Shown here piece by piece: positions 1-64,000 of a stretch of DNA of 64,000 nt. Origin of the DNA: Pomphorhynchus laevis (taxonomy: Eukaryota; Acanthocephala; Palaeacanthocephala; Echinorhynchida; Pomphorhynchidae); contig WNNJ02001239.1 in assembly GCA_012934845.2 (NCBI GenBank), forward strand, positions 1 to 64,000. Direction: 5' to 3'. The notes under the pieces are model-generated. The model was not told the origin of the DNA, did not search any database, and was given only the letters and a program-made list of their open reading frames with translations. Within the stretch, counting starts at the first letter, position 1. Every line of letters begins with the position of its first letter. Both the position numbers and the translations under genes were made by a program.

Positions 1-3769
<3,769 letters not shown>

Positions 3770-4385
3770 TATTAAATATGATTATATTGAATAATAAATT
3801 GATATTTGTTTCAGCGTTCTAAGCGTTTTATATTACAATATATTATTATGACATTATAATATAATTTATAATATTTTATTATCTAAAAGTAATTATACCA
3901 ATTTGTATTAGTTTTGCCGATATAGTAAAATCATATTTTGTATATTATGTATATATGTGATTCACATAAATGGGTACTGAATTTTGAACAAAATTACTGA
4001 ATTTTGAACAAATTCAAGTACTGAATTCAAGAACAAGTACTGAATTTTGAACAAAATTCAGTACGATTACTGTGTTTGAATAACTTAATATCTCAATTAT
4101 ATCATCTTACAATTTATAACTTGTTGATGCTAAAACTTGTAGTTAAACGTATAAATAATAAATACATAATTAATTATAGTTTACGCTTTAAAGATGATTA
4201 TATTCGAATAAACAATTGGTAATTGTATCAGAGTTCTAATTTATGCATATTTTTAAAATTATCATATTATAATATACTATGAATATTATATATAATGAAT
4301 ATTAAATATTATAATTTATTATCTAAAAGTAATTATGATAATATTTGTTAGTTGTGCCAATATAGTAAAATCATATTTTGCTTAA
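3770..4385. repeat. Direct duplication, about 430 bp apart
   Basis: The segment at about 3770-3950 recurs at about 4190-4385. Shared landmarks are GATTATATT followed by CGAATA/GAATAA, then TATCTAAAAGTAATTAT, and then ATATAGTAAAATCATATTTTG. The copies carry substitutions and small indels, so the duplication is not recent. It has no coding content. Confidence 0.8.
3973..4065. repeat. Short tandem repeat (TACTGAATTTTGAACAAAAT type)
   Basis: About four imperfect copies of a unit near 20-25 bp built on TACTGAATTTTGAACAAA, lying between the two arms of the larger duplication. Typical of local slippage; no coding potential. Confidence 0.8.
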
Positions 4386-5579
4386 AATTCAAATCGGAAA
4401 TTATTTTATGTTACAATTTTTATATTACATTACTTTATAAAATGAAAAAATACTTTGTAAAAAGGTATACCAGACGTACTGTTTTAGACAAGTTAATTGG
4501 TCGCTGGGACTAAAATCGTGATTAACTGTTGGCTACGATACCACTCTTAATTCAACAGCTATTATTTTAACTGATTCCGTTAAATTTTTCTTAAGTTTAG
4601 ATGCTCCGTAAATTTACAATAAAATTGTACAACACTTTCAATATTAATATTAAATTATTTATTATAATGAATAACACGTTCAATATTAGTATTTTAAAGT
4701 ATAAAAACGGTTGGTTTACAGCATTTATTTCCCTAGTTTTTTTATCGAGAAAGTGCATCCGAGACCAAATATAATAACATTATTTATTATTAATATAAGA
4801 CGGATAATATTTTTTTGTCTTTTATATTCTTTGCTAAATTGTGTATACGATGAATCTAAGTAAATTAAATATTCAACAGTTCTGAAGAGGTTCAAATATA
4901 TATGACCGCTATTCAAGTATTTTAATTAATATCACATAAGTTATAATAATATAACAAATAACTGGTGTTGATCTATTTTTTATTTGGAATTTTGAAACCA
5001 GATTCATAAAACACTAATTTATTTTTATATTTCATTTGCTGCTGCTACAAGATAAGGAAAAGTTTTGTTTCTGATGATTCTAGCAGCAGCTAGAGAAATA
5101 TCAAAAATAGTGTTTTATCTATCCTGCTCCAAAATTCTAAATATTGTAAATATTATTATATGATTTAAAATAAAATATAAATATTATAATCAGCAATAAC
5201 AACAATTTTTTGTTTTTAAATGATTTTTATCATAAATTTAAAATATTTTTTAATTTGTTTTAATAATAAAAATAGAAATTTTATTTAATTAGAATATATT
5301 AAAAATATTTAATCGTAAGTCTTATTCTATTCAATTAAATAGAAAATTAAGGCAGCTACATGATTTTGAAACAACTGGATTCAATGATGAAACGCTCATG
5401 TACATCTTAGGGCTCTTTGTCGCAAATGTATACATTTATTTTACGTCTTTTTTGTATAAATCGTCCTGTTTGATGATTCCCGTGACTCGTTCCGGTAGTT
5501 GTAAAATAAAACTAAGGTTAATATGTCATTTGTTGAATGATGTGCTGTAATATAAAAAGGTTTACATAATATCCTTTAA
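4386..5579. other. AT-rich non-coding DNA
   Basis: No gene seen. Short open frames such as that at 4725-4916 (minus) are what a sequence this AT-rich gives by chance. A possible hairpin-like pair of AGCAGC/GCTGCT words lies around 5038-5090 (GCTGCTGC and AGCAGCAG), but no family was recognised. Confidence 0.5.
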
Positions 5580-6168
5580 ATTAATATAACTTGATTGCTT
5601 CTGTGATCTGATATTTTCCTGATTTTGGCACGATATTATCCTCACAGGTATTGTTCCTATTCTTGATACAACAACACGCTACTAATCAGCCTGGGTGGAT
5701 CTCATCAGCTGCTGACCCAGACATACATTTCACGTTTCGACCCTTATAATCTGCTTAATCCGTACACTGGTGCTGATCGGATTCGAACTCAGGACGTCTG
5801 TATCGCGATTCAACGCTACATCCACTAGGCTGGCTGCTCCAGTGGTGTACATATACATTTCTGTATATTACTTTTGGTAGTGGATCGTATTCTAACGATC
5901 TACTAGAAACCTACCGTAGTTGTATGATTCGCTAGCCGGATCACTGATTTTCATGCTGCCACTTGCAATGAATGATTTAAATTGTACTTAATTGCATCTG
6001 TGAGCTAAAAGTTTTCTGATTGTGGCACAATATTATCCTGACAGATATTGTTCCTATTCCTGATACAGCAGGACGCTACTAATCAGCTGCTGATCCAGAT
6101 CTACATTTCACGTTTTGACCATTATTATCTGCTTAGTCCGTACACTGGTGCTGATCGGATTCGATGGT
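5580..6168 (-). mobile_element. tRNA-related short retroelement, minus-strand copy plus second partial unit
   Basis: Non-coding element of the same family as 59,729-60,249. Read on the minus strand it has a Pol III box A-like word (AGCCTAGTGG, 5822-5831) and a box B-like word (GTTCGAATCC, about 5779-5788), then GTCAGCAGCTGATGAG and a tail ending at about 5580 in GCAATCAAGTTATATTAA. The unit is about 397 bp; a second, internally deleted unit begins near 5978 and runs to about 6168. The CAGCAG before CTGATGA and the TTGTTG after it could still pair using G-U wobbles. No protein is encoded; mobility would depend on a partner reverse transcriptase. A relationship to SINEs or retrozymes is inference from structure. 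Confidence 0.8.
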
Positions 6169-6340
6169 GCTGATTATCACCAGTGTACGTAATACGCGGA
6201 TAATAAGGGTCATCACGTGAAATGATGGTCTGGATTAGTAGCTAATAAGACCCACCCAGACTGATTAGTAGCGTCCTGCTATGTCAAAAATAGGAACAAT
6301 ACCTGTGAGGATAATATCGTGCCACAATCAGAAGAATTAA
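6005..6340. repeat. Head-to-head inverted pair of retroelement units
   Basis: A minus-oriented partial unit (6005 to about 6168) meets a plus-oriented partial unit (about 6170-6335), making a long imperfect palindrome centred near 6172. Both arms carry the AATATTATCCTGACAG/CCTGTGAGGATAATAT and GTACACTGGTG/CACCAGTGTAC landmarks. The plus arm has lost the CTGATGA word (it reads CTAATAA). Probably two insertions or an inversion within a tandem copy. Confidence 0.75.
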
Positions 6341-6859
6341 TATAATTAAAATGTAAATTAAGCAAGTTAAGACACAGGCACAATCTGGAATCGATTAATA
6401 TTTCATTCATAAATCATATGTAATGAAATAAGCTTAAAATTAATATGTTAAAATGATTCTTATTTATTAAATTTTTAATTTTGGTGCAAGATCAATAAAA
6501 TGCTAATTTAATTTGATATTTAGCTAGCTGCTGCTCGCCTAATCAGAAATAAAACGTTTATGATGCTAAACATTATTGCACAAGTTCATTATTGTGAACT
6601 TCAATAAGGATATATACCCGATTTTAAAATACAATACACTGGAAATACACATTTGCATAAATCTTAAAATTTCTAAAATATAAACAGTTTCTATTTCTCT
6701 AAATTATTGATACATTTCCCAATTCCCGGAATGGGTAAAGTGGGTGGGATGTTAAATTTTATTTTAAAGTTTATTACTGTATTAATTACCTTTTGATTTA
6801 TATAAATTAATATTTTCAAATTTAAATAATATATAAATCTAAGCTATTACAAATTACAT
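6341..6859. other. AT-rich non-coding DNA
   Basis: Nothing recognisable beyond base composition. No open frame of note. Confidence 0.5.
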
Positions 6860-7430
6860 ATTTAATATTTGATATCTAAAGTATAATATTTTATTATTTG
6901 ATATCTAAATTACATAATACTTTAATATAATACTGTAATATAATATTTTAATACAATACGTTATATTAATATTTTAAATTTAATATTTTAATTTCATATT
7001 TAATATTTGATATCTAAAGTATAATATTTTATTATTTGATATCTAAATTACATAATACTTCAATAGAATACTGTGATATAATACTTTAATATATACTGTA
7101 ATTAAATATTTCAATACAATACTTTAATATTAATATTTTAAATTTGATATTTTAATTACATATTTAATATTTAATATATAAAGTATAATATTTTGTTATT
7201 TCATATCGAAATTACATAATACTTTAAAATAATACTGTAATATAATACTTTAATATAATACTGTAATATAATATTTTAATACAATACGTTAATATTAATA
7301 TATTATCGAAATATCGAAGAAATATTCAATTTCTTTTTTCTGGGAATGGCATTTAGATACAAAAATAGTTAATATTAATATTTTAAATTTAATATTTTAA
7401 TTACATATTTAATATTTGATATCTACTTGC
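6860..7430. repeat. AT-rich tandem repeat, units about 138-165 bp
   Basis: At least three units marked by TTTGATATCTAAAGTATAATATTTT (seen at about 6868 and 7006, and as a diverged form at about 7170), followed by runs of ACTTTAATATAATACTGTAATAT. The first two units are 138 bp apart. A last partial unit ends near 7430 after a 60-bp unrelated insertion around 7300-7370. Confidence 0.75.
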
Positions 7431-7714
7431 AGTAAATTTACGTAATCCTTATAAATAAGAAAGCAACTGACTTGGACTTTGGTTTAAAATTTTGTAAACA
7501 TCGAATTCAAGAAATGAAGTCAAAGATACTTTAAACAATTGTATTATTCACACAACATTGGCTCTCGCCCATAACCTGAATCAGCAATCGTTTCTTCTTA
7601 ATCGGTAAGTTTTACTACTTTCAAAAATTATGAAATATCTTTTTGGTATATATTTATTATACTTTTAATTAAATGTGAGTTTAACGTTTTTAAAGCACGT
7701 ATCAAAAGAAGTTT

Positions 7715-8038
7715 TTACCTTATCGAAAACTGTAAATATTCTGCTGATGTCAGCAATTTTTGCTCCAGATCTTTTTCTTCCTGTATATTATATATTTGGA
7801 TTTCCAATGTAATACTTGAAAAATTCCTATACTTCATTTTTCTAAATTGCTTTTTTAGAAAGGCAGGCATTGAAATATTTGCACTGCAAATACAATCTCT
7901 AGTACATTTGTGATTGTCCAATTCTATGTAAATTATATCAAATGATAATAAATGACAATAGGACTGTATACAGGTGTCAAATGAAATCAGTATGTACTTT
8001 GTGAAATAATAAAAAGCATCGAAATATTTTTCAGACAA
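7715..8038 (-). CDS. Doubtful 107-codon open frame
   Basis: An open frame of 107 codons on the minus strand, longer than expected in such AT-rich DNA, with a protein-like mix of residues (CTRDCICSAN, then a KKQFRKMKYRNF basic stretch). However, its first codon is TTG and the first ATG lies halfway in, before MPAFLKK. No domain, signal peptide or clear membrane segment was recognised. It could be an exon of an interrupted gene or chance. No promoter or splice evidence settles it. Confidence 0.15.
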   Translation of the reverse strand: MSEKYFDAFYYFTKYILISFDTCIQSYCHLLSFDIIYIELDNHKCTRDCICSANISMPAFLKKQFRKMKYRNFSSITLEIQIYNIQEEKDLEQKLLTSAEYLQFSIR

Positions 8039-8040
8039 TA

Positions 8041-10614
8041 GTAAATATCTTAAGAAAGTTGTATTTTTGCATGTCCTTTTTTGATAATTTATGTCATATA
8101 GCTGTTATTAGCAATTTATTATTCGGTATTTGCAAAATCATACGCATATATCAACTTGGTCTATCGTCATGGTCTGCTTCAACGAATATTTAAAAATGTC
8201 AGCTAATTTACGAAGCTGTTTTACTGCCAATAACAAAAAGTGATCAAATTAACAATGATATCTCCTGTTAAAAAAGTAAAAAACAAATTACAATAAAAAA
8301 CGCATTTTAAAATTTATTTATTATTTGTTTGTTCTAAACACTTTTTAATTTATTTTACTACCATGCAATACCCTATTTTAAACAATATGAATACAGAGTT
8401 ACTGTATTGAACAGTAATAACTTACTTTATTGAACTGTATAACTTACGTGATTAGTTACTACAAAAGTGTAAGACGGTGTGAGTGCTAAGGAATTTAGAT
8501 ATATAATGAATTATTTACAAATATATATTTTTTTAATAAACTATCATAATAAATTCCGCAAAAAGAAATATTTCAAGGGATATCAATTCAGCATGCTCTC
8601 CTCTATACATGCTACATTGCCTCATTGAAGGCCACAGATAGTCTTTGGAATAGAACGGACGTCGATCGTCGATTGTCGGTACTCCTGCTCAATCGCCTGC
8701 CTAGTTCATTCAGAATATAATTTATATTTTTTATAATTTTTATTTAAAATACTCTGTGTATTGGTAAGCATTATTTTTTAATTGTACTCGAGAGATGATA
8801 ACCGTATGAAGCAAACAATAAGAATATAGAGATAAATTAATCAATGGCTAATTTATATATATAAATAATTACATATTAGAGCAAAAACTCATATTATATT
8901 AATATGACATTTACCTTGTTATGTACTCTTCATGTGATACATTATCTTACTCTTAACTTAAATTTCTGCTAATTTTTAGGGAGAAGCGAAATATAGATAC
9001 GCAAGCACAATTTACATCCTATTTTTTAATATTTATGTATAAATACAGTGAATTTTGAAAGCCACAATATTATGCACAAATACTAATATAATGTTTGGAA
9101 TCAGATATTCCGTACACTGTGAGGAACTGGTTTGTTTCTAGAATAGTTAGAATATGTATTTTACAATGTTTTATTTACGCAAATTTATATCACTGCTTAC
9201 TTAGAAAGAATACGACTTAACTTAATCGGCGAGTCTCGACAATTCCTCACTTCTATTCTAGGACAATGAAGTCACAGGTGTGAAGTACGACTGGAATTCT
9301 GAAAGCATTCGACTTTGCTCTCAGTGAGACAAATATCATAATACAGTAAATTATAATGTGTTAAAAATAAATGTTTCTTGTAAATTATAAATAAGAATTC
9401 TCTTGTCTGTAGTTAAGAATATAAATTACACATTTACATTTCTACCACTCACATTGGAAATAAAAACTAATTGGAATTTGACATTAGTAATAAATGAGGG
9501 TCAGTAACGAATATCGATAAATATCGCTGGAAAACATAATTATAAATCTTTGTTTAATATTTTTGGTTTAAGAAAAATCGACATTGTACCAGCAAACAAA
9601 TTAATGAATAGCACATCGAAGGTATTTTATAAGACACAAAACGTTTGTGTTTTATAAAAAGTTAAATGTGTACTGTAAAACGATTTTAAAATATAAAAAC
9701 GAATTTACTAGGATATTCAACTTGATCACACTATCAAGTGCTTAATTGATCAAGAGTTAATTGTTCGCAACAATAAAGTTCTAATTACTTAATTTTATTA
9801 TATTTGAACGTAAGATTAAGTTATCGTTAAAGTATTTGGTATTTTAGTGATATCAACATGCATGATTAATATGGTATTCAGTATTCATATATTGAAAAAA
9901 ATAGATTTGAAAAGTTTTAGCATTTATAACTAAAATGAATATCGTATGTCATTGAGTAATTTTTATAATTTAGTAATTTTTATAATTTAATAATTTTTAT
10001 AATTTTCATAACAATTTCATAACAATTAATTAATTGTTGGGAATTAATAAATCTATCAATTTACAAAAATCACTTAAAACTACAAATCATGAAATTCAAA
10101 AAATGATACACTTATAATAATTTCTAGTTTTTGGAAAATTGAAATCCATTTTAAATAATTCCTAAATAATTCAACCCGTATTTAGAGTTTCAAATTCCAC
10201 AATTCACCTAAATAATAAGCATAATTTTATTTTTTAGTGCAATTGTTTGGTTTTCTATTTAATTACAAATTAGATTTTTTACAGACGGTAACATGAAATT
10301 AAAATATCAAATGTTTTTACCTTGTCATTATTCAAACAAATAATAAATAGATGAAGAAAATTAAACAAATATTTTGAATGCACGCGTGATGAGGTTAAAA
10401 GCAAATTTATTCAATTATTAAATAAATTATACAAGAAATCTTTAAAATTCATATAATTCCTTAATGCTGTTTAAAGTTACATTTCAATTTACAGGAACAA
10501 AATAATTAACTTTCTTTATTTACAAAGTATAAGAACAATAAATGTATATCGCTTTTGAAAATACACTAAAATAACAAACATACATTGTAATCCACTAAGT
10601 AGAAAATAAAAAGC
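8041..10614. other. AT-rich non-coding DNA
   Basis: No gene recognised. It contains a hairpin at 9625-9659 (listed separately) and a short triplicate TAGTAATTTTTATAATTT at about 9953-10010. Confidence 0.5.
9625..9659. repeat. Hairpin, 16-bp arms, 3-nt loop
   Basis: Left arm TTTTATAAGACACAAA (9625-9640) and right arm TTTGTGTTTTATAAAA (9644-9659) around the loop ACG. The arms have one mismatch, which is a G-U pair in RNA. Confidence 0.8.
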
Positions 10615-11600
10615 AAGACCGTTCCCAACCCTTGCCGGCTTCAAATACCGTTAGGCAACCTCATCTTGAACAAATATCTCCAAACGATTAGATAAGTGAC
10701 TATTCAAATAAATTGTCAAAAATGTCACATTTGAACGGTTTACATCTCCAAAGGATGACTATTCAAATATATTGTTGCAACGTACCATCTTGAACTGTTA
10801 ACATCTTGAAAGGAAAAGTGACCGTTCCCAACCCTTGCCGGCTTCAAATACCGTTAGGCAACGTCATCTTGAACAAATATCTCCAAACGATTAGATATGT
10901 GACTCTCCAAATAAATTGTCAAAAATGTCACATTTGAACGGTTTACATCTCCAAGAGATGACTATTCAAATATATTGTTGCAACGTAACATCTTGAACTG
11001 TTAACATCTTAAAAGGAAAAGTGACCGTTTAAATACCTTGTGCAACGTACCATCTTGAACAGCTAATGTCTCAAAAGGAAAAGTGACCGTTTAAATCCCT
11101 TGCTGGCTTCAAATACCGTTAGGCAACGTCATCTTAAACAAATATCTCCAAACGATAAGATAAGTGACTCTCCAAATAAATTGTCAAAAATGTCATATTT
11201 GAACGGTTTACATCTCCAAAGGATGACTATTTAAATATATTGTTGCAACGTACCATCTTGAACTGTTAACATCTTAAAAGAAAAAGTGACCGTTCCCAAC
11301 CCTTGCCGGCTTCAAATACCGTGAGGCAACGTCATCTTGAACCGTTATCCCCAAACAATTAGATAAGTGACTCTCCAAATAAATTGTCAAAAATGTTACA
11401 TTTGAACGGCTTATATCTCCAAAGGATGACTATTCAAATATATTGTTGCAACATACCATCTTGAACTGATAACATCTTCAGAATAATAAGTGACCGTTTA
11501 AATCTTTTGCTTGCTTCGAATACCGTGAGACAACGTAATCTTGAACACTTGATACCTCCAAACGATTAGATAAGTGACTGTCCAAAAACAATTTTCAAAG
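10615..11600. repeat. Higher-order tandem repeat, about 203-bp unit
   Basis: Units begin with GTGACCGTTCCCAACCC or variants at about 10,616, 10,819, 11,076, 11,286 and 11,487. Each full unit is itself made of three subunits of about 60-70 bp, each starting TTGAAC and passing through a CATCT(C/T)(C/G)AAA core and a GTGAC(T/C) or GATGACT word. An extra shortened subunit occurs at 11,026-11,090. The last unit decays into poly-T/A near 11,590. No frame stays open through a unit on either strand. Confidence 0.9.
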
Positions 11601-12233
11601 AAAATTGTTTTTTTTTTCACTTTTTTTTTAAAAATCACTTTTTTTTCAAAGAAACGATTAAAACTTCTAATATTGTTGACTTGAAAAAGTTTGACAGTGA
11701 TTTGTAAAAATTACTAAATAGACACTTTCAATAATAAAATATAAATAAACGAATATAAATAACGATTAAACTAAATTCTACCTGTTAGAACTACTAAATT
11801 TACATACTAAAGTTTAATTACTCAACGAGACCTTTATTATAATTTAACTGGAGATTGGCATTCATTTGGCATCACGTTTTCATATTTTTTTCATTGCTAA
11901 CAAGAATCATAAATAGAGACAAATGAAAACCTTAATAACAATAATCTGGTAAGAATTTTTCGAAATCTAAAAATTTTAAGTTATTTTAAATCTAGAAGAA
12001 GCTACAATTCGCTACATTCGCTAATGTATAAATGTTTATAATTACACTTATAAATGTTTTATTTATATAAAGCATTGATAAAAGGCAATGTATTTTTCTG
12101 AAGATGCTAACAGAAGTTAGCGAAATATCAAAAATAATTTCCTCTTTTCTTTGATCCGGATCCAATAATTATTTATCAATAATGGATAATTAGCAACCAT
12201 TTAAAAATAATTTAGTTTTGAATATTATGCAAT
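11601..12233. other. AT-rich non-coding DNA
   Basis: No gene or repeat recognised. Confidence 0.5.
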
Positions 12234-12560
12234 AACTTTTATTTACAACACTAACAGTAAAAAGGCTAAACCTGTAATGCTTTTTAAAAAACTACTTCGG
12301 AATGCTTGACTGGGATGCGCCGTATTAACACAGACGCCTAGACCCAATGGAGTATTTTGGCCTTAGTCTACTCATACCTACAGGGTAGACCCATCGGTGT
12401 GGCCTATGTAGCGACACAACTTCGACTTACTCTACCATTAGTAAATCCCAGAAAGGAATTTGATAGGCTCACGCTCCTCCACCGGATGTTTAGCCTAACA
12501 TCTAAAACATACATGTGGAAGGTAACTTAACAGACAGCACTCGTGCTATCCCTGGTTTAG
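12234..12560. repeat. Dispersed repeat family, copy 1
   Basis: A locally GC-richer segment that recurs at 26,795-27,010. Shared landmarks, in order: TTTACAACAC(T/G)AACAG, GTAATGCTTTTTAAAAAAC, CTTCGGAA, GCCTTAGTCT/ACCTTAGTCT, ACAGGGT, and CAACACAACTTCGAC-like text. It may be the 3' part of an undescribed retroelement; no coding frame or A-tail was seen. Confidence 0.65.
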
Positions 12561-13429
12561 CTTCCCGAATAAGAATTTAAAAAATCATTACAGGTTTTAG
12601 CCTTTTTCCGGTTAGCGTATTCCGGTTAGATAATGAACAGTAAAATCTCTGTGTCATTAATTGAACAACAAAAATATGTGTGACACTTATTGATTGAACA
12701 AAAAACCATCTGTCACTTATGCAAATATACAAATTGCGTAAATACGAAACAAAAATGATCAGCGATCTTTAGACATTTACAAATTTATATCAAGTAGATA
12801 ACCACGCTAACTCACACTTCAACGAGAAAACGAGTATAAAGTGTAATTAAATGTAATGTGTATAAATTCGGTGCCTCAGTTTTTAAAAATGCATAAAATT
12901 CGCTGAGGCTTCTAAACATCACCAAAGCTCTATTTATGAATATTGATAATATATTGCAAATGAAAAAATGTTTGTTCAATTAAAATAAAAATAATCATAT
13001 AATCGCATAAAATAGTGTATGAATTTCGTCGCAAAGACCATCATGAAGAAAAACTGCTACAGCATACTTGATGAAAACAAAACTCAAATAATCAGCGATC
13101 TTTAGACATTGTTGATTTTATATAGACTGGTCAGCTACGGTAACTAGCAAATATCGCTTAAAATATTATTTTAATGTTTTGTGTTTCTTTTAGATAAATG
13201 AAAAGTAGAAAAGCTGAGAATACAAACAACGAAATGGAACAAAAAAGTTACTGCCCGAAAGTAATCCAATAAATAGTAATTTTAGTATCATTTGAGGAGC
13301 TAAATTTATTGTTAAAAATAAAATCTTTAATGTCAGATCGTCTATGCAAAATATTAATTTGTATTATAAATATGTATTATAAATTTGTATTATGTTATTA
13401 ATATTATACTGTATCTCATATAACTTTAT

Positions 13430-14800
13430 CGATTAAAATAAAATAGTATAATTTAAAAAATACAATTTAACTCTTTAATAAGTAGGATGTACATACAATT
13501 CGATTAAACGTAATCCAACACAATTCACTAAATTTTCAAAGAATTCAAAAAATTCCTTTTTAATGAAGAAAATTAAATTTATAAATGAACCTCTTATTTA
13601 AAAAAAATCCTTGATTGTAATTTGACAAATTCGTATTATCAATATCTCCGCAAATATTTTTGGTTATTTCCGCTAATAACCAAAAAATAAAAATAAATAT
13701 AAAAATTATGACATTTTTATGCTAGTAATTTCTTCAAAATTTTCTCTAATTCAATAATCAATTTAAAATAATTTTAGAGATACTTACATAAGAACTGCAT
13801 TATTGCTTCTCGCATTGTCGATTAAATAAAACACAAATTCTAAAGGTATATAGATTTCTGCTTATTTAAAGCAAAGTGAGATATGTAATTCATCATTTTC
13901 TAATGGTTTTAAAGCCGTAGCATTATTCTACACATGCCACAGCTGTATATGATCAGCCTATTTTGTCAAATCTCAGACAAAATATAATGTAGAACTAAAG
14001 TATGTGCGCCTACATTTGTGGTCCGACTTTGTACTCTAGATCAATGTAGTAATATCAAAATGAAGTCCATGAATTATTGCGCTACTCTGAGAAGCATAGA
14101 AATAATGAAGCAAATTTTTAAACATAATTAGTAGCTTTTGGTTGAACACTGAATTTAAAAATTATAATTAACCGGTATTACTAATTAGAATTGATTAGAA
14201 AAATAAAATGAATATTTGACAGATAATCTGTAGTTAGAAAAAGGAATTAGAACAATTAAAACAAACAACACGTTATGCTTAAATGAACTTTTCACATTTT
14301 AACTTTGCAAAAAGCATATGATTATTCAAACTCATACATTTTCATGACATAATAATTTAATAAATACCTAATTAAGCAACAACTGAGAATTTAATGAATT
14401 ATTAAAATATCATTTTCTAATTAAGAAATTTGAATTCGTAAATGAATATCTTATATTTAAAGTAATTTGCTAAAATATAATAAAATAACATATTTGTACA
14501 TATCAGTCAGTCTATTCATCATATTTTTAAAAAAATATAAATGATACACGTTCTTATTTGCAGTGAAATAGTCAGATTTAAATCAACGATTAAACGATGC
14601 AGCCCTCGAAAAAAATAGTACAATTAAAAATACAATTTAACTCTTTAATATGTAGGATATACAAATAATCCGATTGAACGTAATCCAACATAATTTACTA
14701 ATTTACTAAATTTTCAAAGAATTCAAAAAATTCCTTTTCAATAAATAAAGTTAAATTTATAAATGAACCTCTTATTTTTAAAAAATTTTCTTGATGCTAA
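13430..14800. repeat. Direct duplication, arms about 190 bp, 1.17 kb apart
   Basis: The segment 13,430-13,612 recurs at 14,605-14,795. Shared landmarks are ATACAATTTAACTCTTTAAT, CGTAATCCAACA, AATTTTCAAAGAATTC and ATAAATGAACCTCTTATTT. The arms differ by scattered substitutions and a short insertion. Non-coding. Confidence 0.85.
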
Positions 14801-14824
14801 AATGTAATTTTAGCATCAAGAAAA
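14786..14824. repeat. Perfect 18-bp snap-back hairpin
   Basis: Arms TTTTCTTGATGCTAAAAT (14,786-14,803) and ATTTTAGCATCAAGAAAA (14,807-14,824) around the loop GTA, with no mismatch. The paralogous duplication arm at 13.6 kb has only a CTTGAT at this place and no inverted copy, so the hairpin arose in this copy. Confidence 0.95.
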
Positions 14825-16320
14825 ATTTTCTTTCAGAATTTGTTACTCACCACTATAAATTTGCTTATAATATGTTAGAATACCAATATATTTTTAAGAT
14901 ATAAGTGTCTGTTTGCTATAAATATAAATCAACTATTTAATAATGCAGATAGAGCTGCATCTATTTCAAATCAATTCAAATAGATAAGCAAAATGTAATC
15001 TGCTAATAAGATTAATTCGCATTTTCAATATTTTGCCAAATTCAGATGTTAAATTTAGCTACAAAATTTTGTGTATCAAAATATGCTAAAAATTAAAAAA
15101 ACTTCAATGCAACATCGTCGATAAAAATATAATATTAATTTGTAGTTTTCATACTTCACAATTTCCGCATTACTTAGAATTGCATATTTATTTTCACAAA
15201 ATATTAGAGATTTGCTATAATTTATTTTTAGATTATGTTTGCCTAATGCGAGCGTAATTAATAATACTGATAAATTAGAATTTCATTCATTTCATGGATG
15301 CGGTATCTATATAGAATATTAGAAGAATCATTCAAACTGCACATTTATATATTTATTTATTAAAGTAAATAACAATTTTAAAATTTTTAAAGCTACTTAA
15401 TTAAACTTAATTAAAATGCGAATGGCAAGTATCAAAGTGAACACAACAAGACTTACACTTTCATTTTTGTTTTCTGCTGTTAAACATTTTGAATATAAAT
15501 GACTAACTTGAGTCTTTTATGTATAAATCAACACTTTGTAATTTCCTTGAAAAATATAGAAGGAGTTATCGAAATATTGTTATTTTTGAAATAAATCATT
15601 TCTTCATTTCTATAAATTAATAAGAATTTCGAATTTAAAATATTCATGTTAATGGAACAACTATTTTTAATCACTAATTAGAAAATAATAATTTAAACAA
15701 ATGTTGTGTTAATAAACGAAAAATTTTAAAAATAGTTTAAATCTCGCATTTTATTAAATGGATGATGTTCTTTTGCTGCGACAAACCTTTGAATGTTTAG
15801 AGTTGTATGAACGAATTTTTAAAATATAAAGTTCAAGCTAAATTAGCTTAAATGTACCATTTTAAAACACTCATTCTTTCAACGACTTCAGTGCAAAGCA
15901 ACTTAAAATATTCTACTTGCAAAAAAAATTGTCGTACTTTAGAATTTATTTTGACATCAACATTTTTGAATTAACGTAGCTCTCTTTGAAAAAAATTGTG
16001 AGAATTTTTATTTTTAATTTTTCACTGAGCTATTGAATATGAAGAAATTAAAAAACAACAGTAAACTGAGTTTTCAAATCATTGTACATGACGAATGAGA
16101 TATAGTGAACGATACTATGTTGCATAAATGACAGAGGTTCAAACAGTGCTTTAGAAATGTTTTTTACATTTTCAATTTATTATTAAGCATTTATAGTATT
16201 TAACTTTTTTACTTAATTAGTCATACGGGTTTTTTATTGAAATGTAATGCATGAACACTTTAGTACACATTTTTGGCACACATTTGTATGACAAAAAAAC
16301 TCATCGTAATTTAGTAAGTG

Positions 16321-16329
16321 TATAAAAAG
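16321..16329 (+). promoter_or_regulatory. TATA box of the first four-helix membrane gene
   Basis: TATAAAAAG preceded by GTAAGTG and lying 71 bp before the ATG. The word, its flanks and the distance are the same in the duplicated gene, which supports a core promoter. A start of transcription near 16,350 is expected from the usual TATA spacing. Confidence 0.75.
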
Positions 16330-16391
16330 GTAAAATTAAAGACTGCTTGGTAAAAAATCGTATTTTGAAAAAGTTCAACTTGGTAAATAGA

Positions 16392-16886
16392 ATGGATAAT
16401 TGTGCAAGATACAGACTACTTTTTGCATTGAATATAATTTTTTTTCTGGTCGCAATAATCGTTGGTCCCATTCTATGCTATTTGACTTATGATACTATGG
16501 CATTGGTCATCGGTATAGTACTTGCTACAGTTCTTTATTTAACAACTGCAATTCTTGGAATATCTGTCGCGGTTAAGCTGCAAACTGAAGACTCTGAATG
16601 CAATATTCCTTTATATCTTTATATTAACAACAGAGTAATATGTGGAATCATAACGCTTGGATTTGTTGTTTGGCTAGCTATTGAAGCATCCACTAATGAT
16701 ATCAATAATACATATATAATTGTACTATGCGTCGTTGCGGTGAGCTTATGTCTTGAAATTACTTCATTATTCCTCACGGGGTCCAATGAAAGCAGATATT
16801 ATGAGACATCAACTAAAATATATTCAACAAAGCAGTGTCCAAAAAAACCACCAATTCATTGCTGTGAGCCGACTCAAATGTGTTAA
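16392..16886 (+). CDS. Four-helix membrane protein, paralogue 1 (164 aa, unknown function)
   Basis: Intronless frame beginning at ATG 16,392 (MDNCARYRLL) and ending in TAA. The frame is open further upstream (from about 16,347) but has no ATG there, and the homologous start in the second copy is conserved. Four hydrophobic segments lie at about residues 9-33, 37-61, 80-97 and 107-128, giving a tetraspan topology. The loop between helices 2 and 3 is conserved (KLQTEDSECNIPLYLYINN), and a short hydrophilic tail ends in clustered cysteines (HCCEPTQMC). It lacks the CCG motif and the long cysteine loop of tetraspanins. I do not recognise the family; MARVEL-like or claudin-like proteins are possible only by topology. 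A possible poly(A) signal AATAAA is at 17,195. Confidence 0.8.
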   Translation: MDNCARYRLLFALNIIFFLVAIIVGPILCYLTYDTMALVIGIVLATVLYLTTAILGISVAVKLQTEDSECNIPLYLYINNRVICGIITLGFVVWLAIEASTNDINNTYIIVLCVVAVSLCLEITSLFLTGSNESRYYETSTKIYSTKQCPKKPPIHCCEPTQMC

Positions 16887-18689
16887 ATCGAAGACTAGAC
16901 AATTATTAAAAGATTAATATTTTTACGATTTTAAAATGAATAATTATAATTTGAATCGTTAATTTATAATGCTTTATTTTAAATGCTTACTAATTATAAC
17001 TCTAATTATTTGAGAACGAAGCAAATTTCATATAACGCATTCTGCGATATTCAGTTATTAAGTTGGTAATTTATTAAATGATGAAATATATATGCATGGT
17101 CCTAAACCAATATCTTTTTATTTAATGGATTGGTCGTATGCTTAAATATAATACCAATTTATTAATCTTTATTTTTTGCCAAAATGGCAACGTTAATAAA
17201 TAAAAGCTAGTAACTAAATTGTTGTTTTAGAGTATTTTACTAGTTACGTAATACACGCTATGCGGATTCTTTTTGCTTGCAATTTAATAAAGATTCAAAA
17301 TTCGATTGTTTTATTCATTATCAAAAATGTCATCAAATTGCTGTTCATTAAAATGCGAATGGACAGTATCAAAGTGCTTACAATAAGAAGTTTTCCTTTA
17401 TCTTTGTTTCCTGCTGTTAATAAATTTGCAACTATATGAATTCCTCTCCTTCAAATTTTCATTGGTGCATAAATGCAGAATTAACAGTTTCTTTATTAAA
17501 ATTCAGTGCATTACTTTGAAGTGAAAGATTACTTTCTTTGAACCTTCGAGACACGTAGCTAAAGTAATCGATTTACCTTTTGTAAGGAAAATTATTGAAT
17601 CGTAAATAATTTTTTAATCTTTTATTAACTAGAATACCGAGTTAGACAGGTTTAAAGACAAAAATACATTTTAACAATTAGCGATCTTGTGCACAAAGCA
17701 GCAAAAGTGGAAAATAATATAATATTAATAATTAATATTATTATTAATATAATAATAATCTACTCGTTTTCAAAACAATACGTTTTAAATTATGTTGAAT
17801 AATCAGTAATAAATAATTTACTTAATTGGCCTGAAAAATTTTACAAATTAATAAATTAACGAATCATTAACAAATTATACGTGTTGTTGAAATAATATTA
17901 TAACTTAATATTATTTTATAGTTGTCAAACGATTATTTAAAAACTGAAATAACCGTGCTGGCATTGAATATTATAAATCACAATATGAACGTTAAACAAA
18001 AGTTTGTTTTGTAATGAAGCTAACGAATATAATTAATTGAGATTTTGTGATTTCATTAAAATTGCTTTGTCTTTCTTCCCGATATTTAAAAAGTAAAAAG
18101 GCATATTATAATAAAATGGATGCATAGTCACTACTTGTTAAAAGATAGTTATACACAATAATTTAGATTGAGATAAAACATTATGATGTGCATAAGGATT
18201 TGACCTTGGTCTTGAACATTACTTTACGAATTTAAAAAAATAAAGTTCAAGCTAAATTTGTTTTTATGAAAAAATTTTGAATACTTATGCTTTCAACGAC
18301 TTGAGTGCAAAAAGCTTAAAATATTCTACTTGAAAAGAAATGCTGTGTCATATTTTAGAATATATTTTGGCATCAACGTTTTTGAATTAACGAAGTTCAT
18401 GAATTTTTCTCTTTGAAAAAGGATAAATTGTGAGAATTTATATTTTTAATTTTTCACTGCGCTTGCGAGGAACATGATAAGAAATTTAAAAACAAAACTG
18501 AGAGTTCAAGAATCATGGCACATGACAACTACACATACTCAAAAACACTCTATGTTGAGCTTATATCTCAAAGGTTCCACAAGTTCTTTAGAAATGCAAG
18601 TTCACTTTTAATTTAGTATTTAGCCTTCACTTCTTATTATTCACATTGTTTTTGTATGACAAAAATAACTCATCGTAATTTAGTAAGTG
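16887..18689. other. Intergenic DNA between the paralogues
   Basis: AT-rich. The second half (from about 17,350) is the duplicated upstream region of the second gene. AATAAA at 17,195-17,200 could end the first gene. A palindromic AT run (AATATTAATTATTAATATTA type) lies at about 17,717-17,760. No further gene seen. Confidence 0.6.
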
Positions 18690-18698
18690 TATAAAAAG
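18690..18698 (+). promoter_or_regulatory. TATA box of the second four-helix membrane gene
   Basis: TATAAAAAG in the same GTAAGTG...GTAAAATTA context as copy 1 and again exactly 71 bp before the ATG at 18,761. Preservation in diverged flanking DNA argues for function. Confidence 0.75.
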
Positions 18699-18760
18699 GT
18701 AAAATTAGAGACTGCTCGATAAAAGCTTGTATTTTGAAAAAGTTCAACTTGGTAAATAGA

Positions 18761-19261
18761 ATGGATAATTGTGCAAGATACAGACTACTTTGTGCATTGA
18801 ATATAATATTCCTTATAGTAGCAATAATCGTTGGTCCCATTCTATGCTATTTGACTCTTGGTACAACGGCCTTGGTCATCGGTTCTTTTCTTGCTACAGT
18901 TATTTATCTAACAACTGCAATTCTTGGAATATCTGTCGCGGTTAAGCTGCAAACTGAAGACTCTGATTGCAATATTCCTCTATATCTGTATATTAACAAC
19001 AGAGTAGTGTGTGGAATTATAACGCTTGGATTGGCGATTTGGTTAATTATCAAAGCATCAACTGATGATAACAAACATGCATTTATAATTGTCCTTGTCG
19101 TAGTAATGGTTGGTCTATCTCTTGAAATTACTTCATTATTCATTGTAATGCCTAAAGAATACAATTCTTATCATACATCAATGCCAACTAAAATTTATTC
19201 AACCACAAAACGTTCAAAAAAACCAGCAACGTATTGCTGTGAGCAACCTCAAACCTGTTAA
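18761..19261 (+). CDS. Four-helix membrane protein, paralogue 2 (166 aa, unknown function)
   Basis: Intronless paralogue of the gene at 16,392, starting MDNCARYRLLCALN and ending EQPQTC. The frame is open a few codons upstream but without ATG. Roughly three quarters of residues match copy 1. The four hydrophobic segments lie at the same positions, and the inter-helix 2-3 loop is nearly identical (KLQTEDSDCNIPLYLYINN). Changes concentrate in helices 3-4 and the hydrophilic tail, where the cysteine pattern CC-x4-C is kept. Both copies stay open with conservative replacements, suggesting both are under selection. Function unknown; a lineage-specific tandem family is the simplest reading. A decayed LINE begins 100 bp downstream. 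Confidence 0.8.
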   Translation: MDNCARYRLLCALNIIFLIVAIIVGPILCYLTLGTTALVIGSFLATVIYLTTAILGISVAVKLQTEDSDCNIPLYLYINNRVVCGIITLGLAIWLIIKASTDDNKHAFIIVLVVVMVGLSLEITSLFIVMPKEYNSYHTSMPTKIYSTTKRSKKPATYCCEQPQTC

Positions 19262-19621
19262 AATCACAGACAAGGCAATTATTAAAAGAATTAAATTTTA
19301 ATGATTTTGAAATTAAAAAATCAATTTTGTCTAGTAAATTTATTATGTTTAATTACTTAATCAAGGGCAACACTGACGAAGTCCAGCGTCTACTGGAAAT
19401 GATTCAGACTTCATACCTAAAACACGAACACAACTTATACTTTGTTTATACTGAGAAGCCAATCTACCCGAAAATAGTGTGGTACTCCATATTTCTTTAG
19501 TACCTTCCTCAACCTCTTTCGCAGAACTTGGTCGAAAGCCTTCTCCAAACTTACAAAGCGCCTGTAGATATGTTGAGCGAACTCCTAAAACCATTTGTGG
19601 ATAATTGAGAGCGTAAAAAGC

Positions 19622-20083
19622 TTATCTGTAGTTCAACGACCTGGACAAAAGCCGCATTGTCTTTTTCAACTGATTCTCAACTATATATCGTATCCTTAAT
19701 TCAAACATATTAGCAAATAGCTTACCAGTTTGGCTAAGAAAAGTGATGCCCCGATAATTGGAACATATTCTTCGGTAACCGTTTATAAAGATCGTTACCA
19801 CCAACCCAGTTCGCAACTCACTAGGAACCTTGTCCGACTTTAATTCAACCTTGAAGATCCGTGTTAGCAACTTCATGCCTACAACGCCGAGAGCCTTTAA
19901 AGCTTTAAATAGAATATAATCTACTCCAAAAGTATTGTCTTTACGAAGTTTTTCAACAACAGCAACGGCATCTTCAAGGTCTAAAGGCTCTTCCTCTACA
20001 AGCGAAGGCATATCCACCGGATTAAGGAGACTCTTAATATGCTCTTTCCAACAACCAAGAATTTCTGAAAAATTAGTCAGCAC
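19622..20083 (-). pseudogene. RT domain, N-terminal part, of the RTE-like LINE
   Basis: 153 codons with the linker LEDAVAVVEKLRKDNTFGVD (where most LINEs read KAPGxD) and RT motif SNYRGIT followed by KLFANMFELRIR. After a frameshift the frame resumes at 19,594 with FGEGFRPSSAKEVEEG, which stands where LINEs have CGFRPGRS, and ends at motif B (GLRQCCP). Non-functional. Confidence 0.8.
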
Positions 20084-20614
20084 ATACCCTCTCTTGTAAT
20101 TGACAATTTGAGAAGGTTACTGCTTTCCAACACGATGGTTCTAAATCGTCCTCTAGAACATATTCAAAGCTGACCTATAATCAAATTCTAAATTTTCTCC
20201 AAACTTAACCCAAGCCGCCTTCTTCGCCTCAGTAAATGACCGAGCTGAAGCTCTCTTTACCTTTCGTTACTTGTCTACTGCTTCCACTGATTTATTTCTG
20301 ACAAAGTTACCGTATAAGCCAGCTTCTTCTGATGAACGAAATCTTTAAGTGTTGGTGTCCACCAAGCAGTTCGAGTATTTCCTCCGCGACAAGTACTTTA
20401 GACCTCCGAGCCACAACTTTTTACAGTTACTTTGGCAAGCGAAGATATGAACATGGCTAACTCCTTATGAGTGCTCTTTAACTCTTTTGGAAATCGAGAG
20501 AAGTCATCCCGATGTAGCTAGAAAAACGTTCTCTGACAGAAACATCCGATGAACGCCCCCAGCACGCCCTCACATAACGTTTGGGTTTACCAGGCTTGCC
20601 TGCATCCAATCCGC

Positions 20615-20938
20615 TCATCGAAGTTGACTAACTACAAGGTAGTGATCGGTTGACAGCTCAGCCTCTCTCTTTACACGAGTGTCCAGAACATAACATCTTA
20701 GATCAGATGAAACTATTCCAAAATCGATCATTGATCTTTGACTGAGAGAATTCTTATGCCATGTATATCTATAAATCTCTTTATATTCAAACATGGTGTG
20801 GCTTATGCAAAAATTGTTACTAGAACAAAAGTGTAATAATTCAAAACTGCTCGCATTCAGATCAGAGAGTCCGTTCCTTCCCAACACTCCCTTCCAAGTG
20901 CTACTGTCGCTACCAACATTAGCATTGAAGTCACCCAA
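20615..20938 (-). pseudogene. Endonuclease C-terminus of the RTE-like LINE
   Basis: 107 codons carrying the GDFNA motif (phosphodiesterase site of apurinic-type endonucleases), the RSMIDF segment and the STDHYLVV motif with the catalytic D-H pair. The N-terminal half of the nuclease is absent because a Penelope end lies at 20,986. Not a host gene. Confidence 0.8.
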
Positions 20939-20985
20939 TATAACGATGGAATCTCAAACAGGAGTACTATCCAGCAGAGTCTGAA

Positions 20986-21300
20986 GATTAAATCAGCTAA
21001 CTGAGTCTACGTATTTAATATAATTATAAAATAAACAAAACATAATAATGCTAAATCAAAATTTAATAATTAAATAATAAAAGATTTAGATTTTCTATAA
21101 TTTTAATCAAGTTAAAAAATAATAATAAAATTTAAAATAAACGTCATTTTTATGAATTGACTAATAAATAACAGAAGTTGTATCAGAATAAGAATTAGAG
21201 GATCATCAGGAGGAACTGCTATGCTATCAGGTTTCGGCCCCTAACTCCTCTACCCAACATAGCAGCGGGGCCAAATACATGCTAATGATGTATTTCCTCT
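20986..21300 (-). repeat. Terminal repeat of Penelope-like copy 1
   Basis: Starts at AATCAGCTAACTGAGTCTAC and passes AACATAATAATGCTAAATCA and ATGAATTGACTAATAAATAA to GAATTAGAGG and a GC-richer end. The same 170-200 bp text recurs at 28,307, 28,608 and 29,010, so it is a shared element end. On the minus strand the end holds CTGATGA and GGCCGAAACC near a CTGCTATG/CATAGCAG inverted pair (21,219-21,265). Confidence 0.75.
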
Positions 21301-21447
21301 AAAATAACTATCTAGTATCTTATTCTAATGCAAAGTATATTATTTATTATCCATCCATAAAAATTTGCCACTTAAGAGTTTAAATTTATTCTTTATATTA
21401 TTGTGTTGATTTATACATTTTACCATTTTCTGCTTGATGTTATTTTT

Positions 21448-22026
21448 TTAGTAACCTAGTTTAAAATATGTATCTATTAAATTATTTAAATGATTTTGAA
21501 GAAAGCCAATATCATTACATATTGTTGCAATTCTTAAAATTTCATTATTTAATGTATTATATTTTATATTATATGGTATGCATGAATGCTCATGCAAAAA
21601 TATGTTTCTTATAAATTTAAATATGTCATCTTTACAATATAAATTAATAGTAGTTTTAGTTAATGTTAATTTAATGTTCATATCTAGATATACACCTTCT
21701 TTATCATTAATATTGGTTTTGTTAAGAATAAGACTTTCTAGATAAATTTGTTCACTAATTGAATTAAAATTATTAGAATTAAATACACATATATCATCAA
21801 TGTATCGAAACATATATTTCATATATTTATATAGTTTAGATTTAGTTTTTACACAGTTATGAACAAATTCATATTCTATAAAGCTTAAAAACAAGTCAGC
21901 TATAATTGGGCTACTATTACCACCCATTGGAACACCTTTTACTTGTCTAAATATAGATTTCCCTAATTTTAAATAATTTTGATTTATCAAAATATTTAAA
22001 GATTCTATTAATTCAATTTTATCCAT
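21448..22026 (-). pseudogene. Penelope-type RT, C-terminal half (copy 1)
   Basis: 192 codons with RT motif B (GVPMGGNSSPIIADL) and motif C with YIDD, which supply template handling and the catalytic aspartates. In the same frame as the upstream RT text but separated by TAA codons that are also present in copy 2. Residue-for-residue almost identical to copy 2, so the two copies share a recent source. Confidence 0.85.
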
Positions 22027-22419
22027 TTATTTATATTTACTTGATGGTTTAATTTTTGTTAGATAGGCGTTATAATTAATTTAACATATATATGTATATT
22101 TTTTTCCAAGATTAATTAATTTTACTAACGCTTCTTTAATATCTACTAAATCTAGATTTATATAAAGCGTACTTAAATCTTATGTATTTATATTTTGAAA
22201 ATTTATTCCTTTTGTCTGTTCTAAAAATTCTTTTGTAGAATTAATACTGAAATAGTGTTTTATACCAGTATTAATTTCGATTACCTTGCAATATTTTTTA
22301 AAATGTGCTTTAATTACTTTAAGTATTTTATTCATATAGACAGAAAGTGGTTTTAATGTACATTTAAACGCACTACATATGAACCTAGGTTTTATTGGAT
22401 ATTTATGTAATTTTGGATT

Positions 22420-23010
22420 CTAATATAATATAGGTATAGTTTTATTATCTAATTCAACCTTTCTTCCCTTTTTATCCATTATAGAACAGTGACTTGTAAT
22501 AATTGTTTCTAAACTCAACTCACTGCGTTCATATGTTGGATTTACATTTAAATCATTAGAATTAACCTCTTTCATTAGTATATCATAATAAAGCTTTTTG
22601 CATATGAAGACAAAGTTATTACTAGCTTTATCAATAGTTGTAATTATAAAGTTACCCTTTAATTTAGTAAGTTCTTTATATATATCTTTATTAATTTTGT
22701 CTTTTCTTGTATAATTGTTTGTTATTTTCATTTTATTTTTAATTTTATCAAATATATAATCTTTTCAAATGTTTATCTTTGATATATTCGAGCTTTTACT
22801 ATTAATCAGCTTACTAAAGTTATCATTTAAGTTATTATATAACGAATCGTAAATTTTATTTTTGTCGTTGTTATTATTTAATCTATATTTATACCCTTTC
22901 GATAGCAGCTTTCTTAATTCACAATTTTCAATTAATTCTAGATTATGGGTACATATATGTTCATTTATTTTATCAAAGCTAAGACTTTTACAATTGCATT
23001 CTGTTTCCAT
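22420..23010 (-). pseudogene. Penelope-type RT, N-terminal half (copy 1, broken)
   Basis: Two open pieces in the same frame (23,010-22,765 and 22,731-22,420) separated by a TGA. They carry the CNC/HICTHNL N-terminal segment and the IITTIDKA...YYDIL RT region. The second piece stops at a TAG where copy 2 has Trp in PILYWNPKLHK. An N-terminal extension continues decayed to about 23,345. Confidence 0.8.
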
Positions 23011-23378
23011 TATGTTTCTAATATTATCGTTACATATTGATTTTAATTCTTTATTATAATTACAAATTTTTCGTCCTAATGGTGGTAGGAGTTTATACCT
23101 TTTTTTAGGATACTTAAATCTGACCCTATTATTTCTTTACTTTTAGAATTATTTAAAAGTCCGGCTATATTTATGTTATCTATACATTTATTAATGAAGT
23201 TTATGGTTAATGTATATTTTCTATTGTTATTATTAACATTTATTGTACGATTATTGTATTCTGTATTACAATAACTATCTATTATACAACTTAGCCTATC
23301 ATAATCGTTAATTAATTTTTGATTTATTGAACATATGATATCGTTACCTTTTTGATAGCAGCTTTCTTAATTCACAAT

Positions 23379-23570
23379 TTAAGAAAAATCTTCCACAAAA
23401 ACTGCGTATTCCGCAAAAACTTCCACAAAAACTGCGTATTCCGGGATAATATTAAGAGCATACGCACACACAACAGTTATCTCCTTAACCTCTTTGATTT
23501 CAAGACCTAAGCGAACAATCTCTTTAACTAAGTATGGTTCCTTCCCCGAAAGCGAAGGAACCATAATTTA
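23379..23570 (-). other. GC-richer segment with duplicated 30-mer and hairpin; small open frame
   Basis: A 61-codon minus-strand frame (starting MVPSLSGKEPYLV) whose end is an internal repeat (two EYAVFVE words) caused by a duplicated AACTTCCACAAAAACTGCGT-type segment at 23,388-23,441. It also contains an 11-bp perfect hairpin (23,534-23,564). The composition differs from the surrounding AT-rich DNA. No family recognised; probably a transposon remnant rather than a gene. Confidence 0.35.
23534..23564. repeat. Hairpin ATGGTTCCTTC / GAAGGAACCAT
   Basis: Perfect 11-bp arms (23,534-23,544 and 23,554-23,564) with a 9-nt loop CCCGAAAGC. It lies at the edge of a GC-richer patch; possibly the end of a small transposon. 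Confidence 0.9.
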
Positions 23571-25232
23571 TAAATGCCAAAATTATTCCACTTTTGGCAT
23601 TTAGTAAATTAATATTCATTTAATAAATTATTTTATAAAGTATTTTGAATATTTATAAAAAATATAATTTTTAAAATCAGCCCTTTTAAATACTTTTTAT
23701 AAAATTTTACTTTAAAAAATAAAACGTAAAACTTGGTGTAACTCATTTTTAGATTTTCACATTTAATGCAAAACTGATACTTGATACATAATATAAAACA
23801 ATAACGTAAATATAGTAGCCTTTCAAAGTTGACAACTATTAAAAAATTTAAAACTCAATTTAACAATAATAACAATAATCTAATTATGAAAAAGTACTGG
23901 TTTTTAACCAGTCATTTATTTTTAATATAAAAGAAGTTATTATAATGAATCCGTATTACTTACCAAAGATGTGATTCGTTAGCTGATATTGGTATAAATA
24001 TAGATTTATTTGTCAAAAATATGTCTAGCTCTTTAATTATTCCAAATATTTAAATTTTATTACTTTTTAAAACGCCACTAAAAGAAATAATTTCAGAAGT
24101 TACAAAATAATTGTATTTTTATAATAATTTCATAATTTAAAAGTAATATTTTTTATGCAGATAATTTAATATTTTTACTTTCTTCATTATGAACACATCA
24201 ATTTATTTTGAAAGTTGTATCATTCTAAAATTAGCATTTGTTTGTCGAAAGGAAAATATCTTAAGTATATGTCGACTTTATACAATCTAATTTAGCTGTG
24301 TCGTTGGTATTCAAAACTTCTGCTAATTGCGGTGATAACAGTCAAGGTATGTGATAGCTGTATTATTTTACATTAAATAAAACATTTATTGTTTTGTTTA
24401 ATTTATTTCATACATTCTATTGTTTTATCATTTAAATTAAACATATCAATTCACTTACTGAATGGCATTTTATTATTTATATTAATTTTACTAATTACAA
24501 ATTACATATTAATTTATTATAATAACTATAATATTTATATTATAATAATATTTATATTATTATTTATATATTAATATTAATTAATGTTTATAATATTTAT
24601 TATATAATATTTAATATTTATTATAATATTTTAATATTTATTATATTATTATATATTAATTATATTAATTTTACAAAATACATCAAATAAAGTAATAGTC
24701 AATCAAGTAATATTTTAATGAATAATTTTTAATAATGAAGGTCAATAGCAACGGTCAATAGTGGAAGTCAATTTAGTAGTGATCAATTTCAATCGTTAAT
24801 AGTAATGGCAAAAGTAAGGAATAGTCAATCAATAAAATTAATTAGCATTAAATGTTGCATTCTAAGAAAAAATACGGGAATGATACTAGGATATTATATT
24901 ATAAAGCTAAATCGTTGATTTAATGTCATTTCTATTTATTAATGTAATATATTATTTATTACTGTAAAGTAGAATTTATTTTTTAGTTCCTAAATAAATT
25001 TTAAAACAAGAATTTATATATTTTAGCTATCAGATTACTTATTAAGGCTACATATTTTGTACCATAAATTTAAAATCGTATTAATCTTTATATAAAAAAA
25101 TCATTTTGTACAACTTAGAATTTTTATAAACAGATTAATGGTAAATATGGCATGTGTTAGAATAAATATCGAATGCCATCATAATATTAATAATTGAAAA
25201 CACTAATAAGTTATTTATTTACTACTTTTAAC
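23571..25232. other. AT-rich non-coding DNA
   Basis: No gene seen. Low-complexity TAATATTTATTA runs occupy about 24,520-24,670. A short GTCAATAG-type tandem lies at about 24,735-24,835. Confidence 0.5.
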
Positions 25233-25350
25233 CTAGTTGTTTAACCACATCGTTGCTGAAAGCAGATAAAAATCTATAGCATTAGACAACACAAAATGTT
25301 TGATGTTTTTTATTTTTAAAGACACCCTGAACATACAATATATATTCACT

Positions 25351-25619
25351 TTATGGATATGCTGCTCTAGATAGAAAAACTTGTTTTTTATACTTTGGAT
25401 TATAATCAACAGCTTCATTGAATAGTGTATGTGGTGCGTACGGATCATCAGGTAATGGGGAAGGTGCTTTACCACATTTATGTCCTTTATCCGAACGATC
25501 CATAGCATGAATTCGTTTGTACTGTGTTGCAAATAATAAACCTAAATACATTATTTATTTAAATAATGTGTACCATAAAGTAAGAACAACCATTTTATTG
25601 GTTGCGTTGGCTATACGTT
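25351..25619 (-). CDS. Possible small single-pass membrane protein gene, partial or with a tiny intron
   Basis: A 66-codon minus-strand frame (ATG 25,551, TAA at 25,351) has clearly protein-like content: ATQYKRIHAMDRSDKGHKCG, then KAPSPLPDDPYAPHTLFNEA, ending FLSRAAYP. Just upstream, another frame reads PTQPIKWLFLLYG. If a 28-nt GT...AG segment (about 25,553-25,580) is removed, the two join as a hydrophobic helix followed directly by YKRIHAMD, a normal membrane-anchor pattern. The upstream piece has a stop at about 25,620 and no ATG, but begins after TATAG, so a further exon is possible. Family not recognised; a small mitochondrial or ER membrane subunit would fit the size. The splicing is inference. 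Confidence 0.4.
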
Positions 25620-25974
25620 TCTAATAATTATAAAATTATTCGTTATTTTGCTCTTTTAATAAGGAAACTTGCTGTCTAAGTTATTTTCCTCTATGAAAAA
25701 TTATTGTCAATATTTAATTCCATCTAATAATGTAAATAAGATTTTTATTATCGTCAAAAATTTCAAAAATTTCATAATTTTTTTATGGCTTCAGTGTTAA
25801 CAATTGCAATCAGTTCTTTTTAATACTAAAAAGTATCATTATTAAAATTATAAATTTCTTATAAAAAATATCTTTTGCTAATTAATGAATATTTTTAATT
25901 AATATTATTTTAAATAGCAAGATCTAGAGTAGCACCGTTGACATTAGTTGGTTGTCTACAATGTTGCACTAAAA
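25620..25974. other. AT-rich non-coding DNA; left arm of a 78-bp direct repeat
   Basis: No gene. Positions 25,843-25,920 are repeated at 26,681-26,758. Confidence 0.6.
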
Positions 25975-26758
25975 GTAGGTAAGCAATAAATAAATCACGA
26001 AATTGTTTTGATACGCCTGAGCAGGGTTGATCACCCATTCATATTCCAATCTACATTCGGAAGGTTGAAGTCACCTAAAAGGACAAATCGTTAGGATGAA
26101 CAAAAATTAGATAAATAATCCTTAGGCCGATATGTTATCAAAGTGAAAGATGGAGATCTATAAACAACACAAACATTTAATTTTAACAATTGATGATTAA
26201 CAGTAAAAGACAGACACTTATATGACCACTCGGAATCACAAAGATATGATATATTTGATGTTGAGAGATCGTAACGAACGAATGCTACAACTCCTCCACC
26301 TCGCATACCAGGAAAGCGATCCGCTCTTATTAACTTATAACCTACAACATCAAACAGATTATCAGAGATGCCACTATGTAACCAAGATTCTGAAATACAG
26401 AATATATCATAATGATTATCAGCAATATGGTCGAGCAAGAAAGGAAATTGAGATTGAAGATTTCTAACATTTGAGTAACCAATATGAAGCGGAGTCTCTG
26501 ATGACGTAAAGGTTTTACCAGTTTTATCATATACCTCAGAAAAATCAATTAAATCATCAAAATTGGAATCAGAATAAAACCCATACTCTAGTTTGGGAAA
26601 AGCGGGGTCCAACGTATTGATGGTCACCACCGAACTACTTGAAAATTATAATTTTAAAATTATAATTTAAAATTATAACTTAAAATTATAAATTTCTTAT
26701 AAAAAATATCTTTTGCTAATTGATGAATATTTTTAATTAATATTATTTTAAATAGCAA
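25843..26758. repeat. 78-bp direct repeats flanking a LINE fragment
   Basis: The text TAAAATTATAAATTTCTTAT...TAAATAGCAA at 25,843-25,920 recurs at 26,681-26,758 with one mismatch (ATTAATG versus ATTGATG). The LINE endonuclease fragment at 25,975-26,640 lies between. The near identity contrasts with the decayed LINE. Confidence 0.9.
25975..26640 (-). pseudogene. AP-endonuclease fragment of a CR1/L2-like LINE
   Basis: Minus-strand text typical of the start of LINE ORF2: HIGYSNVRNLQSQFPFLLDH, DIFCISESWLHSG, RGGGVVAFVRYDL and CVVYRSPS, then after a stop and frameshift LLGDFNLPNVDW at about 26,060. It contains the endonuclease N-terminus (the NVRNL and ESWL motifs with the catalytic Glu) and the GDFN site, then stops being coding near 25,975. 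No RT follows. A dead fragment, not a host gene. Confidence 0.85.
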
Positions 26759-26794
26759 AAATGTTTAAATTAATTAATAATTTTAAAAGAATTA

Positions 26795-27010
26795 TGTTAC
26801 AACTTTTGTTTACAACACGAACAGGAATAAAGAAATGAACGTGTAATGCTTTTTAAAAAACGTCTTCGGAAAGCTTAACTTGTAATACGCCTATCACATA
26901 AGCCTAGCCCTCAATGATGCGTTTCGACCTTAGTCTCATCATCTTTACAGGGTGATTCCATCAGTGAGGCACTGCAGCAACACAACTTCGACGGTCCTTG
27001 ATCCTTGGAA
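26795..27010. repeat. Dispersed repeat family, copy 2
   Basis: Second copy of the repeat at 12,234, with TTTACAACACGAACAG, GTAATGCTTTTTAAAAAACG and ACAGGGTGATTCCATCAGTG. It is truncated near 27,010, where the text becomes a different GC-rich stretch up to about 27,100. Confidence 0.65.
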
Positions 27011-27364
27011 GATCACTTCAGCCATCAGTGTATTAAGGCGCTATACAAGCGGTAAAAGTTCGAGGCCTATTAGAAGTTCGCCTTTACATAGTTTCCTAAA
27101 GTACTTTAACGATACTTCGACTATTATGATACATAATTCATGACATATCACTAATTAATTTAAAGCACATTTAGCCTCTTTAATTCCCATGACATTTATA
27201 TTACAATTTGATTGCATTTATACACTAGCCCTACAATTGCATAAATATTGGGTTTGTATTAAATATTTAATTTTAAAAAAATATCAAATATTAAATATTA
27301 AATATCAAATATTAAATGTTATACAATTTTGATTAAATTTGATATTAAATATGAAAATTGATAA
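27011..27364. other. Non-coding DNA with a small ATTAAATATCAAAT tandem
   Basis: GC-richer to about 27,100 (no family recognised), then AT-rich with a short repeat of AAATATTAAATATC around 27,270-27,350. Confidence 0.5.
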
Positions 27365-27720
27365 CATAGCAGTTCGTCCTGATGACCTATTCCTTATTCT
27401 TATTCATCGTCTGTTATTTATTAGTCAATACATTTTTAATTTCAATTTTAAATTATAGATATAAAAATAAATTGTATAAAATCTTATATAATTATTTATT
27501 TTTATTTTTAATTCACTATTAGTATAAAATACGTAAACTCAGTTATCTGATCTGATTTGACAAAATAATTTTTATCGCTTTTGTCGAGATTAAATTTAAT
27601 TCGTGTTAATTAAACAAAGCCATTAGAATGACGTATTCACAAACAGTTGAGCTTAAAATAAAATACTTAGACTCAGTTATCTGATCTAATTAGTGTAATT
27701 TATCTAATTACTTAAATTTA
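27365..27720 (+). mobile_element. Penelope-like terminal fragments, plus orientation
   Basis: At 27,365-27,430 the text CATAGCAGTTCGTCCTGATG, then ATTCTTATTCATCGTCTGTT and ATTTATTAGTCAAT is the reverse complement of the element end seen at 21.2 and 28.8 kb. Further ends (AAATACGTAAACTCAGTTAT and AAATACTTAGACTCAGTTAT) lie at about 27,527 and 27,659. No RT coding remains here, so these are loose ends from earlier insertions. Confidence 0.65.
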
Positions 27721-28300
27721 TTTTCAATTTGAATAGTTTGCTTATTTCTTTAAAGGTGAATGCGGTAGCTAGCATTCTTATAAAAACAATTATTTAATGG
27801 TTTTAATTATATTTTATTATTTATTTAATGTTTTATCATTAGAAAAGTATTCATTTACACCAATGTTTTTTGATCATTTTTATTTTTTAATTTGTATTTT
27901 CTTATAAATAATAAAATTTTAGAAAATTATTAAAATATTTAATATCTCATTTTATTAAAAAGATAGTTCTGTGTCAATAAAAATTGACTTTTATTTTAAA
28001 TTTTAATTTTAAATTTTTATTTGATATAAATTATAAAATCTTATAAAAATAATTTATTATATTATTTCTATATTATTAAAATATTAAATTTACAATATAT
28101 AAATCAACAATATATTATTAAAATATTAAATTTTGAATATATAAATCAACAAAATATTATTAGAAATCAATTTAAACTCTTAAGTGGCAAATTTTTATTT
28201 GAAATTTATTTATCGTTGATTCAGGAATGAACAAAATGAAGAATTTTGCAGAAATAATGTCGATTCTGAATTGACAGGTTTATTTAATTGTTTTGAAACA
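27721..28300. other. AT-rich non-coding DNA
   Basis: No gene. Around 28,060-28,160 the word AATATATAAATCAACAA(T/A)ATATTATTA is repeated twice. The segment ACTCTTAAGTGGCAAATTTT at about 28,174 also occurs, inverted, at 21,363-21,382 downstream of Penelope copy 1. Confidence 0.5.
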
Positions 28301-29240
28301 AATCCAATTAGCTAACTGAGTCTACATATTTAATATAATTAAAAAACAAACAAAACATAATAATGCTAAATCAAAATATTATAATTAAATAATAAAATAA
28401 ATAATTGTTATAAGATTTTTTATAATTTATATCAATTTAAAATTTAATATTAATATTTAAAATAAAAGTCAATTTTATGTGTCATCCTCCTCCGCTTGTC
28501 GAATTTTTTCCGATCGCTCACCCTCTGAAATTGCTCAACTCTCCATTGCTCGTCTTAAAAAACGTCGCCCCGAATCCATTGGCGAGTCATATCTTGCCAT
28601 CAAATCAAATCAGCTGACTGAGTCTACGATTTAATATAATTATAAAGTAAAAAAACATATAATGCTAAATCAAAATTTAATAATTAAATAATAAAGTAAA
28701 TAATTGTTATAAGATTTTTTTAAATTTAAATCAAGTTAAAATAAAAAAATGAAATTTAAAATAAACGTTACTTTTATGAATTGACTAATAAATAACAGAC
28801 GTTGTATCAAAATAAGAATTAGAGGTCATAAGGAGGAACTGCTATGCTATCAGGTTTCGGCCCTTAACTCCTCTACCCAACATAGCATAAGTTAGAGGCC
28901 AAAGAATAAATTTTAAGTATATAAATACTAGTGTATACTACTATATAAATACTATTCATTATAGTATTCATTTAAAATGTACATTAAAACCACTTTCTGT
29001 AAGTGGTTTAATAAATATATAATCATAAAACAAACAAAACATAATAATGCTAAATCAAAATTTAATAATTAAATAATAAAATTAATAATTGTTATAAGAT
29101 TTTTTATAATTTATATCAATTTAAAATGAAAAATTGAAATTTGAAATAAACATCATTTTTATGAATTGACTAATAAATAACAGACATTGTATCAGAATAA
29201 GAATTAGAGGTGATTAATGATTTTAAATTTATTCTTTATA
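28301..29240 (-). repeat. Stack of three Penelope terminal repeats with captured LINE piece
   Basis: Three copies of the 170-200 bp terminal text start at about 28,307, 28,608 and 29,010 (landmarks AACATAATAATGCTAAATCA and ATAATTGTTATAAGATTTTT). The second and third end in ATGAATTGACTAATAAATAA and GAATTAGAGG. Between the first and second lies a GC-rich LINE ORF1 fragment (28,490-28,605). The GC-rich end with GGAACTGCTATGCTATCAGG is at 28,833-28,885. Confidence 0.75.
28490..28605 (+). pseudogene. ORF1 fragment of a CR1-like LINE captured among Penelope ends
   Basis: About 38 codons open on the plus strand (CRIFSDRSPSEIAQLSIARL, then KKRRPESIGESYLAIK) with far higher GC than its surroundings. 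It resembles the PIFPDRSSSDITQLCLIYIS piece at 40.6 kb, so it belongs to the same or a sister family as the LINE at 40.5-43.1 kb. Flanked on both sides by Penelope terminal repeats. Confidence 0.6.
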
Positions 29241-29253
29241 TTATTGTGTTGAT

Positions 29254-29868
29254 TTATAAATTTACTATTTTCTGTTTGATTGTATTTTTATAGTAACCTA
29301 GTTTAAAATATGTATCTATTAAATTATTTAAATGATTTTGAAGAAAGCCAATATCATTACATATTGTTGCAATTCTTAAAATTTCATTATTTAATGTATT
29401 ATATTTTATATTATATGGTATGCATGAATGCTCATGCAAAAATATGTTTCTTATAAATTTAAATATGTCATCTTTACAATATAAATTAATAGTAGTTTTA
29501 GTTAATGTTAATTTAATGTTCATATCTAGATATACACCTTCTTTATCATTAATATTGGTTTTGTTAAGAATAAGACTTTCTAGATAAATTTGTTCACTAA
29601 TTGAATTAAAATTATTAGAATTAAATACACATATATCATCAATGTATCGAAACATATATTTCATATATTTATATAGTTTAGATTTAGTTTTTACACAGTT
29701 ATGAACAAATTCATATTCTATAAAGCTTAAAAACAAGTCAGCTATAATTGGGCTACTATTACCACCCATTGGAACACCTTTTACTTGTCTAAATATAGAT
29801 TTCCCTAATTTTAAATAATTTTGATTTATCAAAATATTTAAAGATTCTATTAATTCAATTTTATCCAT
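29254..29868 (-). pseudogene. Penelope-type RT, C-terminal half (copy 2)
   Basis: 204 codons with RT motifs B and C (GVPMGG..., YIDD) and the thumb region ending in KIVNL. It lies in the same reading frame as the N-terminal half, separated only by two TAA codons and 18 other codons (29,925-29,869), whose readable residues (NYNAYLTKIKPSSKYK) are what one expects in this part of Penelope RTs. Confidence 0.85.
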
Positions 29869-29922
29869 TTATTTATATTTACTTGATGGTTTAATTTTTG
29901 TTAGATAGGCGTTATAATTAAT

Positions 29923-30579
29923 TTAACATATATATGTATATTTTTTTCCAAGATTAATTAATTTTACTAACGCTTCTTTAATATCTACTAAATCTAGATT
30001 TATATAAAGCGTACTAAAATCGTATGTATTTATATTTTGAAAATTTATTCCTTTTGTCTGTTCTAAAAATTCTTTTGTAGAATTAATACTGAAATAGTGT
30101 TTTATACCAGTATTAATTTCGATTACCTTGCAATATTTTTTAAAGTGCGTTTTAATTACTTTAAATATTTTATTCATAAACACAGAAAGTGGTTTTAATG
30201 TACATTTAAACGCACTACATATGAACCTAGGTTTTATTGGATTTTTATGTAATTTTGGATTCCAATATAATATAGGTATAGTTTTATTATCTAATTCAAC
30301 CTTTATACCCTTTTTATCCATTATAGAACAGTGACTTGTAATAATTGTTTCTAAACTCAACTCACTACGTTCATATGTTGGATTTACATTTAAATCATTA
30401 GAATTAACCTCTTTCATTAGTATATCATAATAAAGCTTTTTGCATATAAAGACAAAGCTATTACTAGCTTTATCAATAGTTGTAATTATAAAGTTACCCT
30501 TTAATTTAGTAAGTTCTTTATACATATCTTTATTAATTTTATCCTTCCTTTTATAATTGTTTGTAGTTTTCATTTTCAT
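29923..30579 (-). pseudogene. Penelope-type RT, N-terminal half (copy 2)
   Basis: 218 codons containing the ITTIDKA/YYDIL region, the PKLHK...RFICSA fingers motif and catalytic motif A with DFSTLY. Ends at TAA 29,923 in the same frame as the C-terminal half. The corresponding region of copy 1 is interrupted by a TAG and further changes. The first 30 codons are close to copy 1, but the upstream join (KDYIFNEI then TAA) differs. Confidence 0.85.
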
Positions 30580-30600
30580 TTAAATTTCATTAAATATATA

Positions 30601-32034
30601 ATCTTTCAGTTAAAATTAGCTTTAATTTATTTTAAATATTTGATGCTAAATATTTGTAAATATTTGAATTCAATATTTACAATTACTCTTAATTGTAAAA
30701 TTTACATTAAGGTAATTCAACAATATTATTATTAACAATAATAAATACATTGTAAATTTAACATATTTATTGTCGATATGAATAAATATTCATTACATGT
30801 TATATAATTATTATATAATTATATTACTTTGTCTAATCCAATTTTTCACTCAATGTAATAGAGATTATAACTGAAGTTCATAAGTTTTTGAATTTTCTAG
30901 AAAATTCTAAATTTAAATAGTATGTAGTTTACACTCTTTCCGCCTTAGCATGCGCTAAAGTAGAAAGTCGATTGCGACACACTATTAAGATTAAAGATAG
31001 ATTTTTTATACAAAAAAGTTGACCACCTTTGATTTATGGTAATAATAGGCATATTTGAAAACTGATGATAAACAAAATTCCCATTAAGAAAATTTTGCTG
31101 GGTAATTCAATTTATCTATCAACTGGAATATTTTAATATACAGGTAGCATTATTTTTCAATAAATCGTTAGTGTGAAATGGTAATTAAGATTACAGAATT
31201 TTTCCAATCTCAACTATTAAAATGCTGTAAACGAATCAATTATGGAGTATAGTGCGTTTATCCGAACGCAAATAACATGGTGTAAATATGTCAAATGTAC
31301 AATTCAAATTACTTACACATTTAATGATTTATGGTTAACGTAATAATGTATATATTAGAATATAAGTAAGCTTAGCGCTGAATAGCCTTTATCATAAATA
31401 AATCTAATAATGCACAGCAATATACAAATTTATAATTTCAAAAGGGAGCTATTATGTAATCAAATTTAGCTGTAATTTCGCGATTTACAAACCATCGATA
31501 ATCTTTTTACTATTGTAAAAATCAATACAATTTTATATTAATTTTAGTGTCAATACATCTAAACAATATTTAATGAATGAATGATCTTAGCTTCTTTGGA
31601 TTTATTTTCATAAATATTTCGTATATATTTATAATATCTTTGAAATATTTTGCTATTTTTACTAAAAAACCAAATATTTTGATGGACTTCAATATTTTGG
31701 TAGACCACATTTGTCACAGAATCGATAGAATGCTTCCCCGACATATTTGAAAGAATTAGATACATGTTTTAATATTTAATTTATATTGTAAATATATATT
31801 AAATATAATATATTATATATCAATATAATTTATTAATATAAATTAATAAATTAATTTAAAGCATTGTGGTACTTTATTAATCATGTGTCTTGAAAGGTTT
31901 CACAAAAAACCTGACGAGGCTCAACAACACTGATATTATTAGATCAATTTTATTTATCGATATTTTTGTGTTCAGTATAAATAAAGTTGATTTATTAAGT
32001 ATAATAAAGTTGTGATTTTTTGTTTATATATAAA
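30601..32034. other. AT-rich non-coding DNA
   Basis: No gene recognised. Contains ATATTTG words around 30,630-30,690 and an AATATAATATATTATAT run near 31,800-31,860. The open frame at 31,559-31,765 (minus) shows no family features. Confidence 0.5.
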
Positions 32035-35000
32035 AATGAATATAAGTTGTTTATATCAAAAGACTAGTTAATTGTTTTGATAATAAACAGTTGATAATCA
32101 ATACTTGATTATTATAAAAAAAATAGTTGATAATCAATACTTGATTGTTTTAATAATAAAAAGTTGATAATTAATAGTTGATTGTTTTAATAAATAGTAG
32201 ATAATCAAAAGTTTATTGTATTAATAATTAATCGTCTTAATAATAAAAAGTTGAAATTAAATAGTTAATGGTTTAAATAATAAACAGTTGACATCAATAC
32301 TTGATTGTGTAAATAACATATAGTTGATTGTTTTAATAATAAACAGTTGATAATCAAAAGTTGATTGTTTTAATAATAAATGGTTGATAATCAATAGTTG
32401 ATTGTCTTAATAATAAATAGTTGATAATTGATAGTTTATTGTTTTAATAATAAAATGTCGATAATCAATAGTTGATTGTTTTAATAATAAAAAGTTGATA
32501 ATCAATAGTTGATTGTGTTAATAATAAATAGTTGATAATTAATAGTTGATTGTTTAAATAATAAACAGTTGACATCAATTCTTGATTGTGTAAATAGCAT
32601 ATAGTTGATTGTTTTAATAATAAAGAGTTGACAATCAAAAGTTGATTGTTTTAATAAAAAAAGGTTGATAATCAATAGTTGATTGTCTAAATAATAAATA
32701 GTTGATAATTAATAGTTTATTGTTTTATAATAAATAGTTAATTGTTTTATAAATAAAAAGTTGATAATCAATAGTTGATTGTGTTAATAATAAATAGTTG
32801 ATAATTAACAGATTATTGTTTTAATAATAAACAGTTGATAATCAATAGTTGATTGTGTTAATAATAAATAGTTGATAATTAATAGTTGATAGTTTTAATA
32901 ATAAAGAGTTGCTAATCAATAGTTGATTGTGTTAATAATAAATAGTTGATAATTAATAGTTGATTGTTTTAATAATAAACCGTTGATAATCAATAGTTAA
33001 TTGTTTTAATAATAAAAAGTTGATAATCAATAGTTGATTGTGTTAATAATAAATAGTTGATAATTAATAGTTGATTGTTTTAATAATAAACAGTTGATAA
33101 TCAATAGTTGATTGTGTTAATAATAAATAGTTGATAATTAGTAGTTGATTGTTTTAATAATAAACAGTTGATAATCAATAGTTGATTGTGTTAATAATAA
33201 ATTGTTGATAATTAATAGTTGATTGTTTTAATAATAAACCGTTGATAATCAATAGTTAATTGTTTTAATAATAAAAAGTTGATAATCAATAGTTGATTGT
33301 GTTAATAATAAATAGTTGATAATTAATAGTTGATAGTTTTAATAATAAATAGTTGATAATTAATAGTAGATTGTTTAATAATAAACAGTTGATAATTAAT
33401 AGTTGATTGTTTTGATAATAAACCGTTGATAATCAATAGTTAATTGTTTTAATAATAAAAAGTTGATAATCAATAGTTGATTGTGTTAATAATAAATAGT
33501 TGATAATTAATAGTTGATAGTTTTAATAATAAATAGTTGATAATTAATAGTAGATTGTTTAATAATAAACAGTTGATAATCAATAGTTGATTGTGTTAAT
33601 AATAAATAGTTGATAATTAATAGTTGATTGTGTTAATAATATATAGTTGATAATCAATAGTTGATTGTGTTAATAATAAATAGTTGATAATTAATAGTTG
33701 ATTGTTTTAATAATAAACAGTTGATAATCAATAGTTGATTGTGTTAATAATAAATTGTTGATTATTAATAGTTTATTGTTTTAATAATAAACAGTTGATA
33801 ATCAATAGTTGATTGTGTTAATAATAAATAGTTGATAATTAATAGTTGATTGTGTTAATAATAAATAGTTGATAATTAATAGTTGATTGTGTTAATAATA
33901 AATTGTTGATAATTAACAGATTATTGTTTTACAAAAATGAATGTTTTATAGTCTTAGTAATAAATAGTTGATAATTAATAGTAGATTGTTTAATAATAAA
34001 CCGTTGATAATCAATAGTTAACTGTTTTAATAATTAAATGTCGATAATTTATAGTTTATTGTTTTTAATAATAAAACTTAAATTGTTTTAATAAGTAACA
34101 GTTGATAATCAATAGTTTATTGTTTTTATTATAAATAGTTGATAATTAATAGTTGATAGTTTTAATAATAAAGAGTTGATAATCAATAGTTGATTGTGTT
34201 AATAATAAATAGTTGATAATTAATAGTTGATTGTTTTAATAATAAACAGTTGATAATCAATAGTTGATTGTGTTAATAATAAATTGTTGATTATTAATAG
34301 TTTATTGTTTTAATAATAAACAGTTGATAATCAATAGTTGATTGTGTTTATAATAAATAGTTGATAATTAATAGTTGATTGTTTTAATAATAAACAGTTG
34401 TTAATCAATAGTTGATTGTGTTAATAATAAATAGTTGATAATTAATAGTTGATTGTGTTAATAATATATAGTTGATTATCAATAGTTGATTGTGTTAATA
34501 ATAAATTGTTGATAATTAACAGATTATTGTTTTACAAAAATGAATGTTTTATAGTCTTAGTAATAAATAGTTGATAATCAATAGTTGATTGTGTTAATAA
34601 TAAATAGTTGATAATTAATAGTTAATTGTTTTAATAATAAAAAGTTGATAATCAATAGTTGATTGTGTTAATAATAAATAGTTGATAATTAATAGTTGAT
34701 TGTGTTAATAATATATAGTTGATAATCAATAGTTGATTGTGTTAATAATAAATAGTTGATAATTAATAGTTGATTGTTTTAATAATAAACAGTTGATAAT
34801 CAATAGTTGATTGTGTTAATAATAAATAGTTGATAATTAATAGTTGATTGTGTTAATAATAAATAGTTGATAATTAATAGTTGATTGTGTTAATAATAAA
34901 TTGTTGATAATTAACAGATTATTGTTTTACAAAAATGAATGTTTTATAGTCTTAGTAATAAATAGTTGATAATTAATAGTAGATTGTTTAATAATAAACC

Positions 35001-35392
35001 GTTGATAATCAATAGTTAACTGTTTTAATAATTAAATGTCGATAATTTATAGTTTATTGTTTTTAATAATAAAACTTAAATTGTTTTAATAAGTAACAGT
35101 TGATAATCAATAGTTTATTGTTTTTATTATAAATAGTTGATAATTAATAGTTGATAGTTTTAATAATAAAGAGTTGATAATCAATAGTTGATTGTGTTAA
35201 TAATAAATTGTTGATAATTAATAGTTGATTGTTTTAATAATAACCAGTTGATAATCAATAGTTGATTGTGTTAATAATAAATAGTTGATAATTAATAGTT
35301 GATTGTTTTAATAAAAAACAGTTGATAATCAATAGTTGATTGTGTTAATAATAAACAGTTGATAATTAATAGTTGATTGTTTTAATAATAAT
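32035..35392. repeat. 37-bp minisatellite array, main block
   Basis: Head-to-tail 37-bp units (GTTGATAATCAATAGTTGAT then TGTGTTAATAATAAATA). Two variants tend to alternate: ...AATC...GTGTTAATAATAAATA and ...AATT...GTTTTAATAATAAACA, giving a 74-bp higher-order unit. Each unit contains dyads (TTGATAATCAA; AATCAATAGTTGATT). A variant block with ACAAAAATGAATGTTTTATA recurs at about 33,930, 34,530 and 34,930, showing that segments of about 0.6-1 kb were duplicated within the array. No coding. Confidence 0.97.
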
Positions 35393-35975
35393 AAGTTTGA
35401 AAGTCTTTTTAATGTGGGAAATGCACACAGACTGTGTGCTTACAACAACAGCGAAACAGATAAAATAAGAAAAACGCTAATTGTTTAGTAGCATTGATTG
35501 TAGTTGCTTTTTGAAAAATTGGAGTGGGGATGAATATTGCAGGTGATCAGGTAGTGAATTTAAATGTGGTGGGGCAGGGATATGTAGAGATAGACGGCCG
35601 AAGTTGGTTGAGTGAATAGGTACGTGTAGCAGAAAAGAATCACAGGAACGTAGGTGTGTAGAAAGATATCGAGATTCACTTAGAGTTGGCAGTTAAAGAT
35701 AAGAAGGAGAATTACAATGGAGAAGGCGATAAGTCAGCAAAGCAGACGAAAACGAACGCGATGTTCAATACTTAGCCATCCAAGTTTTGATAAATAGGCA
35801 GATATATGATCGAATTTACGAAGTCGAAAAAGGATGCGCACTGCAGTGTTAATAAGGCGTTGAAGAGGTTTAAGGGATGACTTCGAAGAGATTAACGAGA
35901 AGGCTAAGACAGTAATCAATACGTGGGAAAAGAAGGGAGGAGATAATAGATTTACAAGAACTAAAATCTTGATAA
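35393..35975 (-). mobile_element. LINE 3' fragment inserted in the minisatellite
   Basis: GC-richer insert splitting the array. On the minus strand it reads as the end of an L2/CR1-like ORF2: LLFPRIDYCLSLLV, PLQRLINTAVRILFRLRKFD, KLGWLSIEHRVRFRLL, then in shifted frames NFGRLSLHIPAPPHLNSLPD and FFKKQLQSMLLNN before a stop, followed by a short 3' UTR with ACACAGTCTGTGTG. It is 5'-truncated (only the last about 190 codons), as is typical of dead LINE insertions. Minisatellite resumes on both sides. Confidence 0.8.
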
Positions 35976-36575
35976 CTATAGTTGATAATCAATAGTTAAT
36001 TGTCTTTATAATAAATAGTTGATAATTAATAGCTTATTGTTTCAATAATAAATAGATAATTCTTTTTCTAATAAACAGTTGATAATTAATAGTTTATTGT
36101 TTTAATAAAAAATAGTTGATAATCAATAGTTGATTGTCTAAATAATAAATAGTTGATAATCAATAGTTGATTGTCTAAATAATAAATAGCTGATAATTAA
36201 TAGTATATTGTCTTAATAATAAATAGTTGATAATCAATAGTTGATTGTTTTAATAATAAAAAGTTGATAATTAATAGTTGATTGTTTTCATAAAAACATT
36301 TGATAATTAATAGTTGATTGTTTTAATAATAAATAGTTTGTTGTTCCTTTAATACATAGTTGATACTTAATTGTTGATTGTTTAAATAATAAATAGTTTT
36401 TCGTTATAAAAATAAACAGTTGATAATTAATATTAGATTGTTTTAATAATAAACAATTCACAATCAATAGTTAATATATTTTATAATAAATAGTTGATAA
36501 TTAATAGTTTATTGTTTTTATAATAAATGATTAATTGTTTTTTGTTTTAATAATAAATTGTTAATTGTTTTAATA
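35976..36575. repeat. 37-bp minisatellite array, right block
   Basis: Continuation of the 37-bp array after the LINE fragment, more diverged (CTTTATAATAAATAG and TTTCAATAATAAATAG variants), decaying to about 36,575. The higher divergence fits the edge of an array. Confidence 0.9.
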
Positions 36576-36986
36576 ATGTAGAGAAAATGTTTTAGGGCAC
36601 TGCGTCTTTCGACTTGGCCAAATGAAAGAAATTAAATAAAACATTGTGCAACGACTTCATTTGAAATAATATCAATATTTGATAGTCTACCGCTAGTCCC
36701 CAACAGGCAAAAAGAAATTTAGCAGGTTTACCAAGTTAGGCTTAAACTTAACCTATCGATCTCCTTCAAAGATTTTTGCGCTAACACCGGGCGCTCAAAT
36801 ACGTGGGATAAAGACTCACATCTATCACCACAGAAAAAAAAACACGAAACTTCACGTTTATGGACGATATGCGAGTGCGACAAATCTTGTCGTGATATCC
36901 GTGTAAAGAAACCCTTCAAATGAGGGGGCGTATGAAGCACACGGAGACTGCCAACTCGATTACGTATTAACTGGTGAAGTGTACAA

Positions 36987-37579
36987 TTAATGATCTAGCT
37001 TGCTAACCTTATCTGTAAAGTCTTTTTTATTTTGAATATAATGTACCTTATCTTGGGCTCCGATCATATTTCGTAAATACTCCGTACATAACTCGACTTT
37101 AGATGAAACATAAACCGCAGTCGTCGAGCACTTTGGAGAGACGCCTACAACACGCTTAATGAATCTGCCTTTACATTTGTCGATCTGCGTAAAATTAGCC
37201 GTCGTGAGGTCTGCCCAGATTGCTGAAAGCGCGACCGACAAAATCGGTAGAAGCATGACATGAAAATACTGAAGAGCACCACCAAAAGAAAGCTTACCTA
37301 AACATTTAACTTGCGAAGTGGCTATGACGATTTTCGCACATTTCTTTTCGATATGAAGCTTAACAGATCGCCTACTCGTCAATAGCATCCCCACGTACGT
37401 GGGGATGTGTATTGATTCCTGAACTTTACCTTCCTGCTGTTTAAACTTATCTCGTCATGTGAGCACAATCTGCCACCTTTACGAAACTTTACTACCTTTG
37501 TTTTATCGATATTCACTTCAATTAGATTATTTGAATAGTAGTTAGCTAGAGCAGTGGTTACGTTTTGAGCCGATTTCAT
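36987..37579 (-). pseudogene. LINE RT thumb/connection region
   Basis: Two overlapping frames (37,579-37,379 and 37,394-36,987). The first continues from the YADD motif with VNIDKTKVVKFRKGG; the second has KCLGKLSFGGALQYFHVMLL, then a segment rich in Ile/Ala and DKCKGRFIKRVVGVS. This is the usual order after the RT palm of many LINEs. A frameshift separates them. Confidence 0.8.
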
Positions 37580-37762
37580 ATCTTTCGTTAGAATAACTAA
37601 GTCGTCAGCGTAAAGAACAGAACTTGACGTTTGACATTCATTTCTCAGATGAGAGGCAAATCATGAATATAAATAGAGAAAATGATAGGCTAAGCGGATC
37701 TCACTGCATCACACCGCGGCTAGCAATTATTGTGTCTGATGAAGTAAGTCCGTCGGAGACAT

Positions 37763-39570
37763 TTAATGAATTGCATAGAGGATATTGCACAAGAGTTTCA
37801 GCATACGACCAGATATCCGAAAATCCATCGACAATTTACTGGTGAGTATTTCTCGATTAACCGAATCAAAGGCTTTTTTAAAGTCAACAAAGATAGCATA
37901 CAAATAACTCTTGCGTTCGAATTGTAATAACACTTGTTCACGAACTACCTTAATTGCGTCCACCGTTGATCGGTGAGGTCGGAAACCAAATTGTTCTGGC
38001 GACAACAGATAATCACGGTGTTTCGATAATCGATTGGTTATAAGAGTGGACAAAAATTTATAGGGATTATTTAGTAGGCCAATTCCACGGTAGGAGTTGG
38101 TATCACTTATATCCCCTTTACCCTTATACAGGATTTTTATTACATCTTGCTTCCATGACACCGGCATTTGATAACCGTATAGGATACAATTGAATAAATG
38201 TAGCCAATAACTCGATAATAAATAAAAGGAATCTTTAATTTGTTCAACACAAAGTTGGTCAGGGCCGGCCGCCTTATTATTAGACATAGAAAAGAGAGCA
38301 AGTTCCAATTCGGGCAATGAAAATGGAGCATTTAGTTGGTCATTGTCACTGCTCAAGCATGACAATGTTATCAGCGCATTATTATTACGACACATTGGAA
38401 GGTCTTGTGAATTAACGAGAATATCATTAAAGTGCTTAAACCAACGGTTCATCGGGATGCCGGAGGTACTAACATTGTTTTTTCTTTGCAGTTTCCAGGG
38501 GCATCGTTCTGCTTGTCGCAAGCGTTTGTATTCTTCCTCTAATAATATTGATTCGCGAAATTTTGATAACATCGTACAATACACACGCCGTAAGAAAATA
38601 AAATTCATATTAATATCATGATCAAACCGCCGGCTTCTGCCCATAAATATGAGCTTTCTCCGTAGCTGTACAAGGTGTATTGGCTTACGATGTATCTTGT
38701 TCCCATAATGTTGAGAATTGCGATTAGAGAGTGGATGACATGCGGTGAGAAGGCATTCACTGGTTTTGGAGATACTTGCTTTTATTTCATATGCATTTAG
38801 AAGATCTACTGCGTCTTTAATCATATTATGATTCAAATTCCTGAAACAAAGTTTTCTGCTAATTTGTGAAGGCAAGGATTTCTCTATTGGCGTGTTAATA
38901 TGATTTTCTAGAATGAAAGATACAGGTTTGTGTTTGCGGAGTAGAGCCCATTCGGATGCAATCTCCAGTTTAACCTTTTTGACGCTAACATTTGTAAATA
39001 TGAAATCGATGCAACTTCGCCCATTGTGAGACTCACGAGTCCATCCTTCTACGGCTACGTGCAACTCAAGACCAAACTCACTATAAAAGTATAACAGTTG
39101 CTTAAGTTTAGATGAGACAGGGTTCATGAAACGTGCATTAAAATCTCCCGCAACGATTATGGAATTTTCAGAAGATAAATCACTTAAAAAAGGCGAAACT
39201 TCATCGATGATATCACAAGCCGACATCAATGGGTTAAAATAGCAACCTATTAAAAGAATACCACATGAAACTATACATATTACGTTAGATGACTTTTTAA
39301 CTTCCCAGTTTGTAAAGCTTGAACTAACAGCAATGGACACGCCACCGAAGGGTCGACCACGGTTACCCAACGATGCGGGGATATTAAAAGTGTAATAGTT
39401 AGGTAAAGACACCAATTGAGTTGAAAGAGTTTCAGCAAGGACTATTAAATCAAACGAAGAAAACCAGGAAGTTATGCCCGCTGATATTAAATAGTTTAGT
39501 CCCTCAACATTAAATAGGAGTAATCGGAGTAAATTTGACTTATTGTTCTGGAAGTAAGTTCGAATACTGT
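37763..39570 (-). pseudogene. LINE ORF2: AP endonuclease and first half of RT
   Basis: One uninterrupted frame of about 600 codons; it is open up to a TAA near 39,573, with no ATG at its start. The endonuclease begins LLLFNVEGLNYLISAG, with VLAETL (catalytic Glu), GDFNARFMNP and GRSCIDFIFTN, and ends near the KHKPVSF segment. After a linker come the RT motifs NNKAAGPDQLCVEQI, SYRGIGLLNNPYKFLS, PEQFGFRPHRSTVDAI and motif A FVDFKKAFDSVN. The frame is lost just before motif B. It cannot be functional alone because the YADD half is in other frames with a stop. Confidence 0.88.
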
Positions 39571-39580
39571 CTTAAGCTAG

Positions 39581-40308
39581 TCATATGAATATCTCTTCAG
39601 CCCCAGATTTATTCTCATCGGTAGCCTTTTTGGAATAACTTGGCACTACGCAACAATCTTTAATTCGATAAACAATGTTAGGATTTTCAACACGCTTCTG
39701 ATGAAGCTCTTCCTGTAACGATCTTTGAATCTCACGTGCTGGGAGGGACAAGTCTGCATTTACAAAAACATCATGGAAATTCGTCGAATCTTTCAATAAG
39801 TGAGATCTTGATCGCAGCTGAATAACGGTGGACTCGTCGACAGTCATTAAGAGCCACAGTGGTGTATAAACTCGTTTTGCTGATAAACGGCGTAGTTTCA
39901 CCTTGTTATCAGAAGGCAACTACACGCTAAGCAAAGAGCAAATTTCCTTAACTAATCGAAGATCATCACCCGACTGCCTAAGACCACGGATAATAACGTT
40001 TGAAATCTCTGTGAATCCCTACTAAACGTTTGCGCCAGTTTTGAAGGAGTAGAGTCAATTCTCGTAGCATGTGAGGCAGCTAGAACAGTGCGTGATACCT
40101 CTTTTCTAATTATACTGGTGAACGTTTGTTTAAGTAGGATATGGGAGGTTATATTAGATGTCAATATGGCTTGCATGTGTTTCAATTGATTTACCTCAGA
40201 GACGAGAGAGTTCAAAGATTGTTTAGTGGCATCAAGGTCAACACGTAATTTATTAATGTGAAATGCCGCACAGGATCCGCAGAAAAAGTCCTGCAACCCG
40301 CAGATCAA
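39581..40308 (-). pseudogene. LINE ORF1-like pieces
   Basis: Two frames of 118 and 112 codons. The first has a cysteine pair (FFCGSCAAFHINKL) followed by a heptad-like stretch (LRVDLDATKQSLNSLVSEVN) consistent with a coiled coil. The second has KLRRLSAKRVYTPLWLLMTV and a basic, RNA-binding-like end. The order and position before the endonuclease support an ORF1 of nucleic-acid chaperone type, but no family match was established. Confidence 0.5.
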
Positions 40309-40310
40309 AG

Positions 40311-40484
40311 TCTAAGGTTTCTCAAACTCATCATATCGAGATTACCGACCAAAATCCGCCTTGTCATGACTTTTAGTGTGTGAGAGACCCCGAATAGTTC
40401 AGTCAGAAGGCGTCGCGCTGGTGCGACCGGTGGGCTCAGATCCCTCTGGACCTGAGGCCGTCAAGGTGTAGAAGAAGTTAGAAG
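40311..40484 (+). mobile_element. 3' end fragment of the Jockey-type element
   Basis: The plus-strand text TAAGGTTTCTCAA, GTGTGTGAGAGACCCCGAAT and ATCCCTCTGGACCTGA matches the 3' end of the long element on the minus strand at 53,180-53,345. It is 5'-truncated to about 170 bp, a typical dead-on-arrival insertion. The copies differ at many positions, so they are not recent duplicates. Confidence 0.85.
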
Positions 40485-41827
40485 TTGTTGGCGAAGATAG
40501 AACATAGATGTTTGTTATTTCATCAAACTATTTTTTTGTATTTATCTACTTATATGTTTCTGTTAAGAAAATCTTATTATTATATTTGTCCCATCTTTCC
40601 TGATCGATCATCGTCTGACATCACCCAGCTTTGCTTGATTTATATTTCAGGAAGAAAAACGTCTTCGTGAAATTATAGAAGAATCTTCCCTTACAATAAG
40701 AAGTGAAATGGAAATTTTCGCATTGTTCACAATCGTCCCAAAAATAGATTCTCCTCCTCTCCTCTTCTCTAGGCAATTCCGATTATTGCTAGAATCGCAT
40801 TGTCTATTCAACATCAGTTATGTCCAAAATAAAACTGGCCTTCTTATCAACACATTTGCCCAACAATCGCTTGACATTTACTCTATAAATGAATCTTGAC
40901 GTAACAATTGTAATAATCTCGCTATCCGTCGTCTATTTTCAATATGAGTCTCTCTCGTTCTTTCCACCCGCTATTCTGATAATGCATTATCAACATCCAT
41001 GTCGAATGACGGTAGGATTGTAGCCTACCGTCATATAATTGCAATTCCGTGCGGTTTTTCTAAACATGCTTCATTTAATATATCATATCCTGGTCTCTCT
41101 GACCCCTTTCTACTCACCCTAAATTTTACTAACGAGCTTGCTCCCTCACGAGACATGTCTACCTTCAATCGACTGTGGAACTTACTTTATTTCGATCTGC
41201 TATTCTTGGCTCTGTTCTTGTGTCGCATAATTTGTCTAACCTTTCCGTCGATTTTCTATCCTCTCTATTTAACTCTGAGCTCACAACAATTTTCGATTAC
41301 ATGTTACCTCGCCGATCACACATTCAGTAAGCATTCTCGAATCACACCATGGTTTGATTCTGACTGTGTAATTTCTAAGCGCCGAATGCGTCTCGCTTTT
41401 CGCGTTTATCTCCGTTTCATCAAGGAAGGTTCTACTTCTGTCTCCTCTGAGTATCGTGATGCCTACTTCAAAATTCGCCATTCCTACTACTCTCCTGCGA
41501 AGTAAGTACACACTCTTCTACCAGAATAAGCTCACTTCTTCAGACCCAAAGTCTCTTGGCGCATTTTAAACACACTCCTCTCACTTTCTTCAACAACTAG
41601 TAACGTAGATACAATTCTCTTTTCCTGTTGGCAGGAAAAATTAAAACCGTCAATTTGAAAACCTACCTATTTTTGAAATAAATTGCAATTAATTTTCTGT
41701 CATCTAGGAGCTATACGGGTTGGTGATTGTTTTTCTTCTCCGCGTACAGTGACTTCAGGGGTTCCTCAGGAAACTGTGGAACCAATTATGGAGCGTATAG
41801 TTCACTACAAGATAATGAGTCACTTGG

Positions 41828-42307
41828 TTGAGTCCGGACATTTGCTCTCAACAGCATGATTTCAGAAAAGGCAGATCTTGTCTGACGAATATCTTGTGTT
41901 CTCGTGAGGCGTGGGTCACAGAATTATCTCGAGGTAGCTCTATTGATGCCCTGTTCCTTGATTTTAGTAAATCATTCGATCGCGTGCCTCATTCTCAGTT
42001 GATACAAGCATTATTCGATCATGGCATTCCCTGAATGCTTGTAGCGTGGGTTGCTGATTTTCTGTCATCTAGGAGCTATATAGTACGGGTTGGTGATTGT
42101 TTTTCTTCTCCGTGTAGAGTGACTTTAGGAGTTCCTCAGGGGACTGTGCTTGGCCTATTACTTTTTAACATTTTCATCAACTCGCTGCTGAGTAAACTAC
42201 AATGCCAATATCTTGCTTTCGCAGATGACTTGAAAGTATGGAACACAATTAATTATCCAAAGGATGTAGAGTTTTTGCAAAGTGATATTGATAGGATAGA
42301 AATTTAG
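41828..42307 (+). pseudogene. RT palm of the plus-strand CR1-like LINE
   Basis: Two adjacent frames (41,828-42,034 and 42,035-42,307) joined by a TGA after DHGIP. They hold HDFRKGRSCLTNIL, motif A with LDFSKSFDRV, motif B with GVPQGTVLG and motif C with FADD. All catalytic aspartates appear present, but the stop and downstream frameshifts disable it. Confidence 0.85.
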
Positions 42308-42328
42308 AGTAGGCATACAGGAATACTA

Positions 42329-43085
42329 TTGAACGTCTCTAAGTGTGTTCACCTTCGTTTCGGGTATAGTTCTGTACCTGCCCGATATACTATAGGATCT
42401 CAAATAATTAATTGTATATCTCATGTACTAGACCTCGGTATCATAACTCATTCTTCCATGAAGTCTAGAATGGAGACTGAACGTAGATACGCGTCTGCCA
42501 GAAGAATGTTGTACTTGATAAAAAACTGCTTCAAGTTTGTGTCACCCACATGTTTTAGAATTCTATTTAATGCACTTGTAAGACCACATATTGAGTTCGC
42601 GATAAAAGCCAGTTTTCCAACGTCCAAAAAGAGTTGAATGACTTAGAAAATATTCTTCCTCGTGGCAGCAAACTGTGTTCGAGTTGTTCTCATATGAGTT
42701 ATCGCGGCAGACTTAAAACTTTGGGTATGATGACTGTGCACCAAAGACTGTACATCCCAGATATGTTAGTAATGTGGCATATCGTCAACGGTTCGGATGA
42801 ATATCCTACTTATTCGGTAATTATCAACGATAGGCGATGCCACAGAGATCACCCCTGTTGTTGAGGATATCGTTCCATCGTCGCAGTTCACGGTTGGATC
42901 GGTTGTCTCATCGTTGTGCAAATGCTTGGAATCGACTACCGTCGGAAATCGTGATGGCCACAGACGTTAAGATATTCAAGACTGCTCTCATAAATTGGAC
43001 GATTAACGGCGGGAATAATGAAGATTACCTCTTTTATTTATATTTTTATGTTGATTTTGGTGTATGTAATAATGTTTTCTTGTGA
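42329..43085 (+). pseudogene. C-terminal region of the plus-strand CR1-like LINE
   Basis: Three overlapping frames: VLDLGIITHSSMKSRMETER...RMLYLIKNCFKFV with RPHIEFAIKAS; then MSYRGRLKTLGMMTVHQRLY; then SSRLDRLSHRCANAWNRLP with the LINE tail motif NAWNRLPSEIV. This is the standard CR1/L2 ending. No homologue of a host gene. Confidence 0.82.
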
Positions 43086-43099
43086 TCGAGCGAAACGGC

Positions 43100-44440
43100 T
43101 TTATAGCCAATGCTTGCTTGTAATAATAAATAATATAAAATACAAAGATTCAGTTAGCTGATCTAATATCGGGTAAGCTCGTTCTACACTCGCACTGCCG
43201 ATATGACAATCGAAGTATAGGATTACGAATAACATAATATTGAGTAACTTACTCAAACTATGACCTCTGTATTCATACACTAAATTAAACTTAATTGCAC
43301 CAATATGGCAGTCATCACGCTTTCGAACCATATACCACACGTTAACGAGGTCCTGAAGAATTAGTTGAGATCTAACAGTAGTCAAACGGATACATTGCAA
43401 ACGAGATTCGTACAGTTTACCAAACATCCCAATGTACCATTTTTACGATCATTTCAATGTATTTTCGAGGGCGTTCAACTTGCTCCGAGTACAAAGGACG
43501 GACGCCGAAACACCATAATCAATCAATGGCCGAACTAGCGACTTGAAAATAATTGCTAATGTAAAGGGATCACTGATCAGAAGCAATTTTGAATCAGGTA
43601 CAGATAACGGCGGGCAGTTACACACATTACTAATGTGCTAAGAGAAAGAGATTATAACCTCCAGGTCTTGAACACGATCACAATACGGAATTTAATTCGG
43701 GCTAATAAAATAATCAGGCGATACGACATACTTAACTATTTGAAGGTGAGCGCATTTAGAGATGCTTACCACCAATCTGATTAACACGTACAGTATCGAA
43801 TACGACTTATGCTTAAGATCACTCATATCTAAATCACTGCAGATAACTCGTCATATCTTCAGATCATCAGTGAATGCCAAGAACGGACATACCAACTTGG
43901 TCAGCAGAGTGTTAAGGAACACATTAAACAGCAATGGTCTAAGAAAATTGCCTTGAGAAACACCACATTTGAGTGATCGAGTGATTGACATGGTATTGCA
44001 GACACGTACTTGAAAGCAATGTTAAGATAAGAAACACTTAATTTAGGTTACCAAATCACTATGGACCCCATAGTCGAACAGTAATTGAATCAAGCTCCAG
44101 TGAGTAAGTCGATCAAATAAACGACCGAAATCAACAAACACTATGTCAGTGATGAAATTATCTGAAATTGATACCTTCCATTCCTCTCGAAAACAAAGAA
44201 AATTATTTAAGCATGATCAACAAATTATGAAACCATGTTGGGCTGAGTAAATGATGCAATTTATATTATGATGATTAGTTACGAGACGACGAGCACTGCG
44301 CTTAAGTACTACCAAGTGTAGTACTTCCAAACTACACATGTGAGAATAATTTCACATAATGCGAACCACTGGCACTCTTGCCTTAAAATATTGGAGCAAC
44401 GGCAGCGGTTAACCGATCCTCTGGAATTGAAATAACTCAG
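43100..44440 (-). mobile_element. CR1-like LINE, minus strand, heavily decayed
   Basis: Tail-to-tail with the plus-strand LINE. On the minus strand: motif A as VFVDFGRLFDRLTHWSLIQL (about 44,150-44,080), motif B as CGVSQGNFLRPLLFNVFLN (about 43,940), motif C as LAFTDDLKI (about 43,870; the first residue of YADD changed to T in FTDD), then a C-terminal frame at 43,427-43,101 (LTTVRSQLILQDLVNVWYMV, HSLSKLLNIM). Many stops. Family close to, but distinct from, the plus-strand element. Confidence 0.8.
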
Positions 44441-44632
44441 ACAATGGGGTAGTTATACCGACGCTGAGAAAATATTATTTTAACAGAAATTATTACTCTT
44501 TTTTTAATAATTATAATATTTATTCCGAATTTACAGAAAATAAGGTTCCCTCAAATGGGCCACTACTGTCATAATTCGTAAATGTACAAAAGTTATGAAA
44601 CATTCCAACGTAGAAAGAAAAAAATAATGCAT
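44441..44632. other. AT-rich spacer
   Basis: Nothing recognised between the LINE and the RT-nuclease element. Confidence 0.5.
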
Positions 44633-45466
44633 TCATCCAATTGAAGCTATTCCAGTCACCGCGTTCCCCATGGGCCGAGTAAATTCACCGATTCGTGATC
44701 GTGGAGCCCGCATGCAGCAGGAAATAGAACGCGCGAGAGTTATGCGGAATCGTGTTCGTATAAACGAAATCATATCGCCATAGCTTCGTTCCAGTTTGGA
44801 TGACATCCTTGCAGCGATTGTCTGCATCAACCGTTTCGCTGTCGGACCAAAGCCTCCAGTAGCTGCCAGGACAAACGGTATGAAAGACGAGTGTTCAATC
44901 TCACTAATCCGTACCTGATACTTTACTCTTTTCCGACTCTCGTGGTATTCGAAACTTGCATTGACAGTCCTTAGGTGATAAGATGGAGCCATGTTGTTGA
45001 AGACGCAGACATCTAGGAATGTCCGCTCCAACCTACCACCGAATAAACCGTCGCATACAATATCAGGATGAGCATCTTCTCCCCGGGCTGTGGTCGAGCA
45101 CTGAAATACAAAGTCATTTGTAACGGGCTGGAGTGCGTGTTCAATCCCGACGCCGTTGCATATTTTAGATAAGGCGGATGCCAAAACATCCCTTACCTCA
45201 TTGTGACGAATAATTGGGAGAACCCCTCTTTTGCACGACAATGCATGGGTTAGACAGATATCATCTCCACATTCGCACTTTTTCGGTAGACTAGATAAGG
45301 ACCAGTTATACCTTGCAGCAACCGCATCCTGAAATTCGAATTTTGTCATGTTAAATCCCGACGCTTTAAGAGGACTCGTTTGAAGCCAACTTGAAGCCCC
45401 TTTGACCGATGCATACTGTAGAAGCTTGACTGTTTGAATTGAAGCACGTTCACGTAAACCAACCAA
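44633..45466 (-). pseudogene. C-terminal zinc-motif and nuclease-like domain of the RT element
   Basis: 277 codons. The C-x-C...H-x4-C pattern (CECGDDICLTHALSC) suggests a metal-binding knuckle. After RHNEVRDVLASAL come HPDIVCDG and FLDVCVFN, placed like the acidic residues of restriction-like (PD-(D/E)XK) nucleases, followed by KRVKYQVRISEIEHSSFIPF. In some non-LTR families a restriction-like nuclease follows the RT; here the nuclease assignment is inference. Separated from the RT part by a single TAA. Confidence 0.65.
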
Positions 45467-45469
45467 TAG

Positions 45470-46345
45470 TTAAGCAGAACGTAATCTGTTGTCGCTAGCA
45501 ATATCTTTCAGAGCATTGGTTTGTAGCCTATCTACTTCAAGAATATTATCCGACTGGTCAAAAGCTCTGCACAACCGTTTTGACGCGTTCAGCACGTATG
45601 GAGCGTCTACGCAAGGATCTCGAAATCCCATACCTCCGAAACTCAAAGGGAGACTACAAATCAACTGCTCAGTTTCGTCCAGTGTGTGCCCAAATACATC
45701 GAAAGCGAACTGCCCAAATATTAGCTGTCTAATTTCAGAGAACCAACCTGGATCACATTGGGTTGTCCTGCATAAATGTAACCACTTTGATTGACAGGCT
45801 TTGACAAAGGCGACATATGCTGACTGGGCATCATGCTTTGCCGCATTGGCAAGTTTCCTGATCAAACAAGACCATTTGGATATGATCTCACCACTCATAT
45901 TCTTGACAAATTCGGCGTCTCCAACAGGTGATCCTAGCAGTTTGACACCCCTTGTCTCAATACGGACGTTGTATTTTTCAAATCGTTTTTCGGTTTCTTC
46001 TAGCTGTTCAGAATGAATCATCACAATTGATATATTGGCGTTAACAAAGTAGCTATGCTGATGACCAAATGATTCGAGTAGGTCCTAAACTGGAGCAACG
46101 TCCTCTAACGATCCCATAAAATTTGCGTCGTCCGCATACCAATACTGACTTACGTGCGGAACCGACTCGCGAATTCGATGAATAACGAGGACATTGCAAA
46201 AGCAGCCATAGCTAGAGGATCCCCTTGTGTAAATCCTTCTTGGGATCGCAAAGAACGGCCATGACACTAACTTTGACGGCTCTGAATACGTATTATCCAG
46301 AATACACTCAAGAGCAGGACAAATAAAAGGAACGTTAGCTAGCAC
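45470..46345 (-). pseudogene. RT part of the RT-nuclease element
   Basis: In-frame text from NVPFICPALECILDN through YADDANFMGSLEDV, a TAG, then DLLESFGHQHSYFVNANIS, GVKLLGSPVGDAEFV, SAYVAFVKACQSKWLHLCRT and GGMGFRDPCVDAPYV. Residues about 35-65 of the first piece are frame-shifted, and the true motif B is visible in another frame. The upstream fingers and N-terminus are missing beyond 46,375. Confidence 0.8.
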
Positions 46346-46375
46346 AACCTTCCGATTTGCCGTATTATTACTCTT

Positions 46376-47363
46376 GTAATAATAGTAATAATAATTTCAA
46401 ACTAATCCTTTATAGTTTATTCCTAATTTTAAGTTGATATACCTGTGCAGTCTGCATTATTTTAAAATAATGTAGAGCTTATTAGTCATTAATAATTTTC
46501 AAAAGTACAAAATGTTTTATTTATTTCAAAATAATCTTATAATCTTATTATTAGTTACTCTGTCAGCGTATAATGTTTTGTATTTTCATAGGACTAACGG
46601 TCCATTATCCGCGAATGAACTAATTACATATGCACATTACATTAATCTGAGAAAATTAATTTCTCGTTCCTATAAAACGAAAAGTTTTTGAATTTTACAC
46701 AAAAATGGTATTGACTACGGGATCCTCTCAATAAACTGACTTATTAACGACGAGCTCCTGTAGAAGAAGTGATAATATTTTTAGAGCTTCCATTTATTAA
46801 TTACTACATAAGACAAATATATCTAACAATTATATTCTGCAGCGATCTTATTATTTATTTTAACGATAAATCTACTCGAGGGAATTAAAATTTAAAAGGG
46901 TTTTAGAATTCACAAGTCTTAAGAATTCAGACGACCTTAGAATTGCAACAACAGTCATATAAAATATACTGCAAGTATAACTGAAGTAAAATTAAAACAA
47001 TATTAAGCTAAATAAGATAACACACAAATTTCAAATTTTATCGTTTTTATGTAAGTTTCTTGTTTCTAGCTGTCACTTTAAAATAGCTTTTATTGATATA
47101 GAAATATAAAAAATTTGAATTGATATTTATTCATGAAATTGAAATAAACTGGAACGAAAATGTAAAATATTGGAGTTATTTAATTTTGACTAAAAATTTA
47201 AATGAATATAAAATTATTGATTAAATTAAATTATTAATGTCCGTACATTTCTAAATAGTCAACATAAATGAGCACTTGTACAATGTTTTACTGGATTTCG
47301 TTCTCAGTTGCTTCCATATTTGAACATATGATTTCAACAATGATTTTATAAGTTATAAATGCC
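46376..47363. other. AT-rich non-coding DNA
   Basis: No gene or repeat recognised. Confidence 0.5.
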
Positions 47364-47552
47364 CTAGTCGCTATTCTTTATACAAGTAATCAATCTAATC
47401 ATTATGTGCCATAAGTGCGGGGATTTGGATGATATTGTATTATTTAATTTATTATCAACGCCAACATTATTGCCAACGTACTTTGCCTGCGTTGAGGATC
47501 TTTGCGCTTTACCATCATTACTTGTAAGGTTAGTATTCTTGCTATTTAACAT
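47364..47552 (-). CDS. Doubtful 62-codon exon-like frame
   Basis: Minus-strand frame with a polar, protein-like stretch (TSNDGKAQRSSTQAKYVGNN). The opposite strand is also open for 84 codons (47,404-47,658), ending in hydrophobic text. A CTAAC...AG-like and an AAG-GTTAGT junction occur on opposite strands near 47,530, so neither strand is clearly favoured. No family recognised. Confidence 0.15.
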   Translation of the reverse strand: MLNSKNTNLTSNDGKAQRSSTQAKYVGNNVGVDNKLNNTISSKSPHLWHIMIRLITCIKNSD

Positions 47553-47658
47553 TTCTCAAATTATCATGCATATAGTGTTCAGTTTAAACCTCGTCGTAAA
47601 TATGTTATTTATTTGTACGTATTTAATCATGTATATAGTAAAAAAAATTCACATTTGA

Positions 47659-48018
47659 TTGACTTGAAAATAGAATATCCGAGTTCAAAACAATTGAAAA
47701 ATTTAGAATTAAAACAAAAGTTGAATTTATGATTAAACTAATATAGGTATAAATAAATGTTCTTAATAATCTACAAATGTCTAAGATAGTCAAAAACAAC
47801 AATTCAAATAACCACGAAACACAAAATGGAACAATTTTATTGATATATATGTGTGTCTAGGTATATTTGTTTAGGTTATATCAGCGTAGATTGTTGCATT
47901 CCAAGAATCCCGGTTAGCTGTTCACAAATACGGACGATAAAAATCATTATACTTTTTGAGCAATCGTCTTTATTTTGGAACACTTCAGAATTGATAGTTT
48001 TCTAAACATTCAAGAAGA
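47659..48018. other. AT-rich non-coding DNA
   Basis: Nothing recognised. Confidence 0.5.
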
Positions 48019-48655
48019 TCAAGAGTGAATATACATATACTTGATTACATATAGAATTTGAAGTAGATTTTGAACATTGCTGTTGCCATCTGATCTGACA
48101 GTTTGAAGCTCATTGCATTCGCTAACAAATAAATCAACATCAAATTTTTTGACCGCTGAAATAAATGCCGGGATTGTGTATTTCCACAACAAAAAAGAGC
48201 TATGACCATCTAAAAACATGCGTCGATTGTACAAAAGCATCAATCTAAACAGTAATTACCGAGTAACATTGATGTCATACTTTCCGATAGATTTAGCCAT
48301 TTGTAATCCTCGGAATGATGCAACAAAAGATGTCTTAGTTGCATACAATATTTGTCGTCAAATATGACCGTGCTCCATCTTAGCATAAATCCCAATTCTC
48401 TTTTCTAAAGCAAAATCGATAAACACTTTATTACAATTGCGTGATTAACCACCCATAGCTTCAGAGCGCTGGACCCGTATTTCTCTATAAATGGAATACC
48501 ACCTTGAGCATATTTCTTTGCGCTGAGGTTAAGAACACATAAAAATTCATTTGTTGGACGATCATCTGCATCGAGTTTACGAGTCTTCACGATTTTACAC
48601 CAGTTCAAAGCCGTAAACAGAATGTTGACACCCTCATCGAATTCGCCCAATATCT
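48019..48655 (-). pseudogene. Disrupted gene-like relic
   Basis: Protein-like text on the minus strand, starting after a TTTTAG: LGEFDEGVNILFTALNWCKI, KTRKLDADDRPTNEF, GGIPFIEKYGSSALKLWVVN. It then shifts frame to FALEKRIGIYAKMEHG and TSFVASFRGLQMAKSIGKYD with a TGA between, then to DGHSSFLLWKYTIPAFISAV and KKFDVDLFVSECNELQT after a TAA. Base composition is higher in GC than its surroundings. Either a pseudogene with a frameshift and stops, or an interrupted gene with tiny introns (a 30-nt GTAATA...TTTAG segment at about 48,409-48,438 keeps one frame open). Family not recognised. Confidence 0.4.
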
Positions 48656-51559
48656 AAAATTAAAAGTCAAGTTATTTTATATATTAATGCAATTTTAATA
48701 TAAGATCTGTGAAGATATATGATATAACAACCTTACATTAGTGTCTAATGCATTATAAAATTATAGAATTCATTGAATAATTATTTATTTGATGTTAGTT
48801 AACTATTTTTTAATTTTTTAATATTTAGCTAATTAACTAAAGTCCAATTAATCGCATTCAACTAACTCAATTGAACACAAAAATGTTTAAAACAACAGTG
48901 AGTTCCTGTAAAATTTTATTTTAGATTGAAATTATGCTATCAATTTTCAAATGTAATGGCATTAGCTAACTTATATCGCTTTTTTGAAATTAATTTAAGT
49001 GGCAATTTAAATTCAATCATACCCTAGCACATAACTCCATTGTTTCTCTTGAGACCATTTTTACTGAAAAGCCAAAAATATGTGTAAACCACTTGACTTA
49101 TTTTCGTATTTATACAACGTGAGAGGGGACACACTACTGCCGACTCAGTACTGTGCAGAACTGTTTAGTTTGCAAATTTCGGTTAATCACTAAATCATCT
49201 ATGCACACTATGATCTAATTTCGTTTTACACACTCGCTCTTTATAGTTCGCCTGTAACCCACCACCGCATTTTCAAAACACATATCTTCCCATTTTGGCC
49301 AATTTTCTACTGTGATTGACCAAGCTCAACTTTTAAAATACATTGCACTCCAACTCCAGTGTTAAGCGTTATCAACAAATTGCAACATAAGCTGATATTT
49401 GATTTTCTCGTACAGCTTGCCTGCAGAAATACACATGTACGCCTCCTATTGACACCATCAACATGTTTTTTATATGAATGGAATAAGTATCACTGTCGTT
49501 TAAATGCCTTCATATCAATTTTCACATGAAGATATTTTAAACGCCTTTTAACATGCAAATAATGGATTAAACACTTTTTCTAAAACTGCGGTTTTACGAA
49601 AACACAACTCATTGTTTCTATGAATTAGATTTTAAATTTTAAACAATAGAATATTGAACTATAATTTAATTCATGACACTGAAGATGATACCAGCATGTA
49701 CAACACTTTTGGAAATAGTGTAGGTTTCCACATGTTCTGAACAACTAGTGAGAAACATTTTTAAATTCTGAAAATTGTTATTTTTCAAACCGCAATTTAC
49801 AAATTTGATAAATATCTGCATTTAAGTATTTTTACCTGAACATCTTTAAGAATGTAAGTTTCATATTTGTAAATTAAAGAAAATCTGTTAGCTAATGAGT
49901 GTTATTTGCAAAGAAATTGTAAATATGTACTTGAATTTAGTAATTTACAAATAATCGAAATATTTTCAACTATTTAATAAGACCGATATATTAATGAAAT
50001 AATCTAAGCTTGAAACAAAATCAGTGATTATTTAAGTTAATCCTATTTGAACACAAAATATGCTCTTCAATATTCACGTTCTTAATTACATATACCTATT
50101 GAACTTTAGTTACATATGCCTTGTAACTTTTCTAACATATATTTGTGTACATATTTAAAAATATAAGGTGAATTAATTCTCTTAATGACTCGTACATATT
50201 ATTAAAAAGTTGTTTTAAGATTCCTGAAATCGTTAGTAGTTTTACCTTTGGCGTGTCTAAAAATTAAATTTGGAAATCGATACGGAAATTGTCTTTGTCA
50301 CTAAAGTTCAATTTCGCTACAATAATTTTTCAAATGTGCCTAATGATCCAAATATTTAAAATCAACCATGTTTATCTTAACAAAGGTTTACATGTAAAAC
50401 TAGCATGTTTGCTTGCTTCAAATTAGTAAGCTCTAGATAAACTTTTTATATACTTATATAATTCTTCCAGATTCATTCTTCATTTCACGCATTCTTATTT
50501 AGTATTTGACTTCATCCTGCACATATTACGGCGTGGTATTCTCTTATTTAACTTTATGTTGGTGTTTTCCTACATTGATTTAAGTGAAGCGATCGACAAA
50601 ATACAACATAGGAAGGTTGTATTGACCTTCATTCTTTATTTTTTATTCATTTAAATTCTCCTCGTTGAAATCTTGATTTTAATTATTTTGGCGATTTCGA
50701 ATTTCTGTCTACAACAGTACAAGGTTATCTTCTGATTCCATATTTAGATTACAACTGTGATTAACACTTCGTTCATGTGTGATGTATTCATTTAAGTAAA
50801 TTTACCTTTAACCAGTTTATCTTAATAAAGGTTTTACATGTAATACTAGCATGTTGTCTTGCTTTAAATTAGTAAGCTCTAGATAAACTTTTTATATCTT
50901 TATATAATTCTTCTAGCTTTTTTCTAATTTCATCAAATATATTTTTAATCTTTCCATATTTTGATCTTAGATGTGTATTTAAGCTTTCCAAATTTGTTAT
51001 TTATTTAATTTTTTCAATTTCTATTTTCATCAAATTTATTTTTAATCTTTCTATATTTTGTCTGCAAATATAAAACATGATAATGGGATTAATCATTTCA
51101 TTAAACTATGAAACAGGAATTAATTTTAATAGATTCAAGAATGGATAATCACAAAATAAGTTCTGAAACGGGTCCAATTAATGTCGTAAACATATTGTAA
51201 ATGTACATTTTGGTGTACATCGTACTTTTCTTCTTTTCAACAGCTTACAGACTTAATCAAAACTAAGGTTTTTCTTGTTATCACGACTATCGACCTTTGT
51301 ACTCTACGGCAGGACCTTAAAATATTTAAATGACGCTGGACTGAGCGGTCGCAAAGTGTCGTGTTGGTGCTTTCCAACATGTATTAGTCATAAACAAGAT
51401 TGATTTCTATATAAGAAAAACAATTGATTTGATTATTGTATTATTTATTACAGAATGAATATATATTAATTATTATATTTTTATAATATAATAAATTTTA
51501 TATTACAACATTTTAGTAATTTATATGATTCCAATATTGGATATAAAATGCAGTGTAGT
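48656..51559. other. AT-rich non-coding DNA
   Basis: No gene recognised. One direct duplication (50,368/50,815) is listed separately. Around 49,110-49,460 the sequence is slightly less AT-rich but has no open frame or family match. Confidence 0.5.
50368..50920. repeat. Direct duplication, arms about 105 bp, 447 bp apart
   Basis: GTTTATCTTAA(C/T)AAAGG, CTAGCATGTT and AATTAGTAAGCTCTAGATAA are shared by 50,368-50,472 and 50,815-50,920 with few differences. Non-coding. Confidence 0.85.
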
Positions 51560-52915
51560 TCTTTCAGTAGGTCGTTAAGGCCTCTATGAGAGCTAACCCA
51601 CTTGAACACCTATTTTACAGTCTATAAAATTGAATTATTTTTGCAACACATGTCTTATAGAAAGGTAGTCAGCAATAATGGTATAGCCGCTGAATATATT
51701 AAAGGTATTTGGTTATTCTCAATAGATGTTCTTGTGTTTTTTCCTATATCGTGGAATAATGTGATTTTAAAAATACTATTTAAAGGTGGTAATGATCCTC
51801 GTAATCTAAATAATTACTGAGATATCGGAATACTAAGTCAACTATATAAGTTATTTGATACCATCGTAATCCGTAGACTTGCAGTCTGTATCAAACTGTT
51901 TCCCAATCGAGAAACATGGTTTCCACCGAGTTTCTCTACAACAAGTGCTACTAAAAAAGCACTTCTCCATCTTAAAAAACGCTTTCAAGAATCGTGTTCA
52001 AATCGCCTTATTTGTACGCCGCTTTAGTAGATTTTACAAAGGTATTGAATAGCATTGACAGAGATTTGCTTCTTCGAAAATATATAACCGCACTTAGCCT
52101 AAAGGGCTATATCATACATGTACTACACCAGGTTCTCTCGCCTCACATTGTTCGAGTCTTTGATGAAATAAAATATTCAGATTACTTTCAACAAATTAAG
52201 GGCGTTCCTCCGCGTAAATCTTTTAATCCACTTCTCTTCAGTCTATTTGTATATGATCTGCCAGCATGTATAAGGGAATCTAAATCTTGTCTTTTATATG
52301 CATATGATCTGGTTATATATTCGTCAAAATTAGGTGATGTGAGTTTAGCATTAGTTAGGCTCAAACTGTATTGTATGACGGATAGTTTCCAGGCTAATCT
52401 AGCGAAAACAAAGGTGTTAAAATTACGAGGCGGTGGTAGGTTATCACGAAATAATGTTTTAACATATAACGGTATGAGTTTGTAAATGTGTACGCAATTC
52501 TGACATCTTATCTTTAATCTGTCCTCCAATTGGAGTTTTACTAATTTTTTGATATAAATGCTTGCAGGGTTGTTTATTGTATGAGTTCGGTCAATCTTTA
52601 AAGTTTAACAAACTATCCTACATCAATGAATTATTTTCAAATGATGTTTCTTCCAAGTGTTATATATGGGTTATCGGCTATTTAGAAAGATCTGTTTATT
52701 CAGAATTTTAAGCAAATTAATAGTATAAAATGGAATTTCTTTAAATTATTATTTTGCTTGTCCCGCAAGGTTTCGTCTTCGAAATTAGCTTATCTTACTA
52801 GAGAGAAACCCTTGTCGTGTATCCTGCAAAAACTTTTCTCCTTAATTAATACGGTGGCGTTTCGTTTCGCGTGGATCAAATTAGGATTCAAAGCAATTCT
52901 TACTGGATAGTGAAA
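51560..52915 (+). mobile_element. LINE RT fragment, plus strand, decayed
   Basis: An RT and C-terminal part related to the element at 36.6-40.3 kb. Pieces in order: NNGIAAEYIKGIW, then PISWNNVILKILFKGGND, IGILSQLYKLFDTIVIRRL, motif A as AALVDFTKVLNSIDRDLLL (51,994), motif B degraded to KGVPPRKSFNPLLFSLFV, motif C as YAYDLVIYSS (Tyr for the first Asp of YADD), then LRGGGRLSRNNVL and a tail with KVSSSKLAYLTREKPLS. Endonuclease and ORF1 are missing; 5'-truncated. Frameshifts between 51,820 and 51,994 and after 52,485. Confidence 0.82.
51994..52485 (+). pseudogene. RT palm domain with mutated YADD (YAYD)
   Basis: 163 codons covering RT motifs A to D. Motif A keeps its Asp (VDF), but motif B lacks the usual GDPLS/GSPLS and motif C reads YAYD, losing one of the two metal-binding aspartates. 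It cannot be active. The LRGGGRLSR wording after motif D parallels KFRKGGRLCS of the 37 kb element, tying the two to one family. Confidence 0.82.
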
Positions 52916-53179
52916 TTTAATTTACACCTGCCGTTGAATTCCTGAACATTTGGAAGTTTTGTAGTCAAAGAAAGCGAGCATGTATAATGAGATTTTCTCT
53001 TGACGGTTTTCATGGAATTTCGCTCAAATAGAATTATATGCCATACACGAGAATCTGCCTGTATTTGTAAACAAATAAGGGTTTTATTAATAACCATATA
53101 ACCGATAAAAACTTAAGAAACAAAAAATGGAAAAGACAACTTTAAGAAGAAGCCGTTCACGACGTGTATTTTGAAATCT
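52916..53179. other. Spacer without recognisable features
   Basis: AT-rich; nothing recognised between the plus-strand LINE and the 3' end of the Jockey-type element. Confidence 0.5.
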
Positions 53180-53365
53180 TCAACTTATACTCACGGCATC
53201 AGGTCCAGAGGGATATAAGCCCCTCTGCCGCACCAGCCCGCCGCCCTCTGACTAAACCATTCGGGGTCTCTCACACACCTAAGAGTCCAGTCAAGGCGGA
53301 CTATGGTTGGTAATATCGAGATGAGGAACTTGAGAAACCTTAGTCTTTGTTCTAATGGACGTCCT

Positions 53366-53638
53366 CTAGAGAAGAAGACTAATCCCGAGATAGCCCAAGT
53401 ACCCCAGAGGCGCACTTGGAGTTATCCCATTCAATGACAGATGCTGGGCCCGTTTCAGAGCCCACCTAGCTTTCTTCAGGATACGTTTAAGTCTATCCAG
53501 GTCAGCTTTCGCCGACCAATTCACCGTAACGGTGAACCCCAGATATTTTACTCGACTCGTGAAAATAGAGGAGAGTGCAGATAGTGCTAGTCTCTTAAGT
53601 TTCTTTTTATTGGCAGGAACGCCATGAAAGATTACCAC
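53366..53638 (-). pseudogene. Jockey-type RT C-terminal region
   Basis: 90 codons reading VIFHGVPANKKKLKRLALSA, then VKYLGFTVTVNWSAKADLDR (the VKYLG motif common after LINE RT palms) and ILKKARWALKRAQHLSLNGI. Frame-shifted from the palm. The downstream 3' UTR includes GTGTGTGAGAGACCCCGAAT. Confidence 0.8.
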
Positions 53639-53655
53639 ATGCGATTTAGAGGAGT

Positions 53656-54245
53656 TTAAAAAAGGTTTGATGGGGGCAACTGATCTTTTAATCTTGAAAA
53701 GAAACGGCTGATGTCAGAGATTACATCTTTGCACCTGCGTCCAGAGAACAAGGCTGTGGTATCATCAGCATATACCACTAGATGTTGATCACGTTTAAAA
53801 TTCTTGAATAGTACAATGGATGCAGCAAGATATAAGATAGGAGAAAGTGGGGATCCTTGAGGTACACCCGTAATAGGGTAGAACTGACGCGCATCAGGGT
53901 CGTTTTCATAGTAGAACCGCTTGGTGTACAACAATATCTTCACCCTGTTAACAATTCTCGCAGGCAACCCGAGGGACCTGAGAGAGGAGATAACGAAGGG
54001 AATGGAGATCCGGTCAAATGCAGCTGAAAAATCAAGAAAAACAGCCACAGCAAGCTGATGACTATTATCCTGACAAAACTGATGCACTTCACCAATTGCT
54101 GAATGAACCGAGCGCCCTTAAACAAACCCATGAAAACTCGGTGGGATCAAATTACGCCTACATAAATGAACGCTGATTCTACGCGCAAGCGCTTTCTCAT
54201 AGATGGATATGAGGGGGTTTTGAATCGAGATGGGCCGCAGATATT
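53656..54245 (-). pseudogene. Jockey-type RT palm
   Basis: Begins PISIQNPLISIYEKALARRI and PPSFHGFV, then a TAA, then RSVHSAIGEV. The main frame (54,087-53,656) has motif A (AVFLDFSAAFDRI), motif B (GVPQGSPLSPILYLAAS) and motif C with an intact YADD (LVVYADDTTALF). All catalytic aspartates are present. The frame is lost at 53,656, after the FSRLKDQL helix. Confidence 0.88.
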
Positions 54246-54257
54246 TAGGACAAGTGA

Positions 54258-54965
54258 TTAATCTCTTTTTAGGTAAAAAACTCGACGGCTGATGTTGATG
54301 TCCGCTATGTCGGACGGGGAGGCTAATAGCATTGTGATGGGGACCTCATTTCTCTGACTGTATGTCAAAAGCTGACAAACACGTGTGGTGAGTGGCGCGT
54401 GGGATTTGGAGGTGCCCGGGAGTGTTCCCCAGCAGTTAAGGATATCTGTAACAGATAAGTCCCTACTCCTGAAGTCACACCAAAGCGGGATTGGTTGGGG
54501 AGATTGAGTAGCTCCGTAATTATGTAAAGAAAGTGACTCCTCTAAAACTTTGTCAAGGCCTATGCTACCAATCCAAACCAAGGCTCTATCTTTCCAGCAG
54601 ACAAACTTCTCCTTCTTGAATATCTTCCAGTAGGAAGCCTGAGAAGGGTTTAGGTGAGTATTGCTTGCTCTATCCCTGCTCAGCTGGAGCATATATCTAG
54701 AGCTCCAATATTCATTCGAGAGGATATGTCTGGCGGAAACAGAGAGATTGGGAAGGTGTAACATTTTAGCTAGGACCTTGGGCTTTGTTGGAGTAGGATT
54801 GTATATTCGACCTTTATAGGTAGTCGAAAGGATCGCAGTAGCTTGCGATGAGAGGTAGGAATTAAATTTGGTCAAGCTCTCAATTCCAATTCGGGGGAAG
54901 AGTTGGATAGCTGCCTGAATGAAGGTTACTCTAATAGGGTCAAAGTGAAACCTTCTTCTAAGCAA
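54258..54965 (-). pseudogene. Linker and pre-RT region of the Jockey-type ORF2
   Basis: 235 codons between the endonuclease and the RT: FDPIRVTFIQAAIQLFPRIG, then a helical, basic linker and DRALVWIGSIGLDKVLEESL, ending NISRRVFYLKRD. Normally this stretch is continuous with both neighbours, but here it is offset by frameshifts on both sides. No catalytic motif expected. Confidence 0.75.
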
Positions 54966-54976
54966 CGTATTGTCCT

Positions 54977-55567
54977 CTAGTAATATATCGAGGAGAGAAT
55001 TTGTTGTATAGCAATGAAATGTGGGGAAGGTGGTTTATAAATAAGATAGTCGATCCTTGCTCTGCGGAGTGCTGCATTAATCCAACGACCAGTTCTGTCG
55101 TTGAAGTCACCAAGTAACATGTCATAACCGCTCCCCAATATTTGATCCAGGAGGTCACGGTTCTTGTGAATTTCTCCTGACTGAATATAGACATTGGCTA
55201 TGCTTATACGCTTACCGTTCTTACAAAGTGATATAGCTAAACAAGATAGGGCTGGACAAGAGTAGTTTAATAGGAAGGATGACCTTAAGGAGCTTTTACT
55301 AGGGTTAAAAGACCTTGAGATGAAGAGGAGTGAGGGGGTTATGTAAGGAGTAAAGTGGGTGTAGACGTGCTTAGGGTTAAATCGAGTAATATCCTGGGGG
55401 AGACGGATAGACTGCGTCTCCTGAAGGACTATAACATCTGCATCTCTACAAGATAGAAGGCTAAGGGCGAAAGCACCTCCCGAATTCCACTGAAGGATAT
55501 TCAGTAAAAAAGGCCCTTGATTACTTCCCATTGCGTAAGTGTTATCGAAGTGGATCGCCCTCGACAT
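54977..55567 (-). pseudogene. Jockey-type AP endonuclease
   Basis: 196 codons from ATG 55,567. Motifs: LLNILQWNSGG (start), DVIVLQETQS (catalytic Glu), VYIQSGE, MLLGDFNDRTGRWINAAL (GDFN), and RARIDYLIYKPP (IDY). The last catalytic SDH segment is not seen before the stop at 54,977, after which the frame shifts. Its role in the intact element is to nick the target DNA for target-primed reverse transcription. Confidence 0.88.
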
Positions 55568-55835
55568 AGTCGCAACTAGAGGTGGAAAAGTCGCCTTTAC
55601 CGCTTCCCGTCACGACAAATGGAGTCGCTTGCCCACGGGCGATATCTTAATTTCCCTCGTTAGCCAAAGCCCAGGTCGAATCCTTCCGAGCAAGCTTAAG
55701 AGCGGCTATGCTCAGCGCTGACTCGTTTCGTTTCTTAGATTTTGGTGGTTTCTTAATATTGTTGGTCTTCCCAGAAGGAGGAGAACGAAAAGATTCTGCT
55801 AATTGACCCACCAATTTTTGGACCAATTTTTCAAG

Positions 55836-56621
55836 TTAAATCATTGATGCCTGATGCTGCATTTCAATAAGTTTCAGGATTTCCGTATCCAGCATCCTGT
55901 CGTCTTTCTTGTTAGACGAGACAGCTTCCACGAAGCTAGTCGGTTTTGCTGTCACACTCCTGTGTCTCTTTTGGTACGCCTTAAAGATTTTACACTTTTT
56001 TGACCATGCCGGGTGCTCACCACCGCAGTTTGCGCAAAATGGCTTACCTTCACACTTCTCAGCATGTATAGCAGTTGTAGCACACACGCCGCACTTATGG
56101 GGTAAAGAACAGCCAGTGGACCAATGCCCCCACTGATGACAATTGTTGCAGTGAGGGTACGTTAGTGAGTCGGCTTCGATTATTGAAAATCTCAAATTAT
56201 ACCCCATAAAAGGATTGCATGTCGAAATCGACAGTTTTAGAGCTTTATCCATCGGGGTATTGCAGAACGCCATGGGAATGGGGAAGCCTTTAATCGCTTT
56301 TATAAAGCGAACGTTAGAGATTTTGTAATCAGTTTCTAGGGCTGATATATCTTCTTCTGAAATGAATGTGGGCATATTATTTATCTTTATTGTAGCCAGG
56401 ATTGGTTTGGAAGCAATTATACCTTGTTTCCAATGCTCTTTTTTAAAGTAGTCGACGTACGACATTGCCAGATCAAGAGTGCATAATGAGATTTTAATCT
56501 CAGATTCATAATATTTAATCGCATTGAACAATATCCTTTTTTTAAATCGACCGGCAAAGCTTCTTATAAAAACGTTGAACATGTTCTGTCTTTCCAGAGG
56601 CACCAAACGTCTGATAATCAC
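55836..56621 (-). CDS. Jockey-type ORF1 (gag-like, CCHC zinc knuckles)
   Basis: 261-codon open frame starting MIIRRLVPLERQNMF. The middle has an RNA-binding-like fold region (VRFIKAIKGFPIPMAFCNTP, with SISTCNPFMGYNLRF). Three knuckles follow: CNNCHQWGHWSTGC (C-x2-C-x4-H-x4-C), CGVCATTAIHAEKC and CANCGGEHPAWSKKC, the last of the C-x2-C-x3-H-x6-C type typical of Jockey/I-clade ORF1. It then has a basic YQKRHRSVTAK tail. The role is binding the element's own RNA and forming particles. The frame is intact here even though ORF2 is broken. It may be slightly shortened at its C-terminus. Confidence 0.85.
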   Translation of the reverse strand: MIIRRLVPLERQNMFNVFIRSFAGRFKKRILFNAIKYYESEIKISLCTLDLAMSYVDYFKKEHWKQGIIASKPILATIKINNMPTFISEEDISALETDYKISNVRFIKAIKGFPIPMAFCNTPMDKALKLSISTCNPFMGYNLRFSIIEADSLTYPHCNNCHQWGHWSTGCSLPHKCGVCATTAIHAEKCEGKPFCANCGGEHPAWSKKCKIFKAYQKRHRSVTAKPTSFVEAVSSNKKDDRMLDTEILKLIEMQHQASMI

Positions 56622-56720
56622 CAGGTTGGATAATTTTGGTACCGGGGGATTTCACCCTCCTGAATATATTCAAGAGAAGCTAAATCTCCACTTACCTCGT
56701 TTATTGCATTGACAGGAAAA

Positions 56721-57617
56721 TTAGATTTCATTGAGTTCTTTGAACGCTCCGATATGCTAAATTTACTCATTTTTTTCTGTATTTGTAAATATTGTTTATG
56801 TATGTGTCAACAGCTCTTACATGTTCGAACTTGGCATTCATTTAAAAAACTATCCCTATTGCAGCTTGACAAAATATGATTTTTATCTCAAATAATACAA
56901 TTCCGCGTGAATTTTTGTAATCATATAAGCCCGACTCTGAATAAATACGACAAACAGTAATAGATGCCGTTTTGTCATCCCAATGACTCATCAGTGTCAG
57001 ATTCTTCCCACTGCTAGATGCAGAGGAAGACAAGCAGACGGCTAATCCTCCTCTGAGCTTTGAATTAGTATTATCAACGACCTGTGAATTAGTATTATTA
57101 ATTCATGATATGTTTGCCTATTAACGTTGTAGTGTGGTAATAACGTTTTGATGTTGATCCTCCCTCATCGCCCGTGGCGGCAGAGGTTTATTATTTTAAA
57201 TAAATTATCTCAGATAATTATTTTATTATTACAATGCGAGGTTGTTGTTTCTTTTTCTTTAGTATATCTAAAGAGATATAAGTATTATTTAAGAAAACCG
57301 TTATTATTATAGATATAAGCTGCTTGCAACTTTAAATTTTCTGTTGATGCCATTGATTATTGAAGATGTTATTTTATTTAACATTTATCTTCCTTCTGTA
57401 GTTAAATCTTATATCAAATGGAAAAAACATGTCAATATACTGTACTTAAAAATAATAAATATACATGAATGATAGAATAGTTTTAGTATGCATAATTGTA
57501 CAAATAGTACAATCTTTAAATAAAGGTTGACGACTAAATCGGATAGAAAATTTTGATTCTTTCAGCAATCACATTATCACATTGTAGTCAAGTAGTTAAG
57601 TATCAATAATTTTCTTG
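56721..57617. other. Spacer between Jockey-type LINE and transporter gene
   Basis: AT-rich with a GC-richer patch at 56,990-57,180 (GCCCGTGGCGGCAGAGG) in which no family was recognised. The 3' end of the transporter mRNA should lie in the right part of this interval. No other gene seen. Confidence 0.5.
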
Positions 57618-59141
57618 TTAGATGTGCAGCTGGAATTTTAGTAACATCGATTTTACGTCAACGAATTTAATTACATAATAGTAGATAAAATACAACGCTG
57701 TCGGAAGAAATATGAATAGATTAATGCACATATGCATAAGTGCAGCTTTGTCATCTTGAATACTTGACATTATCTTAATTAAATAGGTTATGGTCAATAA
57801 GGGAACAACAACTGTCCAGCAAAGTTTCAAATATCTGCCAGGAAATTCATGATCTTCAACTTTAATTTTAACAAGAAATTGCTTAAAATTGACTATGCAT
57901 GCGACCACCTCAACTAAGATTATGATCGGTACGATGATATTGCGGTGATCAGGAAGGTTGATAAATTCAGTAACCACATTTCCTTTGCAGATTACAGTTG
58001 GAATGGCTAAGCTGGCCATTATATTAACAACGATTAATCGTCCATTTACAGGATTTACTCGCAAATATTTAATCTGTTCACTGATTGCCGAATAGATTGC
58101 TTCCATCGTCAGGAATATTGTAGTGCTTCCTAGCAAAAGGAATAATAAACTATATACGACAAGAAAAATCGATCCATATTGAGCTTTATCAAGAAAAAAA
58201 TACACGATTTTGTAGAGTTGTAAAACGCCATTACTATCGGTAGATATAAGGTCTCCAGTGTCAAACGTGAATGTTGTAAAGGATGTAATAATTGCCAGAA
58301 TCAAAGAAAGCACAAAGTCATAAATGGCAATTGTATATGCGGTATATTTTAGATGTGTTGCGTTTTCACCAGCGTAACTAGTAAATGCGATGAATACACC
58401 TGTACCAATAGATGTCGAATGAATAATAGACGACGCTGACATATACCACGATTGAAAGTTGAGCAGATTATGCCATCGCGGTTTTAGCAATAAATCAAAA
58501 CCATCGAAAACAGATTTAATGCTCGCTGCTTTGTTCAAAACTATAAATAAACACGTGAAAATGACAAGTAAATAACCGAATGACCATTTTGCGATTGTTC
58601 TTGCTCCACCCTGAATATGGGTGAAACAGGTTGCCATGACAAAAAATAACAAGGGAAGATAATCATAACGTAATCCACGTTCACACTTATTTATTATAGT
58701 GCTGTTTAAGAATTTATGAATATCGATTGGATTTAAGTCAGTTTTGTTATGATTCAAATGTAACCAGCTATTCGGATATGACAATGAATTAAAAAATAAA
58801 TAAGAAATAACTAAACCTTCAGATATGAAGTATATCAGATAGTATACGTTAAGTATAATTATAGTATATCCAAATCCAGTAAAGCTCGGAATAAGCTTGG
58901 ACCATACTTTAATGTAAGATTTTCGAAAGGTATATCCTATAAGCAATTCCAGATAAATGACAGGAATTGAAAGTGTTAGCATTAATACGAGGTGTTGAAT
59001 GATAAAGTTTGCCCCACCATACATTGCAGCATTCTTTATCGGATGGATGAAGTCTCTATGTCCAATAACGTGAAGGATTAGAGTGAAAATGTATGGGGTA
59101 GTGCTCGACCATGTGCGTGCTTGGATTTTGCTACAAATCAT
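57618..59141 (-). CDS. Divergent SLC6-type (Na+/Cl--dependent) transporter, intronless
   Basis: 507-codon intact frame, ATG at 59,141, TAA at its end. About 12 hydrophobic helices are expected of the SLC6 neurotransmitter/amino-acid symporter family. Matches to the family: ARTW near residue 8-11, GGANF (42-46) where SLC6 proteins read NGGGAF, SIPVIYLELLIGY (58-70), GFGYTIIILNVYYLIYF (89-105, conserved Tyr pair), a large extracellular loop with two N-glycosylation sequons (132, 146), FQSWYMSASSII (229-240), IAFTSYAGEN (251-260), LLLGSTTIFLTMEAIYSAI (335-353) and GRYLKLCW (435-442). The helix-1 signature NVWRFPY is replaced by RDFIHP, and the Asn before GGG is missing, so the ion-binding site is altered. 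The N-terminus is very short. The substrate is unknown. Absence of introns could mean a retrocopy, but the frame is fully open. Confidence 0.85.
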   Translation of the reverse strand: MICSKIQARTWSSTTPYIFTLILHVIGHRDFIHPIKNAAMYGGANFIIQHLVLMLTLSIPVIYLELLIGYTFRKSYIKVWSKLIPSFTGFGYTIIILNVYYLIYFISEGLVISYLFFNSLSYPNSWLHLNHNKTDLNPIDIHKFLNSTIINKCERGLRYDYLPLLFFVMATCFTHIQGGARTIAKWSFGYLLVIFTCLFIVLNKAASIKSVFDGFDLLLKPRWHNLLNFQSWYMSASSIIHSTSIGTGVFIAFTSYAGENATHLKYTAYTIAIYDFVLSLILAIITSFTTFTFDTGDLISTDSNGVLQLYKIVYFFLDKAQYGSIFLVVYSLLFLLLGSTTIFLTMEAIYSAISEQIKYLRVNPVNGRLIVVNIMASLAIPTVICKGNVVTEFINLPDHRNIIVPIIILVEVVACIVNFKQFLVKIKVEDHEFPGRYLKLCWTVVVPLLTITYLIKIMSSIQDDKAALMHMCINLFIFLPTALYFIYYYVIKFVDVKSMLLKFQLHI

Positions 59142-59716
59142 ATTAAGTCAAAAACATACGTTCGTACTTTTCGTTTAGCAAGTACAAATCTTGACTTGTT
59201 TTTGCTTTTAGCGAAATGACGTATGAAATTCAAAATACAAAATACCACAATGATCAGATGAATAATTTTTACTAATGATAACATACATATGAAAACATAT
59301 GTGGTTAGTTGTAATGTTTAACTTGCAATCATAACTCATGACGAAGCTGTAATCCATATTTATAATGCACTTTAAATCGTCGATTAATGAGTTGACGCAC
59401 ACTTACAAAGAAAATTAAACTTTCCGATAAGCTATCATTTGAAACGTAGAATTAAAAAAAATACTTTATTATTTTAAATTATAAATTTAATTATTTTGAA
59501 TTTTAAATGTTCAAATTTAATTATAATTTATAATATTTGAAATATTATAAATTTTAAATTCTATAATCAATTTTTCAATATTGATAAACCAATATTGTTG
59601 TTCAAATTGGCAAAGTTTAGTAGGGAGTTTTTAATAATTATTTGACTTAAAAACATTTTTAAAGTTAGGTAAATTTTTCGATGAATGATTAAATTAACTG
59701 CATTTCGTAAATTGTA
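59142..59716. other. Upstream region of the transporter gene
   Basis: AT-rich. A TTAAATTATAATTTATAATATTT-like palindromic run lies at about 59,475-59,575. A 64-codon minus-strand frame (59,208-59,402, MCVNSLIDDLKC...) shows no transporter features and was not taken as an upstream exon. Confidence 0.5.
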
Positions 59717-60261
59717 GAAATTTCTATAATTTCCAGACTGATTAGTAGAGTCCTGCTGTATCAAAAATAAGATCAATACCTGTGAGGATAATATCGTGCC
59801 ACAGTCGGAAAAAATTTCAGCTCACAGATGCAATCAAATACAATTAAAAAACTATCATTGCAAGTGTCAGCATGAAAAACGGGTGATCCGGCTAGCGGAT
59901 CACACACATCGGGTAGGTTTCTAATAGATCGTTAGAATACGATCCCCAACCAAAAGTAATATACAGAAATGTATATCTACACCACTGAAGCAGCCAGCCT
60001 AGTGGATGTAGCGTTGAATCGCGATACAGACGTCCCGAGTTCAAATCCGATCAGCACCAGTGTACGGAGAAAAGCAGATAATAAGGGTCGAAACGTGAAA
60101 TGTAGGTCTGGGTCAGCAGCTGATGAGACCCATCCAGACTGATTAGTAGTGTCCTGCTGTATCAAAAAAAAAGATCAATACCTGTGAGGTTAATATCGTG
60201 CCACATTCGGAAAAAATTTCAGCTCACAGATGCAATCAAATACAATTAAGAAATTTCTATA
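59717..60261 (+). mobile_element. Retrozyme/SINE-like element with 12-bp target duplications
   Basis: A 521-bp insert (59,729-60,249) bounded by perfect GAAATTTCTATA repeats (59,717-59,728 and 60,250-60,261). It starts TTTCCAGACTGATTAG and ends AATCAAATACAATTAA. The unit is 401 bp, and its first 116 bp recur at the end (59,733-59,848 and 60,134-60,249), so the insert has terminal direct repeats. It has Pol III-like box A (AGCCTAGTGG, 59,996-60,005) and box B (GTTCAAATCC, 60,039-60,048). A CAGCAG-CTGATGA...GTC-CTGCTG arrangement (60,114-60,159) resembles a small hammerhead ribozyme. No protein. The family is also at 5.6-6.3 kb. It presumably uses another element's RT. Confidence 0.85.
60114..60159 (+). 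ncRNA. Candidate hammerhead-like motif (degenerate)
   Basis: CAGCAG (60,114-60,119), then CTGATGA (60,120-60,126), and 24 nt later GTC (60,151-60,153) followed by CTGCTG (60,154-60,159). CAGCAG and CTGCTG pair perfectly as stem I, GTC is a standard cleavage triplet, and the CTGATGA-to-GTC length (34 nt) is what small type I hammerheads have. The required GAAA is not present; GATTA stands there (60,141-60,145), and stems II and III are not convincing. An alternative core half (GGGTC-GAAA, 60,085-60,093) lies upstream and could pair GGGTC with the GACCC after CTGATGA. So: ancestral or variant ribozyme, unproven. Confidence 0.35.
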
Positions 60262-63200
60262 TTATTATATTTTGATATATAAAATTAAGATATAAATACT
60301 ACTTTAAAATTTATTTAAACATTAAAACATTAATATTTTTGGATAAATTTTAGAATAAGGGTCAAGAACTGCAAAATTTAATATGACATTATTTAATGTA
60401 AAGAGAGCTCTTTGTTATCACAAAGAGCTTATGTTTAGCTGGCTTGAGGGCCAGCCTATTCGGTTGTATTACCATGTGGATGTCTTCCACCCAGTTCTGG
60501 AATTATTTCCAAGACAACCGCTGAAGCCTTCAAAATACAAATGTTCACGGTCGCATTTGCAAGTTAGATACTGAACATCGTAGGTTCCTTTTCTACATTT
60601 CAACACTTACGGAAAGCAAGCAAAGTTTTCTCGGTTGTAGCGGGAATAATGTCGTTTAACAGATTAACTTGCTGGTTATCTCATAATGTTCTCAGACAGA
60701 TTTCAGAAACGTTCAGTTCCAAATTTAAAATACAAGGTGATCGTTGTCATCCCTAGTCTCAAGTGATTCACCTCTTTCACATATTTTGGTTCCTTCTTGA
60801 TCGACGAAGAGATATTACACCTTTCTATATAAAGATTTATTTATATTATTTATTTATATTATTTTATATTTTGATATATAAAATTAAGATATAAATTATA
60901 CTCTAAAATTTATTTAAACATTAAAACATTAATATTTTTGGATAAATTTTAGAATAAGGGTCAAGAACTGCACAACTTAATATGACATTATTTAATGTAA
61001 AGAGAGCTCTTTGTTATCACAAAGATCTTATGTTTAGCTGGCTAGAGGGCCAGCCTATTCGGTTTTATTAACATGTGGATGTCTTCAACCCAGTTCTAGA
61101 ATTATTTCCAAGACAACCGCTGAAGCCTTCAAAATACAAATGTTCACGGTCGCATTTGCAAGTTAGATACTGAACATCGTAGGTTCCTTTTCTACATTTC
61201 AACACTTACGGAAAGCAAGCAAAGTTTTCTCGGTTGTAGCTTGTATAATGTCGTTTAACAGATTAACTTGCTGGTTATCTCATAATGTTCTCAGACAGAT
61301 TTCAAAAACGTTCAGTTCCAAATTTAAAATAAAAGGTGATCGTTGTCATCCCTAGTCTCAAGTGATTCACCTCTTTCACATATTTTGGTTCCTTCTTGAT
61401 CGACGAAGAGATATTACACCTTTCTATATAAAGATTTATTTATATTATTTATTTATATTATTTTATATTTTGATATATAAAATTAAGATATAAATTATAC
61501 TTTAAAATTTATTTAAACATTAAAACATTAATATTTTTGGATAAATTTTAGAATAAGGGTCAAGAACTGCACAACTTAATATGACATTATTTAATGTAAA
61601 GAGAGCTCTTTGTTATCACAAAGAGCTTATGTTTAGCTGGCTTGAGGGCCAGCCTATTCGGTTTTATTAACATGTGGATGTCTTCCACCCAGTTCTAGAA
61701 TTATTTCCAAGACAACCGCTGAAGCCTTCAAAATACAAATGTTCACGGTCGCATTTGCAAGTTAGATACTGCACATCGTAGGTTCCTTTTCTACATTTCA
61801 ACACTTACGGAAAGCAAGCAAAGTTTTCTCGGTTGTAGCTTGTATAATGTCGTTTAACAGATTAACTTGCTGGTTATCTCATAATGTTCTCAGACAGATT
61901 TCAAAAACGTTCAGTTCCAAATTTAAAATAAAAGGTGATCGTTGTCATCCCTAGTCTCAAGTGATTCACCTCTTTCACATATTTTGGTTCCTTCTTGATC
62001 GACGAAGAGATATTACACCTTTCTATATAAAGATTTATTTATATTATTTATTTATATTATTTTATATTTTGATATATAAAATTAAGATATAAATTATACT
62101 TTAAAATTTATTTAAACATTAAAACATTAATATTTTTGGATAAATTTTAGAATAAGGGTCAAGAACTGCACAACTTAATATGACATTATTTAATGTAAAG
62201 AGAGCTCTTTGTTATCACAAAGATCTTATGTTTAGCTGGCTAGAGGGCCAGCCTATTCGGTTTTATTAACATGTGGATGTCTTCAACCCAGTTCTAGAAT
62301 TATTTCCAAGACAACCGCTGAAGCCTTCAAAATACAAATGTTCACGGTCGCATTTGCAAGTTAGATACTGAACATCGTAGATTCCTTTTCTACATTTCAA
62401 CACTTACGGAAAGCAAGCAAAGTTTTCTCGGTTGTAGCTGGTATAATGTCGTTTCACAGATTAACTTGCTGGTTATCTCATAATGTTCTCAGACAGATTT
62501 CAGAAACGTTCAGTTCCAAATTTAAAATAAAAGTTGATCGTTGTCATCCCTAGTCTCAAGTGATTCACCTCTTTCACATATTTTGGTTCCTTCTTGATCG
62601 ACGAAGAGATAATACACCTTTCTATATAAAGATTTATTTATATTATTTATTTGTATTATTTTATATTTCGATATATAAAATTAAAATATAAATTATATTT
62701 TAAAATTTATTTAAACATTAAAACATTAATATTTTTGGATAAATTTTAGAATAAGGGTCAAGAACTGCAAAACTTAATATGACATTATTTAATGTAAAGA
62801 GAGCTCTTTGTTATCACAAAGAGCTTATGTTTAGCTGGCTTGAGGGCCAGCCTATTCGGTTTTATTACCATGTGGATGTCCTCCACCCAGTTCTAGAATT
62901 ATTTCCAAGACAACCGCTGAAGCCTTCAAAATACAAATGTTCACGGTCGCATTTGCAAGTTAGATACTGAACATCGTAGGTTCCTTTTCTACATTTCAAC
63001 ACTTACTGAAAGCATGCAAAGTTTTCTCGGTGGTAGCTGGTATAATGTCGTTTAACAGATTAACTTGCTGGTTATCTCATAATGTTCTCAGACAGATTTC
63101 AGAAACGTTCAGTTCCAAATTTAAGATAAAAGGTGATCGTTGTCATCCCTCTTCTCAAGTGATTCACCTCTTTCACATATTTTGGTTCCTTCTTGATCGA

Positions 63201-64000
63201 CGAAGAGATATTACACCTTTCTATATAAACTTTTCTTTATATTATTTATTTATATTATTTTATATTTCGATATATAAAATTAAGATATAAATTATACTTT
63301 TAAATTTATTTGAACATTAAAACATTAATATTTTTGGATAAATTTTAGAATAAGGGTCAAGAACTGCACAACTTAATATGACATTATTTAATGTAAAGAG
63401 AGCTCTTTGTTATCACAAAGAGCTTATGTTTAGCTGGCTTGAGGGCCAGCCTATTCGGTTGTATTACCATGTGGATGTCTTCCACCCAGTTCTAGAATTA
63501 TTTCCAAGACAACCGCTGAAGCCTTCAAAATACAAATGTTCACGGTCGCATTTGCAAGTTAGATACTGAACATCGTAGGTTCCTTTTCTACATTTCAACA
63601 CTTACGGAAAGCAAGCAAAGTTTTCTCGGTTGTAGCTGGTATAATGTCGTTTCACAGATTAACTTGCTGGTTATCTCATAATGTTCTCAGACAGATTTCA
63701 GAAACGATCAGTTCCAAATTTAAAATAAAAGGTGATCGTTGTCATTCCTAGTCTCAAGTGATTCAACTCTTTCACATATTTCGGGTTCTTCTTGATCGAC
63801 GAAGAGATATTACACCTTTCTATATAAAGTTTACTTTATATTATTTATTTATATTATTATATATTTCGATATATAAAATTAAGATATAAATTATACTTTT
63901 AAATTTATTTAAACATTAAAACATTAATATTTTTGGATAAATTTTAGAATAAGGGTCAAGAACTGCACAACTTAATATGACATTATTTAATGTAAAGATA
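60262..64000 (+). repeat. 599-bp satellite array
   Basis: Seven occurrences of ATGACATTATTTAATGTAAA at 60,383, 60,982, 61,581, 62,180, 62,779, 63,378 and 63,977, each exactly 599 bp apart; the array continues beyond the window. Each unit has two hairpins (AGCTCTTTGT/ACAAAGAGCT and GCTGGC/GCCAGC), a GC-richer half and an AT-rich half (TATATTTTGATATATAAAAT). Copies 2 and 4 share variants (AGATCTT, CTAGAGG, TTCAACCCA) and differ from copies 1, 3, 5 and 6, hinting at dimer-wise amplification. A 63-codon frame starting MTLFNVKRALCYHKELM is open in copies 1, 5 and 6 but stopped by TTATTAACATG in copies 2, 3 and 4. Confidence 0.97.

What the first reader, a model, noticed from the sequence alone, without database searches (positions are those of the whole stretch)
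59717..60261. Retrozyme-like insertion with terminal repeats, Pol III boxes and perfect target duplications
Seen directly: 12-bp identical flanks, a 401-bp unit, a 116-bp terminal direct repeat, tRNA-like A and B boxes and a tail ending AATCAAATACAATTAA. Known families that combine tandem units, small ribozymes and Pol III boxes are the Schistosoma alpha-type SINEs and animal retrozymes. This sequence is not one I recognise, so it may be a new family whose RNA could circularise.
Basis: partly seen in the sequence, partly recalled or inferred. Interest (0 to 1): 0.75.

Follow-up and report, generated by a model that had tools for sequence, protein, structure and literature searches.

The report
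Rearranged hammerhead ribozyme in retrozyme-like repeats
This is one copy of a short, very abundant jumping DNA repeat in what is probably a thorny-headed worm genome; its RNA seems to carry a self-cutting hammerhead ribozyme whose three parts come in an order (G-C-S) that had been proposed in print but not yet backed by evolutionary evidence.

Summary
The insertion is real: a 400-bp unit, the first 117 bp of a second unit, and a perfect 13-bp target duplication. It belongs to a young non-coding family (consensus unit 398 nt) in a 249-Mb assembly, probably the acanthocephalan Pomphorhynchus laevis or a relative. Copies form head-to-tail arrays, often two diverging arms with both 3' ends outward. 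The 3' ends cluster at two positions about 30 nt apart, mostly one per arm, as published for Penelope-like reverse transcription. The canonical type I hammerhead is broken, but all three hammerhead blocks are present in the non-circular order G-C-S. An older family in the same genome is similar mainly over this stretch. Between the families, two pairs of stem II and two of the stem I-II interaction helix changed by double compensation. Eckert et al. 2023 left type GCS unproven, with one sequence and no covariation. Cleavage was not testable here. Pol III boxes are not above chance. The older family also keeps a canonical GAAA and conserves it better than the upstream block, so it may be an evolutionary intermediate, or a hint that G-C-S is not used there.

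The parts
59716..59728 (.). left target-site duplication AGAAATTTCTATA
   Evidence: identical to 60249-60261
59733..60132 (+). complete tandem unit (400 nt here, family consensus 398)
   Evidence: consensus 1-397 at 96.3%
60134..60248 (+). second, 3'-terminal partial unit (consensus 1 to about 115)
60249..60261 (.). right target-site duplication
60085..60095 (+). G block: stem II 3' strand GGGTC, GAA, stem III 5' strand ACG
60114..60131 (+). C block: stem I 3' strand CAGCAG, CTGATGA, stem II 5' strand GACCC
60150..60159 (+). S block: stem III 3' strand TGT, C17, predicted cut between 60153 and 60154, stem I 5' strand CTGCTG
   Evidence: cut position inferred from the hammerhead rule
60106..60111 (+). 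P4 5' strand (GTCTGG), the stem I-II interaction helix
60134..60139 (+). P4 3' strand (CCAGAC)
60141..60145 (+). GATTA, where a type I hammerhead would have GAAA plus one base; canonical block lost
   Evidence: (0 of 53 distinct main-family cores have GAAA)
59750..59758 (+). S-block copy in the 5'-truncated first unit (no G or C block upstream of it)
60207..60217 (+). site A: recurrent outer 3' end of copies (consensus about 80-85)
   Evidence: 19 of 57 outer 3' ends lie at 76-88
60240..60249 (+). site B: recurrent outer 3' end (consensus about 111-121), used by this copy
   Evidence: 33 of 57 outer 3' ends lie at 108-125
59995..60048 (+). A-box-like (59995-60005) and B-box-like (60038-60048) words; Pol III role unproven
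   Evidence: reached by 162 of 2,000 shuffles
5591..6338 (.). second, older copy of the same family in the window, two diverging arms
   Evidence: segments of 90% (393 nt), 88%, 93%, 87% and 76%

Best explanation
A non-autonomous, non-coding retroelement built of 398-nt tandem units. Inferred cycle: the array is transcribed through several units. A hammerhead of non-circular order G-C-S cuts each unit at CGUC^CUGCUG: stem II pairs GGGUC with GACCC, stem III ACG with CGU, stem I CAGCAG with CUGCUG, and helix P4 GUCUGGG with CCCAGAC docks stems I and II. Monomers or short multimers are then ligated or used directly. A Penelope-like enzyme nicks both strands of an AT-rich target and starts reverse transcription inside the RNA, at site A on one strand and site B on the other. 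This gives one array, or two diverging arrays, between target duplications of about 12 bp. Shown here: copy number, arrays, two preferred 3' ends, target duplications, block order, compensatory changes. Inferred: cleavage, circularisation, helper identity.
For: Strict all-order scan finds exactly one hammerhead, G-C-S, in the main-family consensus and in an older-family unit that I assembled by eye; 2 of 20,000 shuffles that keep CTGATGA in place give any order, one of them G-C-S. Looser scan of both strands of the 64-kb window: this is the best of 7 solutions at 2 places. Older to main family: stem II GGACC:GGUCC to GGGUC:GACCC and P4 GUAUUGG:CCAAUAC to GUCUGGG:CCCAGAC, four double compensations (16 changes placed at random: 3e-5 for four or more; stem II alone, two or more and none broken: 6e-4). 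Further P4 compensations in old copies L135, L138 and L145. Of 54 local matches between the main unit and older-family stretches, 23 begin at unit position 343 or 348, just before the G block, and 33 end at 27, one base past stem I; the unit outside positions 341-30 gives no match at E 0.01. The mismatched stem II combination GGGTC with GAGGTCC occurs 0 times genome-wide. C-S core: 1,182 genome matches, 0 for the reversed control. Termini: 14 of 18 double-ended loci pair site A with site B, none A/A or B/B. Penelope-like in vitro data: two start sites with a 30-40-bp tail between, both strands cut and extended, AT-rich targets (PMC11167929). Variants shared by several units of a two-armed locus lie in both arms 43 times, in one arm 9 times.
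Against: No activity data. The minimum-energy fold makes P4 a hairpin that loops out the C block, so folding may be slow or need protein. Between the two consensus sequences stem III does not change and stem I changes on one side only, so neither gives covariation. The compensations sit on few branches and the helices were chosen after seeing the sequences. Only 26 of 53 distinct main cores and 0 of 35 older-family cores have all 14 core pairs and the core letters intact. One young array (L057) carries GCGTC, a C-C mismatch in stem II, in 8 of 9 units. An A-G mismatch in P4 occurs in 3 of 53 distinct cores. Of four old copies with CATAC in P4 only two have the matching 5' strand (L135, L138; not L132, L137), and L140 and L144 also have P4 mismatches. 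16 of the 54 matches between the families run beyond position 27, up to 82. In a sample of 20 older-family copies chosen on the C-S core alone, the upstream G block is no better conserved (0.69) than its flank (0.69), while the canonical downstream GAAA stretch is (0.88). In the Anolis Penelope-like element, hammerhead mutants did not affect insertion in vitro (PMC11167929).
Confidence: 0.6

Rival explanations
1. The element descends from a type I (C-G-S) retrozyme, its hammerhead is dead, and it spreads without self-cleavage because a Penelope-like enzyme starts internally on any multimeric transcript; the upstream GGGUCGAAAC is coincidence or a relic.
For: The older family has the full canonical C-G-S set with a 3-bp stem II and conserves GAAA better downstream than upstream. 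Hammerhead cleavage was not needed for insertion in vitro.
Against: Two double compensations in the upstream stem II on the branch between the families, none broken. GAAAC of the G block is exact in 13 of 15 contiguous old main-family copies (21 C blocks seen, 6 without the linker set aside). The stretch shared by both families includes the G block.
Confidence: 0.27
2. A tRNA-derived Pol III SINE with tandem copies, moved by a LINE enzyme; ribozyme-like words are chance.
For: B-box-like GTTCAAATCC, GTTCGAATCC in the older window copy; an A-box-like word; no TTTT in the consensus on the sense strand.
Against: Box score reached by 162 of 2,000 shuffles, absence of TTTT by 1,696 of 2,000. No tRNA match listed by Rfam. 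Two-site, two-arm termini match Penelope-like priming.
Confidence: 0.07
3. An ordinary tandem satellite spread by unequal exchange, with no RNA stage.
For: Tandem head-to-tail arrays of 398-nt units.
Against: Flanking repeats of 12 bp or more at 20 of 39 dispersed loci, two preferred 3' ends, diverging arms.
Confidence: 0.03
4. The C block is a C box (UGAUGA) and the ACTGAT after P4 a D box, that is, a snoRNA-like RNA.
For: Weak Rfam C/D snoRNA matches, E 1.7 to 5.1, at the older window copy.
Against: All far below gathering scores; does not explain the S block, stem I or the stem II compensation.
Confidence: 0.03

Closest known systems
Metazoan non-LTR retrozymes (Cervera and de la Pena 2020, PMC7229834; outline, sections 13 and 17 and passages seen)
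   Same: Non-coding tandem units of 150-450 bp, GC below 50% (43% here), long target duplications, high copy number; Penelope-like helper suspected there and supported here
   Different: They carry type I (C-G-S) hammerheads; here type I is broken and the blocks stand in G-C-S order; circular RNA not shown here
Type-GCS hammerhead (Eckert et al. 2023, PMC10085705; outline, passages, sections 7, 13, 15, 16 and the first part of 18 seen)
   Same: Same block order and the same core nucleotides; a helix between stems I and II as in their SGC and CSG types
   Different: Theirs is one bacterial sequence without covariation, called a weak candidate; here more than a thousand genomic cores in two families with compensatory changes, inside a mobile element of an animal
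Penelope-like elements (PMC11167929; section 3 and passages seen)
   Same: Two RT start sites with a 30-40-bp tail between, both strands cut and extended, AT-rich targets, tandem copies, a hammerhead near the start sites
   Different: No RT or endonuclease is encoded (longest ORF 42 codons)
Schistosoma SM-alpha SINE-like elements (passages of PMC8490949 seen; Pol III boxes recalled)
   Same: Short tandem repeats with a hammerhead and tRNA-like words
   Different: Type I hammerhead there; the Pol III boxes here are not above chance
296-nt retrozyme family of the same genome
   Same: Tandem and diverging arrays; outer 3' ends mostly 115-130 nt past the cut, others at 88 and 172-175
   Different: Canonical type I hammerhead above Rfam's cut-off; no similarity to this unit at E 0.01; no clear target duplications in the 11 loci looked at, longest shared word 8 bp

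Membership tests
Metazoan retrozyme | tandem non-coding units of 150-450 bp | tested here: met
   398-nt consensus from 86 units, longest ORF 42 codons
Metazoan retrozyme | target-site duplications longer than 4 bp | tested here: met
   12 bp or more in 20 of 39 loci, control 0.5% of 1,482
Metazoan retrozyme | type I hammerhead | tested here: not met
   HH9 16.8 bits against 52, E 0.39; GAAA at the type I place in 0 of 53 distinct cores
Metazoan retrozyme | circular and linear monomer RNA | not testable with these tools
   no RNA data held
Hammerhead type GCS | CUGANGA, GAAA, UH cut site and stems I-III in the order G, C, S | tested here: met
Hammerhead type GCS | covariation in stem II | tested here: met
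   two double compensations between the families; none seen within the main family
Hammerhead type GCS | covariation in stems I and III | tested here: inconclusive
   between the consensus sequences stem III does not change and stem I changes on one side only
Hammerhead type GCS | site-specific self-cleavage | not testable with these tools
   needs an in vitro assay
Penelope-like mobilisation | two internal RT start sites 30-40 nt apart | tested here: met
   57 outer 3' ends: 19 at 76-88, 33 at 108-125, 5 elsewhere; 14 of 18 double-ended loci A with B; read from genomic ends, not from an enzyme assay
Penelope-like element | encodes RT and GIY-YIG endonuclease | tested here: not met
   no ORF above 42 codons
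SM-alpha-type Pol III SINE | internal A and B boxes | tested here: inconclusive
   162 of 2,000 shuffles as good; no Rfam tRNA match listed

The most novel reading that the evidence does not exclude
This family is a selection-supported natural type-GCS hammerhead, the one of the six possible block orders that had no covariation support in Eckert et al. 2023, working as the processing ribozyme of a recently active animal retroelement. Its older relative carries both a canonical downstream G block and the upstream one, so a duplicated G block followed by loss of the old one would be a missing route by which a non-circular permutation of an RNA evolves.
Probability: 0.45. Interest if true: 0.87.

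Novelty: new variant of a known kind. Interest (0 to 1): 0.72.

Why it matters
Eckert et al. (PMC10085705) left type GCS with a question mark for want of covariation, and wrote that the tandem-duplication model of circular permutation would not explain how non-circular ones arise (they offer rearrangement or convergence). A genome with more than a thousand such cores, two families with compensated stems, and one family whose consensus holds both possible G blocks makes both questions testable with a few in vitro transcripts. The two-site, two-arm termini also give genomic evidence that Penelope-like enzymes move retrozyme-like repeats, which was only proposed in PMC7229834 (discussion seen).

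Tried and rejected
Canonical readings of the core were tried first: type I with the downstream strand (GATTA in place of GAAA, no stem II), and a compact type II reading with hairpin ACGUGAAAUGU as stem III (no acceptable stem I in the main family; judged by eye). Rfam at gathering score found nothing in the window.

Pol III promoter: rejected as evidence. snoRNA: weak matches only. Coding transposon end: no ORF, and the unit's only strong matches in the window are its own two insertions.

Rolling-circle copying from a single monomer circle: not demonstrated. Within arrays, variants are often shared by some units only (77 partial, 48 in all units, 372 single, over 35 loci), sometimes alternating, which fits multimeric templates as well. 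Within-family variation of the older family does not decide between C-G-S and G-C-S, because the copies are decayed.

Full report
What is there. The insertion at 59717-60261 is as described: flanking repeats of 13 bp (AGAAATTTCTATA, 59716-59728 and 60249-60261), one 400-bp unit and the first 117 bp of a second. The assembly holding the window has 249,390,268 bases in 3,242 contigs. In two protein searches the only hits with an organism's name are from Pomphorhynchus laevis: a transporter of the SNF family (57618-59141, minus) at 48% identity over its length, and an ORF next to an RT fragment (29923-30579, minus) at 76% over 22%, the latter below four unnamed hits. I take the host to be that acanthocephalan or a relative; this is not proven.

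The family. The DNA search had 1,732 first-look candidates, scored 39, and gave 133 matches, so copy numbers are lower bounds. I fetched 38 regions and used them with the window locus, 39 in all. 86 full units give a 398-nt consensus, mean identity 98.2%. Copies are head-to-tail arrays; 18 of 39 loci have both outer ends as 3' ends, that is, diverging arms. Of 57 outer 3' ends, 19 lie at unit positions 76-88, 33 at 108-125 and 5 elsewhere. Of the 18 double-ended loci, 14 have one end of each class, 4 have one end outside both classes, and none has two of the same class (one older-family fragment in L067 was dropped before the count). Exact flanking repeats of 12 bp or more occur at 20 of 39 loci, against 0.5% of 1,482 pairs of flanks from different loci; 12 of 39 have no repeat of 8 bp. 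5' ends vary. Where a locus has both arms, variants shared by two or more units occur in both arms 43 times and in one arm only 9 times (matches of at least 60 nt, 35 loci with three or more units, 180 units), so the two arms appear to come from the same template RNA or source.

Priming. In the Anolis element Poseidon, the purified enzyme cuts and extends both strands at AT-rich sites and starts inside the RNA; the stretch between its two start sites is the 30-40-bp tail known from genomic copies (PMC11167929 section 3). The family here shows the genomic equivalent: two preferred 3' positions about 30 nt apart, mostly one on each arm, 60-100 nt past the predicted ribozyme cut. Helper identity is inferred; RT fragments that look Penelope-like (my reading; Pfam calls them RVT_1 only) lie at 21448-22026 and 29254-29868.

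The ribozyme. Hammerheads have three blocks: C (CUGANGA with its stem strands), G (GAAA with its strands) and S (the cut site with its strands), named by Eckert et al. 2023 (PMC10085705, section 13). [quoted passage not shown] The unit here has, in order, GGGUC-GAA-ACG (consensus 350-360), CAGCAG-CUGAUGA-GACCC (379-396) and CGU-C^CUGCUG (17-26 of the next unit): G-C-S. A strict scan for all orders finds this and nothing else, and 2 of 20,000 shuffles that keep CTGATGA give any order. A looser scan of both strands of the whole window gives 7 solutions at two places, this one best. At the type I place for GAAA stands GATTA. In 53 distinct main-family cores, GAAA is there in none, whereas the upstream GAA plus A is intact in 47 (196 C blocks seen, 173 with the linker, 88 distinct, 53 main and 35 older; 23 without the linker or cut short were dropped).

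The older relative. A fragment in L067 led to an abundant older family (1,553 first-look candidates, 40 scored, 93 matches), with a unit of roughly 210 nt by my reading of L104. Its core, from 20 copies chosen only on the C-S core, is GGACCGAAACG-UGAAACGUAG-GUAUUGG-AU-CAGUAGCUGAUGAGGUCC-A-CCAAUAC-UGAAAUGUAG-CGUACUGCUG. Against the main family, 8 of 16 differing columns (one of them a gap) form four double compensations: two in stem II and two in P4. If 16 changes are placed at random, four or more doubles in the 21 pairs occur with probability 3e-5; in stem II alone, two or more with none broken, 6e-4. Both figures are for helices chosen after seeing the sequences. Old main-family copies add P4 states GUAUGGG with CUCAUAC (L135, L138) and GCCUGGG with CCCAGGU (L145), but other old copies are not compensated (L132, L137, L140, L144). 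The two families are similar mainly over one stretch: of 54 local matches 23 begin at unit position 343 or 348, most others begin further in (such copies are often cut there by an inverted junction), 33 end at 27, 5 end earlier and 16 run on, at most to 82; the unit outside 341-30 gives no match at E 0.01. So what the families share runs from the G block to the end of stem I. Genome-wide, the C-S core occurs 1,182 times and its reversed control never (only the first 100 places are listed). The mismatched combination of main stem II 3' strand with older 5' strand occurs 0 times; the three companion counts did not complete.

What speaks against. The older family also has a complete type I set with a 3-bp stem II, and its downstream GAAA stretch is better conserved (0.88) than the upstream G block (0.69, equal to its flank, 0.69). 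So it may have used C-G-S, or both. No G-C-S core of the older family is fully intact among 35 decayed copies, and 26 of 53 are in the main family. The array L057 carries a stem II mismatch in 8 of 9 units, and 3 of 53 distinct cores have an A-G mismatch in P4. P4 fits both orders, so only stem II and the lost downstream GAAA are specific to G-C-S. The predicted minimum-energy fold hides the C block in a hairpin loop.

Comparison. Type GCS was searched for by Eckert et al. in genomes, metagenomes and metatranscriptomes; they found one bacterial sequence, cleaving at 0.014 per min, without covariation, and called it a weak candidate. In the library held, the term type-GCS with hammerhead finds only that paper, non-circular permutation with hammerhead from 2023 on finds three papers, of which the other two are structure-comparison software, and Acanthocephala with hammerhead finds two unrelated papers; these three are listings only. 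In the main text of the P. laevis genome paper the words hammerhead and Penelope do not occur (PMC7310846, word search and passages). Membership as a retrozyme fails on the type I hammerhead; it works like one.

Insertion, family, termini and target duplications hold. Pol III boxes do not rise above chance (162 of 2,000 shuffles).

Noticed in passing
L070-L089, for example G000:C1798:33327-35971: A second retrozyme family with 296-nt units and a canonical type I hammerhead (65 matches, 62 of them over the Rfam cut-off), also in diverging arrays.
   Followed up: partly
L073 and L075, minus strand: A third hammerhead, CTGATGAGCTCC..GAGCGAAACGCGTA, in repeats next to the 296-nt family.
   Followed up: no
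window 5591-6338: An older copy of the main family (about 90%) with two diverging arms; by eye flanked by AATTAATATAA on both sides.
   Followed up: partly
window 21372-22764 and 29214-30606: Two copies (97%) of a Penelope-looking RT fragment, each with similar repeats beyond the 3' end of the ORF.
   Followed up: partly
window 32065-34000: A dense tandem repeat that matches itself at many offsets.
   Followed up: no
L035, L038, L057: Variants that alternate between successive units of one array (for example 1-0-1-0-1 in L035), as if the template had been a dimer.
   Followed up: no
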